Assembly (NCBI GenBank): GCA_964019135.1
Contig: OZ025249.1
Span: forward strand, 930,001 to 994,000
Direction: 5' to 3'
Source: Arenicola marina
Taxonomy: Eukaryota; Annelida; Polychaeta; Arenicolidae
DNA length: 64,000 nucleotides
A program made the translations under genes and the position numbers. The notes under the pieces were generated by a model. The model saw only the letters and a list, made by a program, of their open reading frames with translations, ran no database searches and was not told the origin of the DNA. The first letter of the stretch is position 1. Every line of letters starts with the position of its first letter. Positions 1-64,000 of the stretch are shown here, one piece after another.

Positions 1-3000
1 ACGGCCAGCTGTAGTTAAACACTGGCGATAGGTCTGACACACGGCCAGCTGTAGGCAAACACTGGAGATAGGTCTGACACACGGCCAGCTGTAGGTAAAC
101 ACTGGAGATAGGTATGACACACAGCCAGCTGTAGTTAAACACTGGAGATAGGTCTGACACACGGCCAGCTGTAGTTAAACATTGGAGATAGGTCTGACAC
201 ACGGCCAGCTGTAGTTAAACACTGGGGATAGGTCTGACACACGGCCAGCTGTAGGCAAACACTGGAGATAGGTCTGACACACCACCAGCTGTAGTTAAAC
301 ACTGGAGATAGGTCTGACACACGGCCAGCTGTAGGCAAACACTGGAGATAGGTCTGACACACGGGCAGCTGCAGGTAGATACTGGAGATAGGTCTGACAC
401 ACGGCCAGCTGTATGTAAACACTGGAGATAGGTCTGACACACCGCCAGCTGTAGTTAAACACTGGGGATAGGTCTGACCAGCTGTAGGCAAACACTGGAG
501 ATAGGTCTGACACACGGCCAGCTGCAGGCAAACGCTGGAGATAGGTCTGACACACGGCCAGCTGTAGGCAAGCACTGGAGATAGGTCTGACACACCGCCA
601 GCTGTAGTTAAACACTGGAGATAGGTCTGACACATGACCAGCTGTAGGTAAACATTGGAGATAGGTCTGACACACGGCCAGCTGTAGTTAAACACTGGAG
701 ATAGGTCTGACACACGGCCAGCTGTAGTTAAACTCTGGAGATAGGTCTGACACACGGCCAGCTGTAGGCAAACGCTGGAGATAGGTCTGACACACTTCCA
801 GCTGTAGGCAAACGCTGAAGATAGGTCTGACACACCGCCAGTTGTAGGCAAACACTGAGATAGGTCTGACACACGGCCAGCTGTAGGCAAACACTGGAGA
901 TAGGTGTGACACACAGCCAGCTGTAGCCAAGCACTGGAGATAGGTCTGACACACCGCCAGTTGTAGGCACACACTGAGATAGGTCTGACACACGGCCAGC
1001 TGCAGGCAAACACTGGAGATAGGTCTGACACACGGCCAGCTGTAGGCAAACGCTGGATATAGGTCTGACACACGGCCAGCTGTAGGTAGATACTGGAGAT
1101 AGGTCTGACACACGGCCAGCTGTAGGTAAACACTGGAGATAGGTCTGACACACGGCCAGCTGTAGTTAAACACTGGAGATAGGTCTGACACACCGCCAGC
1201 TGTAGGTAAACACTGGAGATAGGCCTGACACACCGCCAGCTGTAGGTAAACACTGGAGATAGGTCTAACACACCGCCAGCTGTAGCTAAACACTGGAGAT
1301 AGGTCTGACACACGGCCAGCTGTAGGCAAACACTGGAGATAGGCCTGACACACCGCCAGCTGTAGGCAAACACTGGAGATAAGCCTGGCACACCGCCAGC
1401 TGTAGGCAAACACCGGAGATAGGTCTGACACACGGCCAGCTGTAGGTAAACACTGGAGATAGGTCTGACACACCACCAGCTGTAGTTAAACACTGGAGAT
1501 AGTTCTGACACGCCGCCAGTTGTAGGTAAACACTGGAGACAGGTCTGACACACCGCCAGCTGTAGGCAAACACTAGAGATAGGTCTGACACACCGCCAGC
1601 TGTAGTTAAACACTGGAGATAGGTCTGACACGCCGCCAGTTGTAGGTAAACACTGGAGATAGGTCTGACACACCGCCAGCTGTAGGCAAACACTGGAGAT
1701 AGGTCTGACTCGCCGCCAGTTGTAGGTAAACACTGGAGATAGGTCTGGCATGCCGCCAGTTGTAGGTAAACACTGGAGATAGGTCTCACACATGGCCAGC
1801 TGTAGGCAAACACTGGAGATAGGTCTGACACACCGCCAGCTGTAGGTAAACACTGGAGATAGGTCTGACACACAGCCAGCTGTAGGCAAACGCTGGATAT
1901 AGGTCTGACACACGGCCAGCTGTAGGTAGATACTGGAGATAGGTCTCACACATGGCCAGCTGTAGGCAAACACTGGAGATAGGTCTGACACACAGCCAGC
2001 TGTAGGCAAACGCTGGATATAGGTCTGACACACGGCCAGCTGTAGGTAGATACTGGAGATAGGTCTGACACACGGCCAGCTGTAGGTAAACACTGGAGAT
2101 AGGTCTGACACATCGCCAGCTGTAGTTAAACACTGGAGATAGGTCTGACACACCGCCAGCTGTAGGCAAACACTGGAGATAGGCCTGACACACCGCCAGC
2201 TGTAGGCAAACACTGTAGATAAGCCTGGCACACCGCCAGCTGTAGGCAAACACCGGAGATAGGTCTGACACACGGCCAGCTGTAGGTAAACACTGCAGAT
2301 AGGTCTGACACACCACCAGCTGTAGTTAAACACTGGAGATAGGTCTGACACGCCGCCAGCTGTAGGTAAACACTGGAGATAGGTCTGACACACAGCCAGC
2401 TGTAGGCAAACGCTGGATATAGGTCTGACACACGGCCAGCTGTAGGTAGATACTGGAGATAGGTCTGACACACGGCTAGCTGTAGGTAAACACTGGAGAT
2501 AGGTCTGACACACGGCCAGCTGTAGTTAAACACTGGAGATAGGTCTGACACACCACCAGCTGTAGTTAAACACTGGAGATAGGTCTGACACGCCGCCAGC
2601 TGTAGGTAAACACTGGAGATAGGTCTGACACACAGCCAGCTGTAGGCAAACGCTGGATATAGGTCTGACACACGGCCAGCTGTAGGCAAACACTGGAGAT
2701 AGGCCTGACACACCGCCAGCTGTAGGCAAACACTGGAGATAAGCCTGGCACACCGCCAGCTGTAGGCAAACACCGGAGATAGGTCTGACACACGGCCAGC
2801 TGTAGGTAAACACTGGAGATAGGTCTGACACACCACCAGCTGTAGTTAAACACTGGAGATAGTTCTGACACGCCGCCAGTTGTAGGTAAACACTGGAGAC
2901 AGGTCTGACACACCGCCAGCTGTAGGCAAACACTAGAGATAGGTCTGACACACCGCCAGCTGTATTTAAACACTGGAGATAGGTCTGACACGCCGCCAGT

Positions 3001-6000
3001 TGTAGGTAAACACTGGAGATAGGTCTGACACACCGCCAGCTGTAGGCAAACACTGGAGATAGGTCTGACTCGCCGCCAGTTGTAGGTAAACACTGGAGAT
3101 AGGTCTGGCATGCCGCCAGTTGTAGGTAAACACTGGAGATAGGTCTCACACATGGCCAGCTGTAGGCAAACACTGGAGATAGGTCTGACACACCGCCAGC
3201 TGTAGGTAAACACTGGAGATAGGTCTGACACACAGCCAGCTGTAGGCAAACGCTGGATATAGGTCTGACACACGGCCAGCTGTAGGTAGATACTGGAGAT
3301 AGGTCTCACACATGGCCAGCTGTAGGCAAACACTGGAGATAGGTCTGACACACAGCCAGCTGTAGGCAAACGCTGGATATAGGTCTGACACACGGCCAGC
3401 TGTAGGTAGATACTGGAGATAGGTCTGACACACGGCCAGCTGTAGGTAAACACTGGAGATAGGTCTGACACATCGCCAGCTGTAGTTAAACACTGGAGAT
3501 AGGTCTGACACACCGCCAGCTGTAGGCAAACACTGGAGATAGGCCTGACACACCGCCAGCTGTAGGCAAACACTGTAGATAAGCCTGGCACACCGCCAGC
3601 TGTAGGCAAACACCGGAGATAGGTCTGACACACGGCCAGCTGTAGGTAAACACTGCAGATAGGTCTGACACACCACCAGCTGTAGTTAAACACTGGAGAT
3701 AGGTCTGACACGCCGCCAGCTGTAGGTAAACACTGGAGATAGGTCTGACACACAGCCAGCTGTAGGCAAACGCTGGATATAGGTCTGACACACGGCCAGC
3801 TGTAGGTAGATACTGGAGATAGGTCTGACACACGGCTAGCTGTAGGTAAACACTGGAGATAGGTCTGACACACGGCCAGCTGTAGTTAAACACTGGAGAT
3901 AGGTCTGACACACCACCAGCTGTAGTTAAACACTGGAGATAGGTCTGACACGCCGCCAGCTGTAGGTAAACACTGGAGATAGGTCTGACACACAGCCAGC
4001 TGTAGGCAAACGCTGGATATAGGTCTGACACACGGCCAGCTGTAGGTAGATACTGGAGATAGGTCTGACACACGGCCAGCTGTAGGTAAACACTGGAGAT
4101 AGGTCTCACACATGGCCAGCTGTAGGCAAACACTGGAGATAGGTCTGACACACAGCCAGCTGTAGGCAAACGCTGGATATAGGTCTGACACCCGGCCAGC
4201 TGTAGGTAGATACTGGAGATAGGTCTGACACACGGCCAGCTGTAGGTAAACACTGGAGATAGGTCTGACACATCGCCAGCTGTAGTTAAACACTGGAGAT
4301 AGGTCTGACACACCGCCAGCTGTAGGCAAACACTGGAGATAGGCCTGACACACCGCCAGCTGTAGGCAAACACTGTAGATAAGCCTGGCACACCGCCAGC
4401 TGTAGGCAAACACCGGAGATAGGTCTGACACACGGCCAGCTGTAGGTAAACACTGCAGATAGGTCTGACACACCACCAGCTGTAGTTAAACACTGGAGAT
4501 AGGTCTGACACGCCGCCAGCTGTAGGTAAACACTGGAGATAGGTCTGACACACAGCCAGCTGTAGGCAAACGCTGGATATAGGTCTGACACACGGCCAGC
4601 TGTAGGTAGATACTGGAGATAGGTCTGACACACGGCCAGCTGTAGGTAAACACTGGAGATAGGTCTGACACACGGCCAGCTGTAGTTAAACACTGGAGAT
4701 AGGTCTGACACACCGCCAGCTGTAGGTAAACACTGGAGATAGGCCTGACACACCGCCAGCTGTAGGTAAACACTGGAGATAGGTCTGACACACCGCCAGC
4801 TGTAGTTAAACACTGGAGATAGGTCTGACACACGGCCAGCTGTAGGCACACACTGGAGATAGGCCTGACACACCGCCAGCTGTAGGCAAACACTGGAGAT
4901 AAGCCTGGCACACCGCCAGCTGTAGGCAAACACCGGAGATAGGTCTGACACACGGCCAGCTGTAGGTAAACACTGGAGATAGGTCTGACACACCAAGAGC
5001 TGTAGTTAAACACTGGAGATAGTTCTGACACGCCGCCAGTTGTAGGTAAACACTGGAGACAGGTCTGACACACCGCCAGCTGTAGGCAAACACTAGAGAT
5101 AGGTCTGACACACCGCCAGCTGTAGTTAAACACTGGAGATAGGTCTGACACGCCGCCAGTTGTAGGTAAACACTGGAGATAGGTCTGACACACCGCCAGC
5201 TGTAGGCAAACACTGGAGATAGGTCTGACTCGCCGCCAGTTGTAGGTAAACACTGGAGATAGGTCTGACACATCGCCAGCTGTAGTTAAACACTGGAGAT
5301 AGGTCTGACACACCGCCAGCTGTAGGCAAACACTGGAGATAGGCCTGACACACCGCCAGCTGTAGGCAAACACTGTAGATAAGCCTGGCACACCGCCAGC
5401 TGTAGGCAAACACCGGAGATAGGTCTGACACACGGCCAGCTGTAGGTAAACACTGCAGATAGGTCTGACACACCACCAGCTGTAGTTAAACACTGGAGAT
5501 AGGTCTGACACGCCGCCAGCTGTAGGTAAACACTGGAGATAGGTCTGACACACAGCCAGCTGTAGGCAAACGCTGGATATAGGTCTGACACACGGCCAGC
5601 TGTAGGTAGATACTGGAGATAGGTCTGACACACGGCCAGCTGTAGGTAAACACTGGAGATAGGTCTGACACACGGCCAGCTGTAGTTAAACACTGGAGAT
5701 AGGTCTGACACACCGCCAGCTGTAGGTAAACACTGGAGATAGGCCTGACACACCGCCAGCTGTAGGTAAACACTGGAGATAGGTCTGACACACCGCCAGC
5801 TGTAGTTAAACACTGGAGATAGGTCTGACACACGGCCAGCTGTAGGCACACACTGGAGATAGGCCTGACACACCGCCAGCTGTAGGCAAACACTGGAGAT
5901 AAGCCTGGCACACCGCCAGCTGTAGGCAAACACCGGAGATAGGTCTGACACACGGCCAGCTGTAGGTAAACACTGGAGATAGGTCTGACACACCAAGAGC

Positions 6001-9000
6001 TGTAGTTAAACACTGGAGATAGTTCTGACACGCCGCCAGTTGTAGGTAAACACTGGAGACAGGTCTGACACACCGCCAGCTGTAGGCAAACACTAGAGAT
6101 AGGTCTGACACACCGCCAGCTGTAGTTAAACACTGGAGATAGGTCTGACACGCCGCCAGTTGTAGGTAAACACTGGAGATAGGTCTGACACACCGCCAGC
6201 TGTAGGCAAACACTGGAGATAGGTCTGACTCGCCGCCAGTTGTAGGTAAACACTGGAGATAGGTCTGGCACGCCGCCAGTTGTAGGTAAACACTAGAGAT
6301 AGGTCTGACACACGGCCAGCTGTAGGTAAACACTGGAGATAGGTCTCACACATGGCCAGCTGTAGGCAAACACTGGAGATAGGTCTGACACACCGCCAGC
6401 TGTAGGTAAACACTGGAGATAGGTCTGACACACAGCCAGCTGTAGGCAAACGCTGGATATAGGTCTGACACACGGCCAGCTGTAGGTAGATACTGGAGAT
6501 AGGTCTGACACACGGCCAGCTGTAGGTAAACACTGGAGATAGGTCTCAAACATGGCCAGCTGTAGGCAAACACTGGAGATAGGTCTGACACACCGCCAGC
6601 TGTAGGTAAACACTGGAGATAGGTCTGACACACAGCCAGCTGTAGGCAAACGCTGGATATAGGTCTGACACACGGCCAGCTCTAGGTAGATACTGGAGAT
6701 AGGTCTGACACACGGCCAGCTGTAGGTAAACACTGGAGATAGGTCTGACACACGGCCGGCTGTAGTTAAACACTGGAGATAGGTCTGACACACCGCCAGC
6801 TGTAGGTAAACACTGGAGATAGGCCTGACACACCGCCAGCTGTAGGTAAACACTGGAGATAGGTCTGACACACCGCCAGCTGTAGTTAAACACTGGAGAT
6901 AGGTCTGACACACGGCCAGCTGTAGGCAAACATTGGAGATAGGCCTGACACACCGCCAGCTGTAGGCAAACACTGGAGATAAGCCTGGCACACCGCCAGC
7001 TGTAGGCAAACACCGGAGATAGGTCTGACACACGGCCAGCTGTAGGTAAACACTGGAGATAGGTCTGACACACCACCATCTGTAGTTAAACACTGGAGAT
7101 AGTTCTGACACGCCGCCAGTTGTAGGTAAACACTGGAGACAGGTCTGACACACCGCCAGCTGTAGGCAAACACTAGAGATAGGTCTGACACACCGCCAGC
7201 TGTAGTTAAACACTGGAGATAGGTCTGACACGCCGCCAGTTGTAGGTAAACACTGGAGATAGGTCTGACACACCGCCAGCTGTAGGCAAACACTGGAGAT
7301 AGGTCTGACTCGCCGCCAGTTGTAGGTAAACACTGGAGATAGGTCTGGCACGCCGCCAGTTGTAGGTAAACACTGGAGATAGGTCTGACACACGGCCAGC
7401 TGTAGGTAAACACTGGAGATAGGTCTCACACATGGCCAGCTGTAGGCAAACACTGGAGATAGGTCTGACACACCGCCAGCTGTAGGTAAACACTGGAGAT
7501 AGGTCTTACACACAGCCAGCTGTAGTTAAAAATTGGAGATAGGTCTGACACACAGCCAGCTGTAGTTAAACACTGGAGATAGGTCTGACACACGGCCAGC
7601 TGTAGTTAAACACTGGAGGTAGGTCTGACACACCACCAGCTGTAGCTAAACACTGGAGATAGGTCTGACACACCGCCAGCTGTAGTTAAACACTGGAGAT
7701 TGGTCTGACACACCGCCAGCTGTAGGCAAACTCTGGAGATAGGTCTGACACACCGCCAGCTGTAGGCAAACACTGGAGATAAGCCTGGCACACCGCCAGC
7801 TGTAGGCAAACACCGGAGATAGGTCTGACACACGGCCAGCTGTAGGTAAACGCTGGAGATAGGTCTGACACACAGCCAGCTCTAGTTAAACACTGGAGAT
7901 AGGTCTGACCCACAGCCAGCTGTAGTTAAACACTGGAGATAGGTCTGACACACGGCCAGCTGTAGTTAAACACTGGAGATAGGTCTGACACACGGCCAGC
8001 TGTAGGCAAACACTGGAGATAGGCCTGGCACACCGCCTGCTGTAGGCAAACTCTGGAGCTAGGCCTGACACACGGCCAGCTGTAGGTAAACACTGGAGAT
8101 AGGTCTGACACACCGCCAGCTGTAGGTAAACACTGGAGATAGGTCTGACACACCGCCAGCTGTAGGTAAACACTGGAGATAGGTCTGACACACAGCCAGC
8201 TGTAGGCAAACGCTGGATATAGGTCTGACACACGGCCAGCTGTAGGTAGATACTGGAGATAGGTCTGACACACGGCCAGCTGTAGGTAAACACTGGAGAT
8301 AGGTCTGACACACGGCCAGCTGTAGTTAAACACTGGAGATAGGTCTGACACACCGCCAGCTGTAGGTAAACACTGGAGATAGGCCTGACACACCGCCAGC
8401 TGTAGGTAAACACTGGAGATAGGTCTGACACACCGCCAGCTGTAGTTAAACACTGGAGATAGGTCTGACACACGGCCAGCTGTAGGCACACACTGGAGAT
8501 AGGCCTGACACACCGCCAGCTGTAGGCAAACACTGGAGATAAGCCTGGCACACCGCCAGCTGTAGGCAAACACCGGAGATAGGTCTGACACACGGCCAGC
8601 TGTAGGTAAACACCGGAGATAGGTCTGACACACCAAGAGCTGTAGTTAAACACTGGAGATAGTTCTGACACGCCGCCAGTTGTAGGTAAACACTGGAGAC
8701 AGGTCTGACACACCGCCAGCTGTAGGCAAACACTAGAGATAGGTCTGACACACCGCCAGCTGTAGTTAAACACTGGAGATAGGTCTGACACGCCGCCAGT
8801 TGTAGGTAAACACTGGAGATAGGTCTGACACACCGCCAGCTGTAGGCAAACACTGGAGATAGGTCTGACTCGCCGCCAGTTGTAGGTAAACACTGGAGAT
8901 AGGTCTGGCACGCCGCCAGTTGTAGGTAAACACTAGAGATAGGTCTGACACACGGCCAGCTGTAGGTAAACACTGGAGATAGGTCTCACACATGGCCAGC

Positions 9001-12000
9001 TGTAGGCAAACACTGGAGATAGGTCTGACACACCGCCAGCTGTAGGTAAACACTGGAGATAGGTCTGACACACAGCCAGCTGTAGGCAAACGCTGGATAT
9101 AGGTCTGACACACGGCCAGCTGTAGGTAGATACTGGAGATAGGTCTGACACACGGCCAGCTGTAGGTAAACACTGGAGATAGGTCTCAAACATGGCCAGC
9201 TGTAGGCAAACACTGGAGATAGGTCTGACACACCGCCAGCTGTAGGTAAACACTGGAGATAGGTCTGACACACAGCCAGCTGTAGGCAAACGCTGGATAT
9301 AGGTCTGACACACGGCCAGCTCTAGGTAGATACTGGAGATAGGTCTGACACACGGCCAGCTGTAGGTAAACACTGGAGATAGGTCTGACACACGGCCGGC
9401 TGTAGTTAAACACTGGAGATAGGTCTGACACACCGCCAGCTGTAGGTAAACACTGGAGATAGGCCTGACACACCGCCAGCTGTAGGTAAACACTGGAGAT
9501 AGGTCTGACACACCGCCAGCTGTAGTTAAACACTGGAGATAGGTCTGACACACGGCCAGCTGTAGGCAAACATTGGAGATAGGCCTGACACACCGCCAGC
9601 TGTAGGCAAACACTGGAGATAAGCCTGGCACACCGCCAGCTGTAGGCAAACACCGGAGATAGGTCTGACACACGGCCAGCTGTAGGTAAACACTGGAGAT
9701 AGGTCTGACACACCACCATCTGTAGTTAAACACTGGAGATAGTTCTGACACGCCGCCAGTTGTAGGTAAACACTGGAGACAGGTCTGACACACCGCCAGC
9801 TGTAGGCAAACACTAGAGATAGGTCTGACACACCGCCAGCTGTAGTTAAACACTGGAGATAGGTCTGACACGCCGCCAGTTGTAGGTAAACACTGGAGAT
9901 AGGTCTGACACACCGCCAGCTGTAGGCAAACACTGGAGATAGGTCTGACTCGCCGCCAGTTGTAGGTAAACACTGGAGATAGGTCTGGCACGCCGCCAGT
10001 TGTAGGTAAACACTGGAGATAGGTCTGACACACGGCCAGCTGTAGGTAAACACTGGAGATAGGTCTCACACATGGCCAGCTGTAGGCAAACACTGGAGAT
10101 AGGTCTGACACACCGCCAGCTGTAGGTAAACACTGGAGATAGGTCTTACACACAGCCAGCTGTAGTTAAAAATTGGAGATAGGTCTGACACACAGCCAGC
10201 TGTAGTTAAACACTGGAGATAGGTCTGACACACGGCCAGCTGTAGTTAAACACTGGAGGTAGGTCTGACACACCACCAGCTGTAGGTAAACACTGGAGAT
10301 AGGTCTGACACACCGCCAGCTGTAGTTAAACACTGGAGATTGGTCTGACACACCGCCAGCTGTAGGCAAACTCTGGAGATAGGTCTGACACACCGCCAGC
10401 TGTAGGCAAACACTGGAGATAAGCCTGGCACACCGCCAGCTGTGGGCAAACACCGGAGATAGGTCTGACACACGGCCAGCTGTAGGTAAACGCTGGAGAT
10501 AGGTCTGACACACAGCCAGCTCTAGTTAAACACTGGAGATAGGTCTGACCCACAGCCAGCTGTAGTTAAACACTGGAGATAGGTCTGACACACGGCCAGC
10601 TGTAGTTAAACACTGGAGATAGGTCTGACACACGGCCAGCTGTAGGCAAACACTGGAGATAGGCCTGGCACACCGCCTGCTGTAGGCAAACTCTGGAGCT
10701 AGGCCTGACACACGGCCAGCTGTAGGTAAACACTGGAGATAGGTCTGACACACCGCCAGCTGTAGGTAAACACTGGAGATAGGTCTGACACACCGCCAGC
10801 TGTAGTTAAACACTGGAGATAGGTCTGACACACCGCCAGCTGTAGGCAAACACTGGAGATAGGCCTGACACACCGCCAGCTGCAGGCAAACACTGGAGAT
10901 AAGCCTGGCACACCGCCAGCTGTAGGCAAACACCGGAGATAGGTCTGACACACGGCCAGCTGTAGGTAAACACTGGAGATAGGTCTGACACACCACCAGC
11001 TGTAAGCAAACACTGGAGATAGTTCTGACACGCCGCCAGTTGTAGGTAAACACTAGAGATAGGTCTGACACACCGCCAGCTGTAGTTAAACACTGGAGAT
11101 AGGTCTGACACGCCGCCAGTTGTAGGTAAACACTGGAGATAGGTCTGACACACCGCCAGCTGTAGGCAAACACTGGAGATAGGTCTGACTCGCCGCCAGT
11201 TGTAGGTAAACACTGGAGATAGGTCTGGCACGCCGCCAGTTGTAGGTAAAAACTGGAGATAGGTCTGACACACGGCCAGCTGTAGGTAAACACTGGAGAT
11301 AGGTCTCACACATGGCCAGCTGTAGGCAAACACTGGAGATAGGTCTGACACACCGCCAGCTGTAGGTAAACACTGGAGATAGGTCTGACACACAGCCAGC
11401 TGTAGGCAAACGCTGGATATAGGTCTGACACACGGCCAGCTGTAGGTAGATACTGGAGATAGGTCTGACACACGGCCAGCTGTAGGTAAACACTGGAGAT
11501 AGGTCTGACACACGGCCAGCTGTAGTTAAACACTGGAGATAGGTCTGACACACCGCCAGCTGTAGGTAAACACTGGAGATAGGCCTGACACACCGCCAGC
11601 TGTAGGTAAACACTGGAGATAGGTCTGACACACCGCCAGCTGTAGTTAAACACTGGAGATAGGTCTGACACACGGCCACCTGTAGGCACACACTGGAGAT
11701 AGGCCTGACACACCGCCAGCTGTAGGCATACACTGGAGATAAGCCTGGCACACCGCCAGCTGTAGGCAAACACCGGAGATAGGTCTGACACACGGCCAGC
11801 TGTAGGTAAACACTGGAGATAGGTCTGACACACCAAGAGCTGTAGTTAAACACTGGAGATAGTTCTGACACGCCGCCAGTTGTAGCTAAACACTGGAGAC
11901 AGGTCTGACACACCGCCAGCTGTAGGCAAACACTAGAGATAGGTCTGACACACCGCCAGCTGTAGTTAAACACTGGAGATAGGTCTGACACGCCGCCAGT

Positions 12001-15000
12001 TGTAGGTAAACACTGGAGATAGGTCTGACACACCGCCAGCTGTAGGCAAACACTGGAGATAGGTCTGACTCGCCGCCAGTTGTAGGTAAACACTGGAGAC
12101 AGGTCTGGCACGCCGCCAGTTGTAGGTAAACACTAGAGATAGGTCTGACACACGGCCAGCTGTAGGTAAACACTGGAGATAGGTCTCACACATGGCCAGC
12201 TGTAGGCAAACACTGGAGATAGGTCTGACACACCGCCAGCTGTAGGTAAACACTGGAGATAGGTCTGACACACAGCCAGCTGTAGGCAAACGCTGGATAT
12301 AGGTCTGACACACGGCCAGCTGTAGGTAGATACTGGAGATAGGTCTGACACACGGCCAGCTGTAGGTAAACACTGGAGATAGGTCTCAAACATGGCCAGC
12401 TGTAGGCAAACACTGGAGATAGGTCTGACACACCGCCAGCTGTAGGTAAACACTGGAGATAGGTCTGACACACAGCCAGCTGTAGGCAAACGCTGGATAT
12501 AGGTCTGACACACGGCCAGCTCTAGGTAGATACTGGAGATAGGTCTGACACACGGCCAGCTGTAGGTAAACACTGGAGATAGGTCTGACACACGGCCGGC
12601 TGTAGTTAAACACTGGAGATAGGTCTGACACACCGCCAGCTGTAGGTAAACACTGGAGATAGGCCTGACACACCGCCAGCTGTAGGTAAACACTGGAGAT
12701 AGGTCTGACACACCGCCAGCTGTAGTTAAACACTGGAGATCGGTCTGACACACGGCCAGCTGTAGGCAAACACTGGAGATAGGTCTGACACACGGCCAGC
12801 TGTAGGCAAACACTGGAGATAAGCCTGGCACACCGCCAGCTGTAGGCAAACACCGGAGATAGGTCTGACACACGGCCAGCTGTAGGTAAACACTGGAGAT
12901 AGGTCTGACACACCACCATCTGTAGTTAAACACTGGAGATAGTTCTGACACGCCGCCAGTTGTAGGTAAACACTGGAGACAGGTCTGACACACCGCCAGC
13001 TGTGGGCAAACACTAGAGATAGGTCTGACACACCGCCAGCTGTAGTTAAACACTGGAGATAGGTCTGACACGCCGCCAGTTGTAGGTAAACACTGGAGAT
13101 AGGTCTGACACACCGCCAGCTGTAGGCAAACACTGGAGATAGGTCTGACTCGCCGCCAGTTGTAGGTAAACACTGGAGATAGGTCTGGCACGCCGCCAGT
13201 TGTAGGTAAACACTGGAGATAGGTCTGACACACGGCCAGCTGTAGGTAAACACTGGAGATAGGTCTCACACATGGCCAGCTGTAGGCAAACACTGGAGAT
13301 AGGTCTGACACACCGCCAGCTGTAGGTAAACACTGGAGATAGGTCTTACACACAGCCAGCTGTAGTTAAAAATTGGAGATAGGTCTGACACACAGCCAGC
13401 TGTAGTTAAACACTGGAGATAGGTCTGACACACGGCCAGCTGTAGTTAAACACTGGAGGTAGGTCTGACACACCACCAGCTGTAGCTAAACACTGGAGAT
13501 AGGTCTGACACACCGCCAGCTGTAGTTAAACACTGGAGATAGGTCTGACACACCGCCAGCTGTAGGCAAACTCTGGAGATAGGTCTGACACACCGCCAGC
13601 TGTAGGCAAACACTGGAGATAAGCCTGGCACACCGCCAGCTGTAGGCAAACACCGGAGATAGGTCTGACACACGGCCAGCTGTAGGTAAACGCCGGAGAT
13701 AGGTCTGACACACAGCCAGCTCTAGTTAAACACTGGAGATAGGTCTGACCCACAGCCAGCTGTAGTTAAACACTGGAGATAGGTCTGACACACGGCCAGC
13801 TGTAGTTAAACACTGGAGATAGGTCTGACACACGGCCAGCTGTAGGCAAACACTGGAGATAGGCCTGGCACACCGCCTGCTGTAGGCAAACTCTGGAGCT
13901 AGGCCTGACACACGGCCAGCTGTAGGTAAACACTGGAGATAGGTCTGACACACCGCCAGCTGTAGGTAAACACTGGAGATAGGTCTGACACACCGCCAGC
14001 TGTAGTTAAACACTGGAGATAGGTCTGACACACCGCCAGCTGTAGGCAAACACTGGAGATAGGCCTGACACACCGCCAGCTGCAGGCAAACACTGGAGAT
14101 AAGCCTGGCACACCGCCAGCTGTAGGCAAACACCGGAGATAGGTCTGACACACGGCCAGCTGTAGGTAAACACTGGAGATAGGTCTGACACACCACCAGC
14201 TGTAAGCAAACACTGGAGATAGTTCTGACACGCCGCCAGTTGTAGGTAAACACTAGAGATAGGTCTGACACACCGCCAGCTGTAGTTAAACACTGGAGAT
14301 AGGTCTGACACGCCGCCAGTTGTAGGTAAACACTGGAGATAGGTCTGACACACCGCCAGCTGTAGGCAAACACTGGAGATAGGTCTGACTCGCCGCCAGT
14401 TGTAGGTAAACACTGGAGATAGGTCTGGCACGCCGCCAGTTGTAGGTAAACACTGGAGATAGGTCTGACACACGGCCAGCTGTAGGTAAACACTGGAGAT
14501 AGGTCTCACACATGGCCAGCTGTAGGCAAACACTGGAGATAGGTCTGACACACCGCCAGCTGTAGGTAAACACTGGAGATAGGTCTGACACACAGCCAGC
14601 TGTAGTTAAAAATTGGAGATAGGTCTGACACACAGCCAGCTGTAGTTAAACACTGGAGATAGGTCTGACACACGGCCAGCTGTAGTTAAACACTGGAGAT
14701 AGGTCTGACACACCACCAGCTGTAGTTAAACACTGGAGATAGGTCTGACACACCGCCAGCTGTAGTTAAACACTGGAGATAGGTCTGACACACCGCCAGC
14801 TGTAGGCAAACACTGGAGATAGGCCTGACACACCGCCAGCTGTAGGCAAACACTGGAGATAGGTCTGACACACGGCCAGCTGTAGGTAAACACTGGAGAT
14901 ATGTCTGACACACAGCCAGCTCTAGTTAAACACTGGAGATAGGTCTGACCCACAGCCAGCTGTAGTCAAACACTGGAGATAGGTCTGACACACGGCCAGC

Positions 15001-18000
15001 TGTAGTTAAACACTGGAGATAGGTCTGACACACGGCCAGCTGTAGGCAAACACTGGAGATAGGCCTGGCACACCGCCTGCTGTAGGCAAACTCTGGAGCT
15101 AGGCCTGACACACGGCCAGCTGTAGGTAAACACTGGAGATAGGTCTGACACACCGCCAGCTGTAGGTAAACACTGGAGATAGGTCTGACACACCGCCAGC
15201 TGTAGTTAAACACTGGAGATAGGTCTGACACACCCCCAGCTGTAGGCAAACACTAGAGATAGGCCTGACACACCGCCAGCTGTAGGCAAACACTGGAGAT
15301 AAGCCTGGCACACCGCCAGCTGTAGGCAAACACCGGAGATAGGTCTGACACACGGCCAGCTGTAGGTAAACACTGGAGATAGGTCTGACACACCACCAGC
15401 TGTAGTTAAACACTGGAGATAGTTCTGACACGCCGCCAGTTGTAGGTAAACACTAGAGATAGGTCTGACACACCGCCAGCTGTAGTTAAACACTGGAGAT
15501 AGGTCTGACACGCCGCCAGTTGTAGGTAAACACTGGAGATAGGTCTGACACACCGCCAGCTGTAGGCAAACACTGGAGATAGGTCTGACTCGCCGCCAGT
15601 TGTAGGTAAACACTGGAGATAAGTCTGGCACGCCGCCAGTTGTAGGTAAACACTGGAGATAGGTCTGACACACGGCCAGCTGTAGGTAAACACTGGAGAT
15701 AGGTCTCACACATGGCCAGCTGTAGGCAACACTGGAGATAGGTCTGACACACCACCAGCTGTAGTTAAACACTGGAGATAGGTCTGACACACCGCCAGCT
15801 GTAGTTAAACACTGGAGATAGGTCTGACACACCGCCAGCTGTAGGCAAACACTGGAGATAGGCCTGACACACCGCCAGCTGTAGGCAAACACTGGAGATA
15901 AGCCTGGCACACCGCCAGCTGTAGGCAAACACTAGAGATAGGTCTGACACACCGCCAGCTGTAGTTAAACACTGGAGATAGGTCTGACACGCCGCCAGTT
16001 GTAGGTAAACACTGGAGATAGGTCTGACACACCGCCAGCTGTAGGCAAACACTGGAGATAGGTCTGACACACCGCCAGTTGTAGGTAAACACTGGAGATA
16101 GGTCTGGCACGCCGCCAGTTGTAGGTAAACACTGGAGATAGGTCTGACACACGGCCAGCTGTAGGTAAACACTGGAGATAGGTCTCACACATGGCCAGCT
16201 GTAGGCAAACACTGGAGATAGGTCTGACACACCGCCAGCTGTAGGTAAACACTGGAGATAGGTCTTACACACAGCCAGCTGTAGTTAAAAATTGGAGATA
16301 GGTCTGACACACAGCCAGCTGTAGTTAAACACTGGAGATAGGTCTGACACACGGCCAGCTGTAGTTAAACACTGGAGGTAGGTCTGACACACCACCAGCT
16401 GTAGCTAAACACTGGAGATAGGTCTGACACACCGCCAGCTGTAGTTAAACACTGGAGATAGGTCTGACACACCGCCAGCTGTAGGCAAACTCTGGAGATA
16501 GGCCTGACACACCGCCAGCTGTAGGCAAACACTGGAGATAAGCCTGGCACACCGCCAGCTGTAGGCAAACACCGGAGATAGGTCTGACACACGGCCAGCT
16601 GTAGGTAAACGCTGGAGATAGGTCTGACACACAGCCAGCTCTAGTTAAACACTGGCGATAGGTCTGACCCACAGCCAGCTGTAGTTAAACACTGGAGATA
16701 GGTCTGACACACGGCCAGCTGTAGTTAAACACTGGAGATAGGTCTGACACACGGCCAGCTGTAGGCAAACACTGGAGATAGGCCTGGCACACCGCCTGCT
16801 GTAGGCAAACTCTGGAGCTAGGCCTGACACACGGCCAGCTGTAGGTAAACACTGGATATAGGTCTGACACACCGCCAGCTGTAGGTAAACACTGGAGATA
16901 GGTCTGACACACCGCCAGCTGTAGTTAAACACTGGAGATAGGTCTGACACACCGCCAGCTGTAGGCAAACACTGGAGATAGGCCTGACACACCGCCAGCT
17001 GTAGGCAAACACCGGAGATAGGTCTGACACACGGCCAGCTGTAGGTAAACACTGGAGATAGGTCTGACACACCACCAGCTGTAAGCAAACACTGGAGATA
17101 GTTCTGACACGCCGCCAGTTGTAGGTAAACACTAGAGATAGGTCTGACACACCGCCAGCTGTAGTTAAACACTGGAGATAGGTCTGACACGCCGCCAGTT
17201 GTAGGTAAACACTGGAGATAGGTCTGACACACCGCCAGCTGTAGGCAAACACTGGAGATAGGTCTGACTCGCCGCCAGTTGTAGGTAAACACTGGAGATA
17301 GGTCTGGCACGCCGCCAGTTGTAGGTAAACACTGGAGATAGGTCTGACACACGGCCAGCTGTAGGTAAACACTGGAGATAGGTCTCACACATGGCCAGCT
17401 GTAGGCAAACACTGGAGATAGGTCTGACACACCGCCAGCTGTAGGTAAACACTGGAGATAGGTCTGACACACAGCCAGCTGTAGTTAAAAATTGGAGATA
17501 GGTCTGACACACAGCCAGCTGTAGTTAAACACTGGAGATAGGTCTGACACACGGCCAGCTGTAGTTAAACACTGGAGATAGGTCTGACACACCACCAGCT
17601 GTAGTTAAACACTGGAGATAGGTCTGACACACCGCCAGCTGTAGTTAAACACTGGAGATAGGTCTGACACACCGCCAGCTGTAGGCAAACACTGGAGATA
17701 GGCCTGACACACCGCCAGCTGTAGGCAAACACTGGAGATAGGTCTGACACACGGCCAGCTGTAGGTAAACACTGGAGATAGGTCTGACACACAGCCAGCT
17801 CTAGTTAAACACTGGAGATAGGTCTGACCCACAGCCAGCTGTAGTCAAACACTGGAGATAGGTCTGACACACGGCCAGCTGTAGTTAAACACTGGAGATA
17901 GGTCTGACACACGGCCAGCTGTAGGCAAACACTGGAGATAGGCCTGGCACACCGCCTGCTGTAGGCAAACTCTGGAGCTAGGCCTGACACACGGCCAGCT

Positions 18001-21000
18001 ATAGGTAAACACTGGAGATAGGTCTGACACACCGCCAGCTGTAGGTAAACACTGGAGATAGGTCTGACACACCGCCAGCTGTAGTTAAACACTGGAGATA
18101 GGTCTGACACACCCCCAGCTGTAGGCAAACACTAGAGATAGGCCTGACACACCGCCAGCTGTAGGCAAACACTGGAGATAAGCCTGGCACACCGCCAGCT
18201 GTAGGCAAACACCGGAGATAGGTCTGACACACGGCCAGCTGTAGGTAAACACTGGAGATAGGTCTGACACACCACCAGCTGTAGTTAAACACTGGAGATA
18301 GTTCTGACACGCCGCCAGTTGTAGGTAAACACTAGAGATAGGTCTGACACACCGCCAGCTGTAGTTAAACACTGGAGATAGGTCTGACACGCCGCCAGTT
18401 GTAGGTAAACACTGGAGATAGGTCTGACACACCGCCAGCTGTAGGCAAACACTGGAGATAGGTCTGACTCGCCGCCAGTTGTAGGTAAACACTGGAGATA
18501 GGTCTGGCACGCCGCCAGTTGTAGGTAAACACTGGAGATAGGTCTGACACACGGCCAGCTGTAGGTAAACACTGGAGATAGGTCTGACACACCGCCAGCT
18601 GTAGGCAAACACTGGAGATAGGTCTGACACACCGCCAGTTGTAGGTAAACACTGGAGATAGGTCTGGCACGCCGCCAGTTGTAGGTAAACACTGGAGATA
18701 GGTCTGACACACGGCCAGCTGTAGGTAAACACTGGAGATAGGTCTCACACATGGCCAGCTGTAGGCAAACACTGGAGATAGGTCTGACACACGGCCAGCT
18801 GTAGTTAAACACTGGAGATAGGTCTGACACACCACCAGCTGTAGTTAAACACTGGAGATAGGTCTGACACCCCGCCAGCTGTAGTTAAACACTGGAGATA
18901 GGTCTGACACACCGCCAGCTGTAGGCAAACACTGGAGATAGGCCTGGCACACCGCCTGCTGTAGGCAAACTCTGGAGCTAGGCCTGACACACGGCCTGCT
19001 GTAGGCAAACTCTGGAGATAGGTCTGACACACCGCCAGCTGTAGGTAAACACTGGAGATAGGTCTGACACACCGCCAGCTGTAGTTAAACACTGGAGATA
19101 GGTCGGACACACCGCCAGCTGTAGGCAAACACTGGAGATAGGCCTGGCACACCGCCAGCTGTAGACAAACACCGCAGATAGGTCTGACACACCGCCAGCT
19201 GTAGACAAACACCGCAGATAGGTCTGACACACCGCCAGCTGTAGTTAAACACTGGAGATAGGTCTGACACACCGCCAGCTGTAGTTAAACACTGGAGATA
19301 GGTCGGACACACCGCCAGCTGTAGGCAAACACTGGAGATAGGCCTGGCACACCGCCAGCTGTAGACAAACACCGCAGATAGGTCTGACACACCGCCAGCT
19401 GTAGGTAAACACCGCAGATAGGTCTGACACACCGCCAGCTGTAGTTAAACACTGGAGATAGGTCGGACACACCGCCAGCTGTAGGCAAACACTGGAGATA
19501 GGCCTGGCACACCGCCAGCTGTAGACAAACACCGCAGATAGGTCTGACACACGGCCAGCTGTAGGCAAACACTGGAGATAGGTATGACACGCCGCCAGTT
19601 GTAGGTAAACACTGGAGATAGGTCTGACACACCGCCAGCTGTAGTTAAACACTGGAGATAGGCCGGACACACCGCCAGCTGTAGTTAAACACTGGAGATA
19701 AGCCTGGCACACCGCCAGCTGTAGACAAACACCGCAGATAGGTCTGACACACGGCCAGCTGTAGGCAAACACTGGAGATAGGTATGACACGCCGCCAGTT
19801 GTAGGTAAACACTGGAGATAGGTCTGACACACCGCCAGCTGTAGGCAATCACTGGAGATAGGTCTGACTCGCCGCCAGTTGTAGCAAAAACACTGGAGAT
19901 AGGTCTGGCACAACGCCAGTTGTAGGTAAACACTGGAGATAGGTCTGAGACACGGCCAGCTGTAAGCAGCTACTGGAGATAGGTCTGACACACAGCCAGC
20001 TCTAGTTAAACACTGGAGATAGGTCTGACCCACAGCCAGCTGTAGTTAAACACTGGAGATAGGTCTGACACACGGCCAGCTGTAGGCAAACACTGGATAT
20101 AGGTCTGACACACCGCCAGCTGTAGTTAAACACTGGAGATAGGTCTGACACACCGCCAGCTGTAGGTAAACACTGGAGATAGGTCTGACACACCACCAGC
20201 TGTAGGTAAACACTGTAGATAGGTCTGACACACCGCCAGTTGTAGTTAAACACTGGAGATAGGTCTGACACACCGCCAGCTGTAGGCAAACACTGGAGAT
20301 AGGCCTGGCACACCGCCTGCTGTAGGCAAACTCTGGAGCTAGGCCTGACACACGGCCAGCTCTAGGTAAACACTGGAGATAGGTCTGACACACCGCCAGC
20401 TGTAGGTAAACACTGGAGATAGGTCTGACACACCGCCAGCTGTAGTTAAACACTGGAGATAGGTCTGACACACCGCCAGCTGTAGTTAAACACTGGAGAT
20501 AGGCCTGACACACCGCCAGCTGTAGGCAAACACTGGAGATAAGCCTGGCACACCGCCAGCTGTAGGCAAACACCGGAGATAGGTCTGACACACCACCAGC
20601 TGTAGTTAAACACTGGAGATAGGTCTGACACGCCGCCAGTTGTAGGTAAACACTGGAGATAGGTCTGACACGCCGCCAGTTGTAGGTAAACACTGGAGAT
20701 AGGTCTGACACACCGCCAGCTGTAGGTAAACACTGGAGATAGGTCTGACACACCGCCAGCTGTAGGCAAACACTGGAGATAGGTCTGACCCGCCGCCAGT
20801 TGTAGGTAAACACTGGAGATAGGTCTGGCACGCCGCCAGTTGTAGGTAAACACTGGAGATAGGTCTGACACACGGCCAGCTGTAAGCAACTACTGGAGAT
20901 AGGTCTGACACACAGCCAGCTGTAGTTATACACTGGAGATACGTCTGAACCAGAGCCAGCTGTAGTTAAACACTGGAGATAGGTCTGACACACGGCCAGC

Positions 21001-24000
21001 TGTAGGTAAACACTGGAGATAGGTCTGACACACGGCCAGCTGTATGCAAATACTGGAGATAGGTCTGACACGCCGCCAGTTGTAGGTAAACACTGGAGAT
21101 AGGTCTGACACACGGCCAGCTGTAGGCAAACACTGGATATAGGTCTGACACACCGCCAGCTGTAGTTAAACACTGGAGATAGGTCTGACACACCGCCAGC
21201 TGTAGGTAAACACTGAAGATAGGTCTGACACACCGCCAGCTGTAGACAAACACCGCAGATAGGTCTGACACACGGCCAGCCGTAGGTAAACACTGGAGAT
21301 AGGTATGACACGCCGCCAGTTGTAGGTAAACACTGGAGATAGGTCTGACACACCGCCAGCTGTAGGCAATCACTGGAGATAGGTCTGACGCGCCGCCAGT
21401 TGTAGAAAAAACACTGGAGATAGGTCTGGCACAACGCCAGTTGTAGGTAAACACTAGAGATAGGTCTGACACACGGCCAGCTGTAGGCAAACACTGGATA
21501 TAGGTCTGACACACCGCCAGCTGTAGTTAAACACTGGAGATAGGTCTGACACACCGCCAGCTGTAGGTAAACACTGGAGATAGGTCTGACACGCCGCCAG
21601 TTGTAGGTAAACACTGGAGATAGATCTGACACACGGCCAGCTGTAGGCAAACACTGGATATAGGTCTGACACACCGCCAGCTGTAGTTAAACACTGGAGA
21701 TAGGTCTGACACACCGCCAGCTGTAGGTAAACACTGGAGATAGGTCTGACACACCGCCAATTGTAGTTAAACACTGGAGATAGGTCTGACACACCGCCAG
21801 CTGTAGGCAAACACTGGAGATAGGCCTGGCACACCGCCTGCTGTAGGCAAACTCTGGAGCTAGGCCTGACACACGGCCAGCTCTAGGTAAACACTGGAGA
21901 TAGGTCTGACACACCGCCAGCTGTAGGTAAACACTGGAGATATATCTGACACACCGCCAGCTGTAGTTACACACTGGAGATAGGTCTGACACACCGCCAG
22001 CTGTAGGCAAACACTGGAGATAGGCCTGACACGCCGCCAGCTGTAGGCAAACACTGGAGATAAGCCTGGCACACCGCCAGCTGTAGGCAAACACCGGAGA
22101 TAGGTCTGACACACGGCCAGCTGTAGGTAAACACTGGAGATAGGTCTGACACACCACCAGCTGTAGTTAAACACTGGAGATAGGTCTGACACGCCGCCAG
22201 TTGTAGGTCAACACTGGAGATAGGTCTGACACGCCGCTAGTTGTAGGTAAACACTGGAGATAGGTCTGACACACCGCCAGCTGTAGGTAAACACTGGAGA
22301 TAGGTCTCACACATGGCCAGCTGTAGGCAACACTGGAGATAGGTCTGACACACCACCAGCTGTAGTTAAACACTGGAGATAGGTCTGACACACCGCCAGC
22401 TGTAGTTAAACACTGGAGATAGGTCTGACACACCGCCAGCTGTAGGCAAACACTGGAGATTGGCCTGACACACCGCCAGCTGTAGGCAAACACTGGAGAT
22501 AAGCCTGGCACACCGCCAGCTGTAGGCAAACACCGGAGATAGGTCTGACACACGGCCAGCTGTAGGTAAACACTGGAGATAGGTCTGACACACAGCCAGC
22601 TCTATTTAAACACTGGAGATAGGTCTGACCCACAGCCAGCTGTAGTTAAACATTGGAGAAAGGTCTGACACACGGCCAGCTGTAGTTAAACACTGGAGAT
22701 AGGTCTGACACACGGCCAGCTATAGGTAAACACTGGAGATAGGTCTGACACACCGCCAGCTGTAGGTAAACACTGGAGATAGGTCTGACACACCGCCAGC
22801 TGTAGTTAAACACTGGAGATAGGTCTGACACACCGCCAGCTGTAGGCAAACACTGTAGATAGGCCTGACACACCGCCAGCTGTAGGCAAACACTGGAGAT
22901 AAGCCTGGCACACCGCCAGCTGTAGGTAAACACTGGAGATAGGTCTGACACACCGCCAGCTGTAGTTAAACACTGGAGATAGGTCTGACACACCGCCAGC
23001 TGTAGGCAAACACTGTAGATAGGCCTGACACACCGCCAGCTGTAGGCAAACACTGGAGATAAGCCTGGCACACCGCCAGCTGTAGGCAAACACCGGAGAT
23101 AGGTCTGACACACGGCCAGCTGTAGGTAAACACTGGAGATAGGTCTGACACACAGCCAGCTGTAGTTATACACTGGAGATAGGTCTGAACCAGAGCCAGC
23201 TGTAGTTAAACACTGGAGATAGGTCTGACACACGGCCAGCTGTAGGTAAACACTGGAGATAGGTCTGACACACGGCCAGCTGTATGCAAATACTGGAGAT
23301 AGGTCTGACACGCCGCCAGTTGTAGGTAAACACTGGAGATAGGTCTGACACACGGCCAGCTGTAGGCAAACACTGGATATAGGTCTGACACACCGCCAGC
23401 TGTAGTTAAACACTGGAGGTAGGCCTGGCACACCGCCAGCTGTAGACAAACACCGCAGATAGGTCTGACACACCGCCAGCTGTAGGCAAACACTGGAGAT
23501 AGGTATGACACGCCGCCAGTTGTAGGTAAACACTGGAGATAGGTCTGACACACCGCCAGCTGTAGTTAAACACTGGAGATAGGCCTGACACACCGCCAGC
23601 TGTAGTTAAACACTAGAGATAGGTCTGACACACGGCCAGCTGTAGGCAAACACTGGAGATAGGTATGACACGCCGCCAGTTGTAGGTAAACACTGGAGAT
23701 AGGTCTGACACACCGCCAGCTGTAGGCAATCACTGGAGATAGGTCTGACTCGCCGCCAGTTGTAGCAAAAACACTGGAGATAGGTCTGGCACAACGCCAG
23801 TTGTAGGTAAACACTGGAGATAGGTCTGAGACACGGCCAGCTGTAAGCAGCTACTGGAGATAGGTCTGACACACAGCCAGCTCTAGTTAAACACTGGAGA
23901 TAGGTCTGACCCACAGCCAGCTGTAGTTAAACACTGGAGATAGGTCTGACACACGGCCAGCTGTAGTTAAACACTGGAGATAGGTCTGACACACGGCCAG

Positions 24001-27000
24001 CTGTATGCAAATACTGGAGATAGGTCTGACACGCCGCCAGTTGTAGGTAAACACTGGAGATAGATCTGACACACGGCCAGCTGTAGGCAAACACTGGATA
24101 TAGGTCTGACACACCGCCAGCTGTAGTTAAACACTGGAGATAGGTCTGACACACCGCCAGCTGTAGGTAAACACTGGAGATAGGTCTGACACACCACCAG
24201 CTGTAGGTAAACACTGTAGATAGGTCTGACACACCGCCAGTTGTAGTTAAACACTGGAGATAGGTCTGACACACCGCCAGCTGTAGGCAAACACTGGAGA
24301 TAGGCCTGGCACACCGCCTGCTGTAGGCAAACTCTGGAGCTAGGCCTGACACACGGCCAGCTCTAGGTAAACACTGGAGATAGGTCTGACACACCGCCAG
24401 CTGTAGGTAAACACTGGAGATAGGTCTGACACACCGCCAGCTGTAGTTAAACACTGGAGATAGGTCTGACACACCGCCAGCTGTAGTTAAACACTGGAGA
24501 TAGGCCTGACACACCGCCAGCTGTAGGCAAACACTGGAGATAAGCCTGGCACACCGCCAGCTGTAGGCAAACACCGGAGATAGGTCTGACACACCACCAG
24601 CTGTAGTTAAACACTGGAGATAGGTCTGACACGCCGCCAGTTGTAGGTAAACACTGGAGATAGGTCTGACACGCCGCCAGTTGTAGGTAAACACTGGAGA
24701 TAGGTCTGACACACCGCCAGCTGTAGGTAAACACTGGAGATAGGTCTGACACACCGCCAGCTGTAGGCAAACACTGGAGATAGGTCTGACTCGCCGCCAG
24801 TTGTAGGTAAACACTGGAGATAGGTCTGGCACGCCGCCAGTTGTAGGTAAACACTGGAGATAGGTCTGACACACGGCCAGCTGTAAGCTACTACTGGAGA
24901 TAGGTCTGACACACAGCCAGCTGTAGTTATACACTGGAGATAGGTCTGAACCAGAGCCAGCTGTAGTTAAACACTGGAGATAGGTCTGACACACGGCCAG
25001 CTGTAGGTAAACACTGGAGATAGGTCTGACACACGGCCAGCTGTATGCAAATACTGGAGATAGGTCTGACACGCCGCCAGTTGTAGGTAAACACTGGAGA
25101 TAGGTCTGACACACGGCCAGCTGTAGGCAAACACTGGATATAGGTCTGACACACCGCCAGCTGTAGTTAAACACTGGAGATAGGTCTGACACACCGCCAG
25201 CTGTAGGTAAACACTGAAGATAGGTCTGACACACCGCCAGCTGTAGACAAACACCGCAGATAGGTCTGACACACGGCCAGCCGTAGGTAAACACTGGAGA
25301 TAGGTATGACACGCCGCCAGTTGTAGGTAAACACTGGAGATAGGTCTGACACACCGCCAGCTGTAGGCAATCACTGGAGATAGGTCTGACTCGCCGCCAG
25401 TTGTAGAAAAAACACTGGAGATAGGTCTGGCACAACGCCAGTTGTAGGTAAACACTGGAGATAGGTCTGAGACACGGCCAGCTGTAAGCAGCTACTGGAG
25501 ATAGGTCTGACACACAGCCAGCTCTAGTTAAACACTGGAGATAGGTCTGACCCACAGCCAGCTGTAGTTAAACACTGGAGATAGGTCTGACACACGGCCA
25601 GCTGTAGTTAAACACTGGAGATAGGTCTGACACACGGCCAGCTGTATGCAAATACTGGAGATAGGTCTGACACGCCGCCAGTTGTAGGTAAACACTGGAG
25701 ATAGATCTGACACACGGCCAGCTGTAGGCAAACACTGGATATAGGTCTGACACACCGCCAGCTGTGGTTAAACACTGGAGATAGGTCTGACACACCGCCA
25801 GCTGTAGGTAAACACTGGAGATAGGTCTGACACACCGCCAGCTGTAGGTAAACACTGTAGATAGGTCTGACACACCGCCAGTTGTAGTTAAACACTGGAG
25901 ATAGGTCTGACACACCGCCAGCTGTAGGCAAACACTGGAGATAGGCCTGGCACACCGCCTGCTGTAGGCAAACTCTGGAGCTAGGCCTGACACACGGCCA
26001 GCTCTAGGTAAACACTGGAGATAGGTCTGACACACCGCCAGCTGTAGGTAAACACTGGAGATAGGTCTGACACACCGCCAGCTGTAGTTAAACACTGGAG
26101 ATAGGTCTGACACACCGCCAGCTGTAGGCAAACACTGGAGATAGGCCTGACACACCGCCAGCTGTAGGCAAACACTGGAGATAAGCCTGGCACACCGCCA
26201 GCTGTAGGCAAACACCGGAGATAGGTCTGACACACGGCCAGCTGTAGGTAAACACTGGAGATAGGTCTGACACACGGCCAGCTGTAGTTAAACACTGGAG
26301 ATAGGTCTGACACACGGCCAGCTGTATGCAAATACTGGAGATAGGTCTGACACGCCGCCAGTTGTAGGTAAACGCTGGAGATAGGTCTGACACACGGCCA
26401 GCTGTAGGCAAACACTGGATATAGGTCTGACACACCGCCAGCTGTAGGCAAACACTGGAGATAGGTCTGACTCGCCGCCAGTTGTAGGTAAACACTGGAG
26501 ATAGGTCTGGCACGCCGCCAGTTGTAGGTAAACACTGGAGATAGGTCTGACACACGGCCAGCTGTAAGCAACTACTGGAGATAGGTCTGACACACAGCCA
26601 GCTGTAGTTATACACTGGAGATAGGTCTGAACCAGAGCCAGCTGTAGTTAAACACTGGAGATAGGTCTGACACACGGCCAGCTGTAGGTAAACACTGGAG
26701 ATAGGTCTGACACACGGCCAGCTGTATGCAAATACTGGAGATAGGTCTGAGACGCCGCCAGTTGTAGGTAAACACTGGAGATAGGTCTGACACACGGCCA
26801 GCTGTAGGCAAACACTGGAGATAAGCCTGGCACACCGCCTGCTGTAGGCAAATTCTGGAGCTAGGCCTGCACACGGCCAGCTGTAGGTAAACACTGGAGA
26901 TAGGTCTGACACACCGCCAGCTGTAGGCAAACACTGGAGATAGGCCTGACACACCGCCAGCTGTAGGCAAACACTGTAGCTAAGCCTGGCACACCGCCAG

Positions 27001-30000
27001 CTGTAGGCAAACACCGGAGATAGGTCTGACACACGGCCAGCTGTAGGTAAACACTGGAGATAGGTCTGACACACCGCCAGCTGTAGTTAAACACTGGAGA
27101 TAGGTCTGACACGCCGCCAGTTGTAGGTAAACACTGGAGATCGGTCTGACACACCGCCAGCTGTAGGTAAACACTGGAGATAGGTCTGACACAGCGCCAG
27201 CTGTAGGCAAACACTGGAGATAGGTCTGACTCGCCGCCAGTTGTAGGTAAACACTGGAGATAGGTCTGGCACGCCGCCAGTTGTAGGTAAACACTGGAGA
27301 TAGGTCTGACACACGGCCAGCTGTAAACAACTACTGAGATAGGTGTGACACACAGCCAGCTGTAGTTAAACACTGGAGATAGGTCTGAACCACAGCCAGC
27401 TGTAGTTAAACACTGGAGATAGGTCTGATACACGGCCAGCTGTAGTTAAACACTGGAGATAGGTCTGACACACGGCCAGCTGTATGCAAATACTGGAGAT
27501 AGGTCTGACACGCCGCCAGTTGTAGGTAAACGCTGGAGATAGGTCTGACACACGGCCAGCTGTAGGCAAACACTGGATATAGGTCTGACACACAGCCAGC
27601 TGTAGTTATACACTGGAGATAGGTCTGAACCAGAGCCAGCTGTAGTTAAACACTGGAGATAGGTCTGACACACGGCCAGCTGTAGGTAAACACTGGAGAT
27701 AGGTCTGACACACGGCCAGCTGTATGCAAACACTGGAGATAGGTCTGAGACGCCGCCAGTTGTAGGTAAACACTGGAGATAGGTCTGACACACGGCCAGC
27801 TGTAGGCAAACACTGGAGATAAGCCTGGCACACCGCCTGCTGTAGGCAAATTCTGGAGCTAGGCCTGCACACGGCCAGCTGTAGGTAAACACTGGAGATA
27901 GGTCTGACACACCGCCAGCTGTAGGCAAACACTGGAGATAGGCCTGACACACCGCCAGCTGTAGGCAAACACTGTAGATAAGCCTGGCACACCGCCAGCT
28001 GTAGGCAAACACCGGAGATAGGTCTGACACACGGCCAGCTGTAGGTAAACACTGGAGATAGGTCTGACACACCGCCAGCTGTAGTTAAACACTGGAGATA
28101 GGTCTGACACGCCGCCAGTTGTAGGTAAACACTGGAGATAGGTCTGACACACCGCCAGCTGTAGGTAAACACTGGAGATAGGTCTGACACAGCGCCAGCT
28201 GTAGGCAAACACTGGAGATAGGTCTGACTCGCCGCCAGTTGTAGGTAAACACTGGAGATAGGTCTGGCACGCCGCCAGTTGTAGGTAAACACTGGAGATA
28301 GGTCTGACACACGGCCAGCTGTAAACAACTACTGAGATAGGTCTGACACACAGCCAGCTGTAGTTAAACACTGGAGATAGGTCTGAACCACAGCCAGCTG
28401 TAGTTAAACACTGGAGATAGGTCTGACACACGGCCAGCTGTAGTTAAACACTGGAGATAGGTCTGACACACGGCCAGCTGTATGCAAATACTGGAGATAG
28501 GTCTGACACGCCGCCAGTTGTAGGTAAACGCTGGAGATAGGTCTGACACACGGCCAGCTGTAGGCAAACACTGGATATAGGTCTGACACACCGCCAGCTG
28601 TAGTTAAACACTGGAGAAAGGTCTGACACACCGCCAGCCGTAGGTAAACACTGGAGATAGGTCTGACACACCGCCAGCTGTAGGTAAACACTGGAGATAG
28701 GTCTGACACACGGCCAGCTGTAGGCAAACACTGGATATAGGTCTGACACACCGCCAGCTGTAGTTAAACACTGGAGAAAGGTCTGACACACCGCCAGCTG
28801 TAGGTAAACACTGGAGATAGGTCTGACACACCGCCAGCTGTAGGTAAACACTGGAGATAGGTCTGACACACCGCCAGCTGTAGGTAAACACTGGAGATAG
28901 GTCTGACACACCGCCATTTGTAGGCACACACTGGAGATAGGTCTGACACACCGCCAGCTGTAGGCAAACACTGGAGATAAGCCTGGCACACCGCCAGCTG
29001 TAGGTAAACACTGGAGATAGGTCTGACACACCGCCAGCTGTAGGTAAACACTGGAGATAGGTCTGACACACCGCCAGCTGTAGGTAAACACTGGAGATAG
29101 GTCTGACACACGGCCAGCTGTAGGTAAACACTGGAGATAGGTCTGACACACCGCCAGCTGTAGGTAAACACTGGAGATAGGTCTGACACACCGCCAGCTG
29201 TAGGTAAACACTGGAGATAGGTCTGACACACGGCCAGCTGTAGGTAAACACTGGAGATAGGTCTGACACACGGCCAGCTGTAGGTAAACACTGGAGATAG
29301 GTCTGACACACGGCCAGCTGTAGGTAAACACTGGAGATAGGTCTGACACACGGCCAGCTGTAGGTAAACACTGGAGATAGGTCTGACACACGGCCAGCTG
29401 TAGGTAAACACTGGAGATAGGTCTGACACACGGCCAGCTGTAGGTAAACACTGGAGATAGGTCTGACACACGGCCAGCTGTAGGTAAACACTGGAGATAG
29501 GTCTCACACGCCGCCAGTTGTAGGTAAACACTGGAGATAGGTCTGACACACCGCCAGCTGTAGGTAAACACTGGAGATAGGTCTGACACACGGCCAGCTG
29601 TAGGTAAACACTGGAGATAGGTCTGACACACGGCCAGCTGTAGTTAAACACTGGAGATAGGTCTGACACGCCGCCAGCTGTAGGTAAACACTGGAGATAG
29701 GTCTGATACACGGCCAGCTGTAGTTAAACACTGAAGTTAGGTCTGACACACCGCCAGCTGTAGGCAAACACTGGAGATAGGTCTGACACACGGCCAGCTG
29801 TAGGCAAACACTGGAGATAGGTCTGACACGCCGCCAGTTGTAGGTAAACACTGGAGATAGGTCTGACACACCGCCAGCTGTAGGTAAACACTGGAGATAG
29901 GTCTGACACACGGCCAGCTGTAGTTAAACACTGGAGATAGGTCTGACACACGGCCAGCTGTAGTTAAACACTGGAGATAGGTCTGACACGCCGCCAGGTG

Positions 30001-30152
30001 TAGGTAAACACTGGAGATAGGTCTGACACACGGCCAGCTGTAGTTAAACACTGGAGATAGGTCTGACACACCGCCAGCTGTAGGCAAACACTGGAGATAG
30101 GTCTGACACACGGCCAGCTGTAGGCAAACACTGGAGATAGGTCTGACACACC
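1..30152. repeat. Giant 40-bp minisatellite, about 750 copies, with higher-order structure
   Basis: Head-to-tail 40-bp units fill the first 30 kb. Each unit carries GCCAGCTGTAG, then one of GTTAAAC, GTAAAC or GCAAAC, then CACTGGAGATAGGTCTGACA. Copies differ by single substitutions, and indels are rare (for example one base lost near 15728), so the 40-bp phase holds for long distances. Variant patterns recur at multiples of 40: about 1360 bp (1786 and 3146), 1000 bp (4286 and 5286), 2640 bp (6293 and 8933), 3200 bp (10526 and 13726), 2879 bp (14286 and 17165), 3881 bp (20046 and 23927) and 998 bp (26861 and 27859). Because 40 is not a multiple of 3, the minus strand reads through all frames and stops only where the GTTTAA variant falls in frame. 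The array ends 7 bases before a candidate splice acceptor, so it is probably an intron of the collagen gene. Its left end lies outside the window. Confidence 0.97.
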
Positions 30153-30159
30153 GTTACAG

Positions 30160-30197
30160 GGAATGATCCGATTACGCTTAGTGTTGCACCTGACACC
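30160..30197 (+). CDS. Candidate 38-base exon before the triple helix
   Basis: A TTACAG acceptor lies 7 bases after the last 40-bp repeat, and an ACC/GTAAGCC donor follows 38 bases later. If read so that it enters the next exon in phase 0, it gives two bases of a split codon and then N-D-P-I-T-L-S-V-A-P-D-T with no stop. Joined to the following exon this would form the end of a non-collagenous domain before the collagen stretch. The acceptor has only a short pyrimidine tract, so the exon rests mainly on the good donor and the open joined frame. No domain family is recognised in these 12 residues. It could be a chance pairing of splice-like sites. Confidence 0.4.
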
Positions 30198-30225
30198 GTA
30201 AGCCTCACTAGCCTCCTCCCCTGTG

Positions 30226-30266
30226 GGCTAGGGTTAGGGTTACTGTTACCTTAACCCTAACCCTAA
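30226..30266. repeat. Head-to-head telomere-like inverted repeat
   Basis: GGGTTAGGGTTA is followed after about 9 bases by TAACCCTAACCC, so TTAGGG units face CCCTAA units. The inverted pair sits between two copies of a 23-base direct repeat. It is short, and it most likely reflects local duplication or a small interstitial telomeric repeat rather than a chromosome fusion. Confidence 0.75.
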
Positions 30267-30515
30267 CCTCACTAGCCTCCTCCCCTGTGCTAGTGTTTGT
30301 TTGTTCGATCTTGGACACAGTTACTGCACTTAGATCCGCCAGCCACACCTGCACCCCGTTGTTTGTCACAAAGAATGCTAGCAGTTTCACTTTCTATTCA
30401 CTCTGTACGGCAGTAATGTACGGCTGTAATGGTTAGCATTGTAAGTCGACGCTCCTCGCTAAGAGGGTAGCGACATGGCACTTTATAGGTTATGGATAGG
30501 GTCTGTGTTTGGGCA

Positions 30516-30592
30516 ATAACCCTAACGCTAACTCTAACCCTAACCCTAACCCTAACTCTAACCCTAACCTAATCCTAATCCTAACCGTAACC
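30516..30592. repeat. Degenerate interstitial telomere-like repeat (CCTAAC)n
   Basis: About 12 tandem six-base units of CCCTAA type with substitutions (CGCTAA, CTCTAA, TCCTAA, CCGTAA), just upstream of the polypyrimidine tract of the next collagen exon. It is consistent with the animal telomere motif TTAGGG on the other strand. An array this short and degenerate inside a gene is interstitial, not a chromosome end. Confidence 0.85.
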
Positions 30593-30614
30593 TTAGCACC
30601 GTCTCTTCTTCAAG

Positions 30615-30680
30615 CAAACGGACGGCGAGCAGTGCAGCATTATATGTCCACAGGGACCACCAGGCTTGAACGGTTCCCAG
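30615..30680 (+). CDS. Collagen exon: entry into the triple helix
   Basis: Acceptor CTCTTCTTCAAG, donor CAG/GTAAGA, 66 bases, phase 0. The translation runs from Q-T-D-G-E-Q through C-S-I-I-C-P-Q-G-P-P-G and ends G-L-N-G-S-Q, so a non-collagenous lead with two cysteines passes directly into Gly-X-Y. Paired cysteines next to the helix start are common in collagens and may form interchain disulphides, which is an inference here. A second AG (TGTCCACAG) just before GGACCACCAGGC would give a 27-base, purely Gly-X-Y exon starting at 30654. The longer form is preferred because it has the better pyrimidine tract and stays open in the same frame. The exon's last bases, CCCAG, plus the donor resemble the unit of the array that follows. 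Confidence 0.75.
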
Positions 30681-33600
30681 GTAAGATTGCACTGTACCCA
30701 GGTGACATTAGTATTACCTTGGTGCGATTGTATCGTACCCGGATGACATTAGTATTACCTTGGTGCGATTGTACTGTGCCCAGGTGACATTAGTATTACC
30801 TTGGTGCGATTGTATCGTACCCGGATGACATTAGTATTACCTTGGTGCGATTGTATTGTGCCCAGGTGACATTAGTATTACCTTGGTGTGATTGTACTGT
30901 GCCCAGGTGACATTAGTATTACCTTGGTGTGATTGTACTGTGCCCAGGTGACATTAGTATTACCTTGGTGCGATTGTATCGTACCCGGATGACATTAGTA
31001 TTACCTTGGTGCGATTGTATTGTGCCCAGGTGACATTAGTATTACCTTGGTGTGATTGTACTGTGCCCAGGTGACATAAGTATTACCTTGGGGCGATTGT
31101 ATGGTGCCCGGATGACATTAGTATTACCTTGGTGTGATTGTACTGTGCCCAGGTGACATAAGTATTACCTTGGGGCGATTGTATGGTGCCCGGATGACAT
31201 TAGTATTACCTTGGTGTGATTGTATTGTGTCCAGGTGACATTAGTATTATCTTGGTGTGATTGTATTGTGCCCAAGTGACATTAGTATTACCTTGGTGCG
31301 ATTGTATCGTACCTGGGTGACATTAGTATTACCTTGGTGTGATTGTATCGTACACAGATGACATAAGTATTACCTTGGTGTGATTGTATCGTACCCGGAT
31401 GACATTAGTATTACCTTGGTGTGATTGTATTGTACACAGATGACATTAGTATTATCTTGGTATGATTGTATTGTGCCCAGGTGACATTAGTATTACCTTG
31501 GTGCGATTGTATTGTGCCCAGGTGACAATAGTATTACCTTGGTGTGATTGTATTGTACACAGATGACATAAGTATTACCTTGGTGTGATTGTATCGTACC
31601 CGGATGACATTAGTATTACCTTGGTGTGATTGTATCGTACACAGATGACATAAGTATTACCTTGGTGTGATTGTATCGTACCCGGATGACATTAGTATTA
31701 CCTTGGTGTGATTGTATTGTACACAGATGACATTAGTATTATCTTGGTATGATTGTATTGTGCCCAGGTGACATTAGTATTACCTTGGTGCGATTGTATT
31801 GTGCCCAGGTGACAATAGTATTACCTTGGTGTGATTGTATTGTACACAGATGACATAAGTATTACCTTGGTGTGATTGTATCGTACCCGGATGACATTAG
31901 TATTACCTTGGTGTGATTGTATCGTACACAGATGACATAAGTATTACCTTGGTGTGATTGTATTGTACACAGATGACATTAGTATTACCTTGCTGCGATT
32001 GTATCGTACCCGGATGACATTAGTATTATCTTGGTGTGATTGTATTGTACACAGATGGCATTAGTATTACTTTGGTGCGTTTGTATCGTACCCGGGTGAC
32101 ATTAGTATTACCTTTGGTGTGATTGTGTTGCACACAGATGACATTAGTATTACCTTGGTGTGATTGTATTGTGCCCAGGTGACAATAGTATTACCTTGGT
32201 GTGATTGTATTGTGCCCAGGTGACATTAGTATTACATTGGTGTGATTGTATTGTGCCTAGGTGACATTAGTATTACCTTGGTGTGATTATATTGTGCCCA
32301 GGTGACATTAGTATTACCTTGGTGCGATTGTATTGTGCCCAGGTGACATTAGTATTACCTTGGTGTGATTGTATTGTGCCCAGGTGACATTAGTATTACC
32401 TTGGTGTGATTGTATTGTGCCCAGGTGACATTAGTATTACCTTGGTGTGATTGTATTGTGCCCAGGTGACATTAGTATTACCTTGCTGTGATTGTATTGT
32501 GCCGAGGTGACATTAGTATTGCCTTGGTGTGATTGTATCGTACCCGGATGACATTAGTATTACCTTGGTGCGATTGTATTGTGGCGAGGTGACATTAGTA
32601 TTTCATTGGTGTGATTGTATCGTACACAGATGGCATAAGTATTACCTTGCTGCGATTGTATCGTACCCGGATGACATTAGTATTACCTTGGTGTGATTGT
32701 ATTGTACACAGATGACATAAGTATTACCTTGGTGTGATTGTATTGTACACAGATGGCATTAGTATAACCCGGTTGTGATTGTATCGTACACAGATGACAT
32801 AAGTATTACCTTGCTGCGATTGTATCGTACCCGGATGACATTAGTATTACCTTGATGTGATTGTATTGTACACAGATGACATAAGTTACCTTGGTGTGAT
32901 TGTATTGTACACAGATGATGCAAGTATTACCTTGGTGCGATTGTATCGTACCCGGATGACATAAGTATTACCTTGGTGTGATTGTATTGTACACAGATGA
33001 CATAAGTTACCTTGGTGTGATTGTATTGTACACAGATGATGCAAGTATTACCTTGGTGCGATTGTATCGTACCCGGATGACATTAGTATTACCTTGGTGC
33101 GATTGTATTCTGGCCAGGTGACATTAGTATTTCATTGGTGTGATATGTGTCGTACACAGATGACATAAGTATTACCTTGCTGCGATTGTATCGTACCCGG
33201 ATGACATTAGTATTACCTTGGTGTGATTGTATTGTACACAGATGACATAAGTATTACCTTGGTGTGATTGTGTTGTACACAGATGACATTAGTATTACCT
33301 TGGTGTGATTGTATCGTACACAGATGACATAAGTATTACCTTGCTGCGATTGTATCGTACCCGGATGACATTAGTATTACCTTGGTGTGATTGTATTGTA
33401 CACAGATGACATAAGTATTACCTTGGTGTGATTGTATTGTACACAGATGACATTAGTGTTACCTTGGTGTCATTGCATTGTGCCCAGGTGACATAAGTAT
33501 TACCTTGGTGTGATTGTACTGTGCCCAGGTGACATTAGTATTACCTTGGTGTGATTGTATCGTACACAGATGACATAAGTATTACCTTGGTGCGATTGTA

Positions 33601-36600
33601 TTGTGCCCAGGTGACATTAGTATTACCTTGGTGTGATTGTACTGTGCCCAGGTGACATTAGTATTACCTTGGTGCGATTGTATCGTACCCGGATGACATT
33701 AGTATTACCTTGGTGTGATTGTATCGTACACAGATGACATAAGTATTACCTTGGTGTGATTGTATCGTACACAGATGACATAAGTATTACCTTGGTGTGA
33801 TTGTATTGTACACAGATGACATAAGTATTACCTTGCTGCGATTGTATCGTACCCGGATGACATTAGTATTAGCTTGGTGCGATTGTATTGTGCCCAGGTG
33901 ACATTAGTATTACCTTGGTGTGATTGTACTGTGCCCAGGTGACATTAGTATTACCTTGGTGCGATTGTATCGTACCCGGATGACATTAGTATTACCTTGG
34001 TGCGATTGTATTGTGGCCAGGTGACATTAGTATTTCCTTGGTGTGATTGTGTCGTACACAGATGACATAAGTATTACCTTGCTGCGATTGTATCGTACCC
34101 GGATGACATTAGTATTACCTTGGTGTGATTGTATTGTACACAGATGACATAAGTATTACCTTGGTGTGATTGTATTGTACACAGATGACATTAGTATTAC
34201 CTTGGTGTGATTGTATCGTACACAGATGACATAAGTATTACCTTGCTGCGATTGTATCGTACCCGGATGACATTAGTATTACCTTGGTGTGATTGTATTG
34301 TACACAGATGACATAAGTATTACCTTGGTGTGATTGTATTGTACACAGATGACATTAGTATTACCTTGGTGTGATTGTATTGTGCCCAGGTGACATAAGT
34401 ATTACCTTGGTGTGATTGTACTGTGCCCAGGTGACATTAGTATTACCTTGGTGTGATTGTATCGTACACAGATGACATAAGTATTACCTTGGTGCGATTG
34501 TATTGTGCCCAGGTGACATTAGTATTACCTTGGTGTGATTGTACTGTGCCCAGGTGACATTAGTATTACCTTGGTGCGATTGTATCGTACCCGGATGACA
34601 TTAGTATTACCTTGGTGTGATTGTATCGTACACAGATGACATAAGTATTACCTTGGTGTGATTGTATCGTACACAGATGACATAAGTATTACCTTGGTGT
34701 GATTGTATTGTACACAGATGACATAAGTATTACCTTGCTGCGATTGTATCGTACCCGGATGACATTAGTATTAGCTTGGTGCGATTGTATTGTGCCCAGG
34801 TGACATTAGTATTACCTTGGTGTGATTGTACTGTGCCCAGGTGACATTAGTATTACCTTGGTGCGATTGTATCGTACCCGGATGACATTAGTATTACCTT
34901 GGTGTGATTGTATCGTACACAGATGACATAAGTATTACCTTGATGTGATTGTATCGTACACAGATGACATAAGTATTACCTTGGTGTGATTGTATTGTAC
35001 ACAGATGACATAAGTATTACCTTGCTGCGATTGTATCGTACCCGGATGACATTAGTATTAGCTTGGTGCGATTGTATTGTGCCCAGGTGACATTAGTATT
35101 ACCTTGGTGCGATTGTATCGTACACCGATGACATTATTATTACCTTGGTGCGATTGCACTGTGCCCAGGTGACATAAGTATTGCCTTTGGTGCGATTGCA
35201 CTGTGCCCAGGTGACATTAGTATTACCTTGGTGCGATTGTATTGTGCCCAGGTGACATTAGTATTGCCTTGGTGCGATTGCACTGTGCCCAGGTGACATA
35301 AGTATTGCCTTTGGTGCGATTGCACTGTGCCCAGGTGGCATTAGTATTACCTTGGTGCGATTGTATTGTGCCCAGATGACATTATTATTACCTTGGTGCG
35401 ATTGCACTGTGCCCAGGTGACAATAGTACTACCTTGGTGTGATTGTATTGTACACAGATGACATTAGTATTATCTTGGTGTGATTGTATTGTGCCCAGGT
35501 GACATTAGTATTATCTTGGTGTGATTGTATTGTGCCCAAGTGACATTAGTATTACCTTGGTGTTATTGTGTTGTGCCCGGATGACATTAGTATTACCTTG
35601 GTGTGATTGTATTGTACACAGATGACATAAGTATTACCTTGGTGCCATTGTATCGTACCCGGATGACATTAATATTACCTTGGTGCGATTGTATTGTGCC
35701 CAGGTGACATTAGTATTACCTTGGTGTGATTGTATTGTACACAGATGACATTGGTATTATCTTGGTGTGATTGTATTGTGCCCAGGTGACATTAGTATTG
35801 CATTGGTGCGATTGTATTGTGCCCAGGTGACATTAGTATTACCTTGGTGTGATTGTATTTTGCCCAGGTGACATTAGTATTACCTTGGTGTTATTGTATC
35901 GTACACAGATGACATAAGTATTACCTTGGTGCGATTGTATCGTACCCGGATGACATTAGTATTACCTTGGTGCGATTGTATTGTGGCCAGGTGACATTAG
36001 TATTTCATTGGTGTGATTGTATCGTACACAGATTTCATAAGTATTACCTTGCTGCGATTGTATCGTACCCGGATGACATTAGTATTACCTTGGTGTGATT
36101 GTATTGTACACAGATGACATAAGTATTACCTTGGTGTGATTGTATTGTACACAGATGACATTAGTATTACCTTGCTGCGATTGTATCGTACCCGGATGAC
36201 ATAAGTATTACCTTGGTGTGATTGTATTGTACACAGATGACATAAGTTACCTTGGTGTGATTGTATTGTACACAGATGATATAAGTATTACCTTGGTGCG
36301 ATTGTATCGTACCCGGATGACATTAGTATTACCTTGGTGCGATTGTATTGTGGCCAGGTGACATTAGTATTTCATTGGTGTGATTGTGTCGTACACAGAT
36401 GACATAAGTATTACCTTGCTGCGATTGTATCGTACCCGGATGACATTAGCATTACCTTGGTGTGATTGTATTGTACACAGATGACATAAGTATTACCTTG
36501 GTGTGATTGTATTGTACACAGATGACATTAGTATTACCTTGGTGTGATTGTATCGTACCCGGATGACATTAGTATTACCTTGGTGTGATTGTATTGTACA

Positions 36601-39600
36601 CAGATGACATAAGTATTACCTTGGTGTGATTGTATTGTACACAGATGACATTAGTATTACCTTGGTGTGATTGCATTGTGCCCAGGTGACATAAGTATTA
36701 CCTTGGTGTGATTGTACTGTGCCCAGGTGACATTAGTATTACCTTGGTGTGATTGTATCGTACACAGATGACATAAGTATTACCTTGGTGCGATTGTATT
36801 GTGCCCAGGTGACATTAGTATTACCTTGGTGTGATTGTACTGTGCCCAGGTGACATTAGTATTACCTTGGTGCGATTGTATTGTACCCGGATGACATTAG
36901 TATTACCTTGGTGTGATTGTATCGTACACAGATGACATAAGTATTACCTTGGTGTGATTGTATCGTACACAGATGACATAAGTATTACCTTGGTGTGATT
37001 GTATTGTACACAGATGACATAAGTATTACCTTGCTGCGATTGTATCGTACCCGGATGACATTAGTATTAGCTTGGTGCGATTGTATTGTGCCCAGGTGAC
37101 ATTAGTATTACCTTGGTGTGATTGTACTGTGCCCAGGTGACATTAGTATTACCTTGGTGCGATTGTATCGTACCCGGATGACATTAGTATTACCTTGGTG
37201 TGATTGTATCGTACACAGATGACATAAGTATTACCTTGATGTGATTGTATCGTACACAGATGACATAAGTATTACCTTGGTGTGATTGTATTGTACACAG
37301 ATGACATAAGTATTACCTTGCTGCGATTGTATCGTACCCGGATGACATTAGTATTAGCTTGGTGCGATTGTATTGTGCCCAGGTGACATTAGTATTACCT
37401 TGGTGCGATTGTATCGTACACCGATGACATTATTATTACCTTGGTGCGATTGCACTGTGCCCAGGTGACATAAGTATTGCCTTTGGTGCGATTGCACTGT
37501 GCCCAGGTGACATTAGTATTACCTTGGTGCGATTGTATTGTGCCCAGGTGACATTAGTATTGCCTTGGTGCGATTGCACTGTGCCCAGGTGACATAAGTA
37601 TTGCCTTTGGTGCGATTGCACTGTGCCCAGGTGGCATTAGTATTACCTTGGTGCGATTGTATTGTGCCCAGATGACATTATTATTACCTTGGTGCGATTG
37701 CACTGTGCCCAGGTGACAATAGTACTACCTTGGTGTGATTGTATTGTACACAGATGACATTAGTATTATCTTGGTGTGATTGTATTGTGCCCAGGTGACA
37801 TTAGTATTATCTTGGTGTGATTGTATTGTGCCCAAGTGACATTAGTATTACCTTGGTGTTATTGTGTTGTGCCCGGATGACATTAGTATTACCTTGGTGT
37901 GATTGTATTGTACACAGATGACATAAGTATTACCTTGGTGCCATTGTATCGTACCCGGATGACATTAATATTACCTTGGTGCGATTGTATTGTGCCCAGG
38001 TGACATTAGTATTACCTTGGTGTGATTGTATTGTACACAGATGACATTGGTATTATCTTGGTGTTATTGTATCGTACACAGATGACATAAGTATTACCTT
38101 GGTGCGATTGTATCGTACCCGGATGACATTAGTATTACCTTGGTGCGATTGTATTGTGGCCAGGTGACATTAGTATTTCATTGGTGTGATTGTATCGTAC
38201 ACAGATTTCATAAGTATTACCTTGCTGCGATTGTATCGTACCCGGATGACATTAGTATTACCTTGGTGTGATTGTATTGTACACAGATGACATAAGTATT
38301 ACCTTGGTGTGATTGTATTGTACACAGATGACATTAGTATTACCTTGCTGCGATTGTATCGTACCCGGATGACATAAGTATTACCTTGGTGTGATTGTAT
38401 TGTACACAGATGACATAAGTTACCTTGGTGTGATTGTATTGTACACAGATGATATAAGTATTACCTTGGTGCGATTGTATCGTACCCGGATGACATTAGT
38501 ATTACCTTGGTGCGATTGTATTGTGGCCAGGTGACATTAGTATTTCATTGGTGTGATTGTGTCGTACACAGATGACATAAGTATTACCTTGCTGCGATTG
38601 TATCGTACCCGGATGACATTAGCATTACCTTGGTGTGATTGTATTGTACACAGATGACATAAGTATTACCTTGGTGTGATTGTATTGTACACAGATGACA
38701 TTAGTATTACCTTGGTGTGATTGTATCGTACACAGATGTCATAAGTATTACCTTGCTGCGATTGTATCGTACCCGGATGACATTAGTATTACCTTGGTGT
38801 GATTGTATTGTACACAGATGACATAAGTATTACATTGGTGTGATTGTATTGTACACAGATGACATTAGTATTACCTTGGTGTGATTGTATTGTGCCCAGG
38901 TGACATAAGTATTACCTTGGTGTGATTGTACTGTGCCCAGGTGACAGTAGTGTTACCTTGGTGTGATTGTATTGTACACAGATGACATTATTATTACCTT
39001 GGTGTGATTGTATCGTACACAGATGACATAAGTATTACCTTGGTGTGATTGTATTGTACACAGATGACATAAGTATTACCTTGCTGCGATTGTATCGTAC
39101 CCGGATGACATTAGTATTACCTTGGTGTTATTGTATCGTACACAGATGACATAAGTATTACCTTGGTGCGATTGTATCGTACCCGGATGACATTAGTATT
39201 ACCTTGGTGCGATTGTATTGTGGCCAGGTGACATTAGTATTTCATTGGTGTGATTGTATCGTACACAGATTTCATAAGTATTACCTTGCTGCGATTGTAT
39301 CGTACCCGGATGACATTAGTATTACCTTGGTGTGATTGTATTGTACACAGATGACATAAGTATTACCTTGGTGTGATTGTATTGTACACAGATGACATAA
39401 GTTACCTTGGTGTGATTGTATTGTACACAGATGATATAAGTATTACCTTGGTGCGATTGTATCGTACCCGGATGACATTAGTATTACCTTGGTACGGTTG
39501 TATTGTGGCCAGGTGACATTAGTATTACCTTGGTGCGATTGCACTGTGCCCAGGTGACAATAGTACTACCTTGGTGTGATTGTATTGTACACAGATGACA

Positions 39601-42510
39601 TTAGTATTATCTTGGTGTGATTGTATTGTGCCCAGGTGACATTAGTATTATCTTGGTGTTATTGTGTTGTGCCCGGATGACATTAGTATTACCTTGGTGT
39701 GATTGTATTGTACACAGATGACATTAGTATTACTTTGGTGCGATTGTATCGTACCCGGATGACATTAATATTACCTTGGTATGATTGTATTGTACACAGA
39801 TGACATTAGTATTACCTTGGTATGATTGCATTTTGCCCCGGTGACAATAGTATTACCTTGATGTGATTGTGTTGTGCCCAGGTGACATTAGCGTTATCTT
39901 GGTGTGATTGTATTGTACCCAGGTGACATTAGTATTACCTTGGCGCGATTGTATTGTGCCCAGGTGACATTCGTATTAGCTCGGTGCGATTGTATTGTGC
40001 TCAAGTGACATTAGTATTACCTTGGTGTGATTGTATTGTGCCCAGGTGACATTAGTATTACCTTGGTGTGATTGTATTGTGCCCAGGTGACATTAGTATT
40101 AGCTTAGTGTGATTGTATTTTACCCAGGTGACATCAGTATTACCTTGCTGTGATTGTATTGTGCCGAGGTGACATTAGTATTACCTTGGTGTGATTGTAT
40201 TGTGCCGAGGTGACATTAGTATTACCTTGGTGTGATTGTATTGTGCCCAGGTGACATTAGTATTACCTTGGTGCGATTGTATTGTGCCCAGGTGACATTA
40301 GTATTACCTTGGTGTGATTATATTGTGCCCAGGTGACATTAGTATTACCTTGGTGTGATTGTATTTTGCCCAGGTGACATTAGTATTACCTTGGTGTGAT
40401 TATATTGTGCCCAGGTGACATTAGTATTACCTTGGTGTGATTGTATTTTGCCCAGGTGACATTAGTATTACCTTGGTGTGATTATATTGTGCCCAGGTGA
40501 CATTAGTATTACCTTGGTGTGATTGTATTTTGCCCAGGTGACATTAGTATTACCTTGGTGTGATTATATTGTGCCCAGGTGACATTAGTATTACCTTGGT
40601 GTGATTGTATTTTGCCCAGGTGACATTAGTATTACCTTGGTGTGATTATATTGTGCCCAGGTGACATTAGTATTACCTTAGTGTGTTTGTATTTTGCCCA
40701 GGTGACATTAGTATTACCTTGGTGTGATTGTATTGTGCCGAGGTGACATTAGTATTACCTTGGTGTGATTGTATTGTGCCCAGGTGACATTAGTATTACC
40801 TTGGTGTGATTGTATTTTGCCCAGGTGACATTAGTATTACCTTGGTGTGATTGTATTGTGCCGAGGTGACATTAGTATTACCTTGGTGTGATTGTATTGT
40901 GCCGAGGTGACATTAGTATTGCCTTGGTGTGATTGTATTGTGCCCAGGTGACATCAGTATTACCTTAGTGTGTTTGTATTGTGCCGAGGTGACATTAGTA
41001 TTACCTTGGTGTGATTGTACTGTGCCGAGGTGACATTAGTATTACCTTGGTGTGATTATATTGTGCCGAGGTGACATTAGTATTACCTTGGTGCGATTGT
41101 ATTTTGCCCAGGTGACATTAGTATTACCTTGGTGTGATTATATTGTGCCCAGGTGACATTAGTATTACCTTAGTGTGTTTGTATTGTGGCCAGGTGACAT
41201 CAGTATTACCTTAGTGTGTTTGTATGGTGCCCAGGTGACATTAGTATTACCTTGGTGTGATTATATTGTGCCCAGGTGACATTAGTATTACCTTAGTGTG
41301 TTTGTATGGTGCCCAGGTGACATTAGTATTACCTTAGTGTGTTTGTATTGTGCCCAGGTGACATTAGTATTACCTTAGTGTGTTTGTATGGTGCCCAGGT
41401 GACATTAGTGTTACCTTAGTGTGTTTGTATTGTGCCCAGGTGACATTAGTATTACCTTAGTGTGTTTGTATTGTGCCCAGGTGACATTAGTATTACCTTG
41501 GTGTGATTGTATTGTGCCCAGGTGACATTAGTATTACCTTGGTGTGATTATATTGTGCCCAGGTGACATTAGTATTACCTTAGTGTGTTTGTATTGTGCC
41601 CAGGTGACATTAGTATTACCTTGGTGTGATTGTATTTTGCCCAGGTGACATTAGTATTACCTTGGTGTGATTATATTGTGCCCAGGTGACATTAGTATTA
41701 CCTTGGTGTGATTGTATTTTGCCCAGGTGACATTAGTATTACCTTGGTGTGATTATATTGTGCCCAGGTGACATTAGTATTACCTTGGTGTGATTGTATT
41801 TTGCCCAGGTGACATTAGTATTACCTTGGTGTGATTGTATTGTGCCGAGGTGACATTAGTATTACCTTGGTGTGATTGTATTGTGCCGAGGTGACATTAG
41901 TATTACCTTGGTGTGATTGTATTGTGCCCAGGTGACATCAGTATTACCTTAGTGTGTTTGTATTGTGCCGAGGTGACATTAGTATTACCTTGGTGTGATT
42001 GTATTGTGCCGAGGTGACATTAGTATTACCTTGGTGTGATTGTATTGTGCCGAGGTGACATTAGTATTACCTTGGTGTGATTGTATTGTGCCGAGGTGAC
42101 ATTAGTATTACCTTGGTGTGATTGTATTGTGCCGAGGTGACATTAGTATTACCTTGGTGTGATTGTATTGTGCCGAGGTGACATTAGTATTACCTTGGTG
42201 TGATTGTATTGTGCCGAGGTGACATTAGTATTACCTTAGTGTGATTGTATTGTGCCGAGGTGACATTAGTATTACCTTGGTGTGATTGTATTGTGCCGAG
42301 GTGACATTAGTATTACCTTGGTGTGATTATATTGTGCCGAGGTGACATTAGTATTACCTTGGTGTGATTGTATTGTGCCGAGGTGACATTAGTATTACCT
42401 TGGTGTGATTGTATTGTGCCCAGGTGACATCAGTATTACCTTAGTGTGTTTGTATGGTGCCCAGGTGACATTAGTATTACCTTGGTGTGTTTGTATTGTG
42501 CCCGGGTGAC
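30681..42510. repeat. 41-bp intronic minisatellite, about 289 copies
   Basis: Starts at the donor of the preceding exon and runs almost 12 kb. Units contain GACATTAGTATTACCTTGG, a GTGTGATTGTATT-like part, and one of three main endings: GTGCCCAGG, GTACCCGGA or GTACACAGA. The CCCAGGTGACATT portion resembles the real junction CCCAG/GTAAGATT, so the unit seems derived from the exon-intron border. Variant blocks are repeated at 287 bp (7 units, near 31454 and 31741), about 902 bp (22 units) and 2296 bp (56 units, 35140 and 37436). From about 41960 to 42420 the copies are almost uniform with the ending GTGCCGAGG. About 126 unique bases follow before the next exon. Confidence 0.96.
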
Positions 42511-42636
42511 TTGCCCTGACTGATGGTGACCAAGAAAGCCAGCCATGTTCTTACGTGTATGTTATTATTTTTGCTATAATGATTGATCTACTATTACTGT
42601 TTCTTCCTATTGTCACTGTCAATGTTCCGTTGACAG

Positions 42637-42744
42637 GGTGAAGCCGGGCCCCCTGGAATCCCTGGCGAGTTCGGCTTCCCGGGAATGCCGGGATTGCCAG
42701 GGACGGACGGACGTCCGGGACAACCTGGAACCCCAGGTGTCAGT
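42637..42744 (+). CDS. Collagen exon, 12 Gly-X-Y triplets
   Basis: Acceptor TTCCGTTGACAG, donor AGT/GTGAGT, 108 bases, exactly 36 codons, phase 0. Twelve uninterrupted triplets begin [12 protein letters not shown] and end GQP GTP GVS. The 108-base size is twice the 54-base unit typical of fibrillar collagen exons. The codons are GC-rich, unlike the AT-rich sequence just upstream. The last 15 bases and the donor reappear several times in the intron that follows, so the true donor must be distinguished from close copies at 42835 and beyond. It forms part of the triple-helical rod of a secreted matrix protein. Confidence 0.95.
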
Positions 42745-43275
42745 GTGAGTCCGGGGTCAAGAGGTCACTGGGGTAGCAGCTGGGGTATGAGTGTGCGTCT
42801 GGGGTCAAGAGGTCGCTGAGGTTATAGAATCCCGGGTGTCAGTGTGAGTCCGGGGTCAAGAGGTCACTAGGATTGCAGCTAGGGTATGAGGGTGAGTCTG
42901 GGGTCAAGATGTCACTGGGTTTATAGAATCCCGGGTGTCAGTGTGAGTCTGGGGTCAAGAGGCCACTGGGGTTATAGAATCCCGGGTGTCAGTGTGAATC
43001 CGGGGTCAAGAGGTCACTTGGATTGCAGCTAGGGTATGAGGGTGAGTCTGAGGTCAAGAGGTCACTGGGGTTATAGAAACCCGGGTGTCAGTGTGAGTCT
43101 GGGGTCAAGAGGCCACTGGGGTTATAGAATCCTGGGTGTCAGTGTGAGTCCGGGGTCAAGAGGTCACTAGGATTGCAGCTAGGGTATGAGGGTGAGTCCG
43201 GGGTCAAGAGGCCACTGGGGTTATAGAATCCCGGGTGTCAGTGTGAGTCTGGGGTCAAGAGGTCACTGGGGTAGC
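42745..43275. repeat. 99/51-bp donor-copy minisatellite
   Basis: The segment GGTGTCAGTGTGAGTC, that is the exon end plus donor, recurs at about 42835, 42934, 42985, 43084, 43135 and 43234. Spacings are 99, 99, 51, 99, 51 and 99 bases. The 51-base form lacks an internal 48 bases containing GATTGCAGCTAGGGTATGAG. The repeats start directly at the real 5' splice site and copy around 15 exon bases with one or two changes (CCAGG to CCGGG). Confidence 0.93.
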
Positions 43276-43289
43276 AGGGTATGAGTAAG

Positions 43290-45043
43290 TCATGGGGTCA
43301 GGGTGACATAGCATTGGGCTAGGTGTGATCTATAGTGTCAGGGTTAGATATCACGGGGCTAGGTGTGATCTATGGGGTCAGGGTTAGATATCACGGGGCT
43401 AGGTGTGATCTATGGGGTCAGGGTTAGATATCACGGGGCTAGGTGTGATCTATAGTGTCAAGGTGAGATTTCGCGGGGCTAGGTGTGATCTATGGGGTCA
43501 GGGTTAGATATCACGAGAATAGGTGTGATCTATGGGGTCAGGGTTAGATATCACGGGGCTAGGTGTGATCTATGGGGTCAGGGTTAGATATCACGGGGCT
43601 AGGTGTGATCTATAGTGTCAAGGTGAGATTTCACGGGGCTAGGTGTGATCTATGGGGTCAGGGTTAGATGTCACGGGGCTAGGTGTGATCTATGGGGTCA
43701 GGGTTAGATATCACGGGGCTAGGTGTGATCTATGGGGTCAGGGTTAGATGTCACGGGGCTAGGTGGGATCTATGGGGTCAGGGTTAGATATCACGGGGCT
43801 AGGTGTGATGTATGGGGTCAGGGTTAGATATCACGGGGCTAGGTGTGATCTATAGTGTCAAGGTGAGATTTCACGGGGCTAGGTGTGATCTATGGGGTCA
43901 GGGTTAGATGTCACGGGGCTAGGTGTGATCTATGGGGTCAGGGTTAGATATCACGGGGCTAGGTGTGATCTATGGGGTCAGGGTTAGATGTCACGGGGCT
44001 AGGTGTGATCTATGGGGTCAGGGTTAGATATCACGGGGCTAGGTGTGATCTATGGGGTCAGGGTGAGATATCACGGGGCTAGGTGTGATCTATGGGGTCA
44101 GGGTTAGATGTCACGGGGCTAGGTGTGATGTATGGGGTCAGGGTTAGATATCACGGGGCTAGGTGTGATCTATGGGGTCAGGGTTAGATATCACGGGGCT
44201 AGGTGTGATCTATGGGTTCAGGGTTAGATGTCACGGGGCTAGGTGTGATCTATGGGGTCAGGGTTAGATGTCACGGGGCTAGGTGTGATCTATGGTGTGA
44301 GAGTGAGATAGCATTGGGCTAGGTTTGATCTATGGGGTCAGAGTGAGATAACTTGTGGCTAGGTGTGATCTATAGGGTCAGGGTTAGATATTCCGGGGCT
44401 AGGTGTGATCTCTGGGGTCAGTGTGAGATTCAATGGGGCTAGGTGTGATCTATGGGGTCAAGGTGAGATAGTATGGTGCTAGGGCTGATCTATGGGGTCA
44501 GGGTGAGATAGCACGGGGCTAAGTGTGATCTATAGGGTCAGGGTTAGATATCATGGGGCTAGGTGTGATCCATGGGGTCAGGGTGAGATAGAATGGTGCA
44601 TAGCATGGGGCTAGGTGTGATCTATGGGATCAGGGTGAGATAGAATGGTGCATAGCATGGGGCTAGGTGTGACCTATAGTGTCAGGGTGAGATAGCATTG
44701 GGCTAGGTGTGATCTCTGATGTCAGGGTGAGATAGCACGAGGCTAGGTGTGATTTATCGTCTCAGAGTGAGATATTATGGGGCTAGGTGTGATCTATGGG
44801 GTTAGGGTTAAATAGCATGGAGCTTGGTGTGATCTATAGTGTCAGGGTGAGATAGTATGGGGCTAGGTGTGATCTACTGAGATATAATGGGGCTATGTGT
44901 GATTTACTAGGTCAGAGTGAGATAGCATGGGGCTAGGTGTGATCTATGGGGCCAGAGTGAGATATCACGGGCTAGATGTGATCTATGGGGTCAGAGTGAG
45001 ATAACTTGGTGCTAGGTGTGATCTTTGGTGTCAGGGTGAGATT
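43290..45043. repeat. 40-bp intronic minisatellite, about 44 copies
   Basis: Units contain GCTAGGTGTGATCTATGGGG followed by TCAGGGTTAGATATCACGG. The first 25 or so copies are very regular, while copies beyond about 44290 diverge and a few are shortened or expanded (for example around 44590-44660 and 44880). It has the same 40-bp period as the large array at the window start but an unrelated sequence. The GGGTCAGGGTGAGAT form resembles the donor core of the preceding array. Confidence 0.95.
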
Positions 45044-45495
45044 GGAGTCTGCGGTACAGGCACGCCTTGTTTCCCGTGCTAAGCACTGTGGGAATAAGAT
45101 CAAGGCACACTGGTAGAGTTGTTACAAATGGGTCTGAGTGTCAGGCTTCATTCGCCTCTAGTTGTCTTCACTGTTTTGCTCAATCAACCGCGGCTGACGA
45201 AAAGCAGAGACGGAGCTCGGTGTCTAGGTTGCCGCCAGTTTTTCAACTCTCGTGTTATGTCTCTGCCTTAAAAGAAGTATCCAACGCACATAAACAGTCA
45301 GAACAGTTTGAGTTTTGTTCAAGTCTGAAGTCTTAAATGTCTAAACGAGCTTCGTTCATAGACCGACTCATTTATCACAAGGCCTCACTATTTTCTCCAC
45401 ACATTAACATGGTTAAATAAATTTTAAAGTCACGAAGCGAACTAAAACCTTCAGAACCAGACGATTTGAAAAAACCATGTACCCCCACCCCCCCT
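45044..45495. other. Unique intronic stretch, no supported gene
   Basis: About 450 bases of non-repetitive sequence inside the intron. It contains an open frame of 89 codons on the + strand (45067-45336), which has no recognised motif and no link to the collagen frame, so it is treated as chance. I see no convincing exon or RNA gene. Confidence 0.6.
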
Positions 45496-47548
45496 AGCCA
45501 CTCAGAGCCACCGTGTAGCCACCCAGACCCACCGTGTAGCCGCCCAGACCCACCATGTAGCCTCCCAGACCCACCGTGTAAGCACCCCAGCCACCCAGAC
45601 CCACCGTGTAGCCACCCAGACCCACCGTGTAGCCACCCAGACCCACCTTGTAGCCGCCCAGACCCACCGTGTAGATACCCAGACCCACCGTGTAGCCACC
45701 CTAGATATCCAGACCCACCATGTAGCATCCCAGACCCACCGTGTAACCACCCCAGCCACCCAGACCCACCGTATAGCCACCCAGACCCACCATGTAGCCA
45801 CCCAGACCCACCGTATAGCCACCCACACCCGCCGAGTAGCCACCCTGGGCCACCCTGTAGCCACCAAGACCCACTGTGTAGCCACTTCAGCCACCCAGAC
45901 CCACAGTGTAGCCACCCAGACCCACATTGTAGCCACTCAGACCCACCGTGTAGTCACCCCAGCCCCCCAGACCCACCTTGTAGCCACCCAGACCCACCGT
46001 GTATTCATTCCAGCCACCCAGACCCACCATGTAGCCACCAGACCCACTTTGTAGCCACCCACACCCACCGTGTAGTAATTCCAGCCACCCAGACACCCCG
46101 TGTAGCCACCCAGACCCACCGTGTAGCCACCGGACCCACCATGTAGCCACCCAGACCCACCGTGTAGCCTCCCTTACCCACTGTAGCCACCAAGACCCAC
46201 CGTGTAGCCACGTACTCCAGCCACCCAGACCCACCATGTAGTTACCCCAGCCACCCAGGCCCCCCGTGTAGCTAGACGGACCCAACATTTAGCCACCTAG
46301 ACCTACCGTGTAGCCACCCAGACCCACCTTGTAGCCACCCAGACCCACCTTGTAGCCACCCAGACCCACCTTGTAGTCACCCTAGCCACCCAGACCCCCG
46401 TGTAGCCACCAGACCCACTTTGTAGCCACCCACACCCACCGTGTAGTCATCCCAGCCACCCAGACCCCCCTTGTAGCCACCCAGACCCGCCGTGTAGCCA
46501 CCCAGACCCACCGTATAGCCAACCAGACCCACCGTGTAGCCGCCAGACGCACCATGTAACCACCCAGACCCACCCTGTAGCCACCAAGACCCACCGTGTA
46601 GCCACCCTAGAAATCCAGACCCACCGTGTAGCCACCCCAGCCATCCAGACCCACCATGTAGCCACCCAGACCCACCGTGTAGCTACCCAGACCCACCCTG
46701 TAGCCACCAAGACCCACCGTGTAGCCACCCTAGATATCCAGACCCACCGTGTAGCCACCCCAGCCATCCAGACCCACCATGTAGCCACCCAGACCCACCT
46801 TGTAGCCACCCAGACCCACCTTGTAGTCACCCTAGCCACCCAGACCCACCTTGTAGTCACCCTAGCCACCCAGACCCCCGTGTAGCCACCAGACCCACTT
46901 TGTAGCCACCCACAACCACCGTGTAGTCACCCAGCCATCTAGACCCCCCTTGTAGCCACCCAAACCCACCGTATAGCCAACCAGACCCACCGCGTAGCCG
47001 CCAGACCCACCATGTAACCACCCAGACCTACCGTGTAGCCAACCTAACCCACCGTGTAGTCACCCCAGCCATCCAGACCCGCCCTATAGCCAACCAAACC
47101 CACGGTGTAGCCCCCCCAGCCATCCAGACCCACCCTGTAGCCACCCAGACCCACCCTGTAGCCAACCAGACCCACCGTGTAGCCACTCCAGCCATCCAGA
47201 CCCATCGTGTTGCCACCCAGCCATCTTGTAGCCACCCCAGCCACCCATACCCACCTTGTTGCCACCCCAGCCACCCGGACCCACCGTGTAGCCACCCCAG
47301 CCACCCAGACCCACCGTGTAGCCACCACAGCCACCCAGACCCACCGTGTAGCCACCACAGCCACCCAAACCCACCGTGTAGCCACCACAGCCACCCAGAC
47401 CCACCGTGTAGTCACCACAGCGACCCAGACCCACCGTGTAGCCACCACAGCCACCCAGACCCACCGTGTAGTCACCACAGCCACCCAGACCCACCGTGTA
47501 GCCACCTCAGCCACCCAGACCCACCGTGTAGCCACCACAGTCACCCAT
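45496..47548. repeat. 21-bp (later 30-bp) C-rich intronic minisatellite
   Basis: Units of about 21 bases, CCACCCAGACCCACCGTGTA plus one base, are repeated nearly 100 times with many insertions of GCCACCCCA or CATTCCA. Between about 47260 and 47540 the array is regular with a 30-base period, made of the 21-base unit plus CCACCACAG or CCACCCCAG. The + strand is C-rich and the minus strand G-rich. Because 21 and 30 are multiples of 3, long Pro/Cys/His or Trp/Val/Gly frames appear on both strands. None is credible as a gene, and the stretch lies between two collagen exons. Confidence 0.94.
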
Positions 47549-47666
47549 CACCTACCATCACCTCGATCTATGTGCTTCATTGACAAAGAACCATGTGATG
47601 TTTATTTCGAGTATGAAAGGTGCCTGTTGCTACTCCTACGCCATGTTGAACTGGAGTTATTTTCAG

Positions 47667-47720
47667 GGTGAGCCCGGGCCTGCTGGCCTTCCCGGTCCCG
47701 CCGGGGGTGCAGGCGAACCG
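47667..47720 (+). CDS. Collagen exon, 6 Gly-X-Y triplets
   Basis: Acceptor GTTATTTTCAG, donor CCG/GTGAGT, 54 bases, phase 0. The reading is GEP GPA GLP GPA GGA GEP, six perfect triplets, in the classical 54-base collagen exon size. Codon and base composition match the other exons (GC-rich, Pro in X and Y). It continues directly from GVS of the previous exon and into GVP of the next. Donor-like copies of its 5' splice site start 39 bases further on. Confidence 0.95.
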
Positions 47721-48196
47721 GTGAGTGCCTCTGTGTACCCCTGTTACCATTGACTACTGGTGAGTGTCTCTGTGTACCACTGTTACCATTGACCACTGGT
47801 GAGTGTCTCTGTGTACCACTGTTACCAATGACTACTGGTGAGTGTCTCTGTGTACCACTGTTACCATTGACTACTGGTAAGTGTCTCTGTGTACCACTGT
47901 TACCAATGACTACTGGTGAGTGTCTCTGTGTACCACTGTTACCATTGACTACTGGTGAGTGTCTCTGTGTACCACTGTTACCATTGACTACTGGTGAGTG
48001 TCCCTGTGTACCACTGTTGCCATTGACTACTGGTGAGTGTCTCTGTGTACCACTGTTACCATTGACTACTAGTGAGTGTCTCCGTGTACCACTGTTACCA
48101 TTGACTACTAGTGAGTGTGTCTGTGTACCACTGTTACCATTGACTACTAGTGAGTGTGTCTGTGTACCACTGTTACCATTGACTACTGGTGAGTGT
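47721..48196. repeat. 39-bp donor-copy minisatellite, about 12 copies
   Basis: Units begin with the donor itself, GTGAGTGTCTCTGTGTACCA, and end TTACCATTGACTACTG. The real junction CCG/GTGAGTGCC is the first copy, and every later unit repeats G/GTGAGTG, or a GTAAGTG variant near 47878. Period 39 is a multiple of 3, which gives a spurious 149-codon frame on the + strand. Confidence 0.94.
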
Positions 48197-48294
48197 TGAA
48201 TGGTTCATTATAGTTGCTCATCTGGATGACCGAAAGGCAATTGCAGGGATGCTACTTAGCCAGTATGGCTAAATATAACGTGGGCATGTGGCTC

Positions 48295-48840
48295 AGTGAC
48301 GTGGCCATGTGATTACATCATTAGATGACGTGGCCACGAGATTACATCATTGAATGATGTGGTCATGTGATTACATCATTGTGTGAGGCGGCCATGAGAT
48401 TACATCATTTATTGACGTGGTCATGTGATTACATCATTGTGTGAGGCGGCCATGAGATTACACAATTGATCGACATAGCCAGGTGATTATATCATTGATT
48501 GACGTGGTCATGTGATTACATCATTGTGTGACGCGGCCATAAGATTACATCATTGATCGACATAGCCAGGTGATTACATCATTGATTGACGTGGTCATGT
48601 GATTACATCATTGTGTGAGGCGGCCATGAGATTACATCATTGATTAACGTGTTCATGTGATTACATCATTGTGTGAGGCGGCCATGAGATTACATCATTG
48701 ATTAACGTGGTCATGTGATTACATCATTGTGTGACGCGGCCATGAGATTACATCATTGAATGACTTGGTTATGTGATTACATCATTGAATGACGTGGTTA
48801 TGTGATTACCTCATCCATTGACGTGGTCATGTGATCGTTG
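48295..48840. repeat. 29-bp AT-rich intronic minisatellite, about 19 copies
   Basis: Units share GTGATTACATCATTG or GAGATTACATCATTG. Two unit types, GACGTGGTCATGTG- and GAGGCGGCCATGAG-, tend to alternate, giving a 58-base dimer pattern. It follows about 100 bases of unique sequence after the 39-bp array. No gene is seen. Confidence 0.93.
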
Positions 48841-48912
48841 ATGAAGGTCTTGCAAGAACGTGTTATAACAGGGGACAATCAGATTAATGGCCCATCCTAT
48901 TCTACATTTTAG

Positions 48913-48963
48913 GGTGTTCCTGGACCACCAGGACCAGCCGGACCTCCCGGGGCATGGGACGGG
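48913..48963 (+). CDS. Collagen exon with a Trp-Asp interruption
   Basis: Acceptor TCTACATTTTAG, donor GGG/GTAAGT, 51 bases, phase 0. It reads GVP GPP GPA GPP GAW and then D-G. With the next exon the junction becomes GAW DGT GQG GLS, so one expected Gly is Asp while the three-residue register is kept. Trp is very rare in collagen helices, so this is likely a short non-helical kink rather than a sequencing error, though a Gly-to-Asp change (GGC to GAC) cannot be excluded. A polypyrimidine-rich array starts a few bases after the donor. Confidence 0.9.
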
Positions 48964-48969
48964 GTAAGT

Positions 48970-51900
48970 CTGCCTCCCCGGCCTCCCCGGACTCCACGGA
49001 CTATCTCTATGGCTCCCTCACCGGCCTCCACGGATAGAACTGTCCTTATCTCTATGGCTCCCTCCCCGGCCTCCACGGACTATCTCTATGGCTCCCTCAC
49101 CGGCCTCCACGGATAGAACCGTCCTTATCTCTATGGCTCCCTCCCCGGCCTCCACAGACAGAACCGTCTCTATCTCTATGGCTCCCTCACCGGCCTCCGC
49201 GGATAGAACCGTCCTTATCTCTATGGCTCCCTCCCCGGCCTCCACAGACAGAACCGTCTCTATCTCTATGGCTCCCTCACCGGCCTCCGCGGACTATCTC
49301 TATGGCTCCCTCACCGGCCTCCACGGATAGAACCGTCCTTATCTCTATGGCTCTCTCCCCGGCCTCCACAGACAGAACCGTCTCTATCTCTATGGCTCCC
49401 TCCCCGGCCTCCACAGACAGAACCGTCCTTATTTCCATGGCTCCCTCCCCGGCCTCCACAGACAGAACCGTCCTTATTTCCATGGCTCCCTCCCCGGCCT
49501 CCACAGACAGAACCGTCCATATCTCTATCGCTCCCCGGCCTCAACAGACAGAACCGTCCCTATCTCCATGACTCCCTCCCCGGCCTCCACAGACAGAACC
49601 GTCTCTATCTCTATGGCTCCCTCCCCGGCCTCCACAGACAGAACCGTCTCTATCTCTATGGATCCCTCCCCGGCCTCCACAGACAGGACCGTCCTTATCT
49701 CTAGGACTCCCTCCTCGGCCTCCACAGACAGAACCGTCCCTATCTCTATGACTCCCTCCTCGGCCTCCCCAGACAGAACCGTCCCTATCTCCATGACTCC
49801 CTTCCCGGCCTCCACAGACAGAACCGTCTCTATCTCTATGGCTCCCTGCCCGGCCTCCACAGACAGAACCGTCCCTATCTCCATGACTCCCTCCTCAGCC
49901 TCCACAGACAGAACCTCCCTATCCCTATGGCTCCCTCCCCGGCCTCCACAGACAGAACCGTCCCTATCTCTATGGCTCCCTCCCCGGCCTCCACAGACAG
50001 AACCTCCCTATCTCTATGGCTCACTCCCCGGCCTCCACAGACAGAACCGTCCCTATCTCTATGACTCCCTCCCCGGCCATCACAGACAGAACCGTCTCTA
50101 TCTCTATGGCTCACTCCCCGGCCTCCACAGACAGAACCGTCCCTATCTCAATGACTCCCTCCCCGGCCTCCACAGACAGAACCGTCTCTATCTCTATGGC
50201 TCCCTGCCCGGCCTCCACAGACAGAACCGTCCCTATCTCCATGACTCCCTCCTCAGCCTCCACAGACAGAACCTCCCTATCCCTATGGCTCCCTCCCCGG
50301 CCTCCACAGACAGAACCGTCCCTATCTCTATGGCTCCCTCCCCGGCCTCCACAGACAGAACCTCCCTATCTCTATGGCTCACTCCCCGGCCTCCACAGAC
50401 AGAACCGTCCCTATCTCTATGACTCCCTCCCCGGCCATCACAGACAGAACCGTCTCTATCTCTATGGCTCACTCCCCGGCCTCCACAGACAGAACCGTCC
50501 CTATCTCAATGACTCCCTCCCCGGCCTCCACAGACAGAACCGTCCTTATCCCTATGGCTCCCTCCCCGGCCTCCACAGACAGAACCGTCCCTATCTCTAT
50601 GGCTCCCTCCCCGGCCTCCACGGACTATCTCTATGGCTCCCTCCCCGGCCTCCACGGACTATCTCTATGGCTGCCTCACCGGCCTCCACGGATAGAACCG
50701 TCCTTATCTCTGTGGCTCTCTCCCCGGCCTCCAAAGACAGAACCGTATCTATCTCTTTGGCTACCTCCCCGGCCTCCACAGGCAGAACCGTCCCTATCTC
50801 TATGAATTCCTCCCCGGCCTCCACAGACAGAACGGTCTCTATCTCTATGGCTCCCTCCCCTGTCTCCACAGACAGAATCGTCCTTATCTTTATGGCTGTC
50901 TCCCCGGCCTCCACAGACTAAACCGTCCCGATCTCTATGGCTCCCTCCCCGGCCTCCACAGACAAAACCGTCCCTATCTCCATGACTCCCCCGTCGGCCT
51001 CCACGGACTATCTCTATGGCTGCCTCACCGGCCTCCACGGATAGAACCGTCTTTATCTCTATGGCTGCCTCACCGGCCTCCACGGATAGAACCGTCTTTA
51101 TCTCTATGGCTGCCTCACCGGCCTCCACGGATAGAACCGTCTTTATCTCTATGGCTCTCTCCCCGGCCTCCACAGGCAGAACCGTCCCTATCTCTATGAT
51201 TTCCTCCCCGGCCTCCACAGACAGAACGGTCTCTATCTCTATGGCTCCCTCCCCTGCCTCCACAGACAGAACCGTCTCTATCTCTATGGCTCCCTCCCCG
51301 GCCTCCACAGACAGAACCGTCTCTATCTCTATGGCTCTCTCCCCGGCCTCCAAAGACAGAACCGTCTCTATCTCTTTGGCTCCCTCCCCGGCCTCCACAG
51401 GCAGAACCGTCTCTATCTCTATGGCTCCCTCCCCGGCCTCCACAGACAGAACCGTCTCTATCTCTATGGCTCCCTCCCCGGCCTCCACAGACAGAACCGT
51501 CTCTATCTCTATGGCTCCCTCCCCGGCCTCCACAGACAGAACCGTGACTATCTATATGACTCCCTCCCCGGCCATCACAGACAGAACCGTCTCTATCTCT
51601 ATGGCTCACTCCCCGGCCTCCACAGACAGAACGGTCTCTATCTTTATGGCTCCCTCCCCTGCCTCCACAGACAGAACCGTCTCTATCTCTATGGCTCCCT
51701 CCTCGGCCTCCACAGGCAGAAAAGTCCTTATCTCTAGGTTTCCCTCCTCGGCCTCCCTCAGACAGAACCGTTCCTACCTCTATGGCTCCCCGGCCTCCAC
51801 AGACAGAACCGTCTCTATCTCTTTGGCTCCCTCCCCGGCCTCCACAGGCAGAACCGTCCCTATCTCTATGGCTCCCCGGCCTCCACAGACAGAACCGTCT

Positions 51901-52313
51901 CTATCTCTTTGGCTCCCTCCCCGGCCTCCACAGGCAGAACCATCCCTATCTCTATGATTTCCTGCCCGGCCTCCACAGACAGAACCGTCTCTATCTCTAT
52001 GGCTCTTTCCCCGGCCTCCACAGACAGAACCGTCCTTATCTCTATGACTCCCTCCCCGGCCTCGACAGACAGAACCGTCTCTATCTCTATGGCCCCCCGG
52101 CCTCCACAGACAGAACCGTCTCTATCTCTATGGCTCCCCGGCCTCCACAGACAGAACCGTCTCTATCTCTTATGGCTCCCTCCCCGGCCTGCACAGACAA
52201 AACCGTCTCTATCTCTATGGCTCCCTCCCCGGCCTCCACAGACAGAACCGTCTCTATCTCTATGGCTCCCTCCCCGGCCTCCACCGACAGAACCCTCTCT
52301 ATCTCTATGACTC
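48970..52313. repeat. 45-bp pyrimidine-rich minisatellite, about 74 copies
   Basis: Units carry AACCGTCTCTATCTCTATGG and then CCCTCCCCGGCCTCCACAG followed by ACAG. Each has a T/C-rich run ending in CAG, which looks like a 3' splice site. A 358-base block of about 8 units is repeated (49875-50114 matches 50233-50472). The 358 rather than 360 fits units reading AACCTCCC that lack one base. Shortened copies that go straight to TATCTCTATGG occur at 49078, 49292 and 50622. Period 45 is a multiple of 3 and yields long Ser/Thr/Pro frames with no gene character. Confidence 0.95.
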
Positions 52314-52519
52314 CGTTGTTATTGTGTCCGATTATGCATTGCACGGGATTTTGTTCAACTGGCATTTTCATGTCCCAAATTAAGGATGGATGGATGAATG
52401 GATGGTTGGTTACTTTATTTAACATATTGTACATAATAACACAAGTTATTTGTGTTTTAATATGTCATCCCAACCCTTACCATACATGTATCAGATGATG
52501 TGATGGATTATTGTTACAG
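52314..52519. other. AT-rich intron end with a short (GGAT)n tract
   Basis: About 206 unique bases before the next acceptor. A short GGATGGATGGATGAATGGAT tract lies at about 52385-52405, followed by AT-rich sequence. No gene is seen. The tetranucleotide tail could mark an old LINE or SINE 3' end, but nothing else supports that. Confidence 0.5.
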
Positions 52520-52558
52520 ACCGGTCAAGGCGGACTGTCTGGCGAGCCGGGACCACCG
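52520..52558 (+). CDS. Collagen exon that seeded the 46-bp array
   Basis: Acceptor TTATTGTTACAG, donor CCG/GTAAGT, 39 bases, phase 0. The reading is T, then GQG GLS GEP GPP. Together with the preceding 51-base exon it makes a 90-base pair of exons split at an interruption. Its last 27 bases (GLS GEP GPP) and the donor are repeated about 119 times downstream. The true exon is recognised because only this copy has ACCGGTCAAGGC upstream and a plain acceptor. Confidence 0.88.
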
Positions 52559-55500
52559 GTAAGTTACCTCACTGACTGGACTGTCTGGCGAGCCGGGACC
52601 ACTGGTAAGTTACCTCACTGACTGGACTGTCTGGCGAACCGGAACCACCGGTAAGTTACCTCACTGACTGGACTGTCTGGCGGGCCGTGACCACCGGTAA
52701 GTTACCTCACTGACTGGACTGTCTGGCGGGCCGGGACCACCGGTAAGTTACCTCACTGACTGGACTGTCTGGCGAGCCGGAACCACCGGTAAGTTACCTC
52801 ACTGACCTGACTGTCTGGCGAGCCGGGACCACTGGTAAGTTACCTCACTGACCTGACTGTCTGGCGAGCCGGGACCACCGGTAAGTTACATCAGTGACTG
52901 GACTGTCTGGCGAGCCAGGACCACTGGTAAGTTACCTAACTGACTGGACTGTCTGGCTAGCCGGGACCACTGGTAAGTTACCTCACTGACTGGAATGTCT
53001 GGCGAGCCGGGACCCCCGGTAAGTTACCTCACTGACTGGACTGTCTGGCGAGCCGGGACCACTGGTAAGTTACCTAACTGACTGGACTGTCTGGCTAGCC
53101 GGGACCACTGGTAAGTTACCTCACTGACTGGACTGTCTGGCGAGCCGGGACCACCGGTAAGTTACCTCACTGACTGGACTGTCTGGCTAACCGGGACCAC
53201 CGGTAAGTTACCTCACTGACTGGACTGTTTGGCTAGCCGGGACCACCGGTAAGTTACCTCAGTGACTGGACTGTCTGGCGAGCCGGCACCACCGGTAAGT
53301 TACCTCACTGACTGGCCTGTCTGGCGAGCCTGGACCACTGGTAAGTTACCTAACTGACTGGACTGTCTGGCTAGCCGGGACCACTGGTAAGTTACCTCAC
53401 TGACTGGACTGTCTGGCGAGCCGGGACCACCGGTAAGTTACCTCACTGACTGGACTGTTTGGCGAGCCGGGACCACCGGTAAGTTACCTAACTGACTGGA
53501 CTGTCTGGCGAGCCGGGACCACTGGTAAGTTACCTAACTGACTGGACTGTCTGGCGAGCCGGGACCACCGGTAAGTTACCTCACTGACTGGACTGTCTGG
53601 CGAGCCGGGACCACCGGTAAGTTACCTCACTGACTGGACTGTCTGGCTAACCGGGACCTCTGGTAAGTTACCTCACTGACTAGACTGTTTGGCTAGCCGG
53701 GACCACTGGTAAGTTACCTCAGTGACTGGACTGTCTGGCGAGCCGGGACCACCGGTAAGTTACCTCACTGACCTGACTGTCTGGCGAACCGGGACCACCG
53801 GTAAGTTACCTCACTGACTGGACTGTCTGGCGAGCCAGGACCACTGGTAAGTTACCTAACTGACTGGACTGTCTGGCTAGCCGGGACCACTGGTAAGTTA
53901 CCTCACTGACTGGACTGTCTGGCGAGCCGGGACCACCGGTAAGTTACCTCACTGACTGGACTGTCTGGCTAACCGGGACCACTGTTAAGTTACCTCACTG
54001 ACTTGACTGTTTGGCTAGCCGGGACCACTGGTAAGTTACCTCAGTGACTGGACTGTCTGGCGAGCCGGCACCACCGGTAAGTTACCTCAGTGACTGGACT
54101 GTCTGGCGAGCCGGGACCACTGGTAAGTTACCTCACTGACTGGACTGTCTGGCGAGTCGGGACCACCGGTAAGTTACCTCACTGACTGGACTGTTTGGCG
54201 AGCCGGGACCACCGGTAAGTTACCTAACTGACTGGACTGTCTGGCGAGCCGGGACCACTGGTAGGTTACCTCAGTGACTGGACTGTCTGGCGAGCCGGCA
54301 CCACCGGTAAGTTACCTCACTGACTGGACTGTTTGGCGAGCCGGGACCACTGGTAAGTTACCTAACTGACTGGACTGTCTGGCGAGCCGGGACCACTGGT
54401 AAGTTGCCTCACTGACTGGACTGTCTGGCGAGTCGGGACCACCGGTAAGTTACCTCACTGACTGGACTGTTTGGCGAGCCGGGACCACCGGTAAGTTACC
54501 TAACTGACTGGACTGTCTGGCGAGCCGGGACCACTGGTAAGTTACCTAACTGACTGGACTGTCTGGCGAGCCGGGACCACTGGTAAGTTACCTCACTGAC
54601 TGGACTGTTTGGCTAGCCGGGACCACCGGTAAGTTACCTCAGTGACTGGACTGTCTGGCGAGCCGGTGCAACACCGGTAAGTTACCTAACTGACTGGACT
54701 GTCTGGCTAACCGGGACCACTGGTAAGTTACCTCACTGACTGGACTGTTTGGCTAGCCGGGACCACCGGTAAGTTACCTCAGTGACTGGACTGTCTGGCG
54801 AGCCGGGACCACCGGTAAGTTACCTCGCTGACTGGACTGTCTGGCGAGCCAGGACCACTGGTAAGTTACCTAACTGACTGGACTGTCTGGCTAGCCGGGA
54901 CCACTGGTAAGTTACCTCACTGACTGGACTGTCTGGCGAGCCGGGACCACCGGTAAGTTACCTCACTGACTGGACTGTCTGGCTAACCGGGACCACTGGT
55001 AAGTTAACTCACTGACTGGACTGTCTGGCGAGCCGGGACCACCGGTAAGTTACATCAGTGACTGGACTGTCTGGCGAGCCAGGACCACTGGTAAGTTACC
55101 TAACTGACTGGACTGTCTGGCTAGCCGGGACCACTGGTAAGTTACCTCACTGACTGGAATGTCTGGCGAGCCGGGACCACCGGTAAGTTACCTCACTGAC
55201 TGGACTGTCTGGCGAGCCGGGACCACTGGTAAGTTACCTAACTGACTGGACTGTCTGGCTAGCCGGGACCACTGGTAAGTTACCTCACTGACTGGACTGT
55301 CTGGCGAGCCGGGACCACCGGTAAGTTACCTCACTGACTGGACTGTCTGGCTAACCGGGACCACCGGTAAGTTACCTCACTGACTGGACTGTTTGGCTAG
55401 CCGGGACCACCGGTAAGTTACCTCAGTGACTGGACTGTCTGGCGAGCCGGCACCACCGGTAAGTTACCTCACTGACTGGACTGTCTGGCGAGCCTGGACC

Positions 55501-58045
55501 ACTGGTAAGTTACCTAACTGACTGGACTGTCTGGCTAGCCGGGACCACTGGTAAGTTACCTCACTGACTGGACTGTCTGGCGAGCCGGGACCACCGGTAA
55601 GTTACCTCACTGACTGGACTGTTTGGCGAGCCGGGACCACCGGTAAGTTACCTAACTGACTGGACTGTCTGGCGAGCCGGGACCACCTGTAAGTTACCTA
55701 ACTGACTGGACTGTCTGGCGAGCCGGGACCACCGGTAAGTTACCTCACTGACTGGACTGTCTGGCGAGCCGGGACCACCGGTAAGTTACCTCACTGACTG
55801 GACTGTCTGGCTAACCGGGACCTCTGGTAAGTTACCTCACTGACTGGACTGTTTGGCTAGCCGGGACCACTGGTAAGTTACCTCAGTGACTGGACTGTCT
55901 GGCGAGCCGGGACCACCGGTAAGTTACCTCACTGACCTGACTGTCTGGCGAACCGGGACCACCGGTAAGTTACCTCACTGACTGGACTGTCTGGCGAGCC
56001 AGGACCACTGGTAAGTTACCTAACTGACTGGACTGTCTGGCTAGCCGGGACCACTGGTAAGTTACCTCACTGACTGGACTGTCTGGCGAGCCGGGACCAC
56101 CGGTAAGTTACCTCACTGACTGGACTGTCTGGCTAACCGGGACCACTGTTAAGTTACCTCACTGACTTGACTGTTTGGCTAGCCGGGACCACTGGTAAGT
56201 TACCTCAGTGACTGGACTGTCTGGCGAGCCGGCACCACCGGTAAGTTACCTCAGTGACTGGACTGTCTGGCGAGCCGGGACCACTGGTAAGTTACCTCAC
56301 TGACTGGACTGTCTGGCGAGTCGGGACCACCGGTAAGTTACCTCACTGACTGGACTGTTTGGCGAGCCGGGACCACCGGTAAGTTACCTAACTGACTGGA
56401 CTGTCTGGCGAGCCGGGACCACTGGTAAGTTACCTCACTGACTGGACTGTCGGGCGGGCCGGGACCACCGGTAAGTTACCTCACTGACTGGACTGTCTGG
56501 CGAGCCGGGACCACTGTTAAGTTACCTCAGTGACTGGACTGTCTGGCTAGCCGGGACCACCGGTAAGTTACCTCAGTGACTGGACTGTCTGGCTAGCCGG
56601 GACCACCGGTAAGTTACCTCACTGACTGGACTGTCTGGCTAGCCGGGACCACTGTTAAGTTACCTCAGTGACTGGACTGTCTGGCGAGCCGGGACCACCG
56701 GTAAGTTACCTCAGTGACTGGACTGTCTGGCGAGCCGGGACCACTGGTAAGTTACCTCAGTGACTGGACTGTCTGGCGAGCCGGGCCCACCGGTAAGTTA
56801 CCTCACTGACTGGACTGTCGGGCGAGCCGGGACCACTGGTAAGTTACCTCAGTGACTGGACTGTCTGGCGAGCCGGGCCCGCCGGTAAGTTACCTCACTG
56901 ACTGGACTGTCTGGCGAGCCGGGACCACTGGTAAGTTACCTCACTGACTGGACTGTCTGGCGAGCCGGGACCACCGGTAAGTTACCTCACTGACTGGCCT
57001 CTCTCGCTAGCCGGGACCACCGGTAAGTTACCTCACTGACTGGACTGTCTGGCTAGCCAGGACCACTGGTAAGTTACCTCACTGACTGAACTGTCTGGCG
57101 AGCCGGGACCACCTGTAAGTTACCTCACTGACTGGACTGTCTGGCTAACCGGGACCACTGGTAAGTTACCTCACTGACTGGACTGTCTGGCTAGCCGGGA
57201 CCACTGGTAAGTTACCTCACTGACTGAACTGTCTGGCGAGCCGGGACCACCTGTAAGTTACCTCACTGACTGGACTGTCTGGCTAGCCGGGACCACTGGT
57301 AAATTACCTCACTGACTGGACTCTCTGGCGGGCCGGGACCACCGGTAAGTTACCTCACTGACTGGACTGTCGGGCGGGCCGGGACCACCGGTAAGTTACC
57401 TCACTGACTGGACTGTCTGGCTAGCCGGGACCACTGTTAAGTTACCTCAGTGACTGGACTGTCTGGCGAGCCGGGACCACCGGTAAGTTACCTCAGTGAC
57501 TGGACTGTCTGGCTAGCCAGGACCACTGGTAAGTTACCTCACTGACTGAACTGTCTGGCGAGCCGGGACCACCTGTAAGTTACCTCACTGACTGGACTGT
57601 CTGGCGAGCCAGGTCCACTGGTAAGTTACCTCACTGACTGGACTGTCTGGCTAACCGGGACCACTGGTAAGTTACCTCACTGACTGGACTGTCTGGCTAG
57701 CCGGGACCACTGGTAAGTTACCTCACTGACTGAACTGTCTGGCGAGCCGGGACCACCTGTAAGTTACCTCACTGACTGGACTGTCTGGCTAGCCGGGACC
57801 ACTGGTAAATTACCTCACTGACTGGACTCTCTGGCGGGCCGGGACCACCGGTAAGTTACCTCACTGACTGGACTGTCGGGCGGGCCGGGACCACCGGTAA
57901 GTTACTTCACTTACTGGACTGTCTGGCGAGCCAGGGCCACTGGTAAGTTACCTCACTGACTGGACTGTCTGGCTAGCCGGGACCACTGGTAAGTTACCTC
58001 ACTGACTGGACTGTCTGGCTAGCCGGGACCACTGGTAAGTTACCT
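52559..58045. repeat. 46-bp exon-donor minisatellite, about 119 copies
   Basis: The unit is GTAAGTTACCTCACTGACTG, then a copy of the preceding exon's 3' end (GGACTGTCTGGCGAGCCGGG, then ACCACCG or ACCACTG), then GTAAGT again. Each unit therefore has a near-perfect 5' splice site in its natural exon context. Frequent variants are GGCTAGCC (a TAG in the exon frame), GGCTAACC, CCTCAGTGACTGG and CCTAACTGACTGG. A block is repeated at about 2164 bp (near 52991 and 55155), that is 47 units plus a 2-base insertion near 54666. Copy number is estimated from length divided by period. Confidence 0.97.
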
Positions 58046-58210
58046 TACAGATATAATGCTTACACTGTCGCCGAGATAATGCTCAGATTGTGGCAGATGT
58101 AATGGTCTGACTGAGGGGGATATAATGGTCTGACTGTGGCAGATATAATGGTCTGACTGTGGCAGATATAATGGTCTGACTGTGGCAGATATAATGGTCA
58201 GACCGTCATA
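58046..58210. repeat. Short 23-bp repeat, about 6 copies
   Basis: Units read AGATATAATGGTCTGACTGT plus GGC. The first copies are diverged (GAGATAATGCTCAGATTG) and the last four nearly identical. It follows the 46-bp array directly. About 160 unique AT-rich bases then lead to the next acceptor. Confidence 0.9.
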
Positions 58211-58371
58211 GGTACAGTGCCCGGAGTCCTAAATCTAGTGCTTGCTGTGTAATAGCAGTACATATACATGTAAATATCATTATACCATGAAAATAATCTG
58301 CTGACTATGCAATACACAATATGTTACATAGTTGTACCTACTCCTGTCTGAACTACGGCCTTCTTTCACAG

Positions 58372-58416
58372 GGTCCCCCGGGGAAGGACGGCTCAAGGGG
58401 CAAGAGAGGGCCATCT
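58372..58416 (+). CDS. Collagen exon, 5 Gly-X-Y triplets, basic
   Basis: Acceptor GCCTTCTTTCACAG, donor TCT/GTAAGT, 45 bases, phase 0. The reading is GPP GKD GSR GKR GPS. The size of 45 is one of the standard collagen exon lengths. The K/R-rich triplets could bind acidic partners or heparin, which is an inference. The following exon begins V-R before GPP, so the join reads GPS VR GPP, a two-residue slip in the repeat. Confidence 0.94.
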
Positions 58417-58429
58417 GTAAGTGTTCTAC

Positions 58430-59165
58430 TGTCAGCGTGTGTGATACAGAACAGAGATATGTGATATAGGACCAAACGTGTGTGGTATAGGACCGAACGT
58501 GTGTGGTGTATGGCCGAGCGTGTGTGGTATAGGACCGAACGTGTGTGGTATAGGACCGACCGTGTGTGGTATAGGACCGAACGTGTGTGGTATTGGACAG
58601 AGTGTGTGTGGTATAGGACCGAACGTGTGTGGTATAGGACCGAACGTGTGTGGTATTGGACAGAGTGTGTGTGGTATAGGACCAAACTTGTGTGGTATAG
58701 GACCGAACGTGTGTGGTATAGGACCGAACGTGTGTGGTATTGGACAGAGTGTGTGTGGTATAGGACCAAACGTGTGTGGTATAGGACCGAACGTGTGTGG
58801 TATAGGACCGAGCGTGTGTGGTGTAGGACCGAGCGTGTGTGGTATAGGACAAAACGTGTGTGATATAGGACCGAACGTGTGTGGTATAGGACCGACCGTG
58901 TGTGGTATAGGACAGATTGTGTGTGGTGTAGGACCGAGCGTGTGTGGTATAGGACCGAACGTGTGTGGTATAGGACAGAGTGTGTGTGGTGTAGGACCGA
59001 GCGTGTGTGGAGTAGGACCGAGCGTGTGTGGAATAGGACCGAGCGTGTGTGATATAGGACCGAGCGTGTGTGGTGTAGGAACGAAAGTGTGTGGTATAGG
59101 ACCGACCGTGTGCGGTGTAGGACCGAAAGTGTGTGGTATAAGTCGGAGAGTGTGTGACATAAAAC
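58430..59165. repeat. 21-bp intronic minisatellite, about 34 copies
   Basis: Units are GTGTGTGGTATAGGACCGAA plus one base, starting about 14 bases after the donor. Variants include TTGGACAGAGT, GGTGTAGGACCGAGC and GATATAGGACC. The tail decays towards 59230. Period 21 gives long frames on both strands (Cys-Gly-Ile-Gly-Pro on +, Tyr-Thr-Thr-His on -). They lie between collagen exons and are not taken as genes. The array does not copy the donor. Confidence 0.95.
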
Positions 59166-59231
59166 CGTAAGTTTGTTATACAGGACAACGAATGTGTGAT
59201 ATAAGACCAAAAATGTGTGGTGTAGATTAGG

Positions 59232-59640
59232 GATAGAACCATCCCAGGTAAACGATAGCCCTAATCCACCCGTTTAGAGTTAGGTTATCCATCTAGGTTT
59301 AAGGTTAGACGTTCGCCCTAGCCCCTCCGTCTAGGCTTAGGGTTAGACGTTCCTCCTAATCCCTACGTCTAGGTTTAGGGTTAGACGTTCATCCTAATCC
59401 CTCCATCTAGGTTTAAGGTTAGACGTTCGTCCTAACCCCTCCGTCTAAGCTTAGGGTTAGACGTTCATCCTGATCCCTCCGGCTAGGTTTAGGCCTAGAC
59501 GTTTATCCTAATCCCTCCGTCTAGGTTTAGGCCTAGACGTTTATCCTAATCCCTCCGTCTAGGTTTAGGCCTAGACGTTTATCCTAATCCCTCCGTCTAG
59601 GTTTAGGCCTAGACGTTTATCTTAATCCTTCCGTGTGGGT
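59232..59640. repeat. 38-bp minisatellite with palindromic end copies
   Basis: About 11 units built on GTTAGACGTTCATCCTAATC and CCTCCGTCTAGGTTTAGG. Early copies read TTTAGGGTTAGACG. The last four read TTTAGGCCTAGACG, which with the preceding CGTCTAGG makes an 8-bp stem and 6-base loop (59518-59539, 59556-59577 and 59594-59615 perfect, 59480-59501 with one mismatch). Confidence 0.92.
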
Positions 59641-59740
59641 TTATAGTTAAACCCCCACACCAATCCCCCCAATTGGTTAAGGAAAAATTGGAAAGTTAAG
59701 GTTAGGGAATGTGCACGCAATAACCTTCTCATCACCGCAG

Positions 59741-59818
59741 GTGAGGGGGCCCCCCGGGCAGAGGGGCCCCCCCGGACTAGAGGGACCCCCCGGCCAGCCC
59801 GGATCAGCGGCCAGCGAG
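59741..59818 (+). CDS. Collagen exon with interruptions at both ends
   Basis: Acceptor CTTCTCATCACCGCAG, donor GAG/GTCAGT, 78 bases, phase 0. It reads V-R and then GPP GQR GPP GLE GPP, followed by GQP GSA ASE. The V-R start shifts the Gly register by two residues from the previous exon. The ASE end lacks Gly but keeps the register into GPP of the next exon. The CCCCCC-rich triplets are typical of GPP coding. The other AG near the start (GTGAG) would put the exon out of frame, so the upstream AG is chosen. Confidence 0.88.
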
Positions 59819-59904
59819 GTCAGTGATGTTTAATATCCGTAAAACACAACAAACCAGTTATATATACAACAATCAATCAGTTATATATATTATATACTAA
59901 CCAG

Positions 59905-60870
59905 CACTCCAAGACCACAGAGACCTCTGGGTCTGCCGTACTCCAGGACCACAGAGACCTCTGGGTCTGCAGTACTCCAGGACCACAGAGACCTCTGGGT
60001 CTGCAGTACTCCAGGACCACAGAGACCTCTGGGTCTGCAGTACGCCAGGACCACAGAGACCTCTGGGTCTGCAGTACGCCAGGACCACAGACACACCTGG
60101 GTCTGCAGTACGCCAGGACCACAGAGACCTCTGGGTCTGCAGTACGCCAGGACCACAGACACACCTGGGTCTGCAGTACGCCAGGACCACAGACACACCT
60201 GGGTCTGCAGTACGCCAGGACCACAGACACACCTGGGTCTGCAGTACGCCAGGACCACAGACACACCTGGGTCTGCAGTACGCCAGGACCACAGAGACCT
60301 CTGGGTCTGCAGTACGCCAGGACCACAGACACACCTGGGTCTGCAGTACGCCAGGACCACAGACACACCTGGGTCTGCAGTACGCCAGGACCACAGACAC
60401 ACCTGGGTCTGCAGTACGCCAGGACCACAGACACACCTGGGTCGGCAGTACGCCAGGACCACAGACACACCTGGGTCTGCAGTACGCCGGGACCACAGAG
60501 ACCTCTGGGTCTGCAGTACGCCAGGACCACAGACACACCTGGGTCTGCAGTACGCCAGGACCACAGAGACCTCTGGGTCTGCAGTACGCCAGGACCACAG
60601 ACACACCTGGGTCTGCAGTACGCCAGGACCACAGAGACCTCTGGGTCTGCAGTACGCCAGGACCACAGACACACCTGGGTCGGCAGTACGCCAGGACCAC
60701 AGACACACCTGGGTCTGCAGTACGCCAGGACCACAGACACACCTGGGTCTGCAGTACGCCAGGACCACAGAGACCTCTGGGTCTGCAGTACGCCAGGACC
60801 ACAGACACACCTGGGTCTGCAGTACGCCAGGACCACAGAGACCTCTGGGTCTGCAGTACCCCAGGACCAC
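59905..60870. repeat. 34-bp two-variant minisatellite, about 28 copies
   Basis: Units contain GGTCTGCAGTACGCCAGGAC followed by CACAGAGACCTCTG (type A) or CACAGACACACCTG (type B). In order they read five A, then B, A, four B, A, five B, A, B, A, B, A, three B, A, B, A. The first copies have ACTCCAG where later ones have ACGCCAG. It starts about 86 bases after the donor and does not copy it. Minus-strand frames of more than 300 codons across it come from the repeat. Confidence 0.95.
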
Positions 60871-60871
60871 A

Positions 60872-61465
60872 CTAACCATCAATAGCTGTGTAAACACTAT
60901 TCTTGCCTATACACTGCCCATCAATAGCTGTGTACACACTATTCTTGCCTGTACACTGACCATCAATAGCTGTGTACACACTAATCTTGCCTCTACACTG
61001 ACCATCAATAGCTGTGTACACATTATTCTTGCCTGTACACTGACCATAAATAGCTTTGTACACACTATTCTTGCCTGTACACTGACCATCAATAGCTGTG
61101 TACACACTGTCTTTGCCTGTATACAGACCATCAATAGCTGTGTACACATTGTCTTTGCCTGTACACTGACCATCAATAGCTGTGTACACACTATTCTTGC
61201 CTGTACACTGACCTTCAATAGCTGTGTACATACTATTCTTGCCTGTACACTGACCATCAATAGCTGTGTACACACTATTCTTGCCTGTACACTGACCATC
61301 AATAGCTGTGTACACACTATTCTTGCCTGTACACTGACCATCAATAGCTGTGTACACACTGTCTTTGCCTGCATACTACCCATCAATAGCTGCGTACACA
61401 CTGTTATTGCCTGTACACTGACCACCAATAGCTTGTACACACTGTTGTTGCCTGTACACTGACCT
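60872..61465. repeat. 42-bp minisatellite, about 14 copies
   Basis: Units contain CATCAATAGCTGTGTACACA followed by CTATTCTTGCCTGTACACTG, with CTGTCTTTGCC variants at 61107, 61149 and 61358. It runs from the end of the 34-bp array to 16 bases before the next acceptor. It is a multiple of 3, hence spurious minus-strand frames. Confidence 0.95.
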
Positions 61466-61481
61466 CCCCTACCTGTTGCAG

Positions 61482-61589
61482 GGCCCGCCCGGCCTGCCCG
61501 GACCACAGGGACTCGAGGGGGCCCCAGGACCCAAGGGACAGAAAGGCGATCAGGGTGAACTGGGTGATCGCGGCCAACGCGGATACAAG
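61482..61589 (+). CDS. Collagen exon, 12 Gly-X-Y triplets
   Basis: Acceptor CCCCTACCTGTTGCAG, donor AAG/GTCAAT, 108 bases, phase 0. It reads [18 protein letters not shown] and continues through [18 protein letters not shown]. All twelve triplets are intact. The second half is rich in charged residues, K, D, E and R, as often seen at intermolecular contact zones in collagens. The donor is weak at positions +4 to +6 (GTCAAT), but the frame is open across it and the next exon joins in phase. Confidence 0.95.
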
Positions 61590-61774
61590 GTCAATATATT
61601 CCATTTTAGCGCCAACATTAGATTTTGGAAGTCAAGATGCTACATATACTGTCTGTTGTAATATAGAATGTAATCACTCTGCTGCATGTTACTTGTGGTA
61701 CTGTGTATCCCCGGTGACAGGTCATGGAGTAAGCGCTCATGTCCTTTAACCGCCTGTTGATGTTTGACCTTCAG
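61590..61774. other. Short repeat-free intron
   Basis: 185 bases without any minisatellite, one of only two confirmed introns here without an array. The other is 63750-63976. No gene is seen. Confidence 0.85.
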
Positions 61775-61837
61775 GGAGACAAGGGGTCATCTGGAGAGCC
61801 GGGCGTGGCAGGAGTCGCTGGAGCAGTGGGACCCCCG
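61775..61837 (+). CDS. Collagen exon, 7 Gly-X-Y triplets
   Basis: Acceptor GTTTGACCTTCAG, donor CCG/GTACGT, 63 bases, phase 0. It reads GDK GSS GEP GVA GVA GAV, then GPP. The seven triplets are intact. A 63-base exon is not a multiple of 54 or 45, which fits a non-fibrillar collagen. It continues GYK of the preceding exon and leads into GPP of the next. Confidence 0.95.
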
Positions 61838-61845
61838 GTACGTAC

Positions 61846-63598
61846 CCATGGCGAGCCATGGGTGTGAGGGACAGCCGTGGGTGTGGTGGTGAGCCATGGT
61901 TGTGGGCCGAGCCATGGGTGTGGGGCGAGCCATGTGTGTAGTGGCGAGCGGTGGGGGTGGGGCGAGCCATGGGTGTGGGCCCAGCCATGGGTGTGGGGCG
62001 AGCCATGGGTGTGGTTTCGAGCCATGGGTGTGGGCCGAGCCATGGGTGTTGGGGCGAGCCATGGGGGTGAGCCGAGCTATGGGTGTGGGGCGAGCCATGG
62101 GGGTGAGCCGAGCCATGTGTGTGGGCAGAGCTATGGGTGTGGGTCGAGCCATGTGTGTGGGCAGAGCTATGGGTGTGGGGCGAGCCATGGGGGTGAGCCG
62201 AGCCATGTGTGTGGGCAGAGCTATGGGTGTGGGTCGAGCCATGGGGGTGAGCCGAGCCATGTGTGTGGGCCGAGCCATGTGTGTGGGCAGAGCCATGTGT
62301 GTGGGCAGAGCTATGGGTGTGGGTCGAGCCATGGGGGTGAGCCGAGCCATGGGGGTGAGCCGAGCCATGGGGGTGAGCCGAGCCATGGGTGTGGGTCGAG
62401 CCATGGGGGTGAGCCGAGCCATGTGTGTGGGCCCAGCCATGGGTGTGGGTCGAGCCATGGGGGTGAGCCGAGCCATGTGTGTGGGCAGAGCTATGGGTGT
62501 GGGTCGAGCCATGTGTGTGGGCAGAGCTATGGGTGTGGGCCGAGCCATGGGGGTGAGTCGAGCTATGGGTGTGGGTCGAGCCATGGGGGTGAGCCGAGCT
62601 ATGGGTGTGGGTCGAGCCATGTGTGTGGGCAGAGCTATGGGTGTGGGTCGAGCCATGGGGGTGAGCCGAGCCATGGGGGTGAGCCGAGCTATGGGTGTGG
62701 GTCGAGCCATGGGGGTGAGCCGAGCTATGGGTGTGGGTCGAGCCATGGGGGTGAGCCGAGCCATGGGTGTGGGGCGAGCCATGGGGGTGAGCCGAGCCAT
62801 GGGTGTGGGTCGAGCCATGTGTGTGGGCAGAGCTATGGGTGTGGGTCGAGCCATGGGGGTGAGCCGAGCCATGGGGGTGAGCCGAGCTATGGGTGTGGGT
62901 CGAGCCATGTGTGTGGGCAGAGCTATGGGTGTGGGTCGAGCCATGGGGGTGAGCCGAGCCATGGGGGTGAGCCGAGCTATGGGTGTGGGTCGAGCCATTG
63001 GGGTGAGCCGAGCTATGGGTGTGGGTCGAGCCATGGGGGTGAGCCGAGCCATGGGTGTGGGGCGAGCCATGGGGGTGAGCCGAGCCATGGGTGTGGGTCG
63101 AGCCATGGGGGTGAGCCGAGCCATGGGGGTGAGCCGAGCCATGTGTGTGGGCAGACCTATGGGTGTGGGCAGAGCTATGGGTGTGGGCAGAGCCATGGGG
63201 GTGGGCAGAGCCATGGGTGTGGGTCGAGCCATGGGGGTGGGCAGAGCCATGGGTGTGGGTCGAGCCATGGGGGTGAGCCGAGCCATGTGTGTGGGCAGAG
63301 CCATGGGTGTTGGGGCGAGCCATGGGGGTGAGCCGAGCCATGGGGGTGGGTCGAGCTATGGGTGTGGGTCGAGCCATGGGTGTGAGCCGAGCCATGGGGG
63401 TGAGCCGAGCCATGGGGGTGGGTCGAGCCATGGGTGTGGGTCGAGCCATGGGTGTGGGTCGAGCCATGGGGGTGGGTCGAGCCATGGGGGTGCGTCGAGC
63501 CATGGGGGTGGGTCGAGCCATGGGGGTGAGCCGAGCCATGGGTGTGGGTCGAGCCATGGGGGTGGGCAGAGCCATGGGTGTGGGGCGAGCCATGGATC
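61846..63598. repeat. 18-bp G-rich minisatellite, about 97 copies
   Basis: Units are GAGCCATGGGTGTGGGTC with common variants GAGCCATGGGGGTGAGCC, GAGCTATGGGTGTGGGTC and GAGCCATGTGTGTGGGCA. It begins about 9 bases after the donor. Runs GGGTGTGGG recur every 18 bases on the + (RNA-like) strand. Because 18 is a multiple of 3, frames of 480 to 615 codons are open on both strands, and their simple Met-Ala-Arg-Pro-Thr-Pro or Ser-His-Gly-Gly composition marks them as by-products. Confidence 0.96.
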
Positions 63599-63698
63599 AC
63601 ATGCAATGACGAGAGATGAGACGTATTTTTATTCGGCGTATTATCTTTGAAGTAACTTATTGAAATTGTTCTTTGTGTCCCCCCCCCCTTCTTACCAG

Positions 63699-63749
63699 GG
63701 ACCGCCGGGCAAGATTACTGACGGCGGCGAAAACGAAGTAACGGGTCCG
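63699..63749 (+). CDS. Collagen exon with a long interruption
   Basis: Acceptor CCCCCCTTCTTACCAG with a strong pyrimidine tract, donor CCG/GTAGGT, 51 bases, phase 0. It reads GPP GKI, then T-D-G-G-E-N-E-V-T, then G-P. With the next exon this becomes GPS RP GPP, so the exon carries a non-collagenous break between two helical parts. An internal GTAACG could act as a donor after GAA, giving a 39-base exon, but it matches the consensus less well. The acidic break may be a flexible hinge, which is an inference. Confidence 0.85.
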
Positions 63750-63976
63750 GTAGGTGGCGACACCCAATACTGTCTATTACTATAGAAGTCGTTGCCAAAG
63801 CGTCACGTCGTGTTTCTGGAATGTGTATCACAAGGTAGTTGTTAAAATGTGAAGTCAGATAGAATGTTAAACGTTAAGAATCGGCCAATAAAACCCGACA
63901 AGTGTCTTGAGCTTTCAAACCAGTATGTGAACTTATTTGTTATTTGTTAAGCTGACCGCCTAGTATCTTTTGACAG
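63750..63976. other. Short repeat-free intron
   Basis: 227 bases of ordinary AT-rich intron, without tandem repeats, ending TATCTTTTGACAG. No gene is seen. Confidence 0.8.
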
Positions 63977-64000
63977 AGTCGGCCGGGACCGCCAGGATCC
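63977..64000 (+). CDS. Collagen exon, first 24 bases (runs off the window)
   Basis: After the acceptor TATCTTTTGACAG the frame continues from the previous exon as S-R-P-G-P-P-G-S. With the preceding G-P it reads GPS RP GPP GS, a two-residue slip similar to the one at 59741. The exon end is outside the window. The next AG, two bases on, would break the frame, so the first AG is used. Confidence 0.8.

Follow-up and report, generated by a model that had tools for sequence, protein, structure and literature searches.

Tandem duplication of an exon-intron boundary is known from amphioxus, in which the 'mirage' minisatellites of Adh3 and of the globin genes BflGb6 and BflGb9 retain splice signals in many of their units and, as suggested by RT-PCR, regular splicing is undisturbed (PMC3087553). 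As characterized in parts of that report, mirages occur at both 5′- and 3′-boundaries, with units of 10–160 bp and with 6 and 3 units in two BflGb6 haplotypes; the mirage in BflGb6 is on the acceptor side, which argues against tolerance being limited to donors. A 31-bp VNTR in the human CBS gene is designated c.1444_1467+7(16_21), a notation that corresponds to 24 nt of exon end plus 7 nt of intron start (PMC2630376), and every copy can therefore carry a donor, as does the 46-bp unit described here, although the CBS repeat is polymorphic, confined to one site and limited to 16–21 copies. CBS also has a tolerated duplication of the intron 7/exon 8 junction, again contrary to a donor-only tolerance. 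In the minisatellite of human IFI6 (6-16, G1P3), two downstream repeat units are stated to serve as donors (PMC4526556), whereas in the array described below it is the first donor that is presumed to be used. Minisatellites are also present in intron 1 of an earthworm metallothionein gene, an annelid intron, but with a mean monomer length of 178–181 bp, and the passages describing them mention no junction origin (PMC12783039). Among the matches listed for the open-licence PMC literature, no title or abstract reported a junction minisatellite in an annelid.

The window analyzed is a 64,000-nucleotide stretch of the Arenicola marina genome, and the features discussed are on its forward strand. 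A 39 nt collagen exon at 52520–52558, which reads TGQGGLSGEPGPP and ends on a codon boundary, is bordered by TTACAG/ACCGGT at its start and ACCACCG/GTAAGT at its end. Joined to the following four exons, the first of which (58372–58416) reads GPPGKDGSRGKRGPS, it maintains an open frame of Gly-X-Y repeats with short interruptions, and a joined translation of collagen exons, this one included, matches Pfam Collagen with an E-value of 6.6e-28. The identity of the gene is based on such Pfam Collagen matches and on exon lengths that are divisible by 3 in all 23 exons for which both ends were placed. The first donor, CCG/GTAAGT at 52559–52564, is presumed to be the one used.

This donor lies within a junction minisatellite. 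TRF identified a single array at 52532–58045 with a period of 46, 119.8 copies and 92% matches, and our own segmentation resolved 120 units, of which 118 are 46 nt long, one has 48 nt and the last is truncated to 38 nt. The array had been predicted to span 52559–58045; the end is as predicted but, according to TRF, the start is at 52532, 27 nt inside the exon. Each unit is made up of the 27 nt exon end and the 19 nt intron start, so that the exon-intron junction itself has been amplified, and unit 1, the exon copy, is identical to the TRF consensus. As in the amphioxus mirages, the unit joins an exon end to an intron start and a splice signal is present in many units. GTAAGT is present in 112 of the 120 units and the donor-register GT in 115, namely the true donor and 114 decoys, in good agreement with the original prediction of about 119 tandem decoy donors after a 39-base exon. 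The GT is lost in five units, with the sequence CTGTTAAGT. The usual unit has CCG or CTG before the GT and so lacks the AG/GT relevant to recursive splicing. The 15-mer GGACCACCGGTAAGT has 46 of its 47 occurrences in the 867 Mb genome inside this array, and its near confinement there indicates that the repeat is not due to chance. From the last decoy donor, CTG/GTAAGT at 58035–58040, it is 337 nt to the next exon, which is likely the length of the intron before expansion; the present intron is 5.8 kb.

There are 54 distinct types among the 118 units of 46 nt. Units 27–37 (53728–54233, 506 nt) are letter-for-letter identical to units 74–84 (55892–56397), the trace of a 47-unit block duplication, and this internal lag-47 duplication, within one haplotype, suggests instability. 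An assembly artefact, whether in the presence of the array or in its length, is very improbable, given continuous sequence that contains no N, the diversity and block structure of the units, and seven more arrays with other units at other donors.

With 57 of the 114 decoys scoring as high as the true donor, donor strength cannot explain the choice of site, and the decoys are indeed, as predicted, near-ideal and in the true exon context. An early in-frame stop would be encountered from 113 of the 114 decoys. The proposal that later copies meet such a stop is upheld, but the stop met first is TGA (codon 34, CAC TGA in the second unit) and not the TAG of GGCTAGCC. The remaining decoy, a one-unit insertion, would result in a frameshift and a later stop at codon 95. 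It had been argued that either first-donor choice or decay is implied, a fair inference given these outcomes. By hand count, 3 variant letters occur in the 6 sites of the donor hexamer versus 35 in the other 40 sites of the 46-bp unit, a distribution in which the hexamer appears neither purged nor clearly favoured.

These features are best accommodated by a mirage-type junction minisatellite that arose by largely neutral amplification and is tolerated through use of the donor nearest the exon's acceptor, an explanation that we consider probable. As the unit structure shows, the last 27 nt of the exon and first 19 nt of the intron have multiplied into 120 units, in part through duplication of a block, with growth presumably by ordinary minisatellite slippage or unequal exchange. 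Exon definition would pair the acceptor of this exon with the closest donor, which is 39 nt away and also the first transcribed, and we infer that the array is tolerated because of this pairing. Later donors would seldom be chosen, and the resulting transcripts, almost all of which contain an early stop, would be cleared by decay. Consistent with choice of the first donor, five minigenes, each with two identical CAG/guaagu donors, used the upstream donor exclusively under exon definition (PMC9225289). Against strict first-donor use, the upstream preference between near-equal donors is given there as only about 60% transcriptome-wide, and several of the decoys at 52532–58045 would also yield exons of <300 nt. 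Exon definition is also described in parts of that study as reducing the preference for upstream acceptors, the site closest across the exon being favoured; by this rule acceptor arrays should be tolerated too, which is at odds with the donor-only pattern described below.

A decoy array in the intron had been predicted and is confirmed, but this is not one odd intron: the unit is an amplified junction, precedents are known, and seven further donors are in or at the edge of arrays. Junction arrays are thus present at eight introns of the collagen gene, the seven additional arrays having other units. The exon at 42637–42744 has an array at 42728–43277 that covers its donor (42744) and begins 17 nt inside the exon. 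The exon at 47667–47720 is followed by an array with a 39 nt unit (47720–48196) that begins on the last exon base, and the GT is intact in all 11 decoys found. The exon that starts at 63977 and runs past the window end (63977–64000 within the window, 63977–64030 in full) has its junction array at 64000–65145 in window coordinates. A 41-bp array at 30685–42510 that begins at intron position +5 of donor 30680 is borderline and was left out of the eight. Over the eight arrays there are 437–438 decoy GT sites, 10 to 121 per intron. Donor 85313 has GTCAGT as its true site, and 26 of its 37 decoys score as high. An early stop would follow from 404 of 438 decoys, including 121 of 121 at exon 131664–131765 when this is read in the Gly-X-Y frame, but 30 of 438 would give stop-free in-frame inserts, 28 of them at donor 77955, a point against the explanation favoured above. 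Relative to the amphioxus mirages, the arrays of the collagen gene are on the donor side only, reach about 158 copies and number eight in one gene. The mitochondrial gene order of this genome, ND3-Ser-ND2-COX1-Asn-COX2-Asp-ATP8-Tyr-Gly, corresponds to that of annelids; COX1 was identified by Pfam search, the tRNAs by ARAGORN and the remaining genes by eye. The anatomy of a junction minisatellite is already known from the mirages and the CBS VNTR; the scale and pattern are new, and the 120-unit array is an extreme example of a type of repeat that has rarely been described.

When arrays of ≥4.5 copies were counted, 8 of 24 donors but 0 of 25 acceptors of the collagen gene were covered (Fisher p = 0.0016, sign test 0.0078). 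An array at 108112–108276, with 4.2 copies and so below this threshold and outside the acceptor count, abuts the AG of acceptor 108279. When the test windows were restricted to 20 intron bases, 10 of 24 donors versus 1 of 25 acceptors (108279) had at least three near copies inside 12 kb; among the exon centres that served as a control, 2 of 23 did, and in both exons the array extends far inward. In the 18 introns with an array, the median gap is 9 nt from donor to array and 148 nt from array to acceptor, but the paired within-intron comparison of these gaps was not significant (Wilcoxon p = 0.12). The donor-only asymmetry rests on one gene; a second collagen gene, examined over 10 kb with 15 exon ends and 8% array content, has no array over a donor. 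The pattern may reflect the order of transcription together with the requirement that the branch point and pyrimidine tract ahead of the acceptor be free, or it may reflect mutational bias.

If donor junctions simply seed minisatellites more readily, for example through G-rich exon ends or co-transcriptional R-loops, the donor-only pattern would say nothing about splicing tolerance. Such a pure mutational bias is possible, if on balance unlikely. No clear selection is evident in either direction on the decoys, arrays account for 83% of the 264 kb region examined, which marks it as minisatellite-prone, and other animals tolerate acceptor-side duplications. Against it, none of the 25 acceptors is crossed even though, among the 18 array-bearing introns, the distance from array to acceptor is at most 20 nt at one acceptor and at most 200 nt at ten. 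Mutational bias and tolerance by splicing are not mutually exclusive.

A broader proposal, which we regard as doubtful, is that introns of many genes in this genome have repeatedly grown by amplification of their donor junctions. This would be possible because choice of the first donor, exon-centric and first transcribed, is nearly error-free even against a hundred equal rivals, and would be largely confined to donors because acceptors lack such protection. The odds of this proposal are lowered by the exon-definition data and the amphioxus and CBS cases, which oppose a general intolerance of acceptor copies. Eleven donor-motif arrays elsewhere in the genome (L039–L044 and L047–L051) were compared; they include neither L045, a collagen exon by itself, nor L046, which belongs to the L039 array as its other end. 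The 5′-edge is readable in seven, being outside the fetched sequence for L042, L044, L047 and L049. Four of the seven, versus none of four GTAAGGT control arrays (L052–L055), begin at a coding exon end, with exons called by eye; in so small a sample this is no more than suggestive. L039 begins at the end of an ALDH1L exon (Pfam Aldedh E 7.1e-8; PDB match E 1e-24). L041 and L043 begin at exon ends recognized by eye from an open frame downstream of an acceptor, neither with a Pfam match and L041 also without a PDB match. L050 begins at an exon end that matches Lustrin_cystein (E 2.1e-5) at 25.2 bits, below the cut-off of 27, and the exon share of its unit is ambiguous. The 5′-edge of L040 is ambiguous as to an exon, and no exon was seen at that of L051. 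L048 corresponds to an Rh ammonium transporter exon in antisense orientation (PDB E 4.5e-11; no Pfam match).

Motif triples were also counted across the genome as three motifs in a row, about 15–45 nt start to start, with both strands summed, relative to the reversed motif. The counts were 21,834 versus 10,176 for GGTAAGT, 43,392 versus 27,141 for GGTGAGT, 1,590 versus 1,208 for TTTCAGG, and 13,481 versus 8,934 for GTAAGGT, whose dinucleotide content equals that of GGTAAGT, with no excess for AAGGTAAGT (204 versus 230). As these are counts per match, dominated by large arrays, and very common words are skipped by the search, the results are mixed and a genome-wide excess of donor motifs is not relied on here. 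Grouped by eye, the matches listed for GGTAAGT form at least 6 arrays over the initial 1.1 Mb of contig C1, and those for GTAAGGT form at least 6 over the initial 8.4 Mb of that contig.

The decoys could themselves be functional, as a U1-binding field that guards the long intron from premature polyadenylation or as a source of regulated non-productive splicing. Donor-like sites are present in hundreds, as this would predict, but it is improbable, as the remainder of the unit is not clearly more variable than the donor hexamer, no array covers the donor in 10 of the 18 array-bearing introns, and 6 of the 24 introns lack any array of at least 200 bp. It is very improbable that RNA folding masks the decoys and leaves the first donor open, for which predicted structures offer weak and uneven support. 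The unit contains GGTAAGTTACC, the two halves of which are complementary between copies, and the predicted openness of the first donor exceeds the mean for the following six in five of the eight arrays, and exceeds that of each of the six in two. In the array at 52532–58045, however, the predicted value is 0.23 for the first donor and 0.19–0.32 for the next six, two other arrays likewise give the first donor no advantage, and stability relative to shuffles ranges from z -2.9 to +4.5.

Experimental work on donor competition, as outlined in PMC9225289, used pairs of sites. The eight introns of this collagen gene, with 10 to 121 decoys of which many are as strong as the true donor, provide a natural test of donor choice among equals, in which an exon-centric proximity rule could be examined far beyond two sites. 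If junction amplification is indeed a recurrent route of intron growth, the A. marina genome would constitute a natural saturation experiment on donor choice. Should the donor-only pattern be general across genes, it would reveal which of the two splice sites can be duplicated and still be tolerated in this lineage, and would supply a genome with many examples of introns that grew through junction amplification.

The window (C2:930001-994000; genome 867 Mb, 762 contigs) contains a portion of a + strand collagen gene, in which a 39 nt exon at 52520-52558 (+; TGQGGLSGEPGPP) ends CCG/GTAAGT and is overlapped at that end by an array of 120 units of a 46-bp repeat (52532-58045, +). The next collagen exon (58372-58416, +) lies downstream of the array, and the reading frame from the first exon is open across the second and three more. 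All but two of the units (118/120) are exactly 46 nt long, with 54 distinct sequences among those 118; the GT at the donor register is retained in 115 units and GTAAGT is present in 112. As each unit comprises 27 nt of exon end and 19 nt of intron start, and the first is identical to the array consensus, the repeated donors are copies of the true junction rather than a motif that happens to occur in some unrelated repeat. The intron remainder past the last unit is 326 nt, the exon at 58372-58416 is 337 nt from the last donor and 5,813 nt from the first, and we infer that an intron of ~340 nt expanded to its present size. Likeness between units peaks at a lag of 47 (mean identity 0.949; adjacent units, 0.918). 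A block duplication inside the array is marked by a perfect 506-nt match of units 27-37 with units 74-84.

Arrays detected by TRF occupy 83% of the bases in the 264 kb around the window, and 53 of the 103 non-redundant arrays there exceed 500 bp. Manual listing, guided by Gly-X-Y frames and splice signals, gave 26 exons, with N- and C-terminal exons possibly absent, and so 24 donors and 25 acceptors. With a period of ≥12 and ≥4.5 copies required, arrays cover eight donors (42744, 47720, 52558, 64030, 77955, 85313, 108676 and 131765; window coordinates, continuing into the flanks) whereas none of the 25 acceptors of the same gene is covered (Fisher p = 0.0016; sign test p = 0.0078). The array starts place 17 to 31 exon bases inside five of the eight arrays; a sixth takes in 7, a seventh a single base, and the array at donor 77955, which begins on the first intron base, none. 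If near copies of the junction-centred 24-mer are required instead, which is more stringent, the counts are 5/24 donors and 0/25 acceptors. Among 18 introns with an array at least 200 bp long, an array starts ≤20 nt from the donor in 11 and ends ≤20 nt from the acceptor in one, with no significant difference between donor-side and acceptor-side gap lengths in a paired test (p = 0.12). At acceptor 108279, a short array of 4.2 copies stops directly 5′ of the AG. The array at donor 131765 (131745-135658, L029-L030) has ~158 copies of a 25-bp unit, consensus CCCAGGTAAG, at a collagen exon end, and packs donors more densely than the 46-bp array. In a 10-kb stretch of a second collagen gene, a fibrillar one (L038), arrays make up 8% of the sequence and cover no donor, so the pattern is not general to collagen genes.

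The later donors are here termed decoys. Use of 113 of the 114 decoys of the 46-bp array would bring in a TGA at codon 34, numbered from the exon start; the remaining one, which inserts a single unit, would shift the frame and reach a stop at codon 95. Over the eight arrays (437-438 decoys, the counts differing by one at donor 108676), 404/438 decoys are predicted to give a stop within the extension or next exon, four a frameshift stop-free to the end of the next exon, and 30 an in-frame insert, donor 77955 alone accounting for 28. Each of the 23 exons placed at both ends is a multiple of three in length, so skipping one exon is predicted to preserve the frame.

Donor scores came from a matrix based on 39 sites: 24 from this gene, including the true donors of the arrays, and 15 from another collagen gene. 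By this measure 57/114 decoys of the 46-bp array equal or exceed the true donor, and the true site at 52558 is not set apart by strength. At donor 85313 (array 85307-87406) the true site is GTCAGT, and 26/37 decoys, the majority GTAAGT, match or beat it; none of the decoys at donors 47720 and 77955 matches the true-donor score. Predicted folding does not distinguish the first donor of the 46-bp array; in five of the eight arrays the predicted openness of the first donor exceeds the average over the six that follow.

Elsewhere in the genome, a coding exon end is present at the start of 4/7 donor-motif arrays with a readable 5′ edge (four more, with the edge outside the fetched sequence, were left out) and of 0/4 control arrays with the motif GTAAGGT; genome motif counts are mixed. 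The clearest case is an ALDH1L exon ending ...WCDKIQ/gtaagt, with the WCDKIQ codons within the array unit. On contig C3, an array (L048, C3:42277201-42277800) lies near the acceptor side of an opposite-strand Rh ammonium transporter exon and, by eye, stops ~14 nt before the AG. In the window, a single 40-bp array (unit CTGTAGGTAAACAC) at 4-30153, extending to -15467 (L024-L025; ~45.6 kb, ~1,141 copies), has a 5′ edge preceded by GGAGGTAAGT and so may be another donor-side array. A 61-bp array (143915-147192, consensus GATAAGGTGCGTG) past the last collagen exon found is possibly a junction array of an adjoining gene. Telomere-like TAACCC repeats and a 38-bp array with TTTAGGGTTAG, at 30517-30592 and 59288-59643, sit ~0.96-0.99 Mb into the contig.

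The 46-bp array most likely arose as a side effect of minisatellite expansion that began at the exon-intron junction. The first donor, 39 nt from its own acceptor and the earliest transcribed, would be well placed to win, given that in five minigenes, each carrying two identical CAG/guaagu donors, the upstream donor was reported to be chosen exclusively under exon definition (PMC9225289); for near-equal donors transcriptome-wide the same source gives a milder upstream preference, ~60%. Decay could clear the products of other donors. The donor-only pattern is less easily accounted for. A preference for upstream acceptors is described as weaker under exon definition (PMC9225289), acceptor-side cases of the exon-intron boundary minisatellites termed mirages are reported in amphioxus (PMC3087553), and human CBS tolerates duplication of an intron 7/exon 8 junction, so that three causes are candidates: transcription order, the room that a branch point plus pyrimidine tract takes up, and a bias in mutation. 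The human CBS VNTR c.1444_1467+7(16_21) has, judged by its notation, the same anatomy as the arrays documented here (PMC2630376), and in human IFI6 a minisatellite is reported to supply donors, with later units used (PMC4526556). With these and the amphioxus mirages as precedents, the kind of repeat is already known; what is unusual here is the copy number, the recurrence inside one gene and the donor-only pattern in that gene.
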